This document shows positions 1-64,000 of a stretch of DNA of 64,000 bases, piece after piece. The DNA lies in contig BHEP01000001.1 of NCBI GenBank assembly GCA_003851245.1, positions 1-64,000 on the forward strand. Direction: 5' to 3'. Each line of letters begins with the position of its first letter. Position 1 is the first letter of the stretch. The stretch is from Bacteroidales bacterium (GTDB lineage: Bacteria > Bacteroidota > Bacteroidia > Bacteroidales > Azobacteroidaceae). Made by a program: the position numbers and the translations under genes. Under the pieces are notes generated by a model. That model ran no database searches. It was given only the letters and a program-made list of their open reading frames with translations, and was not told the origin of the DNA.

Positions 1-174
1 CGCTTGCAGTCTGGCATTGGGGCGGCAAAGAAGAAAAAGCACAAAAGAGAACCTTTAATAAACTTTTTAAATATTGATTTTAGGGGTTTAAGTTCATTTT
101 ATACTTTAAATAGGATGCTCACAATTTTCTATTTCTTTTTTGTTATCTATTATTTTATTTAAAGCACTTTAGCT
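1..174. other. Left edge, no confident gene
   Basis: The first 174 bases hold no gene I can name. A plus-strand frame is open from the window edge to a TGA at 75-77. It would encode about 24 C-terminal residues rich in Lys and Arg (ending FNKLFKY) and could be the tail of a gene that starts outside the window. The remainder is AT-rich spacer behind the minus-strand gene that ends at 175. Confidence 0.3.
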
Positions 175-1698
175 TCATTCTAAAGAAGAGCTTTCGGAAG
201 TTATATCTTTGTCTTGTGCTGTATCAGGAAGTAAGGCTTCCAAAATTTGATCCAAGTTTTCTACATCCAATTTTTTAGCGATAATTTTTTTATTTTCATC
301 AATTAGATATATAGAAGGTGTTGCGGAAGTGTCATAGAATTGCCAGTAATAAGATACTCTTTTGGGATCCCACAGATTATGCCACTGGTCTAACTTGTGT
401 GTGTGTATAAACCTCATCCATTCATCTCTGTCGAGTATGTTTGTGATGCAAGCAACTTCAAAACCTCTATCTTTAAATTTAGCGTATAGCTTGTCATGAA
501 GAATGGGAGTTGTTTTTTTGCAGTGACCACAAGAAGGCTCAAAGAAGTATATCAATGTGTATTTGGCAGCTATATCATAAAGGTTCACTTTGTTTCCAAT
601 AGTATCCTCTAGGGACATGTTGTGTGCTTGCATTCCAATTCTATTATATCTTATTTTTTTGTATTCCGATCTTATGTTTGCCATAAATGTAGAATCCATA
701 TTATTAGGTGCAAGTCCACTGAGATAATAATCTTCAGCCAATTTGGCCCAAATATTTTCCATTCCCATAATATTACTTTGGGTAGCAAAATTTGTTAGTT
801 TGCTCAGTGTCATTCTGTATGTAATACTGTCGCCCCTACTTTTTTCTACAATGCGGCTTGCAGCTGCTGCCATAGAGTCGGGATCCATTTCTACATTTTC
901 CTGAATGTAGCTGAGTATTTTTGGTGGGAAATAGTTGGTATACCAAAAGCGCCTGTCACTCAAATCGGTGTTGTCGAAGTAATGAAATTTTTGGTATTGA
1001 AATTCTTGCATAGCCTCTTCTTGAGTTTTAGGCTGAGGAAATGGCCCTGTCTCTATGGGGTCAAGTCCTTTGATAAATTTTCCTACCCACTGCTCCTTAT
1101 ACTGATCATGGAAAGATTTCTGGAAGGCAATAACGCTCTGGTTTGCCGAATCAATTTGTGCAATTAGAAGTTTCAGTTCTTTCTCATTCTGTGTTTCAAT
1201 ATAGGTAGTGTCATCAGCCTCTTTAGGTTCATTTTTTGCATTGTCTTCTTGAATTTGGGTCCTTACAACTTTTATTTCTTCAATAACATCTCTTCTCTCT
1301 CTTTGTTTGGCAGAGATGAATCTAGCATATTCAAAGAAGGCTTCAGACTGTATCGAACCTTCAATGCGGTTGTTTTGAACAAAATTTGTGGTGTCTATCT
1401 TTAACTTGAAGATTTGGTCATCGCCAAGAATTAGGTCGAAAAACCTTGTGCTATCTACATATACAAGGTATAGACCTTGTGGGAGAGCTTTATTTTGCTG
1501 AAAATAGCCTGTTCCTTTTTTAGACAATGTGATGGCATTTTGTTTGTAATTGGCTCCGTTGAAATAATTGCAAAGAATAATCTCCTTGTTTGCCAATTGG
1601 GGAGCGTCTATCTCTATTTGTAGAGAATCTTGTGCAGCCTTGCTTGTGAAGGCTATTAGTGATAGAAAAATTGTAAGTATAATATTTTTAGAATTCAT
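175..1698 (-). CDS. TlpA-like thiol-disulfide oxidoreductase with N-terminal extension
   Basis: A 507-residue exported protein. It starts with a signal peptide (MNSKNIILTIFLSLIAFTSKA). The N-terminal third resembles the DUF4369-type beta domain common in Bacteroidota. A long helical, charged middle section (DUF5106-like) follows, with a thioredoxin-fold domain over about the last 150 residues. The redox motif CGHC lies near residue 390 in the context EPSCGHCKKTTP, and the cis-Pro region is TPSIYLIDE. Proteins of this architecture reduce or exchange disulfides in the periplasm or on the outer membrane. Which partners it serves cannot be read from the sequence. Its start overlaps the end of the upstream M24 aminopeptidase gene by 11 nt, so the two are probably co-transcribed. 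The redoxin assignment is firm; the DUF names are from memory of the family. Confidence 0.85.
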   Translation of the reverse strand: MNSKNIILTIFLSLIAFTSKAAQDSLQIEIDAPQLANKEIILCNYFNGANYKQNAITLSKKGTGYFQQNKALPQGLYLVYVDSTRFFDLILGDDQIFKLKIDTTNFVQNNRIEGSIQSEAFFEYARFISAKQRERRDVIEEIKVVRTQIQEDNAKNEPKEADDTTYIETQNEKELKLLIAQIDSANQSVIAFQKSFHDQYKEQWVGKFIKGLDPIETGPFPQPKTQEEAMQEFQYQKFHYFDNTDLSDRRFWYTNYFPPKILSYIQENVEMDPDSMAAAASRIVEKSRGDSITYRMTLSKLTNFATQSNIMGMENIWAKLAEDYYLSGLAPNNMDSTFMANIRSEYKKIRYNRIGMQAHNMSLEDTIGNKVNLYDIAAKYTLIYFFEPSCGHCKKTTPILHDKLYAKFKDRGFEVACITNILDRDEWMRFIHTHKLDQWHNLWDPKRVSYYWQFYDTSATPSIYLIDENKKIIAKKLDVENLDQILEALLPDTAQDKDITSESSSLE

Positions 1699-3484
1699 TT
1701 GTTTTATTTTTTAGCCATTTATTTTCTTCTTCAGTAAGTAGGGGTGCGAGTGTTGCGTATACCGTTTTATGATAATTGTTGAGCCAGTCGATTTCATCCT
1801 CGGTCAAAAGCGCCTTGTGTATTGCTTTTGTGTCAATGGGACAAAGGGTGAGTGTTTCAAATCGGTAAAAATTTCCGTAATCTCCGGAACTTGCATGTCT
1901 TACTACAATTAAATTTTCTATTCTTATGCCATATTTATTGTCTCTATAGAGAGCTGGCTCGTTAGAATTTACCATGCCAGGCTCTAAGGCTATAGGGTTG
2001 AGATCCATCCGGATGCTTTGAGGGCCCTCGTGTACATTTAGGAAATGCCCTACGCCGTGCCCTGTGCCATGTAGGTAGTTTATGCCATTGATCCACATAA
2101 ATTGTCGGGCAAGAATATCCAGCTGAACTCCCTTAGTTCCTTGCGGAAATTGCGCCATTGCCAGTGCAATATGTCCTTTTAGCACAAGGCTGTAGTCTAT
2201 TTTCATCTGGTCGTCTATTTTACCTAGAACCAATGTTCGGGTAATATCTGTAGTCCCATCATAGTACTGTCCTCCTGAATCAATTAAAAGGAGTCCTTGT
2301 TTTTCAATTTTAGCATTGCTCTTTTCATTGGCGCTGTAGTGTACTATGGCTCCATGGGGGCCATAACCTACGATGGATCCAAAACTTTCGCCAAAAAAAT
2401 CAGCCTGCTTACTTCTAAGTTCTTTTAATTTATGGCTAATGTCAATCTCGCTTACAGCTTCATTTTTTTCCAAGCTATTTTCAAGCCACATAAGAAAACG
2501 CACCAATGCAACTCCATCTTTTTTCATTGCATTGCGAAATCCTTTTATTTCGGTTTCATTTTTTATGCTTTTTAGTAGGTCGGCAGGATGTGTTGCTACC
2601 TCTGTTACTTGGCAGGATTTTGGAAGTTTATTGCGTAGCGACAGATTTATTTTGGCAGGAGCTATAAGCACCTTTTTTTCTGCCAAATTATTTTGTAGAT
2701 ATTCTTCTACTTTATGATAATCCAAAACAAGAATATCCTGGCTGCTAAGGTAGTTGGAAGTCTCTTCCGTAAGCTTTTTTTTGTTAATGAAAAGTATGCT
2801 TTGAGTTTCGTTAACTAGTGCGTAGGCAACAGTAACTGGGTTGAAAGCCACATCATTACCCCTAATATTATATAGCCATGCTATAGTGTCTAAGGCTGCT
2901 ATAAGGGTAGTGTCTGTTCCTTCATGGCGCATAGCATTCCTCACTTTTTCTATCTTATCTTTGGCGCAGGCTCCAGTGGTGCTGTCGGAGAGGGCAAATA
3001 TTTTTGATTCTGGCAGTGGCGGTCTGTCAGTCCACACTTGGTCAAAAAGGGGGCAATTGTTTTCTACCCTTAGATTTCTTTTTATAAAAAAGGCGCTAAG
3101 TTTGTCTGCCTCTGTGCACGAAAATACCTGCGCATCAATTCCGATTGTAGATTCTTGGGGCAGTTCGTCTGTGAGCCATTGTTCTAAGCTGGGAGTTTTG
3201 GACACACCCTCCTTGAACAATTCTATGCCGCTTCCTTCCAATTCTTCTATGGCTTGTAAAAAATACCTAGAGTCGGTCCAAAGTCCCGCCTTGTTTTTCG
3301 TTACAGCAATAGTTCCTGCCGATCCTGTAAATCCAGAAATCCACGATCTCGTTTTCCAATAATCTGCTGGATATTCACTAATATGTGGGTCTGAACTAGG
3401 TACAATATACGCATCAATACCCTTGCTTTCCATCGCCTTTCTAAGGGCATCAATTCTTTCAGTAATTTTTGAATTTATTGTCAT
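1688..3484 (-). CDS. pepP: Xaa-Pro aminopeptidase (M24B family)
   Basis: A 598-residue cytosolic metallopeptidase that removes N-terminal residues preceding proline. It has two creatinase-like N-terminal domains and a C-terminal pita-bread catalytic domain. The metal ligands are visible in order: Asp in LLIDSGGQYYDGTTDITRT (two aspartates), His in HGTGHGVGHFLNVHEGP, Glu in NSNEPALYRD and Glu in YGIRIENL. The length of about 600 residues matches the long eukaryote-like aminopeptidase P form found in Bacteroidota rather than the 440-residue E. coli PepP. It lacks a signal peptide. The gene overlaps the start of the downstream thioredoxin-like gene and lies 75 bp downstream, in transcription order, of the exosortase's own strand neighbour region. 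Confidence 0.93.
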   Translation of the reverse strand: MTINSKITERIDALRKAMESKGIDAYIVPSSDPHISEYPADYWKTRSWISGFTGSAGTIAVTKNKAGLWTDSRYFLQAIEELEGSGIELFKEGVSKTPSLEQWLTDELPQESTIGIDAQVFSCTEADKLSAFFIKRNLRVENNCPLFDQVWTDRPPLPESKIFALSDSTTGACAKDKIEKVRNAMRHEGTDTTLIAALDTIAWLYNIRGNDVAFNPVTVAYALVNETQSILFINKKKLTEETSNYLSSQDILVLDYHKVEEYLQNNLAEKKVLIAPAKINLSLRNKLPKSCQVTEVATHPADLLKSIKNETEIKGFRNAMKKDGVALVRFLMWLENSLEKNEAVSEIDISHKLKELRSKQADFFGESFGSIVGYGPHGAIVHYSANEKSNAKIEKQGLLLIDSGGQYYDGTTDITRTLVLGKIDDQMKIDYSLVLKGHIALAMAQFPQGTKGVQLDILARQFMWINGINYLHGTGHGVGHFLNVHEGPQSIRMDLNPIALEPGMVNSNEPALYRDNKYGIRIENLIVVRHASSGDYGNFYRFETLTLCPIDTKAIHKALLTEDEIDWLNNYHKTVYATLAPLLTEEENKWLKNKTNEF

Positions 3485-3559
3485 TGTGTAATGTTTTTTT
3501 AGTTTTCAGCCAATTGATATTTCTTGTAATTCTGTTTCTTATCGTTATTCTGTTTTTTT

Positions 3560-4153
3560 TTATTGAGTTTCTTGTTGTTTCTTCTTGCGTTTTGAATATT
3601 TCTCTTCCCAGATAACCCACAACACAAATATTAATCCATAATATATATATCTAAATAAACCTTCGTGAAGAAAATCGAAGCGCTCAGGATGGCCCCTAGT
3701 AAGGAATGCAATGGCAGAAATTCTTGCAATGTTATAGAATAAGAGAATTATACATCCAAGGGGTATATACCAAATTTTTGTGCGCATGGCCCCTGGAGAG
3801 AACAAAATAATGAGTGTAAAAATATATAATTGCTTTACCCCCGTGCAACCCCAAATAAGATTTAGCTTTATTTTTCCATCAGGAAAATAAACCAAGGTGT
3901 TGTTGATGCAAAAAGTCTCTGTGTTAGGAAATAAACGCACAAAATTAAAAACAAGCTTAGTCGTTAGTTGGGATAGCTTGTAGAAATGGCTAGTCATATC
4001 TACACCAAAAATAGCAATTTGCTGGCTGTGTAATTGTCCATCAACGCATATTTTCCATAAGAAATTGCTGCCCAAAAGCAATATTGCAAAATAAAGTATA
4101 CCCTTGTACGGACTTAATTTGTCCTTTAAGATCTGTAAATATTTATCACGCAT
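3560..4153 (-). CDS. Small exosortase family protein (XrtF-like)
   Basis: A 197-residue multi-pass inner-membrane protein with about five hydrophobic segments. It carries the three residues of the exosortase/archaeosortase active site: Cys103 in WGCTGVKQ, Arg144 in NIARISA and His163 in FLHEGLFRY, in the usual order and spacing. Exosortases are proposed to recognise a C-terminal tripartite tail (short motif, membrane helix, basic cluster) and cleave or transfer the protein, analogous to sortase. The length and simple architecture fit the short exosortases of Bacteroidota, of which XrtF is the best-known class; I cannot separate the subclasses by eye. No glycosyltransferase or EPS genes adjoin it, unlike typical EpsH loci. 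A candidate substrate lies at 25903-26262. Confidence 0.85.
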   Translation of the reverse strand: MRDKYLQILKDKLSPYKGILYFAILLLGSNFLWKICVDGQLHSQQIAIFGVDMTSHFYKLSQLTTKLVFNFVRLFPNTETFCINNTLVYFPDGKIKLNLIWGCTGVKQLYIFTLIILFSPGAMRTKIWYIPLGCIILLFYNIARISAIAFLTRGHPERFDFLHEGLFRYIYYGLIFVLWVIWEEKYSKRKKKQQETQ

Positions 4154-4321
4154 ATAGTTTTTCGACTAAAATATCCGCAAAGATACTATTAAAATGATAA
4201 TTAAAGGTGCATCATAGATCGAAATAAAGTCTAAAATAACTTATAAATTTCTAAAAAGCATGATTTTGCTTTACTTTATATAATATCATGTGCGTATCTT
4301 AATTTTTTAAAATAAATAAAT

Positions 4322-4329
4322 TACCTTTG
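4322..4329 (+). promoter_or_regulatory. Probable -7 box upstream of coaX
   Basis: TACCTTTG matches the Bacteroidota -7 consensus TAnnTTTG. It lies about 30 bp before the GTG start of coaX. The -33 region is only T-rich, with no clear TTG, so the call is tentative. Confidence 0.4.
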
Positions 4330-4359
4330 TGCTTTTGGTTATGAAGATATTCTATGTAG

Positions 4360-5088
4360 GTGCAGATAATAATTGATCAGGGCAACAGTTCGACAAAACT
4401 TGCAATTTTTGACAAAGGTGTATTGCTTAATTCTTTCGTTTATAAGCGATTAGACCTTGACATGGCGGCTTCTTTGCTGGCCCAATACACTCCAGATTAT
4501 GGGATTTTGTGTTCGGTAGCAGACTTTGATCTAGGGGTGCTGGCATTTTTAAAGGCTGAACTCAAGGAGTTTTGTGTTTTGGATGAATATACGCCCCTAC
4601 CGATTTTGAATAAGTATTGCACACCCCAAAGTTTGGGGAAAGATCGTTTGGCAGCTCTGGTAGGAGCATCAGTGCAGGCACAAGGACAAGCCTTGTTGGT
4701 GATAGACATGGGCACAGCCATCACCATTGATTTTCTTGACTGCGATAGAACTTATTTCGGCGGAAATATTTCTCCTGGCTTGCGATTGCGTTTTGAAGTC
4801 TTACATAAAGAAACTAGGCATTTGCCCTTGATTACAGCCGAAGGCATTTTGCCAGATATGGGATTCGATAGCCATACAGCCATTCGCTCGGGAGTTATTC
4901 GCGGAATAATATTTGAGATTGAGGGGTATATTGAATCATTTAAGCAGAAATATCCCCAGCTTTTGGTTTTTTTAACAGGAGGAGATTCAATTTATTTTGA
5001 AAGAAAAATTAAATACACCATCTTTGCAGATCAAAATTTGGTAATTAAAGGTTTGAACACGATATTAAAAAATAATTATGATTTGTAG
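4360..5088 (+). CDS. coaX: Type III pantothenate kinase
   Basis: CoaX phosphorylates pantothenate with ATP in the first step of coenzyme A synthesis. The 242 residues show the ASKHA-fold signatures of the family: DQGNSSTKLA at residues 6-15 (phosphate 1), SLGKDRLAALVGA in the middle, LLVIDMGTAITIDFLD (phosphate 2), FGGNISPGLRLRFEVL, and LTGGDS near the C-terminus. The start is GTG at 4360. The only nearby ATGs are out of frame or run directly into a stop, and the GTG places the conserved DQGN motif at the expected N-terminal position. It appears to open an operon running to the PpiD-type gene. The absence of another CoaA-like kinase cannot be checked here. Confidence 0.93.
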   Translation: MQIIIDQGNSSTKLAIFDKGVLLNSFVYKRLDLDMAASLLAQYTPDYGILCSVADFDLGVLAFLKAELKEFCVLDEYTPLPILNKYCTPQSLGKDRLAALVGASVQAQGQALLVIDMGTAITIDFLDCDRTYFGGNISPGLRLRFEVLHKETRHLPLITAEGILPDMGFDSHTAIRSGVIRGIIFEIEGYIESFKQKYPQLLVFLTGGDSIYFERKIKYTIFADQNLVIKGLNTILKNNYDL

Positions 5089-5153
5089 GTATTCCTTGTG
5101 AACGCTTGCATAGGAATAATTTATAATTCATAATTGGTAATTTTTAAAAATGT

Positions 5154-6407
5154 ATGTATAGAATTAAGACAAGTTTATTTCTTTTGTTTTTTGTACTAGT
5201 GTCATTTTCGCTATTAGCTCAAAATAACACCAACTCTCCTTATACTCGCTTTGGGTATGGGTATTTGAATGACCAAGCTTTTGGAGGACAACGAGCCATG
5301 GGGGGTATTGGGTATGGATTGAAGAGTTCCGAAATTATAAATCCTATTAATCCGGCTTCTTTTTCCAATGTAGATTCTATGAGTTTCATGATAGATATGG
5401 GGATTTCTGCTCGCCTTGGATGGTTTAGTGATGAGGATAGAACAGTACGCAAATTCAATGGAAATATTGAATATCTGGCAATGCAATTTCCCTTATCCAA
5501 GACTTTGGGCATGGGTCTTGGTCTCAAACAGATTTCTAGTGTAGGCTATGATTATGGCAATATTTCAGGCACAGGTCAAAGTGCAGTAGTTCATACTTAT
5601 TCGGGATCGGGAGGTTTGAGTGAGGTGTATGGTGGTATTTCATATAAATTATTTAAAGGATTTTCTTTGGGAGCAAATATAGGCTACCTCTTTGGAGATT
5701 TGAAGCATGGAAGTAAGGTAGGATATTATGATGTAGAAAACTTTACTGACGAATATATTGACACCCTTAGAGTGAATGGCTTAGACTACGAATTGGGCTT
5801 TCAATATACATATCCATTGAGCAAGGGCAAGCAAATAACTATAGGAGGAGTATTCTCGCCCAAGCGCTCAGTTGGCGGAAAATATATGGAATCTTATGTG
5901 CAGCGCAACATCTCAAATTCTGTTGTGGAAAGAAAAGATAGCACAACTTACAATTTGGGACTTGAGATGCCCACCACCATTGGTATAGGTTTTACCTACA
6001 ACGAGATGGACCGACTTACCTTGGGAGCTGATTTTACAATGGAGGCTTGGGAAAGTGCGACTTTCTATGGAGATACAGATAAGTTTCGCAACAGCAATAA
6101 ATTTAGCTTAGGAGGGGAATATATTCCACAATATAAAAGTCGCAAATTCTTGGAAAGAGTTCGTTATAGGTTTGGAGCCAAGCACAGCAATTCGTATGTT
6201 TTGGTAAATAATTCAGGATACAAAGAGTACGGAGTGAGCTTGGGATTTGGCTTGCCCATGAATGATGGTCGATCATTGCTGAACACCAGTTTTGAATTTA
6301 CCAAAGTAAGTCCAGAATCCAAGCAATTGGTAGGTGAGCAATATTTCAAATTTACATTTAGTTATACCTTTAATGAATTGTGGTTCTTTCAACGAAAAGT
6401 GCAATAA
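5154..6407 (+). CDS. Outer-membrane beta-barrel protein of the coaX-lptC locus
   Basis: A 417-residue protein with a clear signal peptide ending ...SFSLLAQ. The mature part has many alternating amphipathic, Gly- and aromatic-rich strands and ends in a strand containing Phe, as in beta-barrel outer-membrane proteins. The early motif SPYTRFGYG followed by GGIGYGL and INPASFSNVDS resembles FadL-like barrels in which an N-terminal plug contains NPA. It is encoded between coaX and lptC, an order that I associate with many Bacteroidales genomes. The reading frame runs 28 nt into lptC. A role in hydrophobic-compound transport or envelope biogenesis is possible, but no substrate can be named. Confidence 0.75.
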   Translation: MYRIKTSLFLLFFVLVSFSLLAQNNTNSPYTRFGYGYLNDQAFGGQRAMGGIGYGLKSSEIINPINPASFSNVDSMSFMIDMGISARLGWFSDEDRTVRKFNGNIEYLAMQFPLSKTLGMGLGLKQISSVGYDYGNISGTGQSAVVHTYSGSGGLSEVYGGISYKLFKGFSLGANIGYLFGDLKHGSKVGYYDVENFTDEYIDTLRVNGLDYELGFQYTYPLSKGKQITIGGVFSPKRSVGGKYMESYVQRNISNSVVERKDSTTYNLGLEMPTTIGIGFTYNEMDRLTLGADFTMEAWESATFYGDTDKFRNSNKFSLGGEYIPQYKSRKFLERVRYRFGAKHSNSYVLVNNSGYKEYGVSLGFGLPMNDGRSLLNTSFEFTKVSPESKQLVGEQYFKFTFSYTFNELWFFQRKVQ

Positions 6408-6982
6408 TATTGATGTTTCTGGTCATTTTTTTTTCAATTGCTTGTAGCAAGGGTAAAACGATCTTGGAGACAACAAGTTTGAATTTAGAGAGTGTGCCCA
6501 CCGTTCATGCAGAGGATGTAATTTCTCTGATGTCGGATTCGGGGGTAACTCGCTATCGCCTCAAGGCAAGTATTTGGGATATATATTCCAAAGAAGGTCA
6601 GACCAATTGGATTTTTCCTAGGGGTATTTATGTAGAAAAATTTGACTCCATTTTTCAAGTAGAGGCCAGTGTGGTGGCAGATACTGCATATTATTTTGGA
6701 CACACAGGTATTTGGCAGTTGATAGGAAATGTGAAGGTAATTAATCTAAAACAAGAAACGTTTGAAACCTCAGAACTGTTTTGGGATCAAAAGACAGCTC
6801 AAGTATATTCCGACTCCCTCGTTCGCGTAGAGCAGCAGGGAGCAGTTATTGTGTCCATAGGATTTAAGTCAAATCAAGAGATGAACAATTATATGTTTTA
6901 TTCAATTCAGCCCAGCACATATTTTGAAGTTAAAGGCGATACCTTGCCTAGGCCTCAAGAAGAAGAACTTAAGCAGAAATGA
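6380..6982 (+). CDS. lptC: LPS export periplasmic protein LptC
   Basis: LptC links the inner-membrane LptB2FG transporter to LptA and passes lipopolysaccharide across the periplasm. The ORF encodes up to 200 residues. A short hydrophobic N-terminus ends in IACSKG, so it may be a lipoprotein or an N-terminally anchored form. Then follow repeated short beta strands typical of the OstA/LptC fold (for example ASVVADTAYYF and TFETSELFWD). Translation may start at GTG 6380 or ATG 6413. The ATG leaves a very short signal sequence of about 11 residues, and the GTG form overlaps the preceding gene by 28 nt. Its location before a CNNM gene and a PpiD gene supports the LptC assignment. Confidence 0.8.
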   Translation: MVLSTKSAIILMFLVIFFSIACSKGKTILETTSLNLESVPTVHAEDVISLMSDSGVTRYRLKASIWDIYSKEGQTNWIFPRGIYVEKFDSIFQVEASVVADTAYYFGHTGIWQLIGNVKVINLKQETFETSELFWDQKTAQVYSDSLVRVEQQGAVIVSIGFKSNQEMNNYMFYSIQPSTYFEVKGDTLPRPQEEELKQK

Positions 6983-6986
6983 TGAC

Positions 6987-8261
6987 ATGATGGATTTAGC
7001 ATTAAATGGTCATTTGTTGTTGGTTTTGGTAAGTTTGATTTTATCAGCTTTTTTTTCAGGAATGGAAATGGCATTTACATCGTCCAACAAGTTGATTTTT
7101 GAACTCGAAAAGAAAGAGAATGGCATTAGAAACCGTTTTATTAATATTTTTTATAAAAATCCGCAACAATTTTTGTCTACATTGTTGGTAGGAAATATCA
7201 TTTGCTTGCTAGTTTTCACACTAGAGTTTATTTATTTAGTTGAGTTCTATCTAGGTTCTTACACAAACTCTTCTTTGGAATTGTTTGTATACCAATTGTT
7301 GCTAGCTTCATTTTGCATGCTTTTTTTTGGAGAGTTTATACCTAAAACCATGGCAAAGATACATCCCAGTTTTTCTTTGTATATTTTTTCACCCTTGCTA
7401 TTTCTAGCGTATGTCATCTTATACCCTTTGGTAAAACTGTTTAATTATCTTTCCTTTTCATTTTTGAGGATGTTTGGTATTAAGCTAGAATTTAATAATG
7501 CCTATCATCATTTTGGGAGAGAAGATCTGGACGATTTTCTGCAAGAAACGATTACCAATACTCATAAAGATTCTAGTATAGACAAGGAGGTTAAGTTTTT
7601 TCAAAACGCCTTGGATTTTTCTCAGGTAAAACTTAAAAACTGTATTGTTCCCCGCATAGAAATCGTCGCTTTGGACAAGCGAGAAAGCCGTGATGAGCTA
7701 CTCCTGCGATTTATAGAAACGGGATTGTCCAAGATTGTTGTTTACGACGATGACTTAGATAAGATTTTGGGATATATTCACTCCTCCGAATTGTTTAAGA
7801 ACCCTACGGACTGGACTCAGCACATCAAAGCTTTGCCCATGGTTCCAGAAAACATGTCGGCTAGCAAGCTCTTAAAGCGTATGCTTTTGGAGCAAAATAG
7901 TATGGCCGTTGTTGTTGATGAGTTTGGAGGCACCTCAGGCCTAATCACCATGGAAGACCTAGTAGAGGAGATTTTTGGGGATATAGAAGATGAGCATGAT
8001 ACACGCTCCTTGATAGCAAAAAAAATATCGCCCACGGAATTTGTGCTGGCAGGAAGAATGGAGGTCGATAAAATCAATGAAATGTTTGATCTTAAGATAC
8101 CCGAGTCAGAAGAATATACGACAGTTGCGGGTTGTATTTTGACGGCACACGAGCGATTTCCAGAGTTTAATGAGATCATTAGCATAGATAAATACTCATT
8201 TCAGATTATTAAAATGAGTGCTACAAAGATAGAATTGCTTAGGATGAAAGTTAATAAATGA
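6987..8261 (+). CDS. CNNM/CBS-domain transporter-like protein (GldE/CorC type)
   Basis: About 425 residues. An N-terminal DUF21/CNNM membrane domain (SAFFSGMEMAFTSSNKL and several helices) is followed by a CBS pair (residues about 190-320, with the motif VVVDEFGGTSGLITMEDLVEEIFG) and a C-terminal CorC_HlyC domain. CNNM proteins are linked to Mg2+ or Co2+ export; GldE, a gliding-associated homologue in Flavobacteria, shares the same layout, and these cannot be separated by sequence alone. The start is placed at the ATG pair 6987/6990 rather than the upstream ATG at 6924. This removes a charged non-homologous leader and puts the start 5 nt after the lptC stop, consistent with translational coupling. 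Confidence 0.88.
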   Translation: MMDLALNGHLLLVLVSLILSAFFSGMEMAFTSSNKLIFELEKKENGIRNRFINIFYKNPQQFLSTLLVGNIICLLVFTLEFIYLVEFYLGSYTNSSLELFVYQLLLASFCMLFFGEFIPKTMAKIHPSFSLYIFSPLLFLAYVILYPLVKLFNYLSFSFLRMFGIKLEFNNAYHHFGREDLDDFLQETITNTHKDSSIDKEVKFFQNALDFSQVKLKNCIVPRIEIVALDKRESRDELLLRFIETGLSKIVVYDDDLDKILGYIHSSELFKNPTDWTQHIKALPMVPENMSASKLLKRMLLEQNSMAVVVDEFGGTSGLITMEDLVEEIFGDIEDEHDTRSLIAKKISPTEFVLAGRMEVDKINEMFDLKIPESEEYTTVAGCILTAHERFPEFNEIISIDKYSFQIIKMSATKIELLRMKVNK

Positions 8262-8359
8262 ATAAAAAAGGAGTAAAAAGAGAAAGGTACGGATTTTATT
8301 TGTATCTTCGTGCGCAATTTTGTATAAAAATAAATTAAATTTAAATAAAATATTTTTAG

Positions 8360-10498
8360 ATGGCAACTTTAGAGAAAATTAGAGGTAATGCAAAACTACT
8401 TGTTATAGCAATTGGCGTAGCCCTATTTGCTTTTATTATTGGAGACTTACTACAGTCGGGATCGACTTTTTTTAGGCAATCGCAAGAGCAGGTTATTAAA
8501 ATCGATGGCAAATCTGTTGATATTCGAGTGTTTCAGGAAAAAATGGATGAAATGTCGGAAGTTTACAAAATGCAAACGCGACAAAACTCAGTTCCCGAAG
8601 AGATTATGTTTCAATTGAGAGACAATGTATACAGCAATTTTGTGCGTACTCAATTGTTGGAAGAAGCTTCAGAGGCAGTGGGTTTAGATGTGTGTGTAGA
8701 AGAATTGGGCGACATGATATATGGCGATCACATATCACCTGCCATCATGCAATTACCGATGTTTCAAAATCCTCAGACAGGCAGTTTTGATAGAAATATC
8801 TTGATTCAATTTTTACAAACAATTGAGGGAAGCGATTTTAGTTCATACAGTGACCAAGAAAGAGATCAGCTGGAACAAGCAAAAAAATATTGGTTGTTTT
8901 GGGAGCAAAATATCAAGTCTCAGCGATTGGAAGCCAAATACAATAAGCTAATTTCCACAGCAATTGTAAGCAACTCTTTGGATGCTAAGGCGGCTTTTGA
9001 TGATAGCCAAACCAATGTTGATTTTGATTACGTAGCACTACCATTTTCACTTATTGCCGATGACCAAATAAGCGTTTCTGATGCTGACGTTAAGAAATTG
9101 TATGACAAGCGCAAAAAACAAACAGAACAAAAAGCGGTGAAAGTTATTAGCTTTATTTCTGTAGATATTGTTCCCAGTCAGATCGATTTTGCTGCAGTTG
9201 CAAGACAAATGTCAGAATTAAAACCTTCTTTTATGGAAGCTACCTCCATTGCAGATGTAAAAGACCTTGTGAATATCAATTCAGACCAAGAATTTGAGGA
9301 TGTATTTGTCTCTTTGTCTAGGCTAAGTCCTGCGCAAAAACTTTTTGTAGAAAAGGAAAATATTCAGTTTGGCGATGTTGAAGAGCCCTTCTTGCTTGGA
9401 TCAAATTATCAAATGCAGAAATTTTTGGGAAAGACGGTAGCTCCAGATTCTTTCAAGGTGTACCAAATTACTTTGCCAAACATGGAAGAAGTAGCCTTGA
9501 AAAATCTTTCGGATAGTATTATTTCAGAAATGAAAGTTAGGGGATTTGAAGCTGTAGCACAAGATCTTACTTCAGGACAATCCAATGGAGAGATGGGATG
9601 GCAAACAGAGCAAGGCCTGATGCGGGGAGCCGATATTACATTTAAAGATGCTGTTTTGGCAGCTAAATTGGGCGACTTCCATGTTATAGAATCAGAATTT
9701 GGCAAACATATCCTCTTGGTAACAGAGCGTACGTCTCCTATTGCGAAATATAAAATCGCCACCATAGATATGTCAGTATCGCCAAGTAGTGACACCTATA
9801 AGGTCCTTTACAATGATTTGAATAGGTATGTTGCAGAGAATCATAATTTAGAGGCTTTTAGGGCTTCGGCAGCAGCTGCGGGATATTTCTGTCAGCCAGA
9901 ATTTAGGCTTAATGAGACAGACTTCTCTTTGGGAATGGTGCAGTCAGCTCGTCCGGTAATACGCTGGGCTTTCCATCAGGAGGTAGGCGATATTTCCGAA
10001 ATTTTTGAGTGCCAAGATAAATTTGTCGTTGCTGTGGTAGAGAAATCTATTAAAGAAGGATTTATTCCTTTAGAAGACATGGCCGACAATCTTAAGCGTG
10101 AAATTTCTAACGAAAGAAAGGCAGAAAAAATCCTTGCGGATTTAGATGCTAAAAAATATGCTTCTTTGGATCAAGTTGCTAGCCATGCCAATGGTATTGT
10201 GCAGTCAGTGAAGTTTGTGAATTTTGCTACGCCAAGTATTACAGGCTTAGGATTTGAACCCGTAATCAATCAAATAGCTCCTTCTACAGAAGTTGGAAAA
10301 TTGAGCTCTCCACTGAAAGGAAACAATGGAGTTTATGTCTTGAAAGTAACAGATTTGCATAAGGGAGAAGGAACTTACAATGCTGAACAACAAAAGCAAA
10401 TGCTAAATGCCTCATTGTCGCAGAGAATTGAGTATAGAATTCTGCCAAGTATGATAAAAAGTTCTAAGGTCGAAGACAATAGGATTAACTTTTTCTAA
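8360..10498 (+). CDS. PpiD-like membrane-anchored peptidyl-prolyl isomerase/chaperone
   Basis: A 712-residue periplasmic folding factor. One N-terminal transmembrane anchor (KLLVIAIGVALFAFIIGDLL) is followed by a SurA_N-type helical chaperone domain. A parvulin rotamase core comes next around residues 340-470 (GEMGWQTEQGLMRGADITF, then FGKHILLV), and a long C-terminal region with a second degenerate parvulin-like module follows. PpiD-type proteins help outer-membrane proteins leave the Sec translocon. It closes the coaX-OMP-lptC-CNNM series, all of which serve the envelope except coaX. A perfect hairpin terminator follows 16 bp after the stop. Confidence 0.88.
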   Translation: MATLEKIRGNAKLLVIAIGVALFAFIIGDLLQSGSTFFRQSQEQVIKIDGKSVDIRVFQEKMDEMSEVYKMQTRQNSVPEEIMFQLRDNVYSNFVRTQLLEEASEAVGLDVCVEELGDMIYGDHISPAIMQLPMFQNPQTGSFDRNILIQFLQTIEGSDFSSYSDQERDQLEQAKKYWLFWEQNIKSQRLEAKYNKLISTAIVSNSLDAKAAFDDSQTNVDFDYVALPFSLIADDQISVSDADVKKLYDKRKKQTEQKAVKVISFISVDIVPSQIDFAAVARQMSELKPSFMEATSIADVKDLVNINSDQEFEDVFVSLSRLSPAQKLFVEKENIQFGDVEEPFLLGSNYQMQKFLGKTVAPDSFKVYQITLPNMEEVALKNLSDSIISEMKVRGFEAVAQDLTSGQSNGEMGWQTEQGLMRGADITFKDAVLAAKLGDFHVIESEFGKHILLVTERTSPIAKYKIATIDMSVSPSSDTYKVLYNDLNRYVAENHNLEAFRASAAAAGYFCQPEFRLNETDFSLGMVQSARPVIRWAFHQEVGDISEIFECQDKFVVAVVEKSIKEGFIPLEDMADNLKREISNERKAEKILADLDAKKYASLDQVASHANGIVQSVKFVNFATPSITGLGFEPVINQIAPSTEVGKLSSPLKGNNGVYVLKVTDLHKGEGTYNAEQQKQMLNASLSQRIEYRILPSMIKSSKVEDNRINFF

Positions 10499-10514
10499 GT
10501 TCAAAAACATCACA

Positions 10515-10556
10515 AAAAAGGAGTTTGCAGCAAATTTGCTGCAAACTCCTTTTTTT
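10515..10556. terminator. Perfect-palindrome intrinsic terminator
   Basis: Two 20-bp arms meet without a loop (10515-10534 and 10535-10554) around the core GAGTTTGCAGCAAA / TTTGCTGCAAACTC. The A-tract and T-tract on the two sides would let it act in both directions. On the plus strand it ends the coaX-to-ppiD operon. Confidence 0.9.
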
Positions 10557-10560
10557 GTTG

Positions 10561-10568
10561 TATTTTTG
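10561..10568 (+). promoter_or_regulatory. Probable -7 box for rlmN
   Basis: TATTTTTG fits TAnnTTTG exactly and begins just after the terminator T-tract. The nearest TTG with usable spacing lies inside the terminator stem (10536-10538, 22 bp away), which is slightly far. The ATG of rlmN is about 43 bp downstream. Confidence 0.4.
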
Positions 10569-10610
10569 TAGTATAATTTAGCAGCAATTCTTTAATCATA
10601 AAATGAGTGC

Positions 10611-11663
10611 ATGAAACAAGCATTATTTGGTAAAACATTGAGCGAACTTCAGCAGATATGCAGGGACTTGGAAATGCCTGCTTTTGCAGCATCACAAATA
10701 GCCGATTGGCTCTATAAAAAGGATGCCGAGAGTATCGATGAAATGAGTAATTTGTCCTTAAGTAATAGGTCTAAATTGAATCTTTCGTATGCGCTCAATA
10801 CCTCTTTGCCATCCCGCAGAGAAGAGTCTTCCGATGGCACAGTGAAGTATTTGTTTGCCGTTGCGGGAGGTAATTTTGTTGAAACAGTTTTTATTCCAGA
10901 TCACGAAAGAGCTACACTCTGCGTATCTTCGCAGGTAGGATGTAAGATGAATTGCCTGTTTTGCATGACAGGCAAACAGGGGTTTTCTGCCCAGCTCACA
11001 GCCAATGAAATACTCAACCAGCTGCGGTCTATACCCGAATCAAGGAGGCTCAGCAATGTGGTATTTATGGGAATGGGAGAGCCTTTGGATAACCAAACAG
11101 CCTTGTTTCAAGTGCTAGAAATATTAACTGCGTCTTATGGCTATGCTTGGAGTCCCAAACGCATCACAGTATCTACTATAGGGCATATACCTGGCTTGAA
11201 GCGGTTTTTGGATGAGAGTGAGTGCCATCTTGCGGTGAGTATTCATTCGCCGATTGCAGAAGAGCGTCAGAAAATAATGCCTGTGGAGAAAGCATTTCCG
11301 ATAAAGGATGTGATAGAGGTCTTGCAACAATATGATTTTTCACATCAGCGAAGACTTTCTTTTGAATACATCTTATTTGAAGGTCTTAATGATAGTATTA
11401 TCCATGCCAAGAAGCTCGTAGATTTATTGAGAAAGCTCGATTGTAGGGTCAATCTTATTAGGTTTCATCAAATTCCAGGAGTAGATTTGCGTCCTTCTAG
11501 TGAGACTAAACTATATGCTTTTAGGGATTATCTCAGTGCCAAGGGTCTAATTTGTACAATACGACTTTCACGAGGCGAAGATATCTTAGCCGCCTGCGGT
11601 ATGCTATCTACAAAGGCAAGAGATCAAGCAATAGACGAGGATTCTGGGAAGCAAGGCGTGTGA
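10611..11663 (+). CDS. rlmN: 23S rRNA (adenine-2503-C2)/tRNA methyltransferase RlmN
   Basis: A radical-SAM enzyme that methylates A2503 of 23S rRNA and A37 of some tRNAs, which affects peptidyl-transferase fidelity. The 350 residues contain the FeS-binding cysteine motif in GCKMNCLFCMTGKQGF (C-x3-C-x2-C), the family glycine-rich motif VVFMGMGEPLDN, and the second catalytic cysteine near the C-terminus in ILAACGMLS. That cysteine is needed for the methyl transfer. Its length matches RlmN. The neighbour pdxA follows after 56 bp containing a tandem repeat. Cfr-type resistance is not suggested, as the protein has normal RlmN features. Confidence 0.94.
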   Translation: MKQALFGKTLSELQQICRDLEMPAFAASQIADWLYKKDAESIDEMSNLSLSNRSKLNLSYALNTSLPSRREESSDGTVKYLFAVAGGNFVETVFIPDHERATLCVSSQVGCKMNCLFCMTGKQGFSAQLTANEILNQLRSIPESRRLSNVVFMGMGEPLDNQTALFQVLEILTASYGYAWSPKRITVSTIGHIPGLKRFLDESECHLAVSIHSPIAEERQKIMPVEKAFPIKDVIEVLQQYDFSHQRRLSFEYILFEGLNDSIIHAKKLVDLLRKLDCRVNLIRFHQIPGVDLRPSSETKLYAFRDYLSAKGLICTIRLSRGEDILAACGMLSTKARDQAIDEDSGKQGV

Positions 11664-11670
11664 ATAATTA

Positions 11671-11711
11671 AGTATAAATAACTAGGTATAAATAACTAGG
11701 CATAAATAATA
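11671..11711. repeat. Three 14-bp tandem units between rlmN and pdxA
   Basis: The unit AGGTATAAATAACT occurs about three times (11671-11683, 11684-11697, 11698-11711) with one or two changes in the outer copies. It fills almost the whole spacer from the rlmN stop to the pdxA ATG at 11720. Confidence 0.85.
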
Positions 11712-11719
11712 TAAGTATA

Positions 11720-12814
11720 ATGAGTGAAAAGAAAGTAAAGATAGGAATTACACATGGCGACATCAATGGAATTGGCTACGAGGTAATACTAAAGACTTTT
11801 GCCGATGATCGTATACTGGACTTCTGTATTCCGATTATTTATGGGTCGGGAAAGATTGCTGCTTACCACAGAAAGGCCTTGGATTTGAAATCTGCCAACA
11901 TGAACGTAATAAATCATGCCAGCGAGGCACTGCCAAATAAGGTAAATGTGATAAACTGTGTTGATGAGGAATTGAAAGTAGAATATGGCAAGGTAAGTAA
12001 GGAGGCTGGTAGGGCGGCTTTTTTAGCATTGGAGAGAGCGTCCGAAGACTTAGACAATAAATCTATTGATACCTTACTCACTGCCCCTATCAACAAATAT
12101 AGCATACAAGGCAATGATTTTGATTTTCCTGGGCATACAGAATATTTGGAGCATAGGCATGGCAATGGACAAAAAGCTCTAATGATTTTGACAAGCGATG
12201 ATTTGAGAGTAGCTCTCGTTACGGGTCACATGCCTTTGTCAGAAATATCAAGTACCCTTAGTACCGAGACAATTTTGGAAAAGCTGCTTATTTTTAATCA
12301 AAGTTTGAAAGTCGATTTTTGTATTTCTGCTCCACGTATCGCAGTACTTTCACTGAACCCTCATGCTGGTGAAGAAGGTTTGTTGGGCACAGAAGAAAGG
12401 GATATTATATCCCCCGCCATGGCGGCAGCCGACAAAAAAGGTATCTTGTGTTTTGGTCCTTTTGCAGCCGACGGTTTTTTTGGTTCCGGAGCTTTCTCTC
12501 GCTTCGATGGAGTGCTGGCAATGTATCACGATCAGGGTTTGATTCCTTTCAAGACTATGGTAATGGGCAATGGAGTCAATTTCACAGCAGGCCTACCAAT
12601 CATTAGAACTTCTCCCGACCATGGCACGGCATGCGATATTGCAGGGCAAAATAAGGCCTCAGAAAAATCCTTTCGTAATGCCTTGTATTTAGGAATAGAT
12701 ATTTTTCGCAATAGAAACTTCTATCAAGTAAGTGTAGAAAATCCCTTGAAGCGTCAGTATTATGATAGAGGAGGGGATAATGAAAGATTAGATCTTACCA
12801 AAGAGGATGCTTAA
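11720..12814 (+). CDS. pdxA: 4-hydroxythreonine-4-phosphate dehydrogenase
   Basis: PdxA oxidises 4-phosphohydroxy-L-threonine in DXP-dependent pyridoxal 5'-phosphate synthesis, using NAD and a divalent metal. The 364 residues carry the metal-binding histidines in the expected places: FPGHTEYLEH (about residue 137), YHDQGLIPFK (about 272) and TSPDHGTACD (about 299). The N-terminal IGITHGDINGIGYEV matches the family start. The protein is about 30 residues longer than E. coli PdxA, with extra sequence in the middle. Its stop codon is inside the loop of a small terminator hairpin, so transcription probably ends before the inositol locus. Confidence 0.95.
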   Translation: MSEKKVKIGITHGDINGIGYEVILKTFADDRILDFCIPIIYGSGKIAAYHRKALDLKSANMNVINHASEALPNKVNVINCVDEELKVEYGKVSKEAGRAAFLALERASEDLDNKSIDTLLTAPINKYSIQGNDFDFPGHTEYLEHRHGNGQKALMILTSDDLRVALVTGHMPLSEISSTLSTETILEKLLIFNQSLKVDFCISAPRIAVLSLNPHAGEEGLLGTEERDIISPAMAAADKKGILCFGPFAADGFFGSGAFSRFDGVLAMYHDQGLIPFKTMVMGNGVNFTAGLPIIRTSPDHGTACDIAGQNKASEKSFRNALYLGIDIFRNRNFYQVSVENPLKRQYYDRGGDNERLDLTKEDA

Positions 12815-12831
12815 GCATCAGGTTTTTTTTT
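12806..12831 (+). terminator. Terminator overlapping the pdxA stop
   Basis: GATGC-TTAA-GCATC (12806-12819) forms a 5-bp stem whose loop contains the pdxA TAA. A run of T follows (12823-12831). The stem is short but the T-tract is strong. Confidence 0.55.
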
Positions 12832-12922
12832 GGTAAAATACTCGTAGATATAGAAAAATTAAGTGCTAAAAACTTGCTTTTAATGGAGTTTTTTTTGCAA
12901 TTTTATACGTTAAATAAAAATA

Positions 12923-13624
12923 ATGAATTACGCTATTATAGCTGCAGGAGAGGGTTCGCGCCTGCTGCACGAAGGAGTTGAAGCTCCCAAGCCCTTGGTT
13001 AGGCTCAACGGCATTTGCCTTATTGATAGGCTTATAGATATTTTTTTGCGCCAAGGAGCGAGTTCCATAAGCATCATTATCAATGAAGAAATGAAATTGG
13101 TGCAAGGGCACTTGTCACAAAGAACTATGGATATACCTTTCAAGGTGCTGGTTTGTTCTACGCCAAGCTCTATGCACAGTTTTTTTGAACTCAGCAAATT
13201 TCTTCCTGAAGGAAAATTTTGTTTGACAACGGTAGACACCATTTTTAAAGAAGATGAATTTGCAAAGTTTATAAGTGCTTTTTATAAGGATACGCAACAT
13301 GACGGCATGATGGCTGTAACATCTTTTATAGATGATGAAAAGCCTTTGTATGTTGCAGTAGAGGAGGGGAGTAATGCTATTAAGGGATTTTTAGATGAAG
13401 CGCCAGAAGATGCAAAATATATTTCTGGAGGAATTTATTGTCTCAATTCTATAGCGCTAAGAACTCTTGATACTTGCATGAGTAAAAATATTTCTAAGAT
13501 GCGCAACTTTCAGCGCGAATTGCTTGCAGACGGATTGTCATTACAGGCCTATCCTTTTGAAAAAATTGTTGATGTAGATCACATAGAAGATATAAATAAG
13601 GCCGAAGCTTTTTTACTATCATAG
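12923..13624 (+). CDS. Nucleotidyltransferase of the inositol-lipid locus
   Basis: A 233-residue NTP-transferase of the GT-A-like fold. The nucleotide-binding signature AAGEGSRL is at residues 7-14 with the lysine in APKPLV at about residue 24. TTVDTIF (about residue 106) supplies the metal-binding Asp. The closest known families are MobA-like and sugar-phosphate nucleotidyltransferases. Because the next genes are a CDP-alcohol phosphatidyltransferase and inositol-3-phosphate synthase, a likely role is to activate inositol phosphate as CDP-inositol, as the archaeal and thermophile IPCT domain does. That is inference from context; a sugar-1-phosphate substrate is also possible. It begins the locus after the pdxA terminator. 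Confidence 0.75.
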   Translation: MNYAIIAAGEGSRLLHEGVEAPKPLVRLNGICLIDRLIDIFLRQGASSISIIINEEMKLVQGHLSQRTMDIPFKVLVCSTPSSMHSFFELSKFLPEGKFCLTTVDTIFKEDEFAKFISAFYKDTQHDGMMAVTSFIDDEKPLYVAVEEGSNAIKGFLDEAPEDAKYISGGIYCLNSIALRTLDTCMSKNISKMRNFQRELLADGLSLQAYPFEKIVDVDHIEDINKAEAFLLS

Positions 13625-13661
13625 AAATAGTTTCAATAAAAATAAATACAGATGCAAACGC

Positions 13662-14537
13662 ATGAAAAATAAATTGCTAGGAGTAAGTCGAGGTAGTCAG
13701 TATTCGCCCAATCATATTGGAAATGATGCGGCAATTTTTGAACTTGCTGTAGAATATTTAAGAAAAAAAGGATATGAGGTTAATTTATGCTCAGAAAATG
13801 AATTCTTAGAAAAAAGTATAATAGAAGAGGATTTTATTTTCAATATGGCTAGAGACAAGAAGTCTATAGAAAGGTTGCAAGAGCAAGAAGATCTAGGCAA
13901 GATGGTTATCAATTCAGCCTATGGCATTACCAATTGTACCAGAGAAAAAATGACCACCCTACTTATTGACGCGCATATCCCTCATCCCAAGAGCGTTATT
14001 GTAGATACTGCCAATCCAGATCTTGCGGCCTTAAAAACTTTGGGAGATAAATGCTGGCTCAAGCGCGGAGATTTTCATGCCATCCATAGGGAAGATGTAA
14101 GTTTTTCGCGCAATCAGGAAGTTGCAGAGAATATACTCAGAGAATATTCTCTCAGGGGCATTACTAGAGCCGTTGTTAACGCACATCTCGAGGGCGATTT
14201 ATTGAAATTTTATGGGGTAGAGGGCACTGATTTTTTCTATTGGTTTTATCCCAACGAATCTAGTCACAGCAAGTTTGGTCTGGAGAAAATAAATGGCTTT
14301 TCGCAGGGCATACCCTTTGATTTGAGCTACTTGCAGCAAATATGCAATAAGGCAGCATCGACACTGAATATACAGATTTATGGGGGCGACTGCGTGGTAG
14401 GGTATGATGGAAACATGAAAATCATTGATTTCAATGACTGGCCGAGTTTCGCTCCTTGTAGGCAGTCTGCCGCACCCTATATTGCAGAATGTATAAGCAA
14501 TAAGGTAATGGAATATAAACACGCACTAATTTTATAA
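13662..14537 (+). CDS. Uncharacterised ATP-grasp protein
   Basis: A 291-residue protein that I read as ATP-grasp. It has a pre-ATP-grasp N-terminal region (GVSRGSQYSPNHIGNDAAIF), a CWLKRGDF segment with the nucleotide-binding lysine, a second basic strand (GDLLKFYGVEG), and the metal-binding end motif MKIIDFNDWPSFAPCR, where Asp and Asn replace the more usual Glu/Asn pair. ATP-grasp enzymes make an acyl phosphate from a carboxylate and join it to an amine or thiol; some phosphorylate inositols (ITPK-type). The gene is 37 bp after the nucleotidyltransferase and its stop overlaps the next ATG by 1 nt, which strongly couples it to lipid synthesis. The exact substrate is not known to me. Confidence 0.7.
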   Translation: MKNKLLGVSRGSQYSPNHIGNDAAIFELAVEYLRKKGYEVNLCSENEFLEKSIIEEDFIFNMARDKKSIERLQEQEDLGKMVINSAYGITNCTREKMTTLLIDAHIPHPKSVIVDTANPDLAALKTLGDKCWLKRGDFHAIHREDVSFSRNQEVAENILREYSLRGITRAVVNAHLEGDLLKFYGVEGTDFFYWFYPNESSHSKFGLEKINGFSQGIPFDLSYLQQICNKAASTLNIQIYGGDCVVGYDGNMKIIDFNDWPSFAPCRQSAAPYIAECISNKVMEYKHALIL

Positions 14538-15457
14538 TGACAAATAATATAAAAAAGAGCAGACCTAGCATAGAATCTACTCTTAAATCTGCGGATACAG
14601 AAGAGTTTATAGACATATATTTCTACCGCCCTATAGGCTATCGCTGGGCCTTGTTTTTCGACAAGCTGGGAGTTACACCCAACCAGATAAGTATAGCCTC
14701 TATTTTTCTGGGCGTTGGTGCAGGCATTTGTTTTTATTATCACGACTTATATCTTAATTTATTGGGAGTCTTTTTGCTCGTTTGGGCAAACTCTTACGAC
14801 AGTGCCGATGGTCAATTGGCGCGCATGACGGGGCAAAAGTCCAATTTGGGGCGTATGCTAGACGGTGCCTGTGGCGATTTTTGGTTCATCTCAATCTATT
14901 TGGCCATTGTATTTAAAATGTTTCCCTATTGGTCGTTTTGGATACTAGCCTTGGCAGCCGCGGCGGGTTATTTTCATAGCAAGCAGGCTGCAATGGCAGA
15001 TTATTATCGCAATATTCACCTGTTTTTTCTAAAGGGAAAATCAGGAAGCGAGCTCGACAACACCAAAGATTTGGCAGAAAAATATAAGGCCCTAAGCTGG
15101 GAAAATAATTTTATGGTAAAAACCTTTGAGACTTTTTATCTAAGATATACCGGCAATCAGGAAAAGGCATCACCAAAATTCCAGTTGATGCAACACTCTC
15201 TGCACAAAAAATATCAAGGGGAGGCAGCACCAGAATGGTTTAGGAGCGAGTTTCGCTCACTCAGCCTGCCCCTGATGAAGTATACCAATATTTTATCATT
15301 CAACACTAGGGCCATCGTGCTCTTTGTAAGCGTGCTTACAGGTTTTCCATGGGTATATTTTGTTTTTGAGCTAACGATACTCAATTTTATACTCGTTTAT
15401 ATGATAAAAAAACACGAGTCTATATGTGTAAAAATGACTAAAAAATTATTGGAATGA
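14537..15457 (+). CDS. CDP-alcohol phosphatidyltransferase (inositol-lipid synthase candidate)
   Basis: A 306-residue integral membrane enzyme with about six hydrophobic helices. The family motif is present: D88-x2-D91-G92-x2-A95-R96-x8-G105-x3-D109. The final aspartate is at 114, one residue later than the canonical D-x3-D spacing. Such enzymes displace CMP from a CDP-activated substrate and build the phosphodiester of phospholipids. Beside inositol-3-phosphate synthase the likely product is a phosphatidylinositol-phosphate or related inositol lipid. An extra hydrophilic block of about 70 residues (160-235) lies between helices. It overlaps the ATP-grasp gene by 1 nt and the HAD gene by 4 nt (ATGA). 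Confidence 0.85.
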   Translation: MTNNIKKSRPSIESTLKSADTEEFIDIYFYRPIGYRWALFFDKLGVTPNQISIASIFLGVGAGICFYYHDLYLNLLGVFLLVWANSYDSADGQLARMTGQKSNLGRMLDGACGDFWFISIYLAIVFKMFPYWSFWILALAAAAGYFHSKQAAMADYYRNIHLFFLKGKSGSELDNTKDLAEKYKALSWENNFMVKTFETFYLRYTGNQEKASPKFQLMQHSLHKKYQGEAAPEWFRSEFRSLSLPLMKYTNILSFNTRAIVLFVSVLTGFPWVYFVFELTILNFILVYMIKKHESICVKMTKKLLE

Positions 15458-16179
15458 TTGATATAAGTAAGATCGAAGGCATTATTTTTGACTATGGAGG
15501 CACCCTCGACAGCAATGGCAAGCATTGGGCAGAAGTTTTGTGGGAGGCCTACCAAGATAATAAGGTGCCGGTAGAGAAGATCGTCTTTCGTGAGGCCTAT
15601 GTTTATGGAGAGCGCTATTTGGCTATGCACCCTATTATAGAACCTCAGCATACATTCAAGGATTTGTTGGTATTGAAAGTCGACTTACAGCTAAAATGGC
15701 TGGTAGAAAATGGTTTTTTGCAGAAAAATGATAAAACTTCCTGCTTTTCACTTGCCATTTCAAATCAATGTTATAACTTTGCCGCTTGTGCATTGAAAAG
15801 AGCAGAACCCATACTCCAAAAGATGAGTAAAAAATATCCTTTGGTATTGGTATCTAATTTTTATGGCAATGTAGAGGCTGTTTTAGAAGATTTTGGACTT
15901 ACTAAGTATTTTCAAGAGGTTGTGGAATCGGCAGTTGTGGGAGTAAGAAAACCTGATCCCGCAATATTTGCTCTGGGAGTGAAAGCTCTAAATTTAAAAG
16001 CTGAGCAAGTGATTGTTATAGGAGATTCGCATGCTAAAGATATTGTTCCAGCAACAATAATAGCTTGCAAAACTATTTGGATTAAGGGAATTGCTTGGGA
16101 AGAAGAAACGGAAGATTTGACAGCCGACATTATTATTACCGATATAATGGAATTGTCAGAGATTTTTAATTTAGAATAA
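15454..16179 (+). CDS. HAD-superfamily phosphatase of the inositol-lipid locus
   Basis: A 241-residue HAD hydrolase. The nucleophile motif is IIFDYGGTLD (Asp13). Motif II is VLVSNFYG, motif III has the Lys in GVRKPDPAIF, and motif IV is VIGDSHAKDI. The residue two after the nucleophile is Gly15 rather than the usual Asp acid/base, so the catalytic step may differ from classic HAD phosphatases. A helical cap lies between residues 20 and 110. By context it may remove the phosphate from phosphatidylinositol phosphate to give phosphatidylinositol. The ATG overlaps the preceding stop by 4 nt, which indicates translational coupling. Confidence 0.83.
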   Translation: MIDISKIEGIIFDYGGTLDSNGKHWAEVLWEAYQDNKVPVEKIVFREAYVYGERYLAMHPIIEPQHTFKDLLVLKVDLQLKWLVENGFLQKNDKTSCFSLAISNQCYNFAACALKRAEPILQKMSKKYPLVLVSNFYGNVEAVLEDFGLTKYFQEVVESAVVGVRKPDPAIFALGVKALNLKAEQVIVIGDSHAKDIVPATIIACKTIWIKGIAWEEETEDLTADIIITDIMELSEIFNLE

Positions 16180-16242
16180 AATGATACGACTGATTACTTT
16201 TTTCAGCCGCAAATAAAAAAAGTATTATTTAAAATAAACGTT

Positions 16243-17541
16243 ATGAAAAAAAATCAGGTAAAAGAGGCCAAAGGTAAACTAGGCGTTCTTGTCGTTGGTG
16301 TTGGAGGAGCAGTTGCCTCCACATTTATTGCTGGATCATTAATAGCCCGCAAGGGTCTAGGGGTTCCAGTAGGATCGATCACTCAATTGGCAACCATAAG
16401 GTTGGGCAAAAGAGAGGAAAATCGTTTTCCTAAAATCAAGGATGTGGTGCCATTGGCTCAATTAAATGATTTGATTTTTGGAGGTTGGGACATATTTGAA
16501 GACAATGTTTATGCTGCCGCCACCCATGCAGAGGTTTTGACAAAAGACCACATAAACATGGTGAAAGATGAGTTGGAGGCTATCAAGCCTATGAAGGCCG
16601 TTTTTGATCAACACTATGTGAAGCGCTTGAATGGCACCTGGGTAAAGTCGGCTCCTACAAAATGGGAATTGATGGAGCAGCTACGTGCAGATATTCGTAA
16701 TTTTAAGGCTGACAATAACTGCGACCGTATTGTTTGTATATGGTGTGGTAGCACTGAGATTTTTACTCAGCTGGGAGATATTCATAAAACCCTGCCTGCC
16801 TTAGAAAAGGCTATGAAAGAAAATCATGAAGAAATAGCTCCGTCTATGCTTTATGCCTACGCCTGTGTGGCCGAAGGAGTTGCATATATAAATGGAGCTC
16901 CCAACTTAACAGTTGATATGCCTGCTATCTGGGATTTTGCTGCTAAAAATGTAGTGCCTATTTTAGGAAAAGATTTCAAGACGGGTCAAACAATGCTAAA
17001 AACAGTGCTCGCTCCAATGTTAAAAACACGTATGCTTGGTTTGAGCGGGTGGTTTTCTACAAATATATTGGGAAATAGAGACGGTGAGGTATTGGACGAT
17101 CCAGGATCATTCAAGACAAAGGAAGAGTCTAAACTTTCGGTTATCGACAACATCCTTCAGCCAGAGCTCTATCCAGAACTTTATGGAGATGTATATCATA
17201 AGGTGCGTATCAATTATTATCCACCTCGCAAAGACAACAAAGAAGGATGGGACAATATCGACCTCTTCGGATGGTTGGGCTACCCAATGCAGTTGAAGGC
17301 AGATTTCCTTTGCCGCGACTCTATCTTGGCAGCTCCTCTATGTCTCGACTTAGTGCTATTTACCGACCTAGCGCAACGTGCTGGAATGGGAGGTATTCAG
17401 ACCTGGTTGTCATTTTATTTTAAGAGTCCTATGCACGACGACAATCATATTGCAGAGCATGACTTGTTTATTCAATATGTGAAATTAAAAAATACTCTCC
17501 GAACCATTATTGGCGAAGAGACAATAGACTTCATGGATTAA
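16243..17541 (+). CDS. ino1: Inositol-3-phosphate synthase
   Basis: The enzyme converts glucose 6-phosphate to L-myo-inositol 3-phosphate with NAD as a recycled cofactor, the committed step of inositol synthesis. The 432 residues begin with a Rossmann motif (VLVVGVGGAVASTFIAG) and contain the family regions KPMKAVFDQHYVKRL, the NAD-binding stretch CIWCGSTE, APNLTVD and GKDFKTGQTMLKT, which includes the catalytic lysine region. The length fits bacterial and actinobacterial-like Ino1 proteins. It sits 63 bp after the HAD gene and supplies the headgroup for the lipid enzymes upstream. A terminator follows the gene. Confidence 0.95.
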   Translation: MKKNQVKEAKGKLGVLVVGVGGAVASTFIAGSLIARKGLGVPVGSITQLATIRLGKREENRFPKIKDVVPLAQLNDLIFGGWDIFEDNVYAAATHAEVLTKDHINMVKDELEAIKPMKAVFDQHYVKRLNGTWVKSAPTKWELMEQLRADIRNFKADNNCDRIVCIWCGSTEIFTQLGDIHKTLPALEKAMKENHEEIAPSMLYAYACVAEGVAYINGAPNLTVDMPAIWDFAAKNVVPILGKDFKTGQTMLKTVLAPMLKTRMLGLSGWFSTNILGNRDGEVLDDPGSFKTKEESKLSVIDNILQPELYPELYGDVYHKVRINYYPPRKDNKEGWDNIDLFGWLGYPMQLKADFLCRDSILAAPLCLDLVLFTDLAQRAGMGGIQTWLSFYFKSPMHDDNHIAEHDLFIQYVKLKNTLRTIIGEETIDFMD

Positions 17542-17575
17542 TTTTTAGGATTAATTTTCAAGATTAATTTTTTAG
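17535..17575. repeat. Three 13-bp tandem units on the ino1 stop codon
   Basis: GGATTAATTTTTA (17535-17547) is followed by GGATTAATTTTCA (17548-17560) and AGATTAATTTTTT (17561-17573). The ino1 TAA (17539-17541) lies in the first unit. Confidence 0.85.
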
Positions 17576-17592
17576 TCTGTTCACAATAATCT

Positions 17593-17632
17593 AAAAGAGC
17601 AGGGAACAGCATTTTGTTTCTTGCTCTTTTTG
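17593..17632 (+). terminator. Terminator after ino1
   Basis: AAAAGAGCA and TTGCTCTTTT pair around an inner stem (GGAACA with TGTTTC), followed by a short T-run. It separates ino1 from the acyltransferase gene 16 bp later. Confidence 0.75.
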
Positions 17633-17647
17633 TCTTAAAATAAAACG

Positions 17648-18469
17648 ATGAAGGATAAGTTAATAAGCATAGAGGATATAAAAAAACTGCATCCCATATT
17701 CAAGAAATCTTATGGTGAGCGTTTGGCAAAAATACTCATCAGGGTGCTGGGGCTGTACAATGTAAATAAAATCTATGATAGAGCAAAATACGAGAAGGGA
17801 ACAGACATAGAAGACAATATGATTGAGGGTCTAGGCATCCACAAAAAGCTTCACAACATAGAGGTGCTGGAGCAATTTGAAGGACAGGCTTTTATCACTG
17901 TTTCCAATCATCCTTATGGGCATATCGATGGCATCTCTCTTGTGGGAGAGGTGGCTAAGAAAAGAGCAGACTACAAATTGATGGTCAATTGGGTTTTGGG
18001 GATGATAGATATTATGGGCGATCATTTTATAGGAGTCAATCCATACAGTTCGGGCTCTATGGCAGAGCGTTCTAGCACCTCAGGAGTCAAGCAATGTATC
18101 ATGCACTTGAAAGAAAATCATCCCTTAGGGTTTTTTCCTGCAGGGGCAATTTCAAAGAATAAATTCACCAAAATAGAAGATAGGGAATGGCAGGAAAGCG
18201 TAATCAAGCTAATAAAAAAGTCAAATGTACCCGTTATCCCTGTGTTTATATCGGGCAGCAATTCCTGGTTTTTTAATTTTCTCGACCTTGTCAATTGGAG
18301 GCTTCGATCACTGCGCCTTTGTCACGAGCTATACAACAAAAAAGGGAAAACTATTCACCTAGTTTTTGGAGAGCCAATACCAGCTCACGAGATAAAGTCT
18401 TTTGACGACATTAAACTATTGGGGGAATTTCTCAAAAATAGCACCTATAAATTGAAAGATAGAATATAA
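17648..18469 (+). CDS. Lysophospholipid acyltransferase (PlsC-like superfamily)
   Basis: A 273-residue protein with the acyltransferase signature SNHPYGHIDG (residues 86-95). The spacing His88-x5-Asp94 is one longer than the HX4D of PlsC and is the form seen in hemolysin-type acyltransferases (NHPxGGxDG). A second block, FFPAGAISKNKF, corresponds to the glycerophosphate-binding FPEG motif. It probably transfers an acyl chain from acyl-ACP or acyl-CoA to a lyso-lipid. Its position after ino1 suggests work on the same inositol lipid or on an aminoacyl lipid, but a terminator lies between, so co-regulation is uncertain. A tandem repeat follows its stop directly. Confidence 0.8.
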   Translation: MKDKLISIEDIKKLHPIFKKSYGERLAKILIRVLGLYNVNKIYDRAKYEKGTDIEDNMIEGLGIHKKLHNIEVLEQFEGQAFITVSNHPYGHIDGISLVGEVAKKRADYKLMVNWVLGMIDIMGDHFIGVNPYSSGSMAERSSTSGVKQCIMHLKENHPLGFFPAGAISKNKFTKIEDREWQESVIKLIKKSNVPVIPVFISGSNSWFFNFLDLVNWRLRSLRLCHELYNKKGKTIHLVFGEPIPAHEIKSFDDIKLLGEFLKNSTYKLKDRI

Positions 18470-18472
18470 GTC

Positions 18473-18531
18473 CTTTACTATAAACTTTACTATAAACTTT
18501 ATTATAAATTTTACTATAAATTTTATTAAAA
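18473..18531. repeat. Five 12-bp tandem units
   Basis: CTTTACTATAAA occurs twice without change (18473-18484, 18485-18496), followed by CTTTATTATAAA, TTTTACTATAAA and a partial fifth unit. The array starts 3 bp after the acyltransferase stop and ends 10 bp before the next ATG. Confidence 0.92.
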
Positions 18532-18541
18532 CTATTTACCA

Positions 18542-18730
18542 ATGAAACAATTATCTAAAAGCCAGATCATTTGCATAGTTCTCTTGTGGCTAGCACTCTG
18601 TGTAATGCTTGTGGTGAGCGCGAAGGAGATAAACTGGGAAACGATATTTACCATGGTAGCCTCGGGGGTAATAATCCTAATTGGTGTTACCAAAAACAAT
18701 GGCAGGAGCAATAAATTTAGGCGCAAATAA
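18542..18730 (+). CDS. Small two-helix membrane protein
   Basis: A 62-residue ORF with two strongly hydrophobic stretches (IICIVLLWLALCVMLVV and IFTMVASGVIILIGV) and a basic C-terminus (NNGRSNKFRRK). The composition is typical of a genuine small inner-membrane protein rather than a random frame. It follows the 12-bp tandem array with no clear promoter of its own. I do not recognise a family. A short inverted repeat at 18785-18811 may terminate it. Confidence 0.55.
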   Translation: MKQLSKSQIICIVLLWLALCVMLVVSAKEINWETIFTMVASGVIILIGVTKNNGRSNKFRRK

Positions 18731-18784
18731 GGAGCTTATTTACATAGGTGAATTTTTAATTCAAAGGAGTCTTGTGTGCTTAAA

Positions 18785-18818
18785 GTCTTGGAGCTCAATG
18801 TGCCCCAAGACCTAGTGT
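18785..18818 (+). terminator. Possible terminator hairpin
   Basis: GTCTTGG (18785-18791) and CCAAGAC (18805-18811) form a 7-bp stem with a 13-nt loop, and TTTTTTATT follows after a few bases. It lies between convergent genes and could serve the plus-strand gene. Confidence 0.4.
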
Positions 18819-18827
18819 TTTTTATTG

Positions 18828-19271
18828 TCAGGATTTGTAAGCCTTTTTTTCTTCTTCTCGTTCTATAAAATACGCTGCTAGAAGTCCCAATCCACCAAAA
18901 AAGCAGGGGCAGGCAAAAAAAATAATTTCAGTGAGCTCTTTAAAACCCCGGGTAACTTTGTATTCAAAGTTGCTGGCAATCAGCATGTTTCCTGCTATTG
19001 CAAATTGTATTACAAAGGCTACAATCAGGCCTAAACTGAGGCCTACCATAAGCAATGCTACTTTCAATGTAGAGAACGATTGATTCGTTTTTGGAAAAAG
19101 AGAGGGCTTAAATGCATCTGCCGACAATGTGTCCATAGAAGGAAAGGTAAGCCCCTCTTGAATTTTTTCAATCATCATAATACGTTCTTTACGTCTTACA
19201 TAAAGCTCAAAAATTCTATAAACTCCCAATACCAAAAAACCTACTACCACCATTGGAATTAAATTACTCAT
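18828..19271 (-). CDS. DUF6249-type membrane protein
   Basis: A 147-residue protein with an N-terminal membrane helix (LIPMVVVGFLVLGVYRIFELYVRRKER) followed by a charged cytosolic segment, then two further helices (LKVALLMVGLSLGLIVAFVIQFAIA and IIFFACPCFFGGLGLLAAYFI). It ends in an acidic/basic tail (EREEEKKAYKS). This layout is common in Bacteroidota beside ECF sigma genes and is often annotated as DUF6249. It is divergent from the sigma factor at 19444, with 172 bp between the two starts, so the spacer may carry promoters for both. Function is unknown. Confidence 0.7.
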   Translation of the reverse strand: MSNLIPMVVVGFLVLGVYRIFELYVRRKERIMMIEKIQEGLTFPSMDTLSADAFKPSLFPKTNQSFSTLKVALLMVGLSLGLIVAFVIQFAIAGNMLIASNFEYKVTRGFKELTEIIFFACPCFFGGLGLLAAYFIEREEEKKAYKS

Positions 19272-19402
19272 CTTTTTATAAATTAATAGTTAAACATTTG
19301 TTGTTATCTGTCATTTAGACGTGCTTTGCTCTTCTTGGTTACACCAAAAATATTTTTTTATTTCTCTTTTTTCAAAATAGATGTAGAACCATTTTTTTTA
19401 CT

Positions 19403-19410
19403 TATTTTTG
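19403..19410 (+). promoter_or_regulatory. Probable -7 box for the sigma gene
   Basis: TATTTTTG matches TAnnTTTG about 34 bp before the sigma-factor ATG. The -33 region is T-rich without a clear TTG. Confidence 0.4.
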
Positions 19411-19443
19411 TAACCTTTCTTACAGACTTGCGTCAAAGAAAAT

Positions 19444-20004
19444 ATGTGTGAAAGAGGTGATGAGTATTATATTCAATTGATAAAAGATGGAGATGCCAAT
19501 GCGTTTTTACCCATTGTGCGTCGTTATCAGCAAATTGTTTTTAATATAGCTGTCAAAATTGTGCATAATACAGAAGATGCAGAAGATATTGCTCAAGAAA
19601 TTTTTATCAAGGTGTTTCAGTCTATCAGTTCTTTCAAAGGCAAATCGAAGTTCTCCACTTGGCTGTATCGCATAGCTTACAATACCGCCTTGTCAGAGCT
19701 TAGACGGAGGCAAAAGTTAGAACTGCATATTGAAGAAGATTTATCGAAATTATCGTCGCAGGATTTTTATGCCGACTATGCTTCTGATGAGCAGGCAGAT
19801 AAATTGCGGTGCTTGAAGTTGGCAATGCAGATATTATCCCCAGAGGACTCTCTTTTAATTACATTGTTTTATACGCAAAGCTTAAGTATAGAGGAGGTGT
19901 CGGAGATAACAAATTTGGGGCTCTCAAATATAAAGGTAAAACTATTTAGGATAAGAAAAAAACTATTGTTAGAAATGAATAATTTATTGAAAAATGAATA
20001 TTGA
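19444..20004 (+). CDS. ECF-type RNA polymerase sigma factor
   Basis: A 186-residue sigma-70 family protein. Region 2 is visible as FLPIVRRYQQIVFNIA, then HNTEDAEDIAQEIFIKVFQSI, and FSTWLYRIAYNTALSELRRR. Region 4 is QILSPEDSLLITLFYTQSLSIEEVSEITNL followed by the recognition helix LSNIKVKLFRIRKKL. There is no region 1 or 3, so it is an ECF factor. The start is the ATG at 19444, which gives the usual short N-terminus before region 2. It overlaps the next gene by 11 nt. That gene is a membrane protein and the obvious anti-sigma candidate. Confidence 0.92.
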   Translation: MCERGDEYYIQLIKDGDANAFLPIVRRYQQIVFNIAVKIVHNTEDAEDIAQEIFIKVFQSISSFKGKSKFSTWLYRIAYNTALSELRRRQKLELHIEEDLSKLSSQDFYADYASDEQADKLRCLKLAMQILSPEDSLLITLFYTQSLSIEEVSEITNLGLSNIKVKLFRIRKKLLLEMNNLLKNEY

Positions 20005-20353
20005 AGATGCTGATACATCAAAGGATATACTTAAGGATATTTTTATTGGCTTAGAATTGGAGTCTGCCTCAGATAAATTTGAAGTAGATTTGATGCAAAA
20101 GATTTTTCTTATACACCAAGTTCAGAAACAAAAACGAGCTAGGCGAGGGAGGATTATATCTTACGTATCTTTTGCATTGGCTATATTGGCGATATTGCTC
20201 ATACCTTTCTTCGTTTATAATTATTTTGAGGTGAAAGTAGATCTTAATTTCAGTCACATATATTTTAATCCAAGCCTTATCGGTGTAGCTTTATCAATAT
20301 TATTTCTTCTTATTGTGGATTGTATAATCAGCACTAGAGGAAGAGTTCAATGA
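19994..20353 (+). CDS. Putative anti-sigma membrane protein
   Basis: A 119-residue protein that overlaps the sigma gene by 11 nt. The first 50 residues are soluble and charged. Two membrane helices follow (IISYVSFALAILAILLIPFFV and LIGVALSILFLLIVDCII). A soluble cytosolic N-terminus joined to membrane helices and coupled to an ECF sigma gene fits an anti-sigma role. I see no zinc-binding H-x3-C-x2-C motif, so the family assignment is by context only. Confidence 0.6.
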   Translation: MNIEDADTSKDILKDIFIGLELESASDKFEVDLMQKIFLIHQVQKQKRARRGRIISYVSFALAILAILLIPFFVYNYFEVKVDLNFSHIYFNPSLIGVALSILFLLIVDCIISTRGRVQ

Positions 20354-20367
20354 TATATCTACCAGTC

Positions 20368-21672
20368 TTATTTTTCATTGAGTAAAAAAGATTTGAATGT
20401 TTCGAAGTCTTTGGATAGAAGAACTGTCTTTTTTGTTCCTTTCATAAACACTTGAAGTTTTTGGGGGATGGGCAACTTTTTTTGGAGGATGCTCTCCATT
20501 GTTTCGTTGAATTTTGCAGGATGTGCCGTTTCTAGGAATATGCCAGTCTCTCCAGTCTTTAGTCCATCTTTGAGTGCCTGATATCCGCATGCGCCATGAG
20601 GATCTAGGAGGTACTCGTGTTGATTGTAGCATGTGAGTACGGTCTCCTCAATTTGTGTGTCGGAGTATTTGTATGCCGATATTTCTTGGCATATGTCGTG
20701 ATGATTATTTTTGTATAGATCCAAGATTCGCGCAAAATTGCTAGGGTCTCCTACATCCATTGCGTTGGCAATTGTGGCAGTAGATGGACGTGCTTTGTAC
20801 TCTCCGGTTTCTATATATTGATAAAAAACATCATTGTTGTTGTTTGCTGCAATGAAGCGTTTGATAGGGAGTCCCATTTTTTTAGCAAAAATACCGGCTG
20901 TAAGGTTTCCAAAATTACCGCTGGGCACAGAAAATACCAAGTCTTGTGCTATACCTTGTTTTGCAAGTTTTGCATACGCATAAAAATAGTAGAAAGATTG
21001 GGGTAGAAAGCGAGCCAGATTAATAGAGTTGGCCGAGGTAAGTTTCAACTGAGCATTAAGCCCCTTGTCCATAAATGCAGATTTTACAAGAGACTGGCAA
21101 TCGTCGAATGTACCTTCTATTTCCAGGGGAATAATATTCTGCCCAAGGCTTGTAAATTGGCATTCTTGAATGTTGCTAACCTTGCCTTTGGGGTATAGTA
21201 CGAAGACCTTAATGCCCTCAACACCAAGGAATCCATTGGCTACAGCACTGCCTGTATCTCCTGATGTGGCAACCAATACGTTTATGCTTTTTAATCCTTC
21301 TTTTTCTGCAAAATGCTGTAGCATTCGTGCCATAAATCTAGCTCCCACATCTTTGAATGCCAGTGTAGGGCCATGAAATAATTCTAGGCTGTATATGTTT
21401 TTATCAATTTCTACCAGGGGCGTTTCAAAGTTCAGTGTATCATAAACTATTTTTTTGAGGACTTCTTTTTCTATATCTTCTCCAAAAAAAGCTTCGGCCA
21501 CGATGAGGGAAATTTCTTGAAAAGAGAGATCTTTTATCGTCTCAAAAAATGCTGGGGGCAGTTGTTTTATCTCTTCAGGCATAAATAAGCCCCTGTCTTG
21601 CGCCAAGCCTTTGATGACGGCAGTTGCCAAATTTTCTGCTTTTGATTGTTTGTTGGTGCTATAATATTTCAT
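20368..21672 (-). CDS. thrC: Threonine synthase
   Basis: ThrC converts O-phosphohomoserine to threonine with pyridoxal 5'-phosphate. The 434 residues contain the PLP-lysine region HGPTLAFKDVGARFM (Lys near residue 107), VLVATSGDTGSAVANG, and the phosphate-binding region SVPSGNFGNL. It is of the shorter bacterial class starting MKYYSTNK. It lies 13 bp downstream of the phosphoglycerate-mutase-like gene on the same strand. That gene very probably makes its substrate. The window has no thrA, so the aspartokinase/homoserine dehydrogenase is elsewhere. Confidence 0.95.
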   Translation of the reverse strand: MKYYSTNKQSKAENLATAVIKGLAQDRGLFMPEEIKQLPPAFFETIKDLSFQEISLIVAEAFFGEDIEKEVLKKIVYDTLNFETPLVEIDKNIYSLELFHGPTLAFKDVGARFMARMLQHFAEKEGLKSINVLVATSGDTGSAVANGFLGVEGIKVFVLYPKGKVSNIQECQFTSLGQNIIPLEIEGTFDDCQSLVKSAFMDKGLNAQLKLTSANSINLARFLPQSFYYFYAYAKLAKQGIAQDLVFSVPSGNFGNLTAGIFAKKMGLPIKRFIAANNNNDVFYQYIETGEYKARPSTATIANAMDVGDPSNFARILDLYKNNHHDICQEISAYKYSDTQIEETVLTCYNQHEYLLDPHGACGYQALKDGLKTGETGIFLETAHPAKFNETMESILQKKLPIPQKLQVFMKGTKKTVLLSKDFETFKSFLLNEK

Positions 21673-21681
21673 CTTTTATAA

Positions 21682-21702
21682 TTCATCATTCATCGTTCAT
21701 TA
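21682..21702. repeat. Three 7-bp units at the end of the PGM-like gene
   Basis: TTCATCA, TTCATCG and TTCATTA follow one another. Read on the minus strand the array spans the last two sense codons, the TGA stop (21686-21688) and a few bases after it. Confidence 0.6.
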
Positions 21703-22900
21703 ACATTTTCATAAACTCATCCCCTTTGAGGAGTCCATACTTGCCTCTTTCTGCTGCAAACTCATCATATACGCAAACCTCATCACGCTTTTTGTTGTGG
21801 GGCTTATAAATAATGAATGGTACGGGTTTGCTTGTATGCGTTTTTATGCTACATGGGGTAGGGTGGTCGGGAAGTAGGGCAATGCAAACCTCCTGGTCCC
21901 AATTTTTCAATTCTTCCAAAATAGGTTTTACTACCCTTTGGTCGAGATACTCAATTGTTTTAATTTTCAGGTCTATATCTCCCTCGTGTCCAGCTTCGTC
22001 ACTGGCTTCAATGTGTAAATATACAAAGTCCTTATCTTTTAGAGCTTTCAGTGCAGCTTGGGTTTTTCCTTCATAGTTGGTGTCGTACAAACCTGTAGCT
22101 CCCTCTACGGCAATGGGTTCCAATCCTGCATATACTCCAATTCCATTAATTAAATCGACAGCAGAAATAACGGCTCCAGATTTTATGGGATAAATATCCG
22201 ACAACTTCTTCATTTGGGGCTTATATCCGGGCGACCATGGCCATATGCTATTTGCAGAGTCTTTCCCTCTTTTTATTCGTTCTAAATTGACAGGATGATT
22301 TTTCAGTAATTCTTGAGAGCGAATAATCAATTTATTGAGAATTTCTGTAGTATGTTCAGCGTCTTTAGTTTTACTCTTTATTAATACATCCCTAAACAAA
22401 GTTCCTACTGCGTCATGTGGGGGCGTGGTATCTAAGTCTTTATTTCCATTTTTTAATTTCAGTAAATGCCTATAAGAAACGCCTGAAAAAAGCGAAATAT
22501 CATCACATGAAAGTTCTTGGTTAAGATAGTCGATAAGGACTTTAGCCTCTTGGGTGGATATATGACCTGCCGAATGATTTTTTATTTTTTCGTTTTCTAT
22601 ACATATAAGATTGCAACGCATTGCCATTTCGTTTGTCAAAATATCAATACCCATGCTTGCAGCTTCGAGAGAGCCCCTACCTTCAAAAACTTCTGCAATA
22701 TTGTATCCTAATACAGAAAGATTTGCAATCTCACTGCCTGGGTGAAATCCCTCGGGCACTGTTTGTAGCATTCCTGAAGCACCCATTTGGGCAAGTTTAT
22801 CTATATTGGGGGTGCTGGCTACTTGCAAGGGAGTCTTGTTGCCAAGCGCTGCTATTGGTTCGTCGGCCATGCCATCGCCAAGAATTATTATATATTTCAT
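21686..22900 (-). CDS. Archaeal-type phosphoglycerate-mutase homologue, probable homoserine kinase
   Basis: A 404-residue alkaline-phosphatase superfamily protein. The metal-site motifs are IILGDGMADEP near the N-terminus, HPGSEIANLSVLGYN (where the residue that becomes phosphorylated would be Ser), EASDEAGHEGD and LLPDHPTPCS. Sequence similarity alone gives cofactor-independent phosphoglycerate mutase (ApgM). In Bacteroides the equivalent gene beside thrC was shown by high-throughput fitness work to supply the homoserine kinase step. The 13-bp distance to thrC here makes the same role most likely. The start ATG is the only one that includes the conserved N-terminal strand. Confidence 0.85.
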   Translation of the reverse strand: MKYIIILGDGMADEPIAALGNKTPLQVASTPNIDKLAQMGASGMLQTVPEGFHPGSEIANLSVLGYNIAEVFEGRGSLEAASMGIDILTNEMAMRCNLICIENEKIKNHSAGHISTQEAKVLIDYLNQELSCDDISLFSGVSYRHLLKLKNGNKDLDTTPPHDAVGTLFRDVLIKSKTKDAEHTTEILNKLIIRSQELLKNHPVNLERIKRGKDSANSIWPWSPGYKPQMKKLSDIYPIKSGAVISAVDLINGIGVYAGLEPIAVEGATGLYDTNYEGKTQAALKALKDKDFVYLHIEASDEAGHEGDIDLKIKTIEYLDQRVVKPILEELKNWDQEVCIALLPDHPTPCSIKTHTSKPVPFIIYKPHNKKRDEVCVYDEFAAERGKYGLLKGDEFMKMLMNDE

Positions 22901-22942
22901 GCTAATTTGTTTGCTTTTATATGCTGCAAAAGTACTAATATT

Positions 22943-24343
22943 TTATTTGCTTACATATAATTGAGCATTATCTGTCTTAACAATGCGAACTTTTTGCCCT
23001 TTTTCTATGAATCCTGTGAGCGCAATAGCATCGTAAATCTCATTTTCTATCATTACCTTTCCAGAAGGTCGCAAGTCGGATATAACTTCAGCCTGCGAGC
23101 CAATAAAATTCTTAAAGGTAGAATCCTTAACTGAGGCTTCATGAAGATCCGTTTCTAGTGCAAATTTTTGGAACATTCCTTTTGCTCCAATCCTCGAAGA
23201 TAGAAATATAAGAAAAAAGAAGCCTAGAGTCAGACCCGAAAATACTGTGAGCACAGATCTGGTGATGTCGGAACCTTGTGTGTGTTCAAAAGAAAAATAA
23301 TCGTTGTTGATCATTGCAAGTATTAAGCCCAAAGAAATGCAGGCTATTCCGGAAATTCCAGCAATACCAAATCCAGGAATCACAAAAATCTCGAAGAATA
23401 TAAGAATAATGCCGATGACAAAGATAATTATTTCCCAGTTTTCTGCCAATCCGTCCATATAAAGAGGAGTGAAGTATATAATTGCTGCAGCTAAGGCCGT
23501 GGCGCTAGGGAATCCCATTCCTGGAGTTTGGAGCTCAAAGTATATGCCTGCAACTATTAGCATGATAAGTATAGCTTGCAGGGCAGGATTCAGCAAAAAG
23601 CCCCTAAGTTTATCGTAAAGCGAAGGTTTATAGAGTTCTACTACATAGTCTTTATATCCCAAATATTTTGTAATCACCTCATCGACAGATTCTGCCGATC
23701 CATCGCAGTATTTTAAGTTTATGGCTTCTTCCGTAGTTAGACTTAGCACTTTTCCAGAGTCCACAACTTGTGGGATATATAAGCTAGGATCAACCATTGC
23801 TTCCGCAATTTTGGGATCTCTTTTCCAGGTAAAAATACTATCACTTCCATTTATGATGGTGTCTTTTCCTTGCGCCTCAGCAGTGGCCCTAATAGTAGAT
23901 CGCATATATGATTGGTATTTGTCGGGCATGACCTCTCCCGTTTCGTTCACCACTGTAGCCGCCCCTATGTTGGCTCCCTTTCTCATGTATATGCCTTTGC
24001 AGGCAATGGCTATCAAAGCTCCTGCAGATGCGGCATTGTTGTCAATGAATACGTATACAGGAATCTTGCTGTATAATATTGCCGATCTCATAGAATCTGC
24101 ATCTACAACAGTTCCGCCATAGGTGTTTAGGTGGAGTAGGACTGCAGAGGCCTTCTTGTTGTATGCTTCGGCTAATCCTTTTGACAGAAATATCTGGCTG
24201 GTAGGATTTATTTCTTGATTGATGTTGATCTGAAGGATGAGCGGCTTATCATTTTGAGCAAAAATGATGCTTGTCGAACAGATAAATATGTAAATGAATA
24301 ATGCTAATGTTTTCATAAGTTCTGATAAAAAATATTTATTCAC
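22943..24343 (-). CDS. NfeD long-form membrane serine protease
   Basis: A 466-residue protein of the NfeD1b type. It begins with a signal sequence (ending IIFAQ) and a ClpP/SppA-like protease domain. The catalytic serine is in NAASAGALIAIACKGIYM (Ser near residue 105) and the lysine lies about 50 residues further on in ACKGIYMRKG or nearby. Several membrane helices follow (residues 260-400) and a C-terminal OB-fold (GSQAEVISDLRPSGKVMI). NfeD proteases usually partner with a stomatin-like protein (SPFH domain) encoded next door. No stomatin gene adjoins it here. The protein probably processes membrane-associated substrates. Confidence 0.87.
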   Translation of the reverse strand: MNKYFLSELMKTLALFIYIFICSTSIIFAQNDKPLILQININQEINPTSQIFLSKGLAEAYNKKASAVLLHLNTYGGTVVDADSMRSAILYSKIPVYVFIDNNAASAGALIAIACKGIYMRKGANIGAATVVNETGEVMPDKYQSYMRSTIRATAEAQGKDTIINGSDSIFTWKRDPKIAEAMVDPSLYIPQVVDSGKVLSLTTEEAINLKYCDGSAESVDEVITKYLGYKDYVVELYKPSLYDKLRGFLLNPALQAILIMLIVAGIYFELQTPGMGFPSATALAAAIIYFTPLYMDGLAENWEIIIFVIGIILIFFEIFVIPGFGIAGISGIACISLGLILAMINNDYFSFEHTQGSDITRSVLTVFSGLTLGFFFLIFLSSRIGAKGMFQKFALETDLHEASVKDSTFKNFIGSQAEVISDLRPSGKVMIENEIYDAIALTGFIEKGQKVRIVKTDNAQLYVSK

Positions 24344-24493
24344 AAATATAGTATTTATTTGATAAAAAAACTGCTTGTCAATATTATTTTCATCATTAAT
24401 TATATTAAATATCTAATGAGAAGCTTTTTTAAAAAACTTTAGCGTACAAGCATGATATATTTTTTTTTTTTTCAAAAAAAGTTCTATTTTTTT

Positions 24494-24523
24494 TTGTTGG
24501 TTTAAATAAAATAAGTAAATTTG
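24494..24523 (+). promoter_or_regulatory. Promoter of the second ECF sigma gene
   Basis: TTG (24494-24496) and TAAATTTG (24516-24523) are separated by 19 bp and fit the Bacteroidota -33/-7 pattern. The region upstream is a long T-tract. Confidence 0.6.
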
Positions 24524-24638
24524 TCACCTCTAGTCTGTTACTTATTGATAAATAGTATGAGTAATGGATTATAAAATAGGGTGGTTAAAGTTTTTATTGA
24601 TAATCATTGTCATTAAATGGTCAAAAAAGTATTTTGCG

Positions 24639-25142
24639 ATGAAACCTATACTGTTTAGAAATAAAATTTTAAGCTTGCAAGAAAATATGATGAATTTTGC
24701 ATTAATGCTGACCTCCAACAGAGAGGCGGCGCAAGATCTTTTGCAAGAAACTACGCTAAAAGTCTTGGATAGCGAGGCTAAATATATTCAAGATCTTAAT
24801 TTTAAAGCTTGGGTAATGACTATTATGCGTAATATATTTGTTAATAATTATCGCAAAGTAGTTAGAAGTCAGATGATAATTGATCAAACGGAAGATTTAT
24901 ATCTTCTAAATTTATCTCACAATTCGGGCTTCGATACTCCAGAAGGGCTTTGCACTTTAAAAGAGATAAATACAGCAATAAATGCCTTGGATCCTGTGCT
25001 TAGGGTCCCTTTCTCAATGTTTCTTGCAGGGTATAAGTATTCTGAGATTTCAGTGCACTTGCAAGTGTCGATGGGAACCGTTAAGAGTAGGATTTTTTCA
25101 GCTCGCAAGGAGCTTCAGAATACACTTCGTGACATGAAATAA
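24639..25142 (+). CDS. ECF-type RNA polymerase sigma factor
   Basis: A sigma-70 ECF protein of about 167 residues. Region 2 (MMNFALMLTSNREAAQDLLQETTLKVLD, then FKAWVMTIMRNIFVNNYR) and region 4 (INALDPVLRVPFSMFLAGYKYSEISVHLQVSMGTVKSRIF) are complete. The frame is open back to an ATG at 24564, but that adds a hydrophobic, non-homologous leader. I prefer ATG 24639, which gives the standard MKPILFRNKILSLQ start. No anti-sigma gene follows. The next 700 bp are decayed sequence containing a repeat and a pseudogene, so a partner may have been lost. Confidence 0.9.
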   Translation: MKPILFRNKILSLQENMMNFALMLTSNREAAQDLLQETTLKVLDSEAKYIQDLNFKAWVMTIMRNIFVNNYRKVVRSQMIIDQTEDLYLLNLSHNSGFDTPEGLCTLKEINTAINALDPVLRVPFSMFLAGYKYSEISVHLQVSMGTVKSRIFSARKELQNTLRDMK

Positions 25143-25228
25143 TAGAGTTATATATTTACCTAAATTATTACAATTTGCTTATAACCAGCGTGTTTTGTTT
25201 TTATCATTCTCTTAGTTAAGTTGTCAAA
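25143..25228. repeat. Dispersed 86-bp repeat, copy 1
   Basis: This stretch is about 86 percent identical by eye to 48383-48467 (11 mismatches and one gap). It begins TAGAGTTAT and includes TTACAATTTGCTTATAA and a shared GTCAAA/CTCAAA end. It starts at the stop of the sigma gene and runs into a pseudogene. Confidence 0.8.
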
Positions 25229-25624
25229 GCTTGCATCCTCTTACTATCTGTTTCGCACTCTAGTTCATAAGTATGCTCTGGGTGCAGGTAAGAACTTGTT
25301 TGACATCTGTTTTGCCCAAGTCACCAGTGTTCAATCTGTTGATTTTCAGGTGAGTGGCAAGTAAGTTCGCAAGGACAGCAAATCGGTGGGCAGCAATTTG
25401 GCTTGGCTAAGCCGCTACGAGCTGATTCATGAGAGTTTGCGTTTCTTTTATAAGAAGTTCCTTGGTCGGGCGGATCTCTGACTGGTATAGCCAATGTTAT
25501 GCGCTTGTACCTGTTGAGAGGTTTTTACGCACTATTGAACGAACTTTATCGCCTCAAGGGTGAAATCTATTGCATTTTGAAGAGAGTCAAGAAGCAAGAA
25601 AGTGATACAGAATATGCGCATTAG
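25185..25624 (+). pseudogene. Decayed unidentified gene
   Basis: A plus-strand frame is open from 25185 and reads with protein-like composition (for example ASSYYLFRTLVHKYALGAGK). It is broken by an in-frame TAA at 25362-25364 and continues in the same frame (GSNLAWLSRYELIHESLRFF). It then needs a one-base frameshift near 25475-25480 to continue to IANVMRLYLLRGFYALLNEL and a stop at 25622-25624. Two lesions in about 145 codons indicate a dead gene. I cannot name the family; a transposon or surface-polysaccharide gene is possible. Its first part overlaps repeat copy 1. Confidence 0.6.
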
Positions 25625-25803
25625 TAAAAAATCAAATATAAAGGATAAAAAAAAGCCTTTTAGGAGTAGATTAAAATATAAAATATTAAAATGATCAGAA
25701 AAAAATTTTGCTTTTATACCCCATCTAAACGCAAAAAGCATTACTTTTGTGGGTACTTAGGATTTAGAGCGTCTCCTGTCGAAATGCTTTTAATCACAAC
25801 TTT

Positions 25804-25901
25804 GGGTCCACTCCGAAAAGGCCTTTTTGACCAGTCTAGCACCCTCGACAAGACTTGTGAGTCGGTCGTTTTCTCGGAAAAAAACTTTTCAGAGTGGACT
25901 C
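25804..25901. repeat. Inverted repeat before the PLEGD-tail gene
   Basis: The arms GGGTCCACTCCGAAAAG (25804-25820) and CTTTTCAGAGTGGACTC (25885-25901) match at 15 of 17 positions and enclose 64 bp. The right arm ends one base before the ATG of the next gene. It could be the terminal repeats of a miniature or decayed mobile element, or a long 5' leader stem. Confidence 0.65.
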
Positions 25902-25902
25902 A

Positions 25903-26262
25903 ATGAAACAAATATTGAATATGATAAAACGAAATTTAACGAATCTTTTTTTTATTATTGCTTTTCTTTTTGTCGTGCCTATTGGTATGACAGCTACTGA
26001 TTTTAGCAATAATAAAACTGTTGTGAATATGTCATCAGGTTTTTTGGCGGGTCCTTTTGAAGGTGTAGAAGATCCTATTCCCAGTCTTTTTGGTAATCCT
26101 GATGATAAACCGCTCTATGCTCCTCCTGGAGGTGATGGAGATGTAGGATTAGGAGTAGACGTTCCCCTTGAAGGGGATTGTTTGATATTGCTTTCTGCCT
26201 TGGGAGCATATTGTGTTTTTAAAAAGAGGAGAAAAATAATAGAAAAAATAATAGAAAAATAA
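25903..26262 (+). CDS. Small exported protein with PEP-CTERM-like sorting tail
   Basis: A 119-residue protein. A signal peptide ends near residue 30 (FLFVVPIGMTA). A Pro/Gly/Asp-rich mature part of about 55 residues follows. The tail has the tripartite form recognised by exosortases: PLEGD (88-92), a hydrophobic segment of about 14 residues (CLILLSALGAYCVF) and the basic cluster KKRRK (107-111). It resembles the PID-CTERM-type tails known in Bacteroidota. The start is placed at ATG 25903; a GTG at 25894 lies within the inverted repeat arm and a further ATG at 25921 is possible. It is 24 bp before the giant T9SS gene, probably in one transcript. The C-terminal codons form a 12-bp tandem duplication (KIIEKIIEK). 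Confidence 0.8.
   Translation: MKQILNMIKRNLTNLFFIIAFLFVVPIGMTATDFSNNKTVVNMSSGFLAGPFEGVEDPIPSLFGNPDDKPLYAPPGGDGDVGLGVDVPLEGDCLILLSALGAYCVFKKRRKIIEKIIEK
26231..26262. repeat. 12-bp tandem units at the gene end
   Basis: GAAAAATAATA, then GAAAAAATAATA and GAAAAATAAAT repeat with a period of about 12 bp. They encode the tail KIIEKIIEK and the TAA stop of the PLEGD-tail protein. Confidence 0.7.
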
Positions 26263-26286
26263 ATCAATGAATTAAATTTTACTTAT

Positions 26287-29200
26287 ATGAATATTATATC
26301 TAAGAGTATCATAAGCTTAATGCTTTTGATATTTTCCTTGACCTCCAGTGCTGGTATAGTTACTTGGGACTATTCTAAAACACAGGCAGATGATGTTTCT
26401 GTGGGTTCGAGTAAGGGGAGCGTTCTTACCTTTGGCTTTGAGCTGAACAAAACAATTACTGGTGCCACAGTTGTGGTAACTTTGCCCGAGGACGGTGATG
26501 AGTATGTGTTAAACTCTGCCGGCAGTCTTTCGCCTCAGGGCTTGATTTTTAAAACGCCCGTGTGGAATCCACAAAATAGGACAATCACCTTTGCTACAAA
26601 TGACAATAAAATTCCTGCTGGAGTGCAGGTGTATTATAAATTAGAGCGCATTGCTACAACATCGCTTTCGGATATGCTTTCTTCGGGTACTGCAAAGGTG
26701 GAAATAAAATCCAATAACCCCCTTGTTAATCCAATCAGACATATTACGTACAACTATTTGACGGCCTATTTCCTACTTACGGCTCCTCCCTCATTGCCCG
26801 TGGATCAGGTAGATTTGACCCTTCGTTTTGGCGATAATTGTCAGATTTTGAATCCCCATTCTTATACCGCCAAGGATTATAAATTTAAGTTGGCATGCTA
26901 TGGAGCCTCTGTGGACTCCGTAACCATAAGCTTAGAGATTAAGGAAAATGATGTCATTTTGTCAAATTGGCATAGTGATGCAGGAAATATTACAGAGATC
27001 ATACAAACTCATAATGGTGGAAAAACAAACTATCTATTATGCCTTGCTAAGGCAGACCTGCCAGGAGGGGATGGTTTTGATGATGATGAGAGCATAATTA
27101 TTTCGGTAAAAGTAGCAAAACTTCGTTGCGGATCGCAGGATGTTGCTATTTTTGCTTATTGGGGCGATCAGGCTTCGATATCCAATATAGGCATAGGCTC
27201 ATTTTCGGCAAATCCTTCGGCAGGAGGAGATCCCTTGCTACAAGCACCTTCTTGGAATTTGAATACTCCTAATCAATTTCATATGGACGGACGCTTGAAT
27301 TTGGCTTCCTCTAAAATAAGAAATAATGGAGGAGGACTTGCCACCGACCTTAAATATTCAGTTCGCAATTTTGATTATTCAGGAGGTGGAATATCTTATA
27401 TTGACACAGCATCTATTCGTTGTAAAGTGGGTAATGGTGTTTGGGAGAAACCTAGGAAAATAATAGTGGTAGACTCTACCAAGAGCTCTCTTAAGGGCGA
27501 TTATGATCTTAGACCAGATTTTATAGGATTGCCCTCTGGAGTGGAGGTTTATATAAATCAAGCGGTTCCTGCAGGCGCAGAAGTAACTGTAGAATGGGGC
27601 TTTGCCTATCCAGCACAGGCCTTGGCACATGAGCCCGACAAAAATATTCATTATCTTTTGGGACAACGTCTTATTGATAATTGGACTTACTCAAATATTT
27701 GTGCAGAACAAGAATATGAGACTTTTGAAATAGTAAGTTCTCCTTTTTTGATGGATACCTTGGTAACAGCTTCGGCTCCCCTATCTTTTCATCTAGGAAA
27801 AGATCAAAAGAAAACCCTCACCTTCGATGTGAAACTAAATCCAATGAATGACGCAAAGACTTTTGTGTCGGATCAAGCAAGATTTGCATTCAGAATTGCT
27901 GTTCGTGAAGGCTTGCGCTTGAATGTAGATTCTATTGCATATTGGAGCGAGGGCGACAAAAACTATAATTGGCCTATAAGTAATTTGAGCCAAAGAATAT
28001 CGGGCGACACTACAATCTATACTTTCGACCTAATTCGTGCAAATAGACCACCAAACGGGCTTTTTTATCAAGGCGATATTCGCTTAAATTTTGAAGGCGT
28101 ATGTAGTGGCAATAATATGCGGCATGTAGTTGAGATATTCAGCGATTATTATCCCTCAGGAACAAATACAGGGGGAGGAAGAGGCGATGTCGTTTTCAAA
28201 AACATATTGCAGTTTTATCAATATATTACTGTAAGTTGTGGAGATGGCGAAGGAGTTGGATACTTTATTGATATAGAGAGATTAACAATAGGATGGAAGG
28301 ATGATAATAATGATGGAATACCCGACGCTTTGGGAGTGAAGGCCGACAAGTCAAAGTTGAACCACCTGCACTTGATTCCTAACGATAGCCTTAAAATTTC
28401 TTTCAGTTCTATACTTTCTGCTCAGGCTATTGCAGCAAAAAAATTATATGTTCTTATACATACAGATAAAATAGGTTATGACTTTAATTTGCTTTCTTTT
28501 CACAAACCCACGGTAAAGCTCAATGGGCAAATTAATGAAAAGCTGAAGATAAAACTAATAAGAGATAAGGAGATAACATCACATATTTTTGGTTCTGAAA
28601 AATATGTAGGATATGCTTGGGAATTAAGCTTCTTGAGCTCGCAAGACCTTTCTGCATCCGATGTTATTGACGTAAGTATTGGGGCAGTAGCAATTCCTTC
28701 ATTGGTTGATGGCACCTATCCATTTACCCTCACAACATTGTTTTATGCCACTCTTAATGGGGTAGTCAATCCTTTCTTGCCAGGCGAGCATCAAATTGGA
28801 GATGTAGAATACAAGAAAAACTTCACCTATTATAGGGCTAAAGGTTTGCAGTATTCTTCAGGAACTGGCTTGGAAAATGAATTTAATGGAAGAGAAACCA
28901 AGGCAACAAAAAATGCTTATTACTATTTTACTGGAGGTTTGGCTCCTGGTTATGGACCTTTTGAATATAGGCATGTAAGTATGGTCGATTCAGTAAAATT
29001 CCTTGTTCCCAAGGCCTTTCATATGCACGACAAGCAAGATTTTGGACTTATCTATTATCTTGGAACACAGGAGCCCGAGCGGTATTTTCAAAAAGCCCTG
29101 CTTCCTATTCGCAGCTACCTTGAAGGAGTAGATACAGTGAAGGTATACAAGCTTGGTGATGATTATTTTGATGTAAATTGGACTAATGACAATACCAAGG

Positions 29201-32200
29201 CCTCACTTCCTGATGGCTATTATGCGCAATGGCTGAATGTAAAAATAACATCGCCAATGGTAGCCCCTGTTAAGCAATACAAGTTTCCTATTACCGCCTA
29301 TGTCAATAGTGCTAGTGAAACCGCCAATGTGCCTCTTCTTGGCGGCAAGTTTGAAGATTTCTTTATTGTTGACTACAAGGATCCAGGAAGCATAAGGATG
29401 GAATTAAATGACCCTAGCTCAAAGGATGTTTTGCAAGAGAATATTTCATGGCAGATTAATCTTAATACAAGTTATAATAATACTTCAAATGATGTTTGGC
29501 TGTATCTTGATGGCCCCGTTTCGGGAGCTAAACTCACCGTGGGTTCAGCAACATATATTGGTCAGGGGCAAGATGGACGTTGGATACACGTCCCTTCCAT
29601 TGCTGCCTTAAGTACTATTAGCGGGTCTTTGAGCATGATTTATCGAGGAGCTGGCGATTGTGGAAATGACAATATGACAGTCTATAGCTTCTTTGATAGG
29701 GATGTTCAGACCAGTGGCACATGGCAGCCTTATCCTGTTTTGAATAATAGCAGCTTTAATAAAAATAATGGTTTTGTAAACTCCATTTTGACAGTTAACT
29801 TCTTAGATGTTCCGTCTAGGATCTATGGAAGTATAAGTCCTTTGGCACACTCAGCAAAACATCCTTCTAACCTAAGTTCGGGTCTTTATGGACTTTCTAC
29901 AATCAAAGTAGGGCCGACTCAATCTCCAAAACATTTTCCTTTTGAAGTTAAATTTACAACAGAGGGAGGATTGGGAGCTGTAAAAAATGTTAGAGCAGTT
30001 GTAAATTTCCCCAAGGGAATAAAATATCTTGCTAATTCTGCCTATATTGAATATGAAGGACAAAACATAGCAGTAGCTGGTAGTTTGGAGCAGCACTTAC
30101 GAACACTTCACGGTACGGCTATGCCCAAAAACCTCTTGATTAACTTAGGCGATGCCAGCAATCCATTGCTGGGAGCCAATGGTGAAATATTGGGAGGGAA
30201 AGTTGCAGTACTTCGCATGCTCCTTGAGCCTACCTGCGAGATAGGTATGTTGGCACATAAAATATCGTTGAATATTTTTGGAAATAAAATTTGTGGCCTT
30301 GCTGCCATTGGCAATGGTGAGCATACTTACAGTTCTAGTTCGCTTCAATTGCGCGACTTTATAACCTCGTTTGATGCTACATTACAATTGAAATATGCCC
30401 CAGTAGCTAATTTTAGCTGCGAGGATGGCAAAAGCAAGGTAGATGTAAGCCTTAAATTTAGAAAGATTACAAAAGCCGATGTCAGTGTTACCGATTCCAT
30501 TATTATCTCTATGCCCCGATGGTATAATATAGAAGGAAATATTTCGTATGCGCTACCTGCAGGGTTAAATCCCAACAATCAACAAATAATTGTACCTGCT
30601 GAGTCGGGAGTAGTTTCTGCTGGACAAATGGTTAATAGGGTTGTGGGTGACGAAAGAAGTATCTTGTGGACTCTCCCTAAGGCTTATTTTGATGCCTTGG
30701 CTGCCAATAATATTGCAGGTCAGCCCGAAGGGTCTAAGAATGCCTATACTTTCAAGTTGGCCTTTGATCAAACGGCTGCTGCTGGAACTGGGGGTGTATT
30801 TCATGCAGCTATCATAGCTTCTGTATCTCCCTCGGAGCATTGTCCTAAGGTAAGTGGTAAAATTGTGCACGTTGATTCAGTATTGATCAATGCCACCAAT
30901 GCCACCACTTGGAACGGAAGCCTTAATTCTGATTGGAACAATGTAGACAACTGGTCTGCGGGTATTCCTGGTAAATGTACGGATGTGATAATTGAATATG
31001 TCGCCAACTTACCTTCAATAAATTCTCAAACGAAGGCTGTTGCAGCAAAAGTTCATTTTGACGCCCATGCATCCATAGGAGGAGTGCCGCACTTGACTTA
31101 CACAAGCTCTACCGCCAAAATGGGAGTTCGCCCCAATAGATGGTATTTGCTGTCTTCGCCATATCAAAACATGTATTCTGGAGATTATGTGATCTCTCCA
31201 ACAAGGTTGCTTCCTACAGTTTACATGAGGAAATATCAGGCAAGCTATCCTGACAACGCTTCTATAGGAAAAAAAGTTGCTACTTGGACGAGGGCATTTA
31301 GCTTCCAAAATGAATTGCTTAGCACTGGAAATGGCTTTGCCGTTTGGGTGGACGATGACATCAATTCAAATGCCTATTTTAGTTTCCCTAAAGACTCAAT
31401 GGCTTATGCGCGATACTATAATGGAACTGTTACAGGTTTTGATGTTATTCCTAGCAGAGCGAATAATGGTAGGTTTGTCTATGAAGGAAACCCTGGCTAC
31501 AATGCTTTAAATAAGAATTTCTCTATCAATGCCGATAATAGTACCGATGCAGCTTATACCGAAATGTTGGTTGCCAATCCTTTTATGTCACATTTGGATA
31601 TGACCAAATTTTATGCTGCCAATAAGTCAAAGATAGAACCCGTGTTTTATGTTTGGTCAAGCACAACTTTTGATGTAGGTAGGGTGCCTATTCAAACAGG
31701 TGATGCGCAATTGGGTACCGGTGATATTTACATTGCTCCTATGCAGTCTTTTATTATAACAAAGAAGGCAGGCGTGACTGATGCCAGTGGTTTGGTGTTT
31801 ACGCCAGAAATGTCGATTGCACAGACCGGACAAAAACTACGAAATGTGGGAATTGGCAATCATAATCGATTCAATTTGGATGTATACCATAATGGAAGTA
31901 GAAATAGTGGAATTGCTATTGAGCAAAACAATTTTTCAAGCAATGGATTTAAGTCCTCTGAAGATGCTATTACCATTTTCTCTGACGATAAAAATTATGT
32001 AGAATCTGTCATTTTGTCTGCAATAGTTGACAAAAGAGAGCTTTCTATAAACTCCGTCTTAGATTTTAGTGAAGATATTGAATTGGGTATTCGCACAAAA
32101 ATCAAGGGAGATATTGTTTTCAAAATTTCTGATTTGGCAGGAGTATTGAGTACTGAGAATATTTATTTGGAAGATAGACTTAAGGGCGTTTTGCATGACC

Positions 32201-32535
32201 TTAGAAGCAATCCAGAATATACTTTCGCTCATGATGGTGGTGATATAAGCGCTCGTTTTTTCTTGAAGATAACAAAAGATCTGACATCAATAGATGATTT
32301 GAGAGGAGGCGACGTTAAGATTTATGCCAATGAGGGTACTGTCAATGTTAGCAGTGATATTGATAACCCAATTCGCAGAATTGAAATTTATAGCACACAG
32401 GGCAGTCTGATTGCAGTAAGAGAGGGTTTAAACACCAATATGTTGGCAATAGATTTGCCTTACCAAAATCAAATGGTAGTGGTTAAGGTACAAACCGAGA
32501 AGTCGAATAAAATGGAGAAAGTACTTCTTCGCTAA
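26287..32535 (+). CDS. Giant T9SS-exported surface protein
   Basis: A 2082-residue protein in one uninterrupted frame. It starts with a signal peptide (MNIISKSIISLMLLIFSLTSSA). The long middle is beta-rich, with repeated Ig-like or adhesin-like segments of low mutual identity. Around residues 1540-1600 lies a segment (NVDNWSAGIPGKCTDVIIEY) typical of Bacteroidota surface proteins. The C-terminal 80 residues form a type A T9SS sorting domain: IKIYANEG-like strand, IRRIEIYSTQGSLI, and the final MVVVKVQTEKSNKMEKVLL. This domain is removed and the protein anchored or released by the T9SS PorU system. An adhesin or matrix protein role is likely but unproven. A strong terminator follows. Confidence 0.88.
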   Translation: MNIISKSIISLMLLIFSLTSSAGIVTWDYSKTQADDVSVGSSKGSVLTFGFELNKTITGATVVVTLPEDGDEYVLNSAGSLSPQGLIFKTPVWNPQNRTITFATNDNKIPAGVQVYYKLERIATTSLSDMLSSGTAKVEIKSNNPLVNPIRHITYNYLTAYFLLTAPPSLPVDQVDLTLRFGDNCQILNPHSYTAKDYKFKLACYGASVDSVTISLEIKENDVILSNWHSDAGNITEIIQTHNGGKTNYLLCLAKADLPGGDGFDDDESIIISVKVAKLRCGSQDVAIFAYWGDQASISNIGIGSFSANPSAGGDPLLQAPSWNLNTPNQFHMDGRLNLASSKIRNNGGGLATDLKYSVRNFDYSGGGISYIDTASIRCKVGNGVWEKPRKIIVVDSTKSSLKGDYDLRPDFIGLPSGVEVYINQAVPAGAEVTVEWGFAYPAQALAHEPDKNIHYLLGQRLIDNWTYSNICAEQEYETFEIVSSPFLMDTLVTASAPLSFHLGKDQKKTLTFDVKLNPMNDAKTFVSDQARFAFRIAVREGLRLNVDSIAYWSEGDKNYNWPISNLSQRISGDTTIYTFDLIRANRPPNGLFYQGDIRLNFEGVCSGNNMRHVVEIFSDYYPSGTNTGGGRGDVVFKNILQFYQYITVSCGDGEGVGYFIDIERLTIGWKDDNNDGIPDALGVKADKSKLNHLHLIPNDSLKISFSSILSAQAIAAKKLYVLIHTDKIGYDFNLLSFHKPTVKLNGQINEKLKIKLIRDKEITSHIFGSEKYVGYAWELSFLSSQDLSASDVIDVSIGAVAIPSLVDGTYPFTLTTLFYATLNGVVNPFLPGEHQIGDVEYKKNFTYYRAKGLQYSSGTGLENEFNGRETKATKNAYYYFTGGLAPGYGPFEYRHVSMVDSVKFLVPKAFHMHDKQDFGLIYYLGTQEPERYFQKALLPIRSYLEGVDTVKVYKLGDDYFDVNWTNDNTKASLPDGYYAQWLNVKITSPMVAPVKQYKFPITAYVNSASETANVPLLGGKFEDFFIVDYKDPGSIRMELNDPSSKDVLQENISWQINLNTSYNNTSNDVWLYLDGPVSGAKLTVGSATYIGQGQDGRWIHVPSIAALSTISGSLSMIYRGAGDCGNDNMTVYSFFDRDVQTSGTWQPYPVLNNSSFNKNNGFVNSILTVNFLDVPSRIYGSISPLAHSAKHPSNLSSGLYGLSTIKVGPTQSPKHFPFEVKFTTEGGLGAVKNVRAVVNFPKGIKYLANSAYIEYEGQNIAVAGSLEQHLRTLHGTAMPKNLLINLGDASNPLLGANGEILGGKVAVLRMLLEPTCEIGMLAHKISLNIFGNKICGLAAIGNGEHTYSSSSLQLRDFITSFDATLQLKYAPVANFSCEDGKSKVDVSLKFRKITKADVSVTDSIIISMPRWYNIEGNISYALPAGLNPNNQQIIVPAESGVVSAGQMVNRVVGDERSILWTLPKAYFDALAANNIAGQPEGSKNAYTFKLAFDQTAAAGTGGVFHAAIIASVSPSEHCPKVSGKIVHVDSVLINATNATTWNGSLNSDWNNVDNWSAGIPGKCTDVIIEYVANLPSINSQTKAVAAKVHFDAHASIGGVPHLTYTSSTAKMGVRPNRWYLLSSPYQNMYSGDYVISPTRLLPTVYMRKYQASYPDNASIGKKVATWTRAFSFQNELLSTGNGFAVWVDDDINSNAYFSFPKDSMAYARYYNGTVTGFDVIPSRANNGRFVYEGNPGYNALNKNFSINADNSTDAAYTEMLVANPFMSHLDMTKFYAANKSKIEPVFYVWSSTTFDVGRVPIQTGDAQLGTGDIYIAPMQSFIITKKAGVTDASGLVFTPEMSIAQTGQKLRNVGIGNHNRFNLDVYHNGSRNSGIAIEQNNFSSNGFKSSEDAITIFSDDKNYVESVILSAIVDKRELSINSVLDFSEDIELGIRTKIKGDIVFKISDLAGVLSTENIYLEDRLKGVLHDLRSNPEYTFAHDGGDISARFFLKITKDLTSIDDLRGGDVKIYANEGTVNVSSDIDNPIRRIEIYSTQGSLIAVREGLNTNMLAIDLPYQNQMVVVKVQTEKSNKMEKVLLR

Positions 32536-32567
32536 ATCATGACTTTAATAATATTGGTCTAATATTC

Positions 32568-32604
32568 AAAAATGGCGACTGTTTTTACAGTCGCCATTTT
32601 TGTT
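32568..32604 (+). terminator. Terminator after the giant surface protein
   Basis: AAAAATGGCGACTGT (32568-32582) and ACAGTCGCCATTTTT (32587-32601) form a perfect 15-bp stem with a TTTT loop. Confidence 0.92.
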
Positions 32605-32628
32605 TAAAAGTAAAAATTGCTACTTTTG
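32600..32628 (+). promoter_or_regulatory. Promoter of the nitroreductase operon
   Basis: TTG (32600-32602) and TACTTTTG (32621-32628) with an 18-bp gap fit the Bacteroidota -33/-7 consensus. The -33 box is part of the preceding terminator's T-tract. Confidence 0.65.
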
Positions 32629-32657
32629 TATGATAATTAATTATTTATCCATAGAAT

Positions 32658-33188
32658 ATGAGTCATTTTGCAGAAATAATAAAAAGTAGACGAAGTATAC
32701 GCAAGTTTACCCAAGAAAAACTTACTCCCGAGCAGGTAGAGCAGCTGATGGCAACGGCATTGATGTCCCCAAGTTCCAAGCATAGCAATGCCTGGCAATT
32801 TGTGTTGGTAGAAGATAAGGCCGATTTGATGAAATTGTCGCATTGCAAGAGCTCTGGCTGCTCTTTTGTTGCAGACTGTGCCTTGGCAGTTGTAGTATTG
32901 ATTGACCCCCTACAAAGTGGGGCGCATATAGAAGATGCGTCTATTGCAGCCACCTATTTGCAGCTGCAGGCCGAAGATTTGGGACTAGGGTCGTGCTGGA
33001 TACAGGTTAGTGGTCGCGAAACGCAGGCAGGACAAGATTCTGAAGAAGCCATACGCGAGCTTTTTGACATTCCTTACCAATTGGTAGTGGCCTGTGTGAT
33101 AGCTATTGGAAACAAGGAAAAACCTGGAAAACCTTTCGACGAAGAAAAATTGCAGTGGGAGAAAATACATATTGGCAAATATGTATAA
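32658..33188 (+). CDS. Nitroreductase-family FMN oxidoreductase
   Basis: A 176-residue flavoprotein of the nitroreductase superfamily. The FMN phosphate motif is RRSIRKFTQEKL (residues 11-22), followed by MSPSSKHSNAWQFVLVED (the substrate and FMN region) and LGSCWIQVSGR. The family reduces nitro groups, quinones or flavins with NAD(P)H. The natural substrate cannot be told from the sequence. Its stop overlaps the next gene's ATG by 8 nt. Confidence 0.9.
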   Translation: MSHFAEIIKSRRSIRKFTQEKLTPEQVEQLMATALMSPSSKHSNAWQFVLVEDKADLMKLSHCKSSGCSFVADCALAVVVLIDPLQSGAHIEDASIAATYLQLQAEDLGLGSCWIQVSGRETQAGQDSEEAIRELFDIPYQLVVACVIAIGNKEKPGKPFDEEKLQWEKIHIGKYV

Positions 33189-33939
33189 GATTGTACTTCT
33201 TGGGGCAGGTAATTTGGCTAGCCAACTAGGTAGAAGTCTACAAGAGGTGGGTCATGAAATATTGCAAGTTTATAGTCGCAGCCACGATTCGGCCTCTCTT
33301 TTGGCACAAACAATGGGAGTGCCTTTTACAATCTCCCTTGCTGAGCTAAGAGACGATGCAGATATCTATCTCTTTGCATTGAGTGATGCCGCTCTGCCCG
33401 AAGTATTGTTGCAGATGCCAAAACTTGATGGTCTCTTTGTGCATACAGCAGGAAGTTTGGCCTTGGATGTTTTTGCAGGATATACCAGTCGTTATGGTGT
33501 TTTCTATCCCTTACAAACATTTAGTAAGCAGCGCAAAGTTTCTTTCGAGATGCTGCCTATTTTTATAGAAGCCAATAATCCTGAAGACGAAATGCTACTT
33601 GCCGATTTGGCACGATCCATATCTTCAAAAGTTCAAAGCCTGGATTCAGTTCAGCGCTCATATTTGCATTTAGCGGCTGTTTTTGCCTGCAACTTTAGCA
33701 ATCACCTTTATGCCCTTGCAGCAAAAATTTTGGAAGGTCAGGGTCTTGATTGGAAACTCTTGCTTCCTCTTATACAAGAGACAGCCTCTAAGGTGGAGGA
33801 AATGTCTCCCCCAGAAGCACAAACAGGACCAGCCCTTAGAGAGGATAGCATTGTTATGAACAAACACTTAAAAATGCTGAGAGATCCAAATGTAGCACAT
33901 ATCTACGATCTCTTGAGTCAGTCAATAATAATTATTTAA
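33181..33939 (+). CDS. DUF2520-type Rossmann protein (ProC/KPR-like)
   Basis: A 252-residue protein with an N-terminal NAD(P)-binding motif ([17 protein letters not shown]), then an oxidoreductase-like fold and a C-terminal helical domain ([19 protein letters not shown], residues about 160-250). It resembles pyrroline-5-carboxylate reductase-like DUF2520 proteins. The frame is open from 33106, but the ATG at 33181 is the likely start because it places the Rossmann glycines at residues 9-14 and overlaps the nitroreductase stop by 8 nt. Function is not known. The conserved order with kdsC suggests a common operon. Confidence 0.82.
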
Positions 33940-33943
33940 TTTT

Positions 33944-34465
33944 ATGAGCAATATAAATTACGATTTAGGAAAAATTAAGGGTTTTATTTTTGATGTTGAT
34001 GGAGTACTTTCGCCCAATGAAATACCACTACATCCTTCAGGAGAGCCCATGCGTATGATAAATATCAAAGACGGATACGCCATGCAGTTGGCGGTGAAGC
34101 AGTCTTATGTCTTAGCCATTATCACAGGCGGCAACACCGATTCTGTTCGTATTAGATTTGAGAGTTTGGGTTTGCAGCACATATATATGAAATCCTCTAA
34201 AAAAATATTGGATCTGAACGATTTTATGCAAAAAACAGGTCTTAAGTCTGAGGAATTGGTTTATGTAGGAGATGATATTCCCGATTATGAAGTCATGCAG
34301 AAGGTGGGCCTGCCTGCTTGTCCTGCCGATGCGGCTCCAGAAATAAAATCTATTTCAAAGTATATTTCTCATCTCAAAGGAGGCGAGGGTGTAGGTCGTG
34401 ATATTATCGAGCAGGTCATGAAAGCGCAAGGGCGATGGATGCAAGGAGATGCCTTCGGTTGGTAG
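33944..34465 (+). CDS. kdsC: 3-deoxy-D-manno-octulosonate 8-phosphate phosphatase
   Basis: KdsC hydrolyses KDO 8-phosphate to KDO for LPS core synthesis. The 173 residues are a C0-type HAD phosphatase without a cap. The nucleophile and acid Asp pair is [11 protein letters not shown] (residues 16-26), [10 protein letters not shown] is the substrate loop, [15 protein letters not shown] is motif II, and [13 protein letters not shown] is motif IV. The length and the KDG motif separate KdsC from other HAD phosphatases. It begins 5 bp after the DUF2520 stop. Confidence 0.93.
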
Positions 34466-34532
34466 GGGCTGAAGACCAGTGTTATGATATAGGTCTTAAT
34501 TTTCGGCATAGCCAAGCCTCAATATCATTTAT

Positions 34533-34572
34533 AAAAAAAGAAGGTCTCAAATATTTTGAGACCTTCTTTTTT
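34533..34572. terminator. Bidirectional terminator between kdsC and groEL
   Basis: AAAAAAAGAAGGTCTCAAA pairs with TTTTGAGACCTTCTTTTTTT around a TAT loop. The A and T tracts flank both arms, so it can stop both converging transcripts. Confidence 0.93.
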
Positions 34573-34592
34573 TATACCTTGAGAATCAATGC

Positions 34593-36266
<1,674 letters not shown>

Positions 36267-36281
36267 TTAGGATTCTTTCAA

Positions 36282-36551
36282 TTATATTATTGCAAGAATA
36301 TCCGACTGACGCATAATTAGATATTTGACGCCTTCCAACTCAATTTCAGTACCTGCATATTTGCCAAACAATACCTTATCTCCTTTTTTAACGATCATAT
36401 CCTCATCCTTGGTGCCATTACCCACAGCAACAACCTCGCCTTTTAAAGGCTTTTCTTTGGCTGAATCTGGAATAATAAGACCACTAACTGTTTTTTCTTC
36501 TGCGGCAGCAGGAATAATTAATACCCTATCCGACAATGGTTTAATGTTCAT
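36282..36551 (-). CDS. groS: Co-chaperonin GroES (Hsp10)
   Basis: An 89-residue GroES. It begins [12 protein letters not shown], has a mobile loop around [17 protein letters not shown] (residues 18-34) that binds GroEL, and the roof/barrel motif [13 protein letters not shown]. It is the first gene of the groES-groEL operon. A short palindrome lies about 100 bp upstream. Confidence 0.97.
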
Positions 36552-36652
36552 GATTTGAAAATTTTATGTTTATAAATTAATGAATTATAATTAACTTAGA
36601 CCCGCGGCCCTGTTTGGTCATAAAGAAACGAAAACCATGCCATTTTTTTTTG

Positions 36653-36669
36653 TGTCATTATGACTGACA
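36653..36669 (-). promoter_or_regulatory. Palindrome upstream of groES
   Basis: TGTCA-N7-TGACA contains an inner perfect 11-bp palindrome GTCATTATGAC. It lies about 100 bp before the groES ATG and might bind a heat-shock regulator. It is not the CIRCE element (TTAGCACTC-N9-GAGTGCTAA). Confidence 0.4.
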
Positions 36670-36676
36670 AAATTTC

Positions 36677-38047
36677 TTATCTGTTTGTTAGAAAAGCAAG
36701 CAAGGCAGGCAAGTCAACATTGTGTTGCTCCCCTGTTTCCATGTTTTTAAGGCGCATTATTTTACTCCTCATCTCATCTTCTCCCACCAAAACTACAAAG
36801 GGAATATTATTGCTGTCGGCATAAGACATTTGCTTCTTCATCTTTGCTGTATCAGGATACAGCTCAACACGTATGCCTCTTGCCCGCAGCACGGAGACAA
36901 TGGGCAGAAGGTAATTGACCTCTGCTAGTCCAAAATTAATGAACAAAACCTCGGTGCCAATTGTCGTCTCCTTTGGGTATAGATCTAGCTGATTTAGGAC
37001 ATCAAAAATCCTATCTGCTCCAAAAGAAATGCCAACACCAGAAACATCGGGCATTCCAAAAACTCCTGTCAAATTGTCATAACGACCACCTCCGGTAATA
37101 CTTCCAATTGCCACATCCAAGGACTTAACCTCAAAAATAGCTCCCGTGTAATAATTCAAGCCTCTGGCTAGTGTTAGATCCAGCTCTATCTGATTTTTAA
37201 TTTTCAGCAAAGCCAATTTTTCAAAAATAAATTCTATCTCTTCCAGCCCCCTCATTCCCACTTCAGAATCTGACAAAACGGTCTTCAGTACTGCAATTTT
37301 TTCTGCCGTGCTTCCCGACAAAAGGATAATAGGCTGTAGCTTAGCAATAGCCTCTTGCGATATATTTTTTGAAATAAGTTCTGCATTTACTCCTTCGAGT
37401 CCAATCTTATCTAATTTATCTATGGCGACGGTTATATCGACTATTTTTTCGGCCTCTCCAATAATTTCAGCAATTCCACTAAGAATTTTTCTATTGTTTA
37501 TCTTAATACAGACCCTAATATCAAAGCGCTTGTATACCTCATCCATTATCTGAATCAATTCTACCTCATTAAATAGGGAGTCCGAGCCTATGGTGTCGGC
37601 ATCGCACTGAAAAAACTCCCTGTAACGCCCTTTCTGAGGTCTGTCGGCCCTCCATACCGCTTGTATCTGATAGCGCTTAAAGGGGAAAGTGAGTTCATTT
37701 CTGTGCATTACTACATAGCGAGCAAATGGCACGGTGAGGTCGTAGCGCAGTCCTTTTTCCGAAATTTTGCGCACCATTTCATTGCTATTTTTGGCCGCCA
37801 AAATATTCTCATCTACTGCCGAGAGATAGTCGCCAGAGTTAAGTATTTTGAAGAGCAATTTGTCGCCCTCTTCTCCATACTTACCCATCAGGGTGGAGAG
37901 GTTCTCCATAGCGGGAGTTTCAATCTGCTTGAATCCATAAAGATGGTATACGTATCGAATAGTATCGAATATATAATTGCGTCTCGCCATTTCTTGTGGA
38001 GAGAAATCTCTTGTTCCCTTAGGGAGCGAAGGTTTTTGCATGATCAA
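36677..38047 (-). CDS. hisS: Histidyl-tRNA synthetase
   Basis: A class II synthetase of 456 residues that attaches histidine to tRNA-His. Motif 2 is [17 protein letters not shown] with FFQCDAD. The histidine-specific sequences [14 protein letters not shown] and GGGRYDNL (motif 3 region with GGxRYD) are present. The C-terminal anticodon-binding domain spans the last 90 residues. Only the N-terminal ATG choice (38047 or the ATG 3 bp later) is uncertain. Confidence 0.97.
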
Positions 38048-38149
38048 TCAAAAAACATTAAAAAATAAATACTAATATGTAATTATATTAACAACAGCAT
38101 CAAAAACCTAATTTGCAGAATCCACATATAAAATCTACAGCTATTTTTC

Positions 38150-38200
38150 TTGAATAGCTTATGGTTTTTTTATACCTTTGCTGCCTGAGGTATACTTTTG
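38150..38200 (+). promoter_or_regulatory. Duplicated promoter of the DUF4834 gene
   Basis: TTG at 38150-38152 and TACCTTTG at 38173-38180 form one promoter. A second -7 box, TACTTTTG, is at 38193-38200. The two boxes lie in a 20-bp tandem duplication (TATACCTTTGCTG and TATACTTTTGCTG), so two start sites 20 bp apart are expected. Confidence 0.6.
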
Positions 38201-38227
38201 CTGTTTAATAAATAAACTCTCTAAAAA

Positions 38228-38482
38228 ATGTTAAAATTTCTCTTTGTCCTATTCTTGATATTCTTGGTTCTTGTTCTTTTGACAGGGTTTTCTGTTGTCC
38301 GAGGGATTAAACGAGCCCTTTTTAGTACTCCTTCAAACAAAAAAACGAGTAGAAAAAGCACTAATCAGCAACAGCAAAATAGGCAAGAAGGCAAGAGCAA
38401 CAAACAAAACAAGGTGTTCACTTCTGAAATAGGAGAATATGTTGACTATGAGGAAATTATAGACAAGGATAAAACAGACTAG
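38228..38482 (+). CDS. DUF4834-type small membrane protein
   Basis: An 84-residue protein with one N-terminal membrane helix (FLFVLFLIFLVLVLLTGFSVV). A cytosolic tail rich in Lys, Asn and Gln follows (KKTSRKSTNQQQQ), ending in an acidic, Tyr-containing segment (GEYVDYEEI). The conserved end motif and layout fit the DUF4834 family of Bacteroidota. Function is unknown. It has its own promoter and stands alone between convergent hisS and folE transcripts. Confidence 0.75.
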   Translation: MLKFLFVLFLIFLVLVLLTGFSVVRGIKRALFSTPSNKKTSRKSTNQQQQNRQEGKSNKQNKVFTSEIGEYVDYEEIIDKDKTD

Positions 38483-38502
38483 CTAGGAATTACAATTGTC
38501 TA

Positions 38503-39111
38503 TTAGCGTCCTCCTCTAAGCAGAGAAATAAATTCCTCACGGGTTTTGGCTTGATTGAAAGCTCCTGTAAAATCAGAAGTTGTGGTAATAGAATTTTGCT
38601 TTTGAATGCCCCGCATCTGCATACACATATGCTGTGCTTCAACAACAACCATTACCCCCAAAGGCTCTAATGCTTCCTGGATACTCTCTTTTATTTGCAT
38701 AGTAAAACGCTCCTGTATCTGCAATCTCCTTGCAAAAACATCTACAACACGAGGAATCTTACTTAAGCCCGTCACCCTTCCATTGGGGATGTATGCCACA
38801 TGAACTTTTCCGAAAAAAGGCAGCAGGTGATGCTCGCATAAAGAATAAAAATCTATATCCTTTACAATAACCATTTGCTTATAATCTTCAGAAAAAATGG
38901 CTGATGACAATATTTTATTAGCTTCTTCTTTGTAGCCCTTTGTCAAAAACATCATAGCTTTAGCAACCCTAGCTGGCGTTTTTTGAAGACCCTCTCTGCT
39001 AGTATCCTCACCCAAAAGCTCTAAAATTTTCAGATAGTGAGAGGCAATTGCCTCTTGCCTCTTTTGTTCTTCGGGATTGTGATTCATATTTATATTTTTT
39101 TCAGTTGTCAT
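38503..39111 (-). CDS. folE: GTP cyclohydrolase I
   Basis: FolE converts GTP to dihydroneopterin triphosphate, the first step of folate and other pteridine synthesis. The 202 residues contain [20 protein letters not shown] with the zinc-binding Cys and His. [21 protein letters not shown] and [11 protein letters not shown] complete the active site. The long start (39111) overlaps the SPOR gene by 11 nt; an internal ATG (39087, MNHNPEEQK) is equally possible and gives the same core. Confidence 0.96.
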
Positions 39112-39610
39112 TGTATGAAATTTTTATCTCATCTTCAACAATATAGACTTCTTTTCCAAAACCTGGAAATGCCTGCTTTAGCTCACGCATAAATCCATTT
39201 GCATGCTCTCTGCTCTCAAAATCGCCAACCCTAAGTCGCCAAACGGGAGCCTTATAGCTCACTGTTGTCCTAATTCCTGGAAACAATTCTTTTATTTGCA
39301 TCTCTTTGGAGAATGCCTCATCTTTTGACTTCCTTTGGTTGTTGCCAGAAAAAATATTGACCCTATACCCAGAAGCATCAATGCTTTCTGTATCAAAAAG
39401 AGAGTCTTCAGAACGCAACTTACCGATTAAAGCGGTAAGACCGGGTTCGCTAAAAATCTCAACCTTCCCTTGAGCGCTATTTTCTCTTGTCAATTCTTCA
39501 ACCATATTGGTAGGTTTGGGCAAAATGGCCCAAACGCTACCTAATGAAGAAAGGAACAATCCTAAGAGTAAAATTAGAATATATATTTTGTTCACTGAAA
39601 TAAATTTCAT
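39101..39610 (-). CDS. SPOR-domain exported protein
   Basis: A 169-residue protein with an N-terminal membrane anchor or signal sequence ([20 protein letters not shown]). A C-terminal SPOR domain of about 70 residues carries [33 protein letters not shown] and [19 protein letters not shown] domains bind denuded peptidoglycan strands at septa. It lies 11 bp downstream of tpiA in the DUF1599-DoxX-tpiA-SPOR-folE gene order known in Bacteroidales. Confidence 0.86.
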
Positions 39611-39621
39611 TTATATTATGG

Positions 39622-40377
39622 TCAAAAAGCCTCAATTATGGGCAAGAATTTATCTACAGCAAGTGCAGCTCCTCCAATCAAACCTCCGTCTACATCGGCA
39701 TTAGCAAAAAGCTCCTTAGCATTGCTCGCGTTGCAACTACCACCATAAAGTATGGATGTGTTTTGTGCTACAGCTTCCCCGTATTTAGCGGCAAGTGTTT
39801 TTCTAATATGCGCGTGTATTTCCTGTGCTTGATCAGAGCTGGCGGTCTTGCCTGTACCTATAGCCCAAACAGGCTCGTATGCAATAACTAACTTAGAAAA
39901 ATCTGCGCTCGACAGATCAAACAAGGCTTCCGACAATTGAGCTTCAACTACCGAAAAATGTTTGCCAGCTTCTCTTTCCTCCAAAACTTCGCCAATACAA
40001 AAAATGGGCTTTAGTCCTTGCGAAAGTGCTAGCACTACTTTTTCTTTCAAAATGGCATTGGTCTCTCCATAATATGCCCTGCGCTCAGAGTGACCCAAAA
40101 TAACATATTGAGCTCCCGTAGAAGCTATCATGGCTACAGAAATTTCTCCTGTGTATGCTCCAGATTCTTTATTGGCACAGTTTTGAGCCGAGACTCCTAT
40201 TTTTGTAGATTTTAATTCTGAAGCCACTGATGCTAAATGTGTAAATGGAGTTCCCAGTACAACATCGCACTTAATATCCTTTCCTTGCAAAGCAGCTTTA
40301 AGTTCCTTAGCCAAGGCCAAACCCTCGGTCAGTGTAGTATTCATCTTCCAGTTTCCTGCAACAATATTTTTTCTCAT
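39622..40377 (-). CDS. tpiA: Triosephosphate isomerase
   Basis: TpiA interconverts dihydroxyacetone phosphate and glyceraldehyde 3-phosphate in glycolysis. The 251 residues contain all catalytic residues: GNWKMNT with the Lys (residue 12), [14 protein letters not shown] with the His, and [16 protein letters not shown] with the Glu and the flexible loop. GGSCN and LIGGAAL form the phosphate-binding end. Confidence 0.98.
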
Positions 40378-40408
40378 AATTAAAAAATTTAATAAATTTA
40401 TTTTGTTG

Positions 40409-41710
40409 TTAATTTGTCTTCTTTGTCAATTTGTCTTCTTTATCAATTATATCCTTTTTCTTTCTATAGTAGAAAAAATCCCATATCCACAGTAAAAACA
40501 GTGGTATAAACAATATCATAAACACCACAAGCACTTTCTTGCTGTCGGATATTGGAGTAAGCAAGCCCCAGTCTTGCTCGTTAAGTGGCTTTACAAGATC
40601 ATTGTATTTAGGCAAATTGTTGTGATGCCATTTTCCTACAATAATACCATTATGAATCAAAACCAATCCAGGATTTGATCTAACAATGGTTTTAAGTGTA
40701 GTTTCGTCACTTATGCAAATAGGATATTCTGCACCTGTATATTGTATCCAATCGGATATGTCTTTTTGAGAGGAAGCTGTAAGGCAATAGAAAGAATGAT
40801 CGAAACGCTGTGCATAATCATAGATCTCATTTATATTATCCACATTCGTATCAGCAGCCTTATCCAACTTAGTCGAAATCATTAAGAAAGTATAGCCAGT
40901 ATCTGCCAATATTATGTCTGTTATATCATCTCCCTGAGCATTCGTTATATTAAAATCATGTATTGCAGGCTTATATCCTTCTTTTATTAAAATATTTTTT
41001 GAATCTACAAAAATCCAAGTACTGTCATCGGCAGGATAATTGTCGATAGTAAATTCTTTTTGTTCTCCATTTTTTTCATAGACAAAGGATGTCTCATACT
41101 CATCTGTTTCTGCATCCAAAGGTATGCTCATAAGTAGGGGTATATCTGCTCCTATTTTATAGGGCCTAAAGTCCAAAATTGGTAGGTATTGGTAACTGTA
41201 TAAAGACACTAGCAGAATAAATGCTAGACTATAAAGGCTAATCAGCCAGTTTATTTTTTCTGTAAATATTGGAGATGTATAGCTCTGCCACCTCATAAGA
41301 ATAAATGCTGCGGGAAGCAATATGAGGAAGTTTTTGTAAAATGTTTGCCAATTGCTTATAATAAAGGCATCGCCAAAACAGCCACAATCTGAAACTGGAT
41401 CGGCTAAGGCTAAATAAAAACTAAGAGCGGTCATAAACAGCATGAAAGCAAACATGCAGACTGATGTAAACTTAGTATAAAGTCTGAGTAAAACAAATAT
41501 CCCCAATAAAAACTCTACGATAGAGAGGGCTAGCGATAGGGGGAGTTCTAAGATATTTAAAAAATCCAAATGGAAGGCACTGAAATAATCGTGCATCTTA
41601 TAAGCTCCTCCAAGAGGGTCTACAGCCTTAACAAATCCCGAGAAAATAAAAACAACACCTAAAACTGTGCTGCATAGGGCAACAATTCCCTTTTTAATTT
41701 TTTCTAACAT
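40409..41710 (-). CDS. DoxX/MauE-like membrane protein with C-terminal domain
   Basis: A 433-residue protein. Four membrane helices of a DoxX/MauE-like domain occupy the first 160 residues ([20 protein letters not shown] is characteristic) and include [12 protein letters not shown], a cysteine pair common in this family. A periplasmic domain of about 200 residues follows, with thioredoxin-like secondary structure but no CxxC. One more helix ([21 protein letters not shown]) ends the protein. It is conserved upstream of tpiA in Bacteroidales. Redox or thiol-linked membrane work is likely from the DoxX relation only. The last codons lie in a 17-bp tandem repeat. Confidence 0.82.
40411..40444. 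repeat. Two 17-bp tandem units at the DoxX gene end
   Basis: AATTTGTCTTCTTTGTC (40411-40427) is followed by AATTTGTCTTCTTTATC (40428-40444). The unit is not a multiple of three. The duplication therefore changed the C-terminal reading ([11 protein letters not shown]) and contains the TAA stop. Confidence 0.88.
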
Positions 41711-41715
41711 AATAA

Positions 41716-42255
41716 TTACTCTCCGTATTCTAATTTTATAAGTGCAAATAGTGCATAATTAATCATATCCATATAGTTTGCATCAATACCCTCTGAAACC
41801 AGGGTTTTACCCCCATTGTTTTCTATTTGTTTGGTTCTATAAATTTTAGTCAAAATCAAATCTGTATATGAACTAATTCTCATACTTCGCCACGCCTCAT
41901 CATAATCATGGTTTTTGGCATACATGAGCTCCTTGGTTTCTGTAATATTTTTGTCGTAAAGAGCCATGGATTCTTGCATGGAGAGGTCAATTTTTTCAGC
42001 ATATCCTTTTGCCAATTGAATAAGTCCAACGATACCATAATTGACAATTCCAATAAACTCCGATTTCACACCCTCATCAATCAAGCTATTGTTTTTGATC
42101 TCTAAGGATCTTATTCGGTTTGCTTTTATAAAAATCTGATCCGTCAACGAACTTGGGCGCAAAATACGCCAAGATGCACCATAGTCTACAAGTTTCATCT
42201 CAAAAACATTGCGACATATGCTTATCACATGATCAAACTGTTCTTTTGTATTCAT
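41716..42255 (-). CDS. DUF1599-type protein
   Basis: About 179 residues in two similar halves. Each begins with a C/N-terminal motif such as MKLVDYGASWRILRPSSLTDQIFIKANRIRS and NHDYDEAWRSMRISSYTDLILTKIYRTKQ, a duplication that is a hallmark of DUF1599. The frame is open to 42354, but that adds translation through a terminator hairpin. The ATG at 42255 (MNTKEQFDHVIS) is the sensible start. Function is unknown; it opens the tpiA-folE operon. Confidence 0.83.
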   Translation of the reverse strand: MNTKEQFDHVISICRNVFEMKLVDYGASWRILRPSSLTDQIFIKANRIRSLEIKNNSLIDEGVKSEFIGIVNYGIVGLIQLAKGYAEKIDLSMQESMALYDKNITETKELMYAKNHDYDEAWRSMRISSYTDLILTKIYRTKQIENNGGKTLVSEGIDANYMDMINYALFALIKLEYGE

Positions 42256-42303
42256 ATTAATTAGGAAAATAACAAGAAAAAATAATCTGACAAAGATAAT
42301 CAA

Positions 42304-42340
42304 AAAAGGCGCAGAAGCAATGTTTGCCCTACGCCTTTTA
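42304..42340 (-). terminator. Terminator after the M23 peptidase gene
   Basis: On the minus strand AAAAGGCG and CGCCTTTTTT pair, with an inner GGGCAA/TTGCTT section, followed by T's. It separates the M23 gene from the tpiA operon. Confidence 0.8.
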
Positions 42341-42358
42341 AAATTTTTTAGCAATATT

Positions 42359-43312
42359 TTACGAACAGCGAATATTTTGTCCTATCCTTAATTTCGTTGT
42401 TGCAGTGATTTTGTTTAGCTTGCACAACTGCTGCACAGAAATTTTGTAGCGCTTTGAAACAGCATAGAGAGTATCTCCAGATTTAATCTTATGATATTGT
42501 ACCTGACCCTTAGTATATTTATTGGAGGCGGCTTCTTGCTTCTTTTTTACAAACGTATAATTATCTGTGTGTGCAACAAAATTTGCAAAATCAATTATTT
42601 CTATGGGATTTATTGGCTTTCCTATAAAACGAAATTCAAAATGCAGGTGCGAACCTGTAGACCTGCCGGTATTGCCCCCAAGGCCAATAGGCTGACCAGC
42701 TTTTACCACTTCTTCAGAATCTACAATAAAACCAGACAAGTGACCGTATACTGTCTCTAAACCATTATTGTGCCTCAAAACCAGATAATTGCCATAGCCT
42801 CTTCTATCAAAACTTTTGACGCGAACCTTTCCATCAAAGGCAGCAAGAATAGTATCGCCAGTCTGAACCTTTATATCTGTGCCGTAGTGCATTCTCTTTC
42901 TTCTAGGCCCAAAGTGCGAAGTTACGCGACCTTCAAAAGGCATTACAAAGGTCGATACATCAATATTAAACGAATCTGGAATGCTGATTTGCGCATATGG
43001 ATTTACTCCATTGGTTTGCCAGTGGCTATAGATATTATCAGCGGGAAATAAAAGTTCTTCCTCTTCTAATTCGGCAAGCATCAATAAAGAATCAACAACA
43101 ATAAGCTCTTTTTTATTGAGATGCTTATCGACATAAAATTCCTTTACTTTATCGTCTTTCTCTAGTTTTGTTACCTGTTCTACGACTGGATCATTGGCCT
43201 TAATTGTAGGAATATAAACAAGGCTCTGAAATAAAATCACTGAACCGACAATCACAACTTTTTGAAAAATACTACTCATTCTAAAATATATTTTTTTTTT
43301 GCAAATTTGCAT
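42359..43312 (-). CDS. M23 metallopeptidase with LysM domain
   Basis: A peptidoglycan endopeptidase of 317 residues. After a signal sequence (ATG 43312 or, more likely, 43279, giving MSSIFQKVVIVGSVILFQS) comes the M23 domain. It has the metal ligands His and Asp in KRMHYGTDIKV and HLHFEFRF, with GGNTGRSTGS. A C-terminal LysM domain (YHKIKSGDTLYAVSKRYKI, then LCKLNKITATTKLRIGQNIR) binds the wall. The gene is 15 bp after ndk in transcription order and has its own terminator. Confidence 0.92.
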   Translation of the reverse strand: MQICKKKIYFRMSSIFQKVVIVGSVILFQSLVYIPTIKANDPVVEQVTKLEKDDKVKEFYVDKHLNKKELIVVDSLLMLAELEEEELLFPADNIYSHWQTNGVNPYAQISIPDSFNIDVSTFVMPFEGRVTSHFGPRRKRMHYGTDIKVQTGDTILAAFDGKVRVKSFDRRGYGNYLVLRHNNGLETVYGHLSGFIVDSEEVVKAGQPIGLGGNTGRSTGSHLHFEFRFIGKPINPIEIIDFANFVAHTDNYTFVKKKQEAASNKYTKGQVQYHKIKSGDTLYAVSKRYKISVQQLCKLNKITATTKLRIGQNIRCS

Positions 43313-43327
43313 TATAATACTAGATAA

Positions 43328-43792
43328 TCAGACAATCTCGTCGCTAGCATACAAATTAGACAATAATAACATTTCATACTTAAATAACTCATGAGGCTCA
43401 AAGAAACGCTTTAATTCTATTGCTGCAGACTCCAAAGAATCGGAAGCATGAATAATATTTTCTTGTACACTCATACTAAAATCACCGCGAATGGTGCCTG
43501 ACTGAGCTTCTCGCCCGTTGGTGGGTCCAACAAGATTTCGTACTACCGAAACAGCTTCAATACCTTCCCAGCACATAACTATAACTGGAGAAATTTCCAT
43601 GGAGGCTTTTATTCTACCAAAAAAAGGCTTATCCTTTAAATGCGAATAATGATCATCTAAAATTGAATCTGTTAGCCACAGCATTTTTATACCCGCTAAG
43701 AGAAGTCCTTTTCTTTCAAAACGATCTGTTATTTGACCAAACAAGCCCCTTTGAATTGTACAAGGCTTAAAAATTACAAGAGTCTGCTCCAT
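43328..43792 (-). CDS. ndk: Nucleoside diphosphate kinase
   Basis: Ndk transfers the gamma phosphate between nucleoside triphosphates and diphosphates. The 154 residues carry LVIFKPCTIQRG at the N-terminus, the conserved VVMCWEGIEAV, VRNLVGPTNGREAQ and the active-site His in ENIIHASDS. The protein is slightly longer than E. coli Ndk (143), with a C-terminal extension as usual in Bacteroidota. Confidence 0.95.
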   Translation of the reverse strand: MEQTLVIFKPCTIQRGLFGQITDRFERKGLLLAGIKMLWLTDSILDDHYSHLKDKPFFGRIKASMEISPVIVMCWEGIEAVSVVRNLVGPTNGREAQSGTIRGDFSMSVQENIIHASDSLESAAIELKRFFEPHELFKYEMLLLSNLYASDEIV

Positions 43793-43975
43793 GCCTATGT
43801 AAATTTAGTTTTAAAATTTCCACTGGCAAAGGTCGGTTTTTTATGAAAAAGAAACAAGCCGTAAATGTTAAAAGATATTTCTAAATTGCTTTGGAGAAGT
43901 ATTATAGAACCAATACTCTGAATTACAAGGCATTACAAAAAACATGTTTTATATCATGAAATTGAACAGAATCAA

Positions 43976-44004
43976 AAAAACCCGATGAAAACGAGGTTTT
44001 TTAG
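43976..44004 (-). terminator. Terminator after the first ABC-F gene
   Basis: AAAAAACCTCG and CGGGTTTTTT pair on the minus strand around a TTTTCAT loop, about 30 bp after the ABC-F stop. Confidence 0.75.
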
Positions 44005-44034
44005 GAATTTGCATACAAATTTGGTGCGAAAAAA

Positions 44035-45648
44035 TTAAACCAAAGACTTCTTTTTTTCTAAAAAATCGTCAGCGCCACCAATATGCTCTATTACTTTTTT
44101 ATCGGAAAATTCATACACTTTTGTGACCAATCCCTCAAGAAAATCTCTGTCGTGAGAAACCAAAATAATGGTGCCGTCATAATCAAGCAGAGCCGATTTT
44201 AAAACATCTTTTGTCTTTAGATCAAGATGGTTTGTGGGCTCATCAAGTATCAATAAATTGACAGGCTCAAGCAAGAGTTTTACCATTGCCAAACGGGTCC
44301 TTTCGCCTCCTGAGAGCACCCGTACTTTCTTTTCAGAGTCTTCGCGATTAAACATAAAAGCCCCTAATATATTGCGTATCTGTGTGCGAACATCTCCTTC
44401 CGCCACCCTATCTATGGTTTCGAAAACACTCAAATCGTCGTCCAATAGCTGCGCCTGGTTTTGAGCAAAATATCCTATCTTAACATTGTGTCCAAGCATA
44501 ATATTTCCCTCAAAAGGAACTTCTCCCATCACACACTTGACAAATGTTGATTTGCCCTCCCCATTTTTTCCTGCCAAAGCAACCTTCTCTCCCCTAGAAA
44601 TCATCAGATGAGCATTGGCAAAAACCAAATGGTCGTCGTAAGATTTGCTGACGCTTTCAACGGTAAGGGGGTAATTACCCGAACGAACAGCAGGTTGAAA
44701 TTTGATGCGAATAGAAGATTTATCCTCCTCATCAATCTCTACTCTTTCGAGCTTTTCCAACTGGCGAACCCTACTCTGAACAAGTACTGCCTTGGCAGCC
44801 TGTGCCCTAAATCTCTCTATAAACTCCTCTATATCATGAATTTGCTTTTGCTGAGCCTCCCATGCGTGAATCTGCTGCTCTCGTCGTTCTTGGCGAAGTT
44901 CTAAGTACTTAGAGAAATTAACCTTGTAGTCATATATTCGCCCCATGGTGAGCTCTATGGTGCGGGTAGTGACGGTATCAATAAACCTTCTATCATGAGA
45001 TATCAGGACAACCGCATTTGCCTGCGTCAATATAAAATTTTCTAACCAAGTAATGGTCTCTATGTCAAGGTGATTTGTAGGCTCATCAAGCAGCATAACA
45101 TCGGGATTTTGCAGCAGTATCTTTGCCAATTCTATACGCATTCGCCATCCTCCACTAAACTCTCCAGTTGGCTTATCTAAGTCCTCACGTTTGAAACCCA
45201 ATCCTACAAGGGTTCTTTCAACTTCGCCCTCAAAATTTAGGCCTTCTACCGATGCCAATCGTTCGTGGGCCATAGTAAAATCATCAATCAATTTGGAATA
45301 AGCATCAGATTCATAATCTGTGCGCACTTCCAACTGCTTGTTCATGTCCTCAATTTCGGATTGCAAATCAAAGATATGGGCAAAAGCTTGTGAAGCCTCC
45401 TCGCGCACCGTCCTCTCGTCCGATACCTGCATTACCTGAGGCAGGTATCCTATAGTCATTCCTGAAGGGCCTGAAACATTCCCCTTAAAATCTTTTTTTA
45501 CACCCGCCAAAATTTTTAGCATAGTACTTTTGCCGGCTCCATTTTTGCCTACAAGTGCAATTCGGTCTTTTTTATTGATGATGAAATTTATTCCGTCAAA
45601 CAGGTATTTACCTCCCATTTCTACCCTTAAGCTCTCTACTATTAGCAT
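44035..45648 (-). CDS. ABC-F ribosome-associated ATPase (copy 1)
   Basis: A 537-residue protein with two fused nucleotide-binding domains and no membrane segments. Walker A is GKNGAGKST in both halves (the second is GKNGEGKST). The signatures are FSGGWRMR and LSGGERTR, and Walker B is DVMLLDEPTNHLD and LLILDEPTNHLD. A charged P-site tRNA-interacting linker lies between them (about residues 240-310). ABC-F proteins act on the ribosomal E site in translation and some protect against antibiotics. A close paralogue with a longer C-terminus is at 56656-58620. Confidence 0.93.
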   Translation of the reverse strand: MLIVESLRVEMGGKYLFDGINFIINKKDRIALVGKNGAGKSTMLKILAGVKKDFKGNVSGPSGMTIGYLPQVMQVSDERTVREEASQAFAHIFDLQSEIEDMNKQLEVRTDYESDAYSKLIDDFTMAHERLASVEGLNFEGEVERTLVGLGFKREDLDKPTGEFSGGWRMRIELAKILLQNPDVMLLDEPTNHLDIETITWLENFILTQANAVVLISHDRRFIDTVTTRTIELTMGRIYDYKVNFSKYLELRQERREQQIHAWEAQQKQIHDIEEFIERFRAQAAKAVLVQSRVRQLEKLERVEIDEEDKSSIRIKFQPAVRSGNYPLTVESVSKSYDDHLVFANAHLMISRGEKVALAGKNGEGKSTFVKCVMGEVPFEGNIMLGHNVKIGYFAQNQAQLLDDDLSVFETIDRVAEGDVRTQIRNILGAFMFNREDSEKKVRVLSGGERTRLAMVKLLLEPVNLLILDEPTNHLDLKTKDVLKSALLDYDGTIILVSHDRDFLEGLVTKVYEFSDKKVIEHIGGADDFLEKKKSLV

Positions 45649-45787
45649 TTAGTTGAATTACGAATTATTAATTTTACAAACGAGCACAAAAGTAATCATT
45701 TTCCAAGAATTAGACAAAAGCGTAATCAGCTATTTTTAAAAGCCTCGTCTTATTTATCTTAATTGTTTTAATTAAGTAGCATTTATT

Positions 45788-45817
45788 TTGACCAAAAATA
45801 AATATTGCGTAACTTTA
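45788..45817 (+). promoter_or_regulatory. Promoter of the DUF1015 gene
   Basis: TTG (45788-45790) and TAACTTTA (45810-45817) are separated by 19 bp. The -7 box deviates in the last base from TAnnTTTG. Confidence 0.5.
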
Positions 45818-45853
45818 CAATTAAAACAATTATGAATTTTTTAAACTAAATTT

Positions 45854-47098
45854 ATGGCACTTATCAAACCATTCAAGGGCATTCGCCCCCCTAGAGGCTT
45901 AGAGCAAGAGGTGGCTTCTCGTCCCTATGATGTATTAAGCTCTGAAGAGGCTAGGCAAGAGGCAGAAGGCAACGACAAATCCCTGTATCACATCACCAAA
46001 CCTGAGATTGATTTTCCTTTAGGCACAGACGAACATACACAGCCCGTGTATGACAAGGCTGTAGAAAATTTTAAGCTTTTTCAAGAAAAAGGCTGGCTCA
46101 AGCAAGATTCCAAAGACTCGTATTATGTATATGCCCAAACCATGGAAGGACGAACTCAATATGGACTTGTGGTATGTGCCTCTGTACAAGACTACCTCAG
46201 TGGGGCTATTAAAAAACACGAATTGACCCGCAAGGATAAGGAGGAAGATAGAATGATGCACGTGCGTATAAACAATGCCAATATAGAACCCGTTTTTTTT
46301 GCCTATCCAGAACGCAAAGACCTAAGCGAAATTGTGGCTGGCATTGTTAAAAACACTCCCGAATATGACTTCGTGGCGGACGATGGTTTTGCACACCATT
46401 TTTGGTTGGTAGACGACGACAAAAAGATTCAAGATATTACAGATATATTTGCGTCCATTCCATATTTATATATAGCCGATGGGCATCACCGGACAGCCGC
46501 AGCAGCCTTGGTGGGTGCCGAACTCGCAAAAAATAATCCCAAGCACACAGGAAAGGAAGAATACAATTTCTTCCTTGCTGTATGTTTTCCCGACAGTCAA
46601 TTGCGAATTATGGACTACAATCGTGTGGTGAAAGACCTCAATGGAATGAGTAGTAAGGAATTTTTGGAAGCCTTATCCTCTGATTTTATTGTAGAGAATA
46701 AGGGGCAAGAAATTTATCATCCTCAATCACTACATAACTTCTCGCTTTATGTAGAAAAAAACTGGTATTCCCTCACTGCCAAAACGGGTACTTATGACGA
46801 CAAGAACCCTATTGGTGTGCTGGATGTAACGGTTTCTTCCAATTTGATTCTCGACAAAATATTGGGGATAAAGGATCTAAGGACAGACAAACGCATAGAT
46901 TTTGTTGGCGGTTTGCGCGGCTTGGCAGAACTGCAAACAAGGGTCGATAGTGGGGAAATGGCAGTAGCATTGGCATTGTATCCTGTGTCAATGAAGCAAT
47001 TGATAGATATTGCCGACTCTGGCAATATAATGCCGCCCAAAACAACCTGGTTTGAGCCCAAATTGCGCTCAGGATTGGTTATTCACAAATTAAATTAG
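45854..47098 (+). CDS. DUF1015 family protein
   Basis: A 414-residue soluble protein. The family signatures are FKGIRPPRGLEQEVASRPYDVLS at the N-terminus, KKHELTRKDKEEDRMMHVR with conserved charged residues, and ADGHHRTAAAALVG near the middle. A C-terminal LRTDKRIDFVGG motif completes the family. DUF1015 enzymes are conserved in many bacteria, often beside amino-acid or serine-pathway genes, but the reaction is not established to my knowledge. It has its own promoter and stands alone here. Confidence 0.9.
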   Translation: MALIKPFKGIRPPRGLEQEVASRPYDVLSSEEARQEAEGNDKSLYHITKPEIDFPLGTDEHTQPVYDKAVENFKLFQEKGWLKQDSKDSYYVYAQTMEGRTQYGLVVCASVQDYLSGAIKKHELTRKDKEEDRMMHVRINNANIEPVFFAYPERKDLSEIVAGIVKNTPEYDFVADDGFAHHFWLVDDDKKIQDITDIFASIPYLYIADGHHRTAAAALVGAELAKNNPKHTGKEEYNFFLAVCFPDSQLRIMDYNRVVKDLNGMSSKEFLEALSSDFIVENKGQEIYHPQSLHNFSLYVEKNWYSLTAKTGTYDDKNPIGVLDVTVSSNLILDKILGIKDLRTDKRIDFVGGLRGLAELQTRVDSGEMAVALALYPVSMKQLIDIADSGNIMPPKTTWFEPKLRSGLVIHKLN

Positions 47099-47139
47099 AA
47101 ATACTACCTATAGCTTTCTTTGGCTAGATTGATATTTTC

Positions 47140-48375
47140 CTACTTAAGACTGCTCTTATAACGCTCAAATTCTGTTGACGAGCGATGCACGCAATCTTCC
47201 AAAGAAAGCCCATAGTAATAGTTTCCAAGCAAATAGACATTATCGTTTTGCCTATTTCTAGCTATTGCCGTATCTAGGCTTAAGTGCTCCAAGCCTAGTG
47301 ATGGCAGTAAATGGCTCATCGAACTTGTTTCCAAGACCTGTTCGGGCTCTATTTCCAAAACCTTGCAAGCTATGGATAATTGCTTTTCCTTGTCGTGTTT
47401 GCCTCTTTCAAAATGAAAGGTAAAAGCCCTAAGTGAGGGGTGACTGAGGGTATCTCGCGAGACTACCGAATAGAACTCATCAGAGCTAGGAAGGATTCCC
47501 GCAATGTTTTTGATAGACGATACCGACTCTTTTTTTACAATCACACACACCGACTCCAATTCAGATATTGGAATGGCAGCCAAAAGTTCGGAAATGGGCC
47601 TTTCTATATCTTTCAATAGCTCGGATGCTCCCTTAGGATCTATTGCCAAGGCAATATTGTGTGCTGAGAAACATTTTCCTTCGGAGGTTTTGACAGTAAA
47701 TAGCTTTCCATTTTTTGCAATACTACTTATATGAATATTCAAATGCAAGTCTATTCCATCCTTGTCGACTATAGTTTCAGTCAAAGATGCCATGCCTCCT
47801 TTAAAAGTATATTTACGGGGGATTTCTTTGTAGCGTTCAGCTCTACGCTTAAGAAATAATTCGGCAGGATATTTGTCGGCATTCTGACAGATAACAGCAC
47901 GAAAAGCCTTAGAAAAAAAGGAGGCATAGTTGCTTTTACCCACCAATGGCTCAAAATACTCCCTTACAGTCATGCCCTTTTTTTTAGAAAAAAACATCTT
48001 GCGGCAATGCAATAGTAATTCAAATTTATTTAACTGGGAAAAAATACTTCGTATTTTGCCCTCTGTATACACCACGTAAGAGTAATTTTCAATTTCCTGA
48101 ATTATATCCTCAGCTCCAGACTCCCTTACCATAGAAAGTAAGTGCGTGTAGGAGTTATAGCAAGTGTGCGCACCAAGTCCGCAGCAAAAATCTGGATGCG
48201 TTTTGGACTGATATGTACGTATCTGACCACCTAAACTTGCATTCTCATCGACAATCAAAACCCTTTGCCCAGCATGTTTGAGCTTGTGCGCAAAAGACAC
48301 TCCACTAATACCTCCGCCAAGGACTATACAGTCGTAAGCATCCTCATCACTCCTCATTGAGCTATATTTAATCAT
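47140..48375 (-). CDS. FAD-dependent oxidase, protoporphyrinogen-oxidase-like
   Basis: A 411-residue flavoprotein. The FAD motif is CIVLGGGISGVSFAHKLKHAG (residues 16-36) with the Glu/Asp at LIVDENASLGG. The mid-domain contains KYTFKGGMASLTETI, and the C-terminal FAD motif is VYLLGNYYYGLSLEDCV, which resembles the GNxxxGxxxxDC ending of HemY/PPOX proteins. The best fit is a protoporphyrinogen or related amine-oxidase-superfamily enzyme. UDP-galactopyranose mutase is less likely. HemN lies 1.3 kb away, which supports a tetrapyrrole role. The start is GTG-independent; ATG at 48375 or 48357 is possible. A dispersed repeat begins 8 bp upstream. Confidence 0.7.
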   Translation of the reverse strand: MIKYSSMRSDEDAYDCIVLGGGISGVSFAHKLKHAGQRVLIVDENASLGGQIRTYQSKTHPDFCCGLGAHTCYNSYTHLLSMVRESGAEDIIQEIENYSYVVYTEGKIRSIFSQLNKFELLLHCRKMFFSKKKGMTVREYFEPLVGKSNYASFFSKAFRAVICQNADKYPAELFLKRRAERYKEIPRKYTFKGGMASLTETIVDKDGIDLHLNIHISSIAKNGKLFTVKTSEGKCFSAHNIALAIDPKGASELLKDIERPISELLAAIPISELESVCVIVKKESVSSIKNIAGILPSSDEFYSVVSRDTLSHPSLRAFTFHFERGKHDKEKQLSIACKVLEIEPEQVLETSSMSHLLPSLGLEHLSLDTAIARNRQNDNVYLLGNYYYGLSLEDCVHRSSTEFERYKSSLK

Positions 48376-48382
48376 TTTTATT

Positions 48383-48467
48383 TAGAGTTATCCATTTACC
48401 TACTTATTACAATTTGCTTATAAGCAAGGTGTTTCATTTTTATCATCCTCTTAATTAAGTTCTCAAA
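48383..48467. repeat. Dispersed 86-bp repeat, copy 2
   Basis: It is about 86 percent identical by eye to 25143-25228 in the same orientation. It lies directly upstream of the FAD-oxidase gene, as a plus-strand copy. Confidence 0.8.
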
Positions 48468-48806
48468 TGCAGTTTATTTATATTGCAAGCAGTGCAAATC
48501 CATCTTAAAGGTGTCTAAATATTTAATAATCCCTTGTCCTATAAATCGTTTAATAAGTCTCTAGTTGTTTATATTTAAATGCAAAGGTAATATATATTGG
48601 TCGTAATCACTCCTATTTTATTGAACTAATACCCATCTGACATCATTCTTTGTCATAAATCTATTCTATGGGTGTGAACCCCTAGATTGGTTTTTCATTC
48701 TAATATAATACTCCCCCAATAACTTGACATGCTATAAAAATAAAGACTCCAAACCTATAAAAGAAATGAAGTCTCTATGGGATCTAAATGAATTTTAAAA
48801 TTTATT
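48468..48806. other. Gap without a recognisable gene
   Basis: These 339 bases are AT-rich. A short plus-strand frame beginning in the repeat continues a little beyond it (YLYCKQCKSILKVSKYL) and resembles the start of the pseudogene at 25185. I see no promoter, RNA or other gene. Confidence 0.5.
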
Positions 48807-49182
48807 TTAGAATAATCTTTTCTGACCATACTTGCTTGCTTTGTCGTAATACCAAAGAATATAAGTGCCCGCACTTAGATGGGCCGTCGAGATGCTCGTC
48901 TCTGTTTGATCATAAAGCATGGTAGTCGTTTGCTTTTGTGCCTGCATGTTGTACAAGGCAATTTCTCCTCTGGCAGGAGATGTGAAGCGAACCGAAATAT
49001 GCCCCTCCGAAAGAACAAAACTCAGGGGAGGCAAGGTCTTGGTTTCTGGGATTCCTACAAATACCTGATAACATTTTTCGGGGGTTTCGGGGATTCCAGA
49101 GACCCACCACGAGTCAGTCCGATTCGATAGTGATCTGCCCCGAGCCTTTAGCCAAAAGCGTCGAGCCTTTTAAAGTTCTCAT
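48807..49182 (-). pseudogene. Orphan T9SS sorting-domain remnant
   Basis: On the minus strand the last 75 codons encode a type A T9SS sorting domain: SFVLSEGHISVRFTSPARG, then IALYNMQAQKQTT, SISTAHLSAGTYILWYYDK and KYGQKRLF. The frame is open further upstream and reads SGIPETPEKCYQVFVGIPE, which matches the region before such domains. A possible start (MRTLKGSTLLAKGS, ATG at 49182) lies in a different frame and ends at a stop. The piece therefore looks like the 3' end of a decayed large cargo gene. No signal peptide is present. Confidence 0.75.
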
Positions 49183-49717
49183 AATGAATAATTTTACTTA
49201 TGTTTTTCGAGAATATATCTATTTACATATCACAGGTAAAGTTCTATAAAATTGTTTATATATGCAAATTAAACTATATATTTTTTAATATTTTTTAAAA
49301 TATTGTAATAGGTTATTTGTGAGCCGTATTTAAATAAACAACTCTGTTTGTTGAACTTAGCTCCATTATTTACTGTGTTATAGTGGTCCCCCTCCCTTAG
49401 GATATCTTTCCCCTTAGTTTCATGATTTTTTTTATTTTCTTAGAACCACTTTCCAAAAGTAAAACAATTTTTCATTGCAACATTTTTTTGTCGACTTAAC
49501 CCACATTGCAGTTGTGGGGAGTTAACTATAATACCCCCCATTTTCTGCCACTTTTTTTTAAAAAATCACGCTCTACCTCTAATCCCCCTATTTGGGTGTA
49601 AAGATTGGTCAAGAGTTGATCACTTTCTTTAGATTTATTAGCCTTTTGAGCACCTCTAAAAATAGAGCTTGCACCCTCAGGATTATAAGTATGCACTACG
49701 CACCAATAAAAACCCGT
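49183..49717. other. Gap without a recognisable gene
   Basis: This AT-rich stretch includes a hairpin CTTAACCCACA / TGTGGGGAGTTAAC (49495-49525) with a short G/C-rich tail (ATACCCCCCA). It could be a terminator or decayed repeat end. I see no tRNA, no promoter in the correct place and no frame with protein-like composition. Confidence 0.45.
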
Positions 49718-51097
49718 CTAAATAGTTTTAGAAAAATGCTTGTCGGTATTCAGCATCAGCTTATCGAGAGATGCAGCCACATTTCTAACAAGGGCCTTGG
49801 CATGTGGAGGCATGCTTATATGATCACTATCATAGTGTATGATACCATCGGCGGCAAATACTTGTAAGGCTCTATCATCGTAATTCATTGCCCCCTTCAC
49901 TTCATCGACACTGACTCCAAAGAGTGTAGCTATATTGCCCCAATTGATATTGTAGCTGCACATCAAATTACTTATTACCTCCCTTGCTATTTGCTCTTGT
50001 TCATTGAGTATATAACCCCTTAAAACAGGCAATTCTCCACGATTTGTTCGCTCTATATATTCTTGAATATCCTTTGTATTTTGGCTATACGCCATTGCCA
50101 GCTGACTTATTCCCGTCACTCCAAAGGCATAAACCTGCCCCGTTGTACGGCGGGTACAATATCCCTGGAAGTTTCGATGCAAACTCTTGGATTCCGAGGC
50201 AATGTAAAGTTCATCCTTGGGCAGAACGAAATGATCCATACCTATAGCCTTATATCCTGACTCTTCGAGTATTGATGAGGCATTGCTATACATTTTCTCT
50301 TTTTCTAGGCTTGGAGGCAGGCCAATTTCTTCGAGTTTCAGCTGCAGTTGATTTACCCAAGGCACATGTGCATACGAAAATGTGACCAGCCTATCGGGAC
50401 CCATAGCCACGGCCTTTTCTATGGTATGGGCAAAGGAACTTACGGTCTGCTTGGGCAGTCCAAATATAAAATCCATATTGACCGACACTCCCTCAGCCCT
50501 CAGTATGTCAAGAATATGGGCAACATCCATTCGCGAAGCCTTACGGTTGGATGCCTTAAGCACCTCCTGATCAAAATCTTGTACTCCGATGCTTATCCTG
50601 TTGAACCCTGCCTTTGCCAGATCACGCCAATATTGCTCATCCAAATATCCAGGGTGGCATTCTATTGCGATCTCTGGATCCTCTATGCAAGTAAAATATG
50701 AAAGTATAAGATCGTTTATTTCTCGTATCTGCCTCACAGGCAAGATACTGGGACTTCCTCCTCCATAATGGATTTGCGAAACCTTGCGCTCCTTGCTCAA
50801 AAGCGGCAGGGCGATTTTAATTTCCTTTTTTAATGCATCCATATAGCTGTCCACTGCATCTTTGCCTTGCATCTGCACAGAATTGCATCCACAATAATAA
50901 CACATATGGAAGCAAAAAGGTATGTGTATATAGATAGATATATGCTCTGGATGCTGTGTGTTGGATGCTTCGATGGCTAGGCGATAATCGCTTTCAGAAA
51001 AAGATTCTGCAAAGAAATTAGCTGGAGGATAGCTAGTATATCTAGGAGTCGACGCATTATATTTATTCAAATTCTTTTCCGTCAACATTTTTTCCAT
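49718..51097 (-). CDS. hemN: Oxygen-independent coproporphyrinogen III oxidase
   Basis: HemN decarboxylates coproporphyrinogen III to protoporphyrinogen IX by radical-SAM chemistry without oxygen. The 459 residues have the HemN cysteine pattern C62-x3-C66-x2-C69-x-C71 (in FCFHMCYYCGCN). They also have the HemN-specific TPRYTSYPPA at the N-terminus, HYGGGSPSIL, FNRISIGVQDFDQEV and IGMDHFVLPKDE. These separate it from HemW and from the HutW/ChuW heme-degrading group. It starts inside the 3' end of the permease gene (35-nt overlap; an ATG at 51088 gives 26 nt), indicating a shared transcript. Confidence 0.94.
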   Translation of the reverse strand: MEKMLTEKNLNKYNASTPRYTSYPPANFFAESFSESDYRLAIEASNTQHPEHISIYIHIPFCFHMCYYCGCNSVQMQGKDAVDSYMDALKKEIKIALPLLSKERKVSQIHYGGGSPSILPVRQIREINDLILSYFTCIEDPEIAIECHPGYLDEQYWRDLAKAGFNRISIGVQDFDQEVLKASNRKASRMDVAHILDILRAEGVSVNMDFIFGLPKQTVSSFAHTIEKAVAMGPDRLVTFSYAHVPWVNQLQLKLEEIGLPPSLEKEKMYSNASSILEESGYKAIGMDHFVLPKDELYIASESKSLHRNFQGYCTRRTTGQVYAFGVTGISQLAMAYSQNTKDIQEYIERTNRGELPVLRGYILNEQEQIAREVISNLMCSYNINWGNIATLFGVSVDEVKGAMNYDDRALQVFAADGIIHYDSDHISMPPHAKALVRNVAASLDKLMLNTDKHFSKTI

Positions 51098-52319
51098 TGT
51101 TTTTAAATATAAGAAGTATATAAATAAGTGAGGTTGCGGCTATGCACATTTCCACAGAAAAAAGAGTAGCATAGCTTGTTTCGTCGGCAAGCTTCCCTGC
51201 TCCTATTGCCATCAGCATGCCACTAAGGTGGGTTATTACCGTCTGCAGGGTGAAGTCGGTGCCCTCATAAGACTTGCGCACGCAATCCATTGCGGTAGTG
51301 TAAACCACAATTGTTGCCATTCCATAGCTAAGCCATATCAGGGATATACCAATATGGAGGGTCAATACCGTTACCGACAAGTGAGTAAGAAGAAGATGGA
51401 AGTATATGGATCCTATAAAAATAAGTCCGGCAAAGAGTATGCGCGACCAATACCGCCCTATTTTTCTTACAATAAACCCACCCGTCAATGAGCCCACACA
51501 GCCGGCCGAAATACCTACAACTCCCGACATAACACCTATCTCGTGCATGTTGTATCCATAATCAACCAGCAAGGGTTTCACCATAGAGAGAGTTCCGGTA
51601 ATGCCGGCATAATAAAGCAGTAGAAATATCACCTGCTTCCATATGCCTTTTTGCCTAAAGAAGCCTCCTAGATCGTTGAATCCTGGTTTTGTCTTTATCT
51701 CCGAAAAAGTGATGCTGCCATCATCATTGTGCTTAAAAAACATAATAGGAATAATAGCCAAGACCACAAATACCGATAGCAGGGGTAGGATGGTAGACCA
51801 GCCTAGCTTGTTATAAAGAATGAGCATTATTCCGCCGCCTATCATCGAACCAGCAAATCCGCCTATCGACTGCATGCTGTTGACAAGGCTGCGATCCTTG
51901 CCTTTAAATGATATGACAGCTAGCGCATCGGTAGCAATATCCTGAGTTGCGGAAGCTATAAATGCCATAATAACAAGCACTATGATAAGAATGGGTGTCG
52001 CTTGTAGGTCAAGAAAGGCAATGGCAAATATTACTATGGCATATATCATCTCCGAAGAAAATATCCATACCTTATAATCTGAAAGACTATTGCAGGATCT
52101 ATCTACCATTGGCGACCACAAAAATTTTAGTATCCATGGGAGTTTCAGTAGCTGAAGCATACCTATGGTCTCCAAAGAAAAGTTTTGCTGGCGCATCATC
52201 ACAGGTATGACCGTTGCTAGAAAGGTCATAGGGATTTTTTGCGCTATATATAGACTAAAGAAGGTAAATAGTTGTCCTCCTTTGTGTAGCTTATTATTGA
52301 AATCTTGAGATTCAAACAT
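51063..52319 (-). CDS. MFS permease (AmpG/siderophore-type)
   Basis: A 418-residue protein with about 12 hydrophobic helices. The loop motif WSPMVDRSCNSLSDYKVW (residues 65-82) and the following QDIATDALAVISFKGKDRSLVNSMQSIGG resemble the AmpG/PAT and RhtX/FptX group of the major facilitator superfamily. Some members import muropeptides and others import siderophores. Its place between a TonB-dependent receptor and hemN favours import of an iron chelate or a tetrapyrrole across the inner membrane. That is inference from the context. Confidence 0.82.
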   Translation of the reverse strand: MFESQDFNNKLHKGGQLFTFFSLYIAQKIPMTFLATVIPVMMRQQNFSLETIGMLQLLKLPWILKFLWSPMVDRSCNSLSDYKVWIFSSEMIYAIVIFAIAFLDLQATPILIIVLVIMAFIASATQDIATDALAVISFKGKDRSLVNSMQSIGGFAGSMIGGGIMLILYNKLGWSTILPLLSVFVVLAIIPIMFFKHNDDGSITFSEIKTKPGFNDLGGFFRQKGIWKQVIFLLLYYAGITGTLSMVKPLLVDYGYNMHEIGVMSGVVGISAGCVGSLTGGFIVRKIGRYWSRILFAGLIFIGSIYFHLLLTHLSVTVLTLHIGISLIWLSYGMATIVVYTTAMDCVRKSYEGTDFTLQTVITHLSGMLMAIGAGKLADETSYATLFSVEMCIAATSLIYILLIFKNNGKNVDGKEFE

Positions 52320-52355
52320 TGACTTTATTCTGAGTGTTTATTTAGATGCGCTTAT

Positions 52356-54449
52356 TCAAAATTTAAGATTTAGATTTATGCCACAAGTCATAGGTCTTCC
52401 CGCTTGAGCGTATGGCTTGCTAGTCACAAAATAGTAGGCTATATATTTTTTGCCTGTGATGTTTTTAGCCCACAAATCTAGGGATATATTCTTTCTCTGC
52501 AAAGACATTCTAGCATCTACAAGTCCATAAAACGGCTGTGAGGCTATATTATCTTCTCGCCAATAGAGCCTACCAAGTCCGGTGTATTGTGCATTTAACT
52601 TAATATTTTCTACAAAAAAATTCTTTATAATAATATTGTAATCTGCAGCGGCAGAGAATGTATTTTTTGGCACCATTGGCAGATAATTCCCCTTGTAGTT
52701 GATGTTGGTTACATCATTTTCGTATTTTTTGAATGTCGCCAGGGTGATACCATAGTTTATGTGAAAGCCTAGTCTGTCATTAGGGTTTAATCGCAGGCTA
52801 AGTTCAGCTCCCTTACTTTCGGACTTCCCAGCATTTTTCAGTATATAACCCTTTCCATCGGGCTGGCTCTGAGATATTTGCTGCTGCCTCCAAGTAATAT
52901 AAAACAGATTAGCTTCAGCTTCTAGCAATCCACTGAGGTAGCTCCCTTTACTGCCTAGCTCATAAGTCCAGCTATATTCTGGATCATAGGAATAGTCGGA
53001 TTCCTGCTGCGCCGAGGGGTTAAATCCTCCAGACTTATAGCCCTTTGCAATCGAGGCATAAAACATTTTATAGGCATTCAAGTTGTATTGCATAGATATT
53101 TTGGGTGTAATTTGCGAAAAAGCATCATCACCTTCAGCATAGGTTTGCATTACGCTTTGGTCTACAGCAATCTGGCTGGTAGAAGTCTTAGCATCGGCTT
53201 TTTCGTAGTCATAGCGCATTCCCAAAGATACGGAGAAGTCCTCTACAAGGAGGTCTTTAAATGTAGATTGATGATATATGGCAAGTCCCCTTGTTGGGTT
53301 TTTTACATCCAGTATCTTGTTGCGAAAGGTGGCACTGGCAATAGCCGGATCTCTTGTATTGACATCGCTATTGTAGTTGTAGCTTTGGTAAAAACCAAAA
53401 ACTCCCGACTGACTTTGATACGAACTCAGGGAATTTGATTTTATATTAAACTCCTGCGAAAACATCTTTTGATCTTCCAAATAATCTACATAGTACACAT
53501 CCTTGGGAGAGAAATCTTGATCCAGCCCTTGGTGGGCATCTATATACTGTAGGGAGGACTGCGAAGCGATACGATATCCGCTTGTAAGGTATTCTACATT
53601 GAGCCCCGTGGTCGACACATTGCGGCAGAAGAAGCTCTTGGCATCGTAGTCTATGGGGCCTACAGTATTGGAGGCATTGTCGTATAGGGCATATGGATAG
53701 CCATCCTGATCGGAGTATTCGTAGACCGAACTAAGATGTATTACAAGACTTGGGGCCGCTTGCCAGCTCAATCTCAATCTGCCAGAGAGGGCATCCATTG
53801 CATCGGCCTTATTGCCTCTTGTTATGTTGTCGAAATATCCGCCCAAGCTTCGATAATTGCCCGACAAGGAATAGCCAAAATTTCCATTTGCACTGCCCGA
53901 ATGGGATGCTGCAAGTTGATAATTACCATAATTTCCTGCTCCCATATTGAGGTTTGTGCCAGGATTTTTGAATGGCGATTTTGTATACACATTAATAATA
54001 CCTCCCATAGTGTTGCGCCCATATATAGTGCCCTGAGATCCGCGGAGAATCTCAATGCGATCCACATCATTGATGTCGAAATCGAATGCCGACCTATCGA
54101 AATATGGAACTCCGTCAACATAAAGCCCTACAGAAGGGGTATTGGTGCGCGAACCTATGCCGCGAATATATACAGGAGAGGTCATCTTAGACCCATAATC
54201 AGGCATAAAAAGATTTGGCACCAGTGCCGAAAGGTTTTTTATACTTTCCACATTGCGCTCACGCAGATCTATTTGATTTATGACAGAGCCAGCAATGGGC
54301 TGCGAGGAAAGCATGCTATTGAGCTTAAAGGACTGCACCACAACTTCCTCTATATAAAAGTGCTTAGTTGAGTCGGAATTTATAGCCCTCGAAAATGTGG
54401 CAAACATAATTAGACATACGAAAATTAATTTTATTTTTACAGCCCTCAT
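52356..54449 (-). CDS. TonB-dependent outer-membrane receptor
   Basis: A 697-residue receptor. A signal peptide (ending MFATFSRA) is followed by a plug domain with the characteristic VDRIEILRGSQGTIYGRNTMGGIINVYTKSP and GIGSRTNTPSVGLYVDGVPYFD. A beta-barrel of about 550 residues ends in GINLNLKF. There is no N-terminal carboxypeptidase-like domain and no SusD gene next to it. It therefore looks like an iron-siderophore, heme or vitamin receptor rather than a polysaccharide SusC. It is the first gene of the receptor-permease-HemN group. Confidence 0.93.
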   Translation of the reverse strand: MRAVKIKLIFVCLIMFATFSRAINSDSTKHFYIEEVVVQSFKLNSMLSSQPIAGSVINQIDLRERNVESIKNLSALVPNLFMPDYGSKMTSPVYIRGIGSRTNTPSVGLYVDGVPYFDRSAFDFDINDVDRIEILRGSQGTIYGRNTMGGIINVYTKSPFKNPGTNLNMGAGNYGNYQLAASHSGSANGNFGYSLSGNYRSLGGYFDNITRGNKADAMDALSGRLRLSWQAAPSLVIHLSSVYEYSDQDGYPYALYDNASNTVGPIDYDAKSFFCRNVSTTGLNVEYLTSGYRIASQSSLQYIDAHQGLDQDFSPKDVYYVDYLEDQKMFSQEFNIKSNSLSSYQSQSGVFGFYQSYNYNSDVNTRDPAIASATFRNKILDVKNPTRGLAIYHQSTFKDLLVEDFSVSLGMRYDYEKADAKTSTSQIAVDQSVMQTYAEGDDAFSQITPKISMQYNLNAYKMFYASIAKGYKSGGFNPSAQQESDYSYDPEYSWTYELGSKGSYLSGLLEAEANLFYITWRQQQISQSQPDGKGYILKNAGKSESKGAELSLRLNPNDRLGFHINYGITLATFKKYENDVTNINYKGNYLPMVPKNTFSAAADYNIIIKNFFVENIKLNAQYTGLGRLYWREDNIASQPFYGLVDARMSLQRKNISLDLWAKNITGKKYIAYYFVTSKPYAQAGRPMTCGINLNLKF

Positions 54450-54511
54450 TGTTTGGTTTTTAGTTTACTCATTAGTTAAACTTTAGTCTGTTTGCAAAAT
54501 AGAAGTTCTAC

Positions 54512-56551
54512 TTACCATATAGAAGCTCTATTCTGTTTGGGAACAAAAAGATTATTGCTTTCCTTTACATCGAAGGCATCATACCAGGCATCAATTTGCG
54601 GCAAAGCGGCATTAACTCGCCATTCTCCCAAGGAATGCGAATCTACTTTTGTCAATCTAAGAATCTCTTCTTTACGAAGATTGCCAGCCCACACGGTGGC
54701 ATAGCCCAAGAAGAAGCGCTGAGCAGCGGTAAATCCTAGAATAGGGCTGGGCTCTTCCTTGTCCTTTAAGCTATTATTGAATGCTTGCCAAGATACTTGA
54801 AGACCTCCATGGTCGGCAATATTTTCTCCCAGTGTGTAGCGTCCGTTGGCATGCACATCGTCTACTACAATTATATTATTAAAGAAATCTACAAGAGTTT
54901 GTGCTCTATCGTCAAAATTTTTAGCGTCTTGTGCTGTCCACCAGTCAGAAAGATTTCCATCTTTGTCGTATTGGCGACCTTGATCGTCGAACCCATGGGT
55001 CATTTCGTGTCCTATCACTACTCCAATGGCTCCATAATTCACAGCGTCGTCGGCCTCCATATTAAAAAATGGAGCTTGAAGTATGGCGGCAGGAAAACAA
55101 ATTTCGTTTGTTGCAGGATTGTAGTATGCATTGACCGTTTGTGGAGTCATATGCCACTCATTGGTATCTACGGGTTTGTCAAATTTGTCAATCATATACT
55201 CGAAATCAAATTCATTGGATGCAAGGATGTTGTGCCAGTACGATTTGGATTTGTCTATTTCTAATTTAGAATAGTCTCTCCACTGGTCGGGGTAGCCTAT
55301 TTTTACATGAAAGGCTTGCAGTTTTTCATGAGCCTTTAGTTTTGTGGAATCGCCCATCCAAGTCAAGTTATCAATTCTTTCGCCCAAGGCTGTTTGCAGG
55401 TTGCCTACCAGCGAAAGCATGCGCTCTTTGGCAGCAGGAGGGAAGTGTTTTGCCACATAAAGTTGGCCTACAGCTTCTCCAAGAGTTCCGTTCACAACAT
55501 CAACCGCACGTTTCCAGCGGGCATTAAGTTCTTCCTTTCCAGATAGTGTTTTGCCATAAAACATAAAAGAAGCCTTAGTAAAATCGTCACTTAAGAAACT
55601 GGTGGACGCATTTATTGTATTCCACGAAAGATAGTATTTAATTTCTTCCAAAGAGCAGTCTTTGATAAGCTTGCTTACTTCGGCTATGGGCTCAGCCTGT
55701 GCTAGGTTTAATTCTTTGAGCTGGCTAAGACCTATGGTTTCAAAAAACACTTTCCAATCGATGTTTGGGCTTGTTTTCTGCAATTCTTCGAGGCTTATTT
55801 TATGATAATTTTTCTCAGGTATTCGCAGGTCTTCACGAGTATAAGATTTTAGAGCCAGTTGGCTTTCTATTTTCATGATGGCTGTGGATGCGTCATTGGC
55901 TTGCGTGGAAGTATAGCCCGCAAGAGCAAAAACCTTCTCTATGTATTCTATGTATTTGCTGCTAATTTCCTTTGATCTATCATCATTTTCTAAATAATAA
56001 TCTCTGTCGCCCATATTAAAGCCCCCCTGTATGAGGTGAAAAATGTTCATCGAACTGTTTTTATCGTCGGCATACACATAAAAGCCAAAGAAAGGATTAA
56101 TGCCTTGCTTGGATAAGGAAGCTATCTTGGCCGACAATTGTTTTTTATCATTTATTGCTTCAATATCTTGTAGTTGGGCTTGCAAAGGGCTTGCACCTTC
56201 TTGGTTTAGTTTGGCACTGTCTGTGGCTATGGCATAAAGGTCGCCAATTTTCTGTGCTGCACTCTCCATAGTTTGCTCTTTTTTGGAAAGCTCTGCTATT
56301 AGGGCCTTCACTTGTTCTTGACTCGTTTCGCGGAGTTCGTCGAAAGTTCCAAAGCGCGAGAACTCGGGTTTTAGGGGATGATTATCCATCCATCCACCAC
56401 AGGCATAGCGATAGAAGTCGTCGCCAGGAACGACAGTAGTATCTAAGTTTGCTTTTTCAATTCCCTTGTTTAGTAAGGGAGTTTCTTTTGTTTGATTACA
56501 AGCTGTAATGGACATTGCAAAAATTGTTATATAAATAAATATTGTTTTCAT
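54512..56551 (-). CDS. pepO: M13-family zinc endopeptidase (PepO/neprilysin type)
   Basis: A 679-residue lipoprotein peptidase. The lipobox is SITAC at the signal end (MKTIFIYITIFAMSITAC). The zinc site HEMTH is near residue 513 (in VVIGHEMTHGFDDQG), and the third ligand is the Glu in LGENIADHGGLQVSW. NAYYNPATNEICFPAAIL upstream is the substrate-binding strand motif. The C-terminal Trp motif is close to the end. M13 enzymes cut oligopeptides up to about 5 kDa outside the inner membrane. The 5' spacer carries a tandem repeat. Confidence 0.94.
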   Translation of the reverse strand: MKTIFIYITIFAMSITACNQTKETPLLNKGIEKANLDTTVVPGDDFYRYACGGWMDNHPLKPEFSRFGTFDELRETSQEQVKALIAELSKKEQTMESAAQKIGDLYAIATDSAKLNQEGASPLQAQLQDIEAINDKKQLSAKIASLSKQGINPFFGFYVYADDKNSSMNIFHLIQGGFNMGDRDYYLENDDRSKEISSKYIEYIEKVFALAGYTSTQANDASTAIMKIESQLALKSYTREDLRIPEKNYHKISLEELQKTSPNIDWKVFFETIGLSQLKELNLAQAEPIAEVSKLIKDCSLEEIKYYLSWNTINASTSFLSDDFTKASFMFYGKTLSGKEELNARWKRAVDVVNGTLGEAVGQLYVAKHFPPAAKERMLSLVGNLQTALGERIDNLTWMGDSTKLKAHEKLQAFHVKIGYPDQWRDYSKLEIDKSKSYWHNILASNEFDFEYMIDKFDKPVDTNEWHMTPQTVNAYYNPATNEICFPAAILQAPFFNMEADDAVNYGAIGVVIGHEMTHGFDDQGRQYDKDGNLSDWWTAQDAKNFDDRAQTLVDFFNNIIVVDDVHANGRYTLGENIADHGGLQVSWQAFNNSLKDKEEPSPILGFTAAQRFFLGYATVWAGNLRKEEILRLTKVDSHSLGEWRVNAALPQIDAWYDAFDVKESNNLFVPKQNRASIW

Positions 56552-56567
56552 TTTGATTATTATTTTG

Positions 56568-56653
56568 GTTCTAATTCTGGTTCTAATTATTATTCTGGTT
56601 CTAATTATTATTCTAAATTATTGTTCTAATTATTATTCTGGTTATTATTCTGG
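56568..56653. repeat. 18-bp tandem units upstream of pepO
   Basis: GGTTCTAATTATTATTCT occurs twice in perfect form. Degenerate and partial copies flank it (GGTTCTAATTCT before, GTTCTAATTATTATTCT and GGTTATTATTCT after). The array fills nearly all the DNA between the second ABC-F stop (56656) and the pepO ATG (56551). Confidence 0.88.
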
Positions 56654-56655
56654 TT

Positions 56656-58620
56656 TTAGTTACTACTGTCGTTTTGCAACAATTCTAGTTCTGACGTTAG
56701 ATTACTCCATTGTTCCATAGTTTGTTCTATTTGGGTTTGTATATTGGTGTGTTCTACTACCAGCTTCAAGTCGGAGGCAGCTTCAGAATCTGTCAGTTGT
56801 ATCTCTATATTTTTTATTTTATCCTCCAATGTTTCAATAAGACCTTCTGTTTGTTCTATTTTTTTCTCCAAGCGTTTGAAGGCTCTTTGTTGCTCTTTGC
56901 GTTCTTCATACGAAAGCTTGGCATCTATTTTCTCCCCATTATTATTGTTTACCTCTTGATTTTCTTTGGGAGTAATGAGGGAGTTTGCCTTTTTTTCTAG
57001 CTCAGAAAAATTCTGCATCTTCTTTTTTTGCAGAAATTCATAAATACCGCCTAGGTGCTCAATTACTTTTTTGTCGCCAAACTCATACACCTTATCTACC
57101 AGTCCTTCCAAGAAATCCCTGTCGTGCGACACCAGGATGATGGTGCCTTCAAATTCTCTTAGCGCTTCTTTTAATATGTCCTTGGTTTTCATGTCAAGGT
57201 GGTTTGTGGGCTCATCAAGGATTAAGAGGTTTACAGGCTCTAGTAGGAGCTTTATCATGGCGAGTCTGGTTCGTTCGCCACCAGAAAGCACAGCCACTTT
57301 TTTGTCGGAAGCTTCACCGCCAAACATAAATGCGCCGAGAATATCGCGTATTTTACTTCGTATATCACCGACGGCTACATTATCTATGGTTTCAAATACG
57401 GAGAGTTTTTCGTCCATCACATCGGCCTGATTTTGGGCAAAATATCCTATTTTAACATTGTGTCCCAATTGTAGCTTCCCTGCATAATCAATTTCCTGCA
57501 TTATGCACTTGACGAGTGTAGATTTTCCCTCACCATTTTTTCCTACAAACGCCACTTTTTCGCCTCTATTGATTGTTAGGCTGGCATTGGCAAACACCAA
57601 ATGCTTGTCGTAGGTTTTCGCCAAATTTTCGGTAATGATGGGATAGGCTCCAGAGCGAGGGGCGGGAGGGAATTTTAGTCGTAAAGCGGCATTATCTTCC
57701 TCGTCGACTTCTATTCTATCTATCTTGTCTAGCTGCTTGATTCGGCTTTGCACCTGCACCGATTTTGTCGATTTGTATCTAAATCTTTCTATAAAAGCCT
57801 CGGTATCGCCTATTTGTTTTTGCTGATTCTCAAAGGCTCTTTGCTGTTGCTCCCGCCTTTCTTTTCTAAGCACAACATACTTAGAGTAGTTTACCCGATA
57901 GTCGTAGACCTTTCCCAGGGATATTTCTATGGTTCTTTGAGTGACGGCATCTATAAAAGCCTTGTCGTGCGAAACCAAAATCACTGCATTGGAGCGGATG
58001 GCAAGAAAATTTTCTAGCCACTGTATGGATTCTATATCGAGGTGGTTGGTGGGTTCGTCGAGAAGTAAGATGTCGGGCCTGCGCAGCAAGAGCTTGGCAA
58101 GTTCGATACGCATGCGCCAGCCCCCACTAAACTCACTTGTAGGCCTCTCGAAATCGCTTCTTTGAAAACCTAAGCCAATGAGTGTTCTTTCTACCTCTGC
58201 CTGAAAATTTCCACCACCCTCCATCAGCAATTGCTCGTTGAGATGCGAAAGTTTGTCTATAAGCTTATGGTAAGATGCTGTTTCATAGTCTGTGCGGCTG
58301 GCTAGTTCATTTTGAAGGGAGCATATTTTATTCTCCATTTCTTGTATATGCTCAAAAGCCAGAGAGGCTTCTTCAATAACTTTTTTGTCGTCACAAACCT
58401 TCATTTGCTGAGCCAAATATCCTATGGTAACATCCTTGGGCATAGATACTCTGCCACTACTGGGCTCGCTGAGTCCTGCAAAAATTTTTAGCAAGGTACT
58501 TTTGCCGGCACCATTTTTTCCAACCAATGCAATTCTATCTTTCTTATCGACAACGAAACTTATTTCGTCAAGTAGAGTAAAACCACCAAAAGCAACACTT
58601 AATTTTTCTGCAGAAAACAT
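56656..58620 (-). CDS. ABC-F ribosome-associated ATPase (copy 2)
   Basis: A 654-residue paralogue of the protein at 44035-45648, similar over the first 535 residues, including GKNGAGKST, FSGGWRMR, LSGGERTR and two DEPTNHLD motifs. It differs by an extra C-terminal section of about 110 residues containing a charged coiled coil (RKEQQRAFKRLEKKIEQTE), as in the longer Uup/EF-type ABC-F proteins. It very probably acts at the ribosome. The 3' end and the pepO start are separated only by the tandem repeat. Confidence 0.92.
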   Translation of the reverse strand: MFSAEKLSVAFGGFTLLDEISFVVDKKDRIALVGKNGAGKSTLLKIFAGLSEPSSGRVSMPKDVTIGYLAQQMKVCDDKKVIEEASLAFEHIQEMENKICSLQNELASRTDYETASYHKLIDKLSHLNEQLLMEGGGNFQAEVERTLIGLGFQRSDFERPTSEFSGGWRMRIELAKLLLRRPDILLLDEPTNHLDIESIQWLENFLAIRSNAVILVSHDKAFIDAVTQRTIEISLGKVYDYRVNYSKYVVLRKERREQQQRAFENQQKQIGDTEAFIERFRYKSTKSVQVQSRIKQLDKIDRIEVDEEDNAALRLKFPPAPRSGAYPIITENLAKTYDKHLVFANASLTINRGEKVAFVGKNGEGKSTLVKCIMQEIDYAGKLQLGHNVKIGYFAQNQADVMDEKLSVFETIDNVAVGDIRSKIRDILGAFMFGGEASDKKVAVLSGGERTRLAMIKLLLEPVNLLILDEPTNHLDMKTKDILKEALREFEGTIILVSHDRDFLEGLVDKVYEFGDKKVIEHLGGIYEFLQKKKMQNFSELEKKANSLITPKENQEVNNNNGEKIDAKLSYEERKEQQRAFKRLEKKIEQTEGLIETLEDKIKNIEIQLTDSEAASDLKLVVEHTNIQTQIEQTMEQWSNLTSELELLQNDSSN

Positions 58621-58689
58621 TTACAAAATGATTATATATGATAAAGTAATGAAATGAAATAAAGAACAGGGGCTAAATTAGGGGAGTAT

Positions 58690-59595
58690 TTACCAAAGCT
58701 TGGCAGGATATTCGCCAGCCTCTATGAGCGCATGTATTTTTTGAACTACGCCCTCCCTATCTTCGGCATAGGTCACTCCAAACCATTTGGAGGAAGTATC
58801 CAATACCTTTACTGTAACTTTTTTGCTGACAATAAGATTATTTACCACCAAGGGGATAAAAAATTCAGCCTTTAGATTCTCCTTATTTTCTTCTAAGAAT
58901 ATTGAAAAATCATTTTCGGAATATTGAAAATATTCTGGAGTAAAGCCCCACATATTCATAGACACGGGAGTATTTTCTTCCAAGGGCTGCATTGTCTCCT
59001 TATAGTCTTTGTATTTGATTTGTCCGTCGCTGTCTCTGACAACGAAAGTGCGTTCCACAACAGAGCTAAGGCATCCCTTGTCATCTTTTTCGCAAACTCC
59101 TCTTGCCACCGATCCGCTTTCAGATAGTGTGTTACCCACTCTGTAGCCTATCATGCAATAGTCATTTTGCTTTCCTTGCATTGTTAGCAAATAATCTGCC
59201 AATACCTTGAAGCTTTCCCTACCATAGAAATCATCGGCATTGATTACGGCAAAGGGCTCTTTGATAACATCTTTGCCCATCATCACCGCATGATTGGTAC
59301 CCCAGGGTTTGCTTCTTTCAGGATTTACCACAAAACCCTTGGGTAGGTGGTCGAGTTCCTGAAAAACCAATTCTACAGCAATTTGCCCCTGATATTTTTT
59401 TATAATTTTGTCACGAAAATCTTGTTCAAAAGAACGACGAATAACAAATACTACTTTTCCAAATCCGCTCCTTATGGCATCGTAGATGGAATAGTCCATA
59501 ATAGTTTCTCCATTGGGTCCTAGGCCATCAAGTTGCTTGAGTCCTCCATATCGGCTACCCATGCCTGCTGCAAGTACAAATAATGTAGGTTTCAT
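58690..59595 (-). CDS. Sugar-phosphate nucleotidyltransferase
   Basis: A 301-residue NTP-transferase. The nucleotide-binding signature is VLAAGMGSRYGGLKQLDGLGP at the N-terminus (residues 7-27) with the Lys in GGLKQL. The metal-binding Asp is in AVINADDFYGRESF. PWGTNHAVMMGKDV matches the substrate region of hexose-1-phosphate and related uridylyl- or guanylyl-transferases. Candidates include N-acetylmuramate-1-phosphate uridylyltransferase and NDP-hexose synthases. Substrate cannot be chosen by eye. The gene is alone between the ABC-F gene and a decayed sigma fragment. Confidence 0.82.
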   Translation of the reverse strand: MKPTLFVLAAGMGSRYGGLKQLDGLGPNGETIMDYSIYDAIRSGFGKVVFVIRRSFEQDFRDKIIKKYQGQIAVELVFQELDHLPKGFVVNPERSKPWGTNHAVMMGKDVIKEPFAVINADDFYGRESFKVLADYLLTMQGKQNDYCMIGYRVGNTLSESGSVARGVCEKDDKGCLSSVVERTFVVRDSDGQIKYKDYKETMQPLEENTPVSMNMWGFTPEYFQYSENDFSIFLEENKENLKAEFFIPLVVNNLIVSKKVTVKVLDTSSKWFGVTYAEDREGVVQKIHALIEAGEYPAKLW

Positions 59596-59695
59596 GTTTA
59601 TGCTTCTTTATTTTATCGTTTTAATATAAACCTCAAAGATAAGATTATTTATCTAATAAAATAGGAAAAAGAGCCCATGAAACAAAAAAAATATT

Positions 59696-59881
59696 GTGAG
59701 TTTTGTTTCATTGCGTACCTACCGCATTGCTTTCGAAAGAAACAGATTTGAGAATATGACTTATGCCCAGATTGCATTAGACTTAGGGGTATCTAGCAAA
59801 ACAATTGATTACAGAATAACTCAAGCTCTAAAAATTCTCCTTCGCGAACTTAAGGATGTATACAATTTAAGTGCTCTATAA
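59696..59881 (+). pseudogene. ECF sigma-factor region 4 fragment
   Basis: Only the C-terminal DNA-binding part of a sigma-70 factor is present: RFENMTYAQIALDLGVSSKTIDYRI, with the recognition helix SKTIDYRITQALKILLREL. Region 2 is missing and there is no ATG; the frame starts at a GTG. The fragment is likely the end of a former ECF sigma gene. Its orientation is opposite to both neighbours. Confidence 0.75.
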
Positions 59882-60016
59882 AGTTTTAGGTGGGTAATCA
59901 AAAAAAGCTTGCATTCTCAATTATTAGACTGTTCACTTTCTAATTACTATATACACATTTCTTAATAGTTGTTGAATTAAAATGTAAAAGCAGCTGAATT
60001 TTGATTAATAATTAGC

Positions 60017-60895
60017 CTACATATCAAATATGACTCCCATTCCTAGCGGATAAATTTTGGGGCCTTTATTTTTCTCAAAGAGAGGCCAAGGCGCATAGTT
60101 GGTATAGAACCTTACACTTCCTATTCCTACCTGAAACCAAAGTCTTGCAGATAAGGGCACTAAATTGAGACTGCGCCCCATGTTTTCTTTAATTTTATTG
60201 CCGCTTATTTCATATTCAACCTGCGATTTGGAATAGCATCTGAGGTAGGCAACCATTCCTGCGGAGATATAAAAGTCGTGCCTGTCCTGCAGCTTTGTTT
60301 GGTATTCGAGAAGTAAGGGCACTGTCAAATGATAGGTCAGCCATTTGCTAGACTTGTATTGCCTACCTTGGGGATCATCGACAAATTGACTAAGTCCATC
60401 AATGGATGTTAGTGCCTTATTTCCTTGAAAATGATAGCGCGACCAATCTATTCCCAAACCTGTAACCATCAGCCAATGCTCTCCATCGAGTGAGATATTG
60501 TAATCCATCAGATTGAGGATTATGTTGTACGACTTTTCTCTTTTTAGATCGGCATCCTCCAAATTTGCAAGATTGAGCAGTCCTATGCCGAATCCTTCCC
60601 AGTGTGCATTAAGATCCCTGCTCTGGCGCTTATTTCTATTTTCCCAGCTGAAAACAAATTTGAAATTGGATCCATCTTGTTTTATTTTGCTCTCCTGTTC
60701 TCCCATCTGAGAACTTATGTGGTCAAACATCTTATTTTCTATGTTCGCAATTCTAATAATTTCGTCTTTTTCGGAAATTGTAATTGATTTGCCCCTATAA
60801 TTTATGACAGTATCTGCAGGATTGACTATTTCATTGGCACTTGTTACAAGGGAATGAAAAAAAATAGCCATGAGAATAAAAAATGTAGTTTTCAT
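60017..60895 (-). CDS. Outer-membrane beta-barrel protein of an ECF-sigma operon
   Basis: A 292-residue exported protein with signal peptide (MKTTFFILMAIFFHSLVTSA). A 60-residue helical linker precedes a barrel of about eight amphipathic strands (for example FGIGLLNLANLED, LSARLWFQVGIGSVRFYTNY). It ends in GMGVIFDM with an aromatic residue near the end. It resembles the porin-like OmpA/OmpW-type proteins found as the last gene of small sigma-factor operons in Bacteroidales. Precise family unknown. Confidence 0.75.
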   Translation of the reverse strand: MKTTFFILMAIFFHSLVTSANEIVNPADTVINYRGKSITISEKDEIIRIANIENKMFDHISSQMGEQESKIKQDGSNFKFVFSWENRNKRQSRDLNAHWEGFGIGLLNLANLEDADLKREKSYNIILNLMDYNISLDGEHWLMVTGLGIDWSRYHFQGNKALTSIDGLSQFVDDPQGRQYKSSKWLTYHLTVPLLLEYQTKLQDRHDFYISAGMVAYLRCYSKSQVEYEISGNKIKENMGRSLNLVPLSARLWFQVGIGSVRFYTNYAPWPLFEKNKGPKIYPLGMGVIFDM

Positions 60896-60922
60896 TTTTA
60901 AATTTTTAGTTTATTGTATCGA

Positions 60923-61411
60923 TTATAATTTTATCCTTTTCTTATTCACAAAAATGAACAGATCTTTGAGTTTTTCCAATTCAGCTTCCAGTTCTTGGGG
61001 GGGGAAATCGCCTTTAAGATAAATCAGATAAATCTTTTTAGACTTGTTTTTGTAGAGTACATAGCGGTATTCGCCATTTCCCCTCTCTTTGACAAGTACG
61101 TAATAAGCAGTTTCGACCATTCCATTTTTTTTAGATTCCACGATTTTTTCACCATTTAGGCAATCTATTTCCAAGGCCATGTCTATTCTTATCTCCGCTT
61201 CGCTTGTTCTGGGCAATGCAAGGCTTTTATAAAAATTAATTTTTGTGTTTTTATCCAACACATCAGTGCCCAATTGTACCAAAGTAGAACCTTCCAACTT
61301 CCCAAATTCGCTAAAAATTTTGCTGATTTCTAAATTTTCTTGCCCCTTCAGTATTACGATGTGCAAGAATAAGCACATCATCACTGCTGTTATCTTCGCA
61401 TGTATTTTCAT
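60923..61411 (-). CDS. Small exported protein of the ECF-sigma operon
   Basis: A 162-residue protein with a signal peptide (MKIHAKITAVMMCLFLHIVILKG) and a compact alpha/beta mature domain. It starts EISKIFSEFGKLEGSTLVQL and ends in a long helix (LEAELEKLKDLFIFVNKKR). It recalls the DUF4252/DUF6108 type proteins located beside ECF sigma genes in Bacteroidetes; I am unsure which. It is 27 bp upstream of the barrel gene and 10 bp downstream of the next gene, so these four genes form one operon. Confidence 0.65.
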   Translation of the reverse strand: MKIHAKITAVMMCLFLHIVILKGQENLEISKIFSEFGKLEGSTLVQLGTDVLDKNTKINFYKSLALPRTSEAEIRIDMALEIDCLNGEKIVESKKNGMVETAYYVLVKERGNGEYRYVLYKNKSKKIYLIYLKGDFPPQELEAELEKLKDLFIFVNKKRIKL

Positions 61412-61421
61412 TTTGTGTTAA

Positions 61422-61871
61422 TTAGAGTCCAAAAGATTCAAGCATACTAATTTGATCATCCAAAAAATCTTGATCCAAGTAGGTAATATCTTCTATAGAA
61501 AGTAGAGCTTTAGACTGAATTGTTTTGAGGTCTTTGTATAGAGCTCCATTGATATAGACGGAGGATATTGTAGCCTTGTTTTCGCTAGAAAAAAAACGTG
61601 ATTGAATCATTATGCAGACAAAGATACTTGAAGCCACAGCTGCTATCTTCCATCCTAGGAAGTCAAACCTTCTTGTTATTTTTATTTTATCCTCTAGCGG
61701 TATATTTTCCTTCTCGTTTATCTTTTCACTTAAATATACAAACATGGGTTTATATATTTGTAGAGAAGCGGGGATATTTTCCTGAGAGAAAAAGACTCTT
61801 AGCCTTTGTTCTTCAGCAAGAGAACTCTCTCCATCAAAATATTTTTCTAAAACTTTTTCTATTGAGTCCAT
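61422..61871 (-). CDS. Putative anti-sigma factor
   Basis: A 149-residue protein. An N-terminal soluble segment (MDSIEKVLEKYFDGESSLAEEQRLRVFF) resembles the anti-sigma N-terminal domain common in Bacteroidota (KYFDGETSxEEE). A single membrane helix (IAAVASSIFVCIMIQSRFF) and a short periplasmic tail follow. It begins 11 bp after the sigma gene stop. This order and architecture fit an anti-sigma factor for the ECF sigma at 61883. Confidence 0.75.
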   Translation of the reverse strand: MDSIEKVLEKYFDGESSLAEEQRLRVFFSQENIPASLQIYKPMFVYLSEKINEKENIPLEDKIKITRRFDFLGWKIAAVASSIFVCIMIQSRFFSSENKATISSVYINGALYKDLKTIQSKALLSIEDITYLDQDFLDDQISMLESFGL

Positions 61872-61882
61872 GTTTTTCTTGT

Positions 61883-62392
61883 TTATTTGTTCCTTCTATA
61901 TTGGTCTAAGTGTAGGAATTGCTCCCTCACTTTTTTTCTTGCTCTCGATAGGTTCATACTCACAGCACTCACTTTAGTGCCAGTGATGGCCGCTATCTCC
62001 TCCAGTTCGTAGGCTTCTATGTCTCGCATAGAAATTATTATCCTTTGAAGATCGGGCAGGGAGTCAATAATTTTCCTTACGATATTTACAGCATCTTTCA
62101 ATTCTGCATTTGAATATGGAGAGACATTTTCGCAATTCAGCTTGTCAATTTCTGAATTATACATCCATTGTTTGGCTCTCCATTTATCAATGCAGGCATT
62201 TTTGCATATGAGCATAACATAGGCATCAAGCTTGGGCTGTTTTTCCAAATCCCCTCTATTGCTCCACAATTTGAGCAAGGTTTCTTGGCTTACATCCTCA
62301 GCATCCTCTTCGTCGCCCAATATTTTGAGGGCCAATCGAAATATTTTCCCTCTAAGCGGAAGTATTTTAATTTTGAATTGCTGTAGCTCCAT
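61883..62392 (-). CDS. ECF-type RNA polymerase sigma factor
   Basis: A 169-residue sigma-70 ECF protein. Region 2: RLALKILGDEEDAEDVSQETLLKLWSNR, then YVMLICKNACIDKWRAKQ. Region 4: SLPDLQRIIISMRDIEAYELEEIAAI and the recognition helix TKVSAVSMNLSRARKKV. It opens the operon sigma - anti-sigma - small exported protein - barrel protein. An autoregulated envelope-stress or cell-surface signal is the typical task of such operons. Confidence 0.92.
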   Translation of the reverse strand: MELQQFKIKILPLRGKIFRLALKILGDEEDAEDVSQETLLKLWSNRGDLEKQPKLDAYVMLICKNACIDKWRAKQWMYNSEIDKLNCENVSPYSNAELKDAVNIVRKIIDSLPDLQRIIISMRDIEAYELEEIAAITGTKVSAVSMNLSRARKKVREQFLHLDQYRRNK

Positions 62393-62470
62393 ACATTAAG
62401 ATAACGTACCAATGGAAAATTTATAACATCAGAATGGGTTTTTTAACAAGTGTAGGTATAAAACAAAAAA

Positions 62471-62491
62471 AGAGGACTTAAAAAGTCCTCT
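62471..62491 (-). terminator. Terminator after the initiator tRNA
   Basis: AGAGGACTT (62471-62479) and AAGTCCTCT (62483-62491) form a perfect 9-bp stem. On the minus strand it is followed by a T-run (TTTTTTTG). Confidence 0.88.
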
Positions 62492-62500
62492 TTCATTTTG

Positions 62501-62573
<73 letters not shown>

Positions 62574-62643
62574 GTATTGTGAGTGCAAAGGTAGTGCTTT
62601 ATTTTTATAAACAAAATATTTCCGAAGTTTTTTTACTTTATTA

Positions 62644-62674
62644 TTGTCTTGCAGCTCTTTTTGTCGTATTTTTG
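62644..62674 (+). promoter_or_regulatory. Promoter of the TetR gene
   Basis: TTG (62644-62646) and TATTTTTG (62667-62674) with a 20-bp gap match the -33/-7 consensus. Transcription would start near 62681, which rules out the long ORF start at 62644 and supports the ATG at 62716. Confidence 0.65.
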
Positions 62675-62715
62675 CACAGTATTTACGAGAATGTGCAAAA
62701 AGAATACTACTTTCT

Positions 62716-63300
62716 ATGTCTAAAACGAGAGATAATTTAATTGAGGTCGCCCGACAACTGTTTGCAAAATCAGGTGTCGACAATACTACTATGAATGATA
62801 TTGCTCAAGCTTCAAAGAAAGGTAGGCGCACTTTGTACACTTATTTTAAGAATAAGAAGGGTGTCTATCATGCGGTGATAGCTTCCGAATTGGATAAACT
62901 TTATATTGCCTTGCAGTCGGTGGTGGATAGAGATTTGTCGGCAGACGAAAAATTATTATTGTTTATCAATGTTCGTTTTGAGATACTTAAAGAGGTTGTT
63001 TTTAGAAATGGCACTTTGAGGGGCAATTTCTTTAGGGACATTTGGCGGGTAGAGAATGTAAGGAAAGACTTCGACTTGCTGGAAATAGAATTTATAAAAA
63101 ATATATTGGATGATGGAGTGGATGAGGACTTGTTTGCAATTCCAAATTCCGAGGTGACGGCAGAGATTCTACATCATGCCTTCAAGGGTTTGGAAGTTCC
63201 ATACATACGTGGTATAATGAGTGGCTTTTGGACCCTGAGAGATGGGAAAATAGAAGACGTTATACACCTATTATTTAATGGAATCAAGAAAAACAAATAA
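62716..63300 (+). CDS. TetR-family transcriptional regulator
   Basis: A 194-residue regulator. The N-terminal HTH is DNLIEVARQLFAKSGVDNTTMNDIAQASKKGRRTLYTYFKNK (residues about 5-48), the classic TetR_N pattern. The C-terminal helical domain senses an unknown ligand. It lies 51 bp upstream of fabG, so it may control fatty-acid synthesis in the way FabR/FadR-like TetR proteins do. A tandem repeat spans its stop codon. Confidence 0.9.
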   Translation: MSKTRDNLIEVARQLFAKSGVDNTTMNDIAQASKKGRRTLYTYFKNKKGVYHAVIASELDKLYIALQSVVDRDLSADEKLLLFINVRFEILKEVVFRNGTLRGNFFRDIWRVENVRKDFDLLEIEFIKNILDDGVDEDLFAIPNSEVTAEILHHAFKGLEVPYIRGIMSGFWTLRDGKIEDVIHLLFNGIKKNK

Positions 63301-63339
63301 TTGTGAATTAAATAATTGTGAATTATAAATTACTGAATT
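63295..63339. repeat. Three 15-bp tandem units on the TetR gene stop
   Basis: AAATAATTGTGAATT occurs twice unchanged (63295-63309, 63310-63324), followed by ATAAATTACTGAATT (63325-63339). The TAA stop of the TetR gene (63298-63300) is in the first unit. Confidence 0.9.
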
Positions 63340-63351
63340 AAAATATAAGCA

Positions 63352-64000
63352 ATGAAATTATTAGAAGGAAAGGTGGCTATTGTCACAGGGGCAGCACGCG
63401 GTATAGGTAAATCTATCGCTTTAAAATTTGCAGAAGCAGGAGCGAATATTGCGTTTACAGATTTGAATATTGACGATGTAGCCTTAGCTACCGAAAAGGA
63501 AATAGCAGCCTTGGGTGTCAAGGTAAAGGCATATGCTTCCAATGCTGCAGATTTTGAAGATAGCCACAAGGTGGTTGAAGCCATACACAAAGATTTTGGA
63601 CGAATTGATATTTTGGTAAATAATGCAGGCATTACCCGCGATGGATTGATGATGCGTATGAGTGAGCAGCAGTGGGATATGGTGATTAATGTAAATTTGA
63701 AATCCGCTTTCAACTTCGTTCATGCCCTCACCCCCATTATGATGAAGCAAAAAGTGGGAAGTATCATCAATATGAGTTCGGTGGTCGGTATTTCTGGCAA
63801 TGCAGGCCAGTCCAATTATTCGGCATCTAAGGCCGGTATGATTGGATTGACCAAATCGATAGCCAAGGAAATCGGTTCCAGAGGCGTAAGATCAAATGCC
63901 ATTGCTCCAGGCTTTATCATCACCGACATGACGGGGCAGCTTTCGGAAGAAGTGAGGGCAGAATGGGCAAGGCAAATTCCACTAAAAAGGGGAGGTACGC
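63352..64000 (+). CDS. fabG: 3-oxoacyl-ACP reductase (3' end cut by window)
   Basis: FabG reduces 3-oxoacyl-ACP with NADPH in each round of fatty-acid elongation. The 216 residues present contain the SDR cofactor motif TGAARGIG (residues 12-19), ILVNNAGITRDG, the catalytic Ser in INMSSVVG, and Tyr and Lys in YSASKAG. It ends at the window edge shortly before the C-terminus, of about 248 residues expected. The close distance to the TetR gene suggests a common unit. Confidence 0.93.
   Translation, partial: MKLLEGKVAIVTGAARGIGKSIALKFAEAGANIAFTDLNIDDVALATEKEIAALGVKVKAYASNAADFEDSHKVVEAIHKDFGRIDILVNNAGITRDGLMMRMSEQQWDMVINVNLKSAFNFVHALTPIMMKQKVGSIINMSSVVGISGNAGQSNYSASKAGMIGLTKSIAKEIGSRGVRSNAIAPGFIITDMTGQLSEEVRAEWARQIPLKRGGT

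Follow-up and report, generated by a model that had tools for sequence, protein, structure and literature searches.

A candidate ATP-grasp inositol kinase in the alternative inositol-lipid gene cluster of Bacteroidales

The window, i.e. the whole stretch of 64,000 nucleotides that was analysed, harbors a tight same-strand operon that extends from position 12923 to 18469 (Table 1), with gaps of about 37, -1, -4, 63 and 106 bases between its genes. The second gene, which is the subject of this study, encodes a protein of 291 amino acids; it starts with ATG and ends with a TAA stop codon at 14535–14537. The overlap of this stop with the next ATG by a single nucleotide, which had been claimed in the original prediction, is real. 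The junction TTTTATAATGACA contains the motif TAATG, whose base 14537 is common to the stop of the ATP-grasp gene and the start of the phosphotransferase gene, and the two genes are presumably translationally coupled. However, the genes for the phosphotransferase and the HAD protein also overlap, here by four bases (ATGA), and such coupling would thus be common to the operon and not peculiar to the ATP-grasp/phosphotransferase pair. A pdxA gene (11720–12814) is located just upstream of the cluster and is kept in most close relatives. The acyltransferase gene at the downstream end lies beside the inositol cluster in many members of the window's own family and is present in 17 of 27 relative loci; its product may make the lipid acceptor.

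Table 1. Genes of the inositol-lipid operon in the window and the evidence for their assignment
Product	Position	Strand	Evidence
NTP transferase, likely inositol-phosphate cytidylyltransferase (makes CDP-inositol)	12923..13624	+	PF00483 1.6e-8
ATP-grasp protein, proposed inositol (phosphate) kinase	13662..14537	+	AlphaFold2/Foldseek, ITPK profile match, PF05770 match of L216, synteny, fusion, co-occurrence
CDP-alcohol phosphotransferase, Kennedy type	14537..15457	+	PF01066 8.6e-10
HAD-superfamily protein, motif I DYGGT	15454..16179	+	PF00702 8.4e-17; alignment A4
myo-Inositol-3-phosphate synthase (MIPS)	16243..17541	+	PF07994 6.2e-108, PF01658 1.8e-32
Lysophospholipid-type acyltransferase (GlsA/OlsF-like)	17648..18469	+	PF19576 2.7e-21; NCBIfam OlsF/GlsA below cut-off

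A Pfam search with the 291-aa protein returned no match, and NCBIfam provided weak matches to MptN and RimK (2.9e-9 and 5.9e-4) that are far under the cut-off (MptN 36.4 vs 350; rimK_fam 19.3 vs 143.4; LysX 17.4 vs 275.6). The AlphaFold2 model, which was established from 108 homologues, exhibits an ATP-grasp fold with a mean pLDDT of 95.6 and a pTM of 0.91, and the best 50 of its 654 Foldseek matches in the PDB at E<=1e-3 are all ATP-grasp enzymes. Model and matches confirm the ATP-grasp fold that the original prediction had proposed. The best structural matches are ligases, headed by ArgX, PsnB (which makes graspetides) and D-Ala-D-Ala ligases (Ddl), and not inositol 1,3,4-trisphosphate 5/6-kinases (ITPK). 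The comparison of the family profile with PDB sequences places the ITPK of Entamoeba first (5.9e-9, a score that is the sum of three fragments, one of them non-collinear, and has to be read with care), followed by PsnB (1e-5) and the ITPKs of plants and human (1e-4 to 1e-3). The ITPK signal is mostly located in the C-terminal ATP/Mg block. One divergent member of the family, L216, exceeds the curated cut-off of PF05770 (Ins134_P3_kin; 26.3 vs 23 bits) and four of the 108 members match this profile at E<=0.01, but the window protein itself has no match that reaches the cut-off. We regard it as a relative of ITPK and not as a member of this family.

The residues that bind ATP and magnesium and the catalytic lysine K182 are conserved throughout the 108 members, with K134 and K182 in 100% and D243, D256 and N258 in 99% of the sequences, so that the ATP-binding lysine as well as the acidic and asparagine ligands of an ATP-grasp enzyme are present. 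Two blocks are nearly invariant: the catalytic IIDFNDWPSF, which contains D256-x-N258, and LLKFYGV with the lysine on the catalytic strand. In the printed profile alignments the ITPKs show D-V-N or D-L-N at the equivalent places, whereas PsnB has E-L-N plus an arginine. The window protein differs from the amino-acid ligases RimK, ArgX and MptN in the same way, since D-x-N replaces their E-x-N and its HMM scores lie below the respective cut-offs. At the level of sequence, the D-x-N motif and the lysine at the catalytic positions favor phosphotransfer to a hydroxyl group over acyl-phosphate ligation, and hence a kinase-type rather than a ligase-type ATP-grasp enzyme.

The neighboring genes point to the activation of inositol. 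The archaeal IPCT/DIPPS family is among the best NCBIfam matches of the cytidylyltransferase, albeit below the cut-off, and its top PDB profile match (4jd0, 1.6e-8) is the inositol-1-phosphate cytidylyltransferase of Thermotoga (PMC12275187). The phosphotransferase exhibits the signature DSADGQLAR...GRMLDGACGD and matches the PDB profiles of AF2299 (6.8e-12), human-type choline/ethanolamine phosphotransferases (about 2e-5) and IPCT/DIPPS (4mnd). With its NTP transferase, CDP-alcohol phosphotransferase, HAD protein and MIPS, the region 12923–17541 corresponds to the “putative alternative” inositol-lipid cluster that Heaver et al. 2022 described for B. vulgatus-like strains and Prevotella (PMC9246714), for which a pathway proposal had been published that the original prediction missed. 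These authors proposed that CDP-inositol and diacylglycerol are converted to phosphatidylinositol (PI) in Kennedy fashion, with the HAD protein acting as PI-dihydroceramide synthase (PMC9246714). Our profile searches support the first two of their assignments, i.e. cytidylyltransferase and phosphotransferase. The alternative route is common in Prevotella, and PI-dihydroceramide of the ordinary kind is reported for two of its carriers, B. vulgatus and P. veroralis (PMC9246714). The route is still putative, and its published version includes no kinase: none is named by Heaver et al. 2022, and the ATP-grasp protein is absent from the text of the paper (PMC9246714). In B. vulgatus the spacing of the locus tags BVU_RS13095 (NTP transferase), RS13105 (transferase) and RS13115 (HAD) leaves room for a single gene between the first two, which would be the slot of the ATP-grasp gene.

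A single-sequence scan of the genome contigs recovered no confirmed relative, but the alignment-based database scan provided at least 551, and the 80 that were kept include sequences from Parabacteroides, Tannerella, Dysgonomonas, Prevotellaceae and Muribaculaceae. Linkage was assessed for 152 distinct homologues, and the number of testable loci differs for each neighbor gene. Of the 150 loci that could be tested for the cytidylyltransferase, 122 have it fused or adjacent to the ATP-grasp protein and a further 21 have it at a distance of up to 6 kb; the corresponding values for the phosphotransferase are 126 of 148 and 16. A HAD gene is present in the cluster in 136 of 144 loci and MIPS in 103 of 132. 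All these counts include close relatives with shared ancestry and should not be read as numbers of independent events, although the pattern recurs in many families and extends to another part of the phylum. The original prediction had asked if the gene is always next to the phosphotransferase; this is almost always the case, and its homologues are thus not found mostly away from lipid genes. The association with the upstream cytidylyltransferase, which had been overlooked, is at least as tight, even though some loci lack a cytidylyltransferase nearby. The usual position of the ATP-grasp gene is, with very few exceptions, between the two partner genes. Of 60 relatives, 27 possess a homologue, which is always part of this cluster, contig ends aside.

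A strong homologue was found in 52 of 393 Bacteroidales genomes. The cytidylyltransferase occurs in 51 of these 393 genomes and is accompanied by the ATP-grasp gene in 50 of them, usually at a distance of less than 100 bases. The only exception (G075) looks degenerate because its locus retains a remnant of cytidylyltransferase-phosphotransferase (425 aa) and fragments of the HAD gene (L188). At least 18 homologues are fused to the cytidylyltransferase, and triple fusions of cytidylyltransferase, ATP-grasp protein and phosphotransferase were identified in L048 (836 aa) and L211 (820 aa). All three protein classes of a Kennedy-type pathway are accordingly present and adjacent, and in two cases they form one polypeptide. 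The ATP-grasp gene is a consistent and overlooked member of a known cluster. Fusions of the phosphotransferase with the HAD protein were found seven times (L041, L044, L045, L047 and others), as previously reported for P. veroralis by Heaver et al. 2022 (PMC9246714). The whole cluster is also kept in a strongly reduced genome of about 1 Mb (G008), in which a frameshift interrupts the ATP-grasp gene at a stretch of ten A's (L053, 9195–9360), reflecting either a pseudogene, transcriptional slippage or an assembly error.

In a Kennedy pathway a kinase has to act ahead of the cytidylyltransferase, and the ATP-grasp protein suggests itself for this role. We give about even chances to the reading that it catalyzes the first step of such a pathway for inositol, i.e. 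that it is the kinase that activates inositol. It would phosphorylate myo-inositol with ATP, most likely as free inositol and possibly as inositol 3-phosphate, and pass the inositol phosphate to the neighboring cytidylyltransferase for conversion to CDP-inositol. The phosphotransferase would then put phosphoinositol on diacylglycerol or ceramide. MIPS would be an optional supplier of inositol from glucose-6-phosphate, whose phosphate is perhaps stripped by the HAD protein. The triple fusions of L048 and L211 would be the whole three-step pathway in one chain. Fold, kinase-type residues, near-absolute linkage, gene fusion and the retention of the cluster in genomes without detectable MIPS are computed results, from which we infer the activity, the substrate, the phosphorylated position and the order of the steps. 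The idea of the original prediction that inositol is further phosphorylated is hence retained in one respect, as the ITPK-type signal favors phosphorylation, but the enzyme likely serves to feed the cytidylyltransferase and not to phosphorylate the finished headgroup any further; the PI-dihydroceramide of B. vulgatus and P. veroralis is reported to be ordinary (PMC9246714).

The distribution of MIPS bears on this reading. Using two MIPS types as queries, none was detected in P. distasonis, P. chinchillae, P. faecalis, Parabacteroides sp. ZJ-118, a Tannerella sp., G322 and G384, but all seven genomes keep the cytidylyltransferase, the ATP-grasp protein, the phosphotransferase and the HAD protein. 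The assumption that the cluster always occurs together with MIPS is therefore rejected, and such species would have to import and phosphorylate inositol. Incorporation of exogenous myo-inositol is stated for T. forsythia in the title of Megson 2015 (cited in PMC9246714), the genome in our set being that of a Tannerella sp., and B. thetaiotaomicron with its PIP-DAG route introduces only very minor amounts of exogenous inositol into lipids (PMC9246714). The operon of G218 contains a different MIPS type (L211, 12107–13285; PF01658, with PF07994 not over the cut-off), a non-orthologous replacement of the usual one that lies beside the triple-fusion gene.

The role of the HAD protein is less straightforward. 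In its motif I, DYGGT, the second aspartate of the canonical DxDGT, i.e. the general acid/base, is replaced by glycine, and the next aspartate, D19, is invariant (alignment A4); its chemistry may thus be unusual for a phosphatase. The retention of the gene in genomes without detectable MIPS weakens a simple role in dephosphorylating the MIPS product, and the protein is probably not merely a phosphatase of this kind. Its published assignment as PI-dihydroceramide synthase is unlikely, because the soluble HAD fold is unrelated to PAP2/AUR1-type synthases and hybrid clusters contain a separate gene for a PAP2-type synthase. These hybrids (L185, L152, L201) combine the ATP-grasp gene with B. thetaiotaomicron-type genes for PIP synthase, PAP2 synthase and GtrA; PgpA is also found in L185 and L152, and HAD is absent from two of the three. 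The search for HAD was negative in three genomes of one family, namely, G174, G346 and G409. The first two carry a B. thetaiotaomicron-type PIP synthase, and G346 has in addition a PgpA-type phosphatase in the cluster. In G174 the ATP-grasp gene is accompanied by MIPS, PAP2-type synthase, PIP synthase and GtrA, but the cytidylyltransferase and the phosphotransferase of the cluster are both missing, which does not fit the kinase reading unless the ATP-grasp product feeds the PIP route.

Further indications come from two Ignavibacteria-like families outside the class (f135 and f153). The genes mlaE, mlaF and mlaD are located in the cluster or joined to it in seven of eight loci, and a class-III aminotransferase occurs together with a GFO/IDH/MocA oxidoreductase in seven of nine. 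Among curated families the oxidoreductase is closest to inositol 2-dehydrogenase, with a score below the cut-off. Two ATP-grasp genes in tandem are present in four of the seven aminotransferase loci (L248, L249, L251, L253), a single one in the others (L247, L250, L255), and a tandem is found in none of the four out-group loci without an aminotransferase. This combination of genes suggests that the ATP-grasp enzyme acts on a cyclitol and that an amino-inositol phospholipid pathway may exist in this lineage; we regard both as leads from small numbers.

Four other readings were weighed against the inositol Kennedy kinase. The first, which we consider unlikely, holds that the enzyme makes a bisphosphate from inositol 3-phosphate, the product of MIPS, so that a phosphorylated PI lipid is formed from which HAD removes the extra phosphate; kinase and phosphatase would thereby shift the phosphodiester to D-1. 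The ATP-grasp inositol kinases known to us indeed act on phosphorylated inositols, the HAD gene is near-universal and even kept where no MIPS was found, and the B. thetaiotaomicron-type genes of the HAD-negative genomes G174 and G346 plus the PgpA-type phosphatase beside the latter cluster leave room for this scenario. However, it requires inositol 3-phosphate and leaves the genomes without detectable MIPS unexplained; moreover, no HAD gene was found in G409 either, a genome without a strong PIP-synthase match, and some hybrids retain HAD and PgpA together (L152). We give little credence to an optional salvage kinase whose sole task is to convert imported inositol to inositol 3-phosphate, the compound also delivered by MIPS, for use by the lipid route that the cell happens to have. 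The retention of the cluster without detectable MIPS and the location of the G174 gene beside a PIP synthase, where its usual partners are missing, would agree with this proposal, but an optional enzyme should often be missing where MIPS is present, and the degenerate G075 is the only one of 51 cytidylyltransferase genomes without it.

The ligation of an amino acid or another acyl group to the inositol headgroup, as suggested in the original prediction, is very unlikely. Most ATP-grasp enzymes are ligases, and the best fold matches as well as the weak MptN/RimK matches belong to this class, but the catalytic D-x-N and lysine are of the kinase type, the ATP-grasp gene is tied to a soluble activation step and not to a late decoration, and the lipid reported for B. 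vulgatus and P. veroralis is ordinary PI-dihydroceramide (PMC9246714). A non-catalytic or regulatory partner of a cytidylyltransferase/phosphotransferase complex, which might account for the tight fusions and the gene order, is highly improbable in view of the essentially invariant ATP, Mg and catalytic residues in 108 diverse members and the tandem duplication with cyclitol-modifying genes in four Ignavibacteria-like loci.

If the ATP-grasp protein is the inositol Kennedy kinase, it supplies the missing first step and turns the alternative route into a directly testable three-enzyme pathway. This could explain why the pathway is kept in Parabacteroides and Tannerella without a detected inositol synthase, while B. 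thetaiotaomicron hardly uses exogenous inositol. The gene would serve as a marker for the alternative route and give the eukaryotic ITPK kinases a bacterial relative. In gut Bacteroidetes, inositol lipids have an influence on the capsule, the resistance to antimicrobial peptides and host fitness (PMC9246714). The most far-reaching version is tentative: an unrecognized bacterial family of ATP-grasp inositol kinases could represent the committed first Kennedy enzyme across Bacteroidota, with inositol synthesis being dispensable, and its duplicate in the Ignavibacteria-like lineage could, together with the aminotransferase and the dehydrogenase-like enzyme, make new amino-inositol phospholipids.

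The nearest solved proteins by sequence profile are the ITPKs (PF05770), which share the ATP-grasp fold and the C-terminal D-x-N catalytic block with the window protein. The latter differs by its own N-terminal signature (R10...SPN..ND22, R64) and by its location in bacterial lipid operons, whereas ITPK belongs to eukaryotic signalling. The Kennedy pathway with choline/ethanolamine kinase, cytidylyltransferase and phosphotransferase follows the same three-step logic and employs a related phosphotransferase, but the headgroup of the proposed route is inositol and its kinase would be of the ATP-grasp type instead of the protein-kinase-like fold of choline kinase. The DIP/archaetidylinositol route of hyperthermophiles (IPCT/DIPPS) likewise combines an inositol-phosphate cytidylyltransferase with a CDP-alcohol phosphotransferase, which are sometimes fused (PDB 4mnd). 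To our knowledge, it uses the MIPS product directly and has no ATP-grasp kinase. The PIP-DAG route of B. thetaiotaomicron (BT_1522-1526) also starts with MIPS and makes PI lipids, but it proceeds from CDP-DAG and inositol phosphate via a PgpA-type phosphatase, and no ATP-grasp step has been described for it. The alternative cluster of Heaver et al. 2022 comprises the same NTP transferase, CDP-alcohol phosphotransferase, HAD and MIPS genes as the operon of the window, often with an additional LPG-synthase-TM gene.
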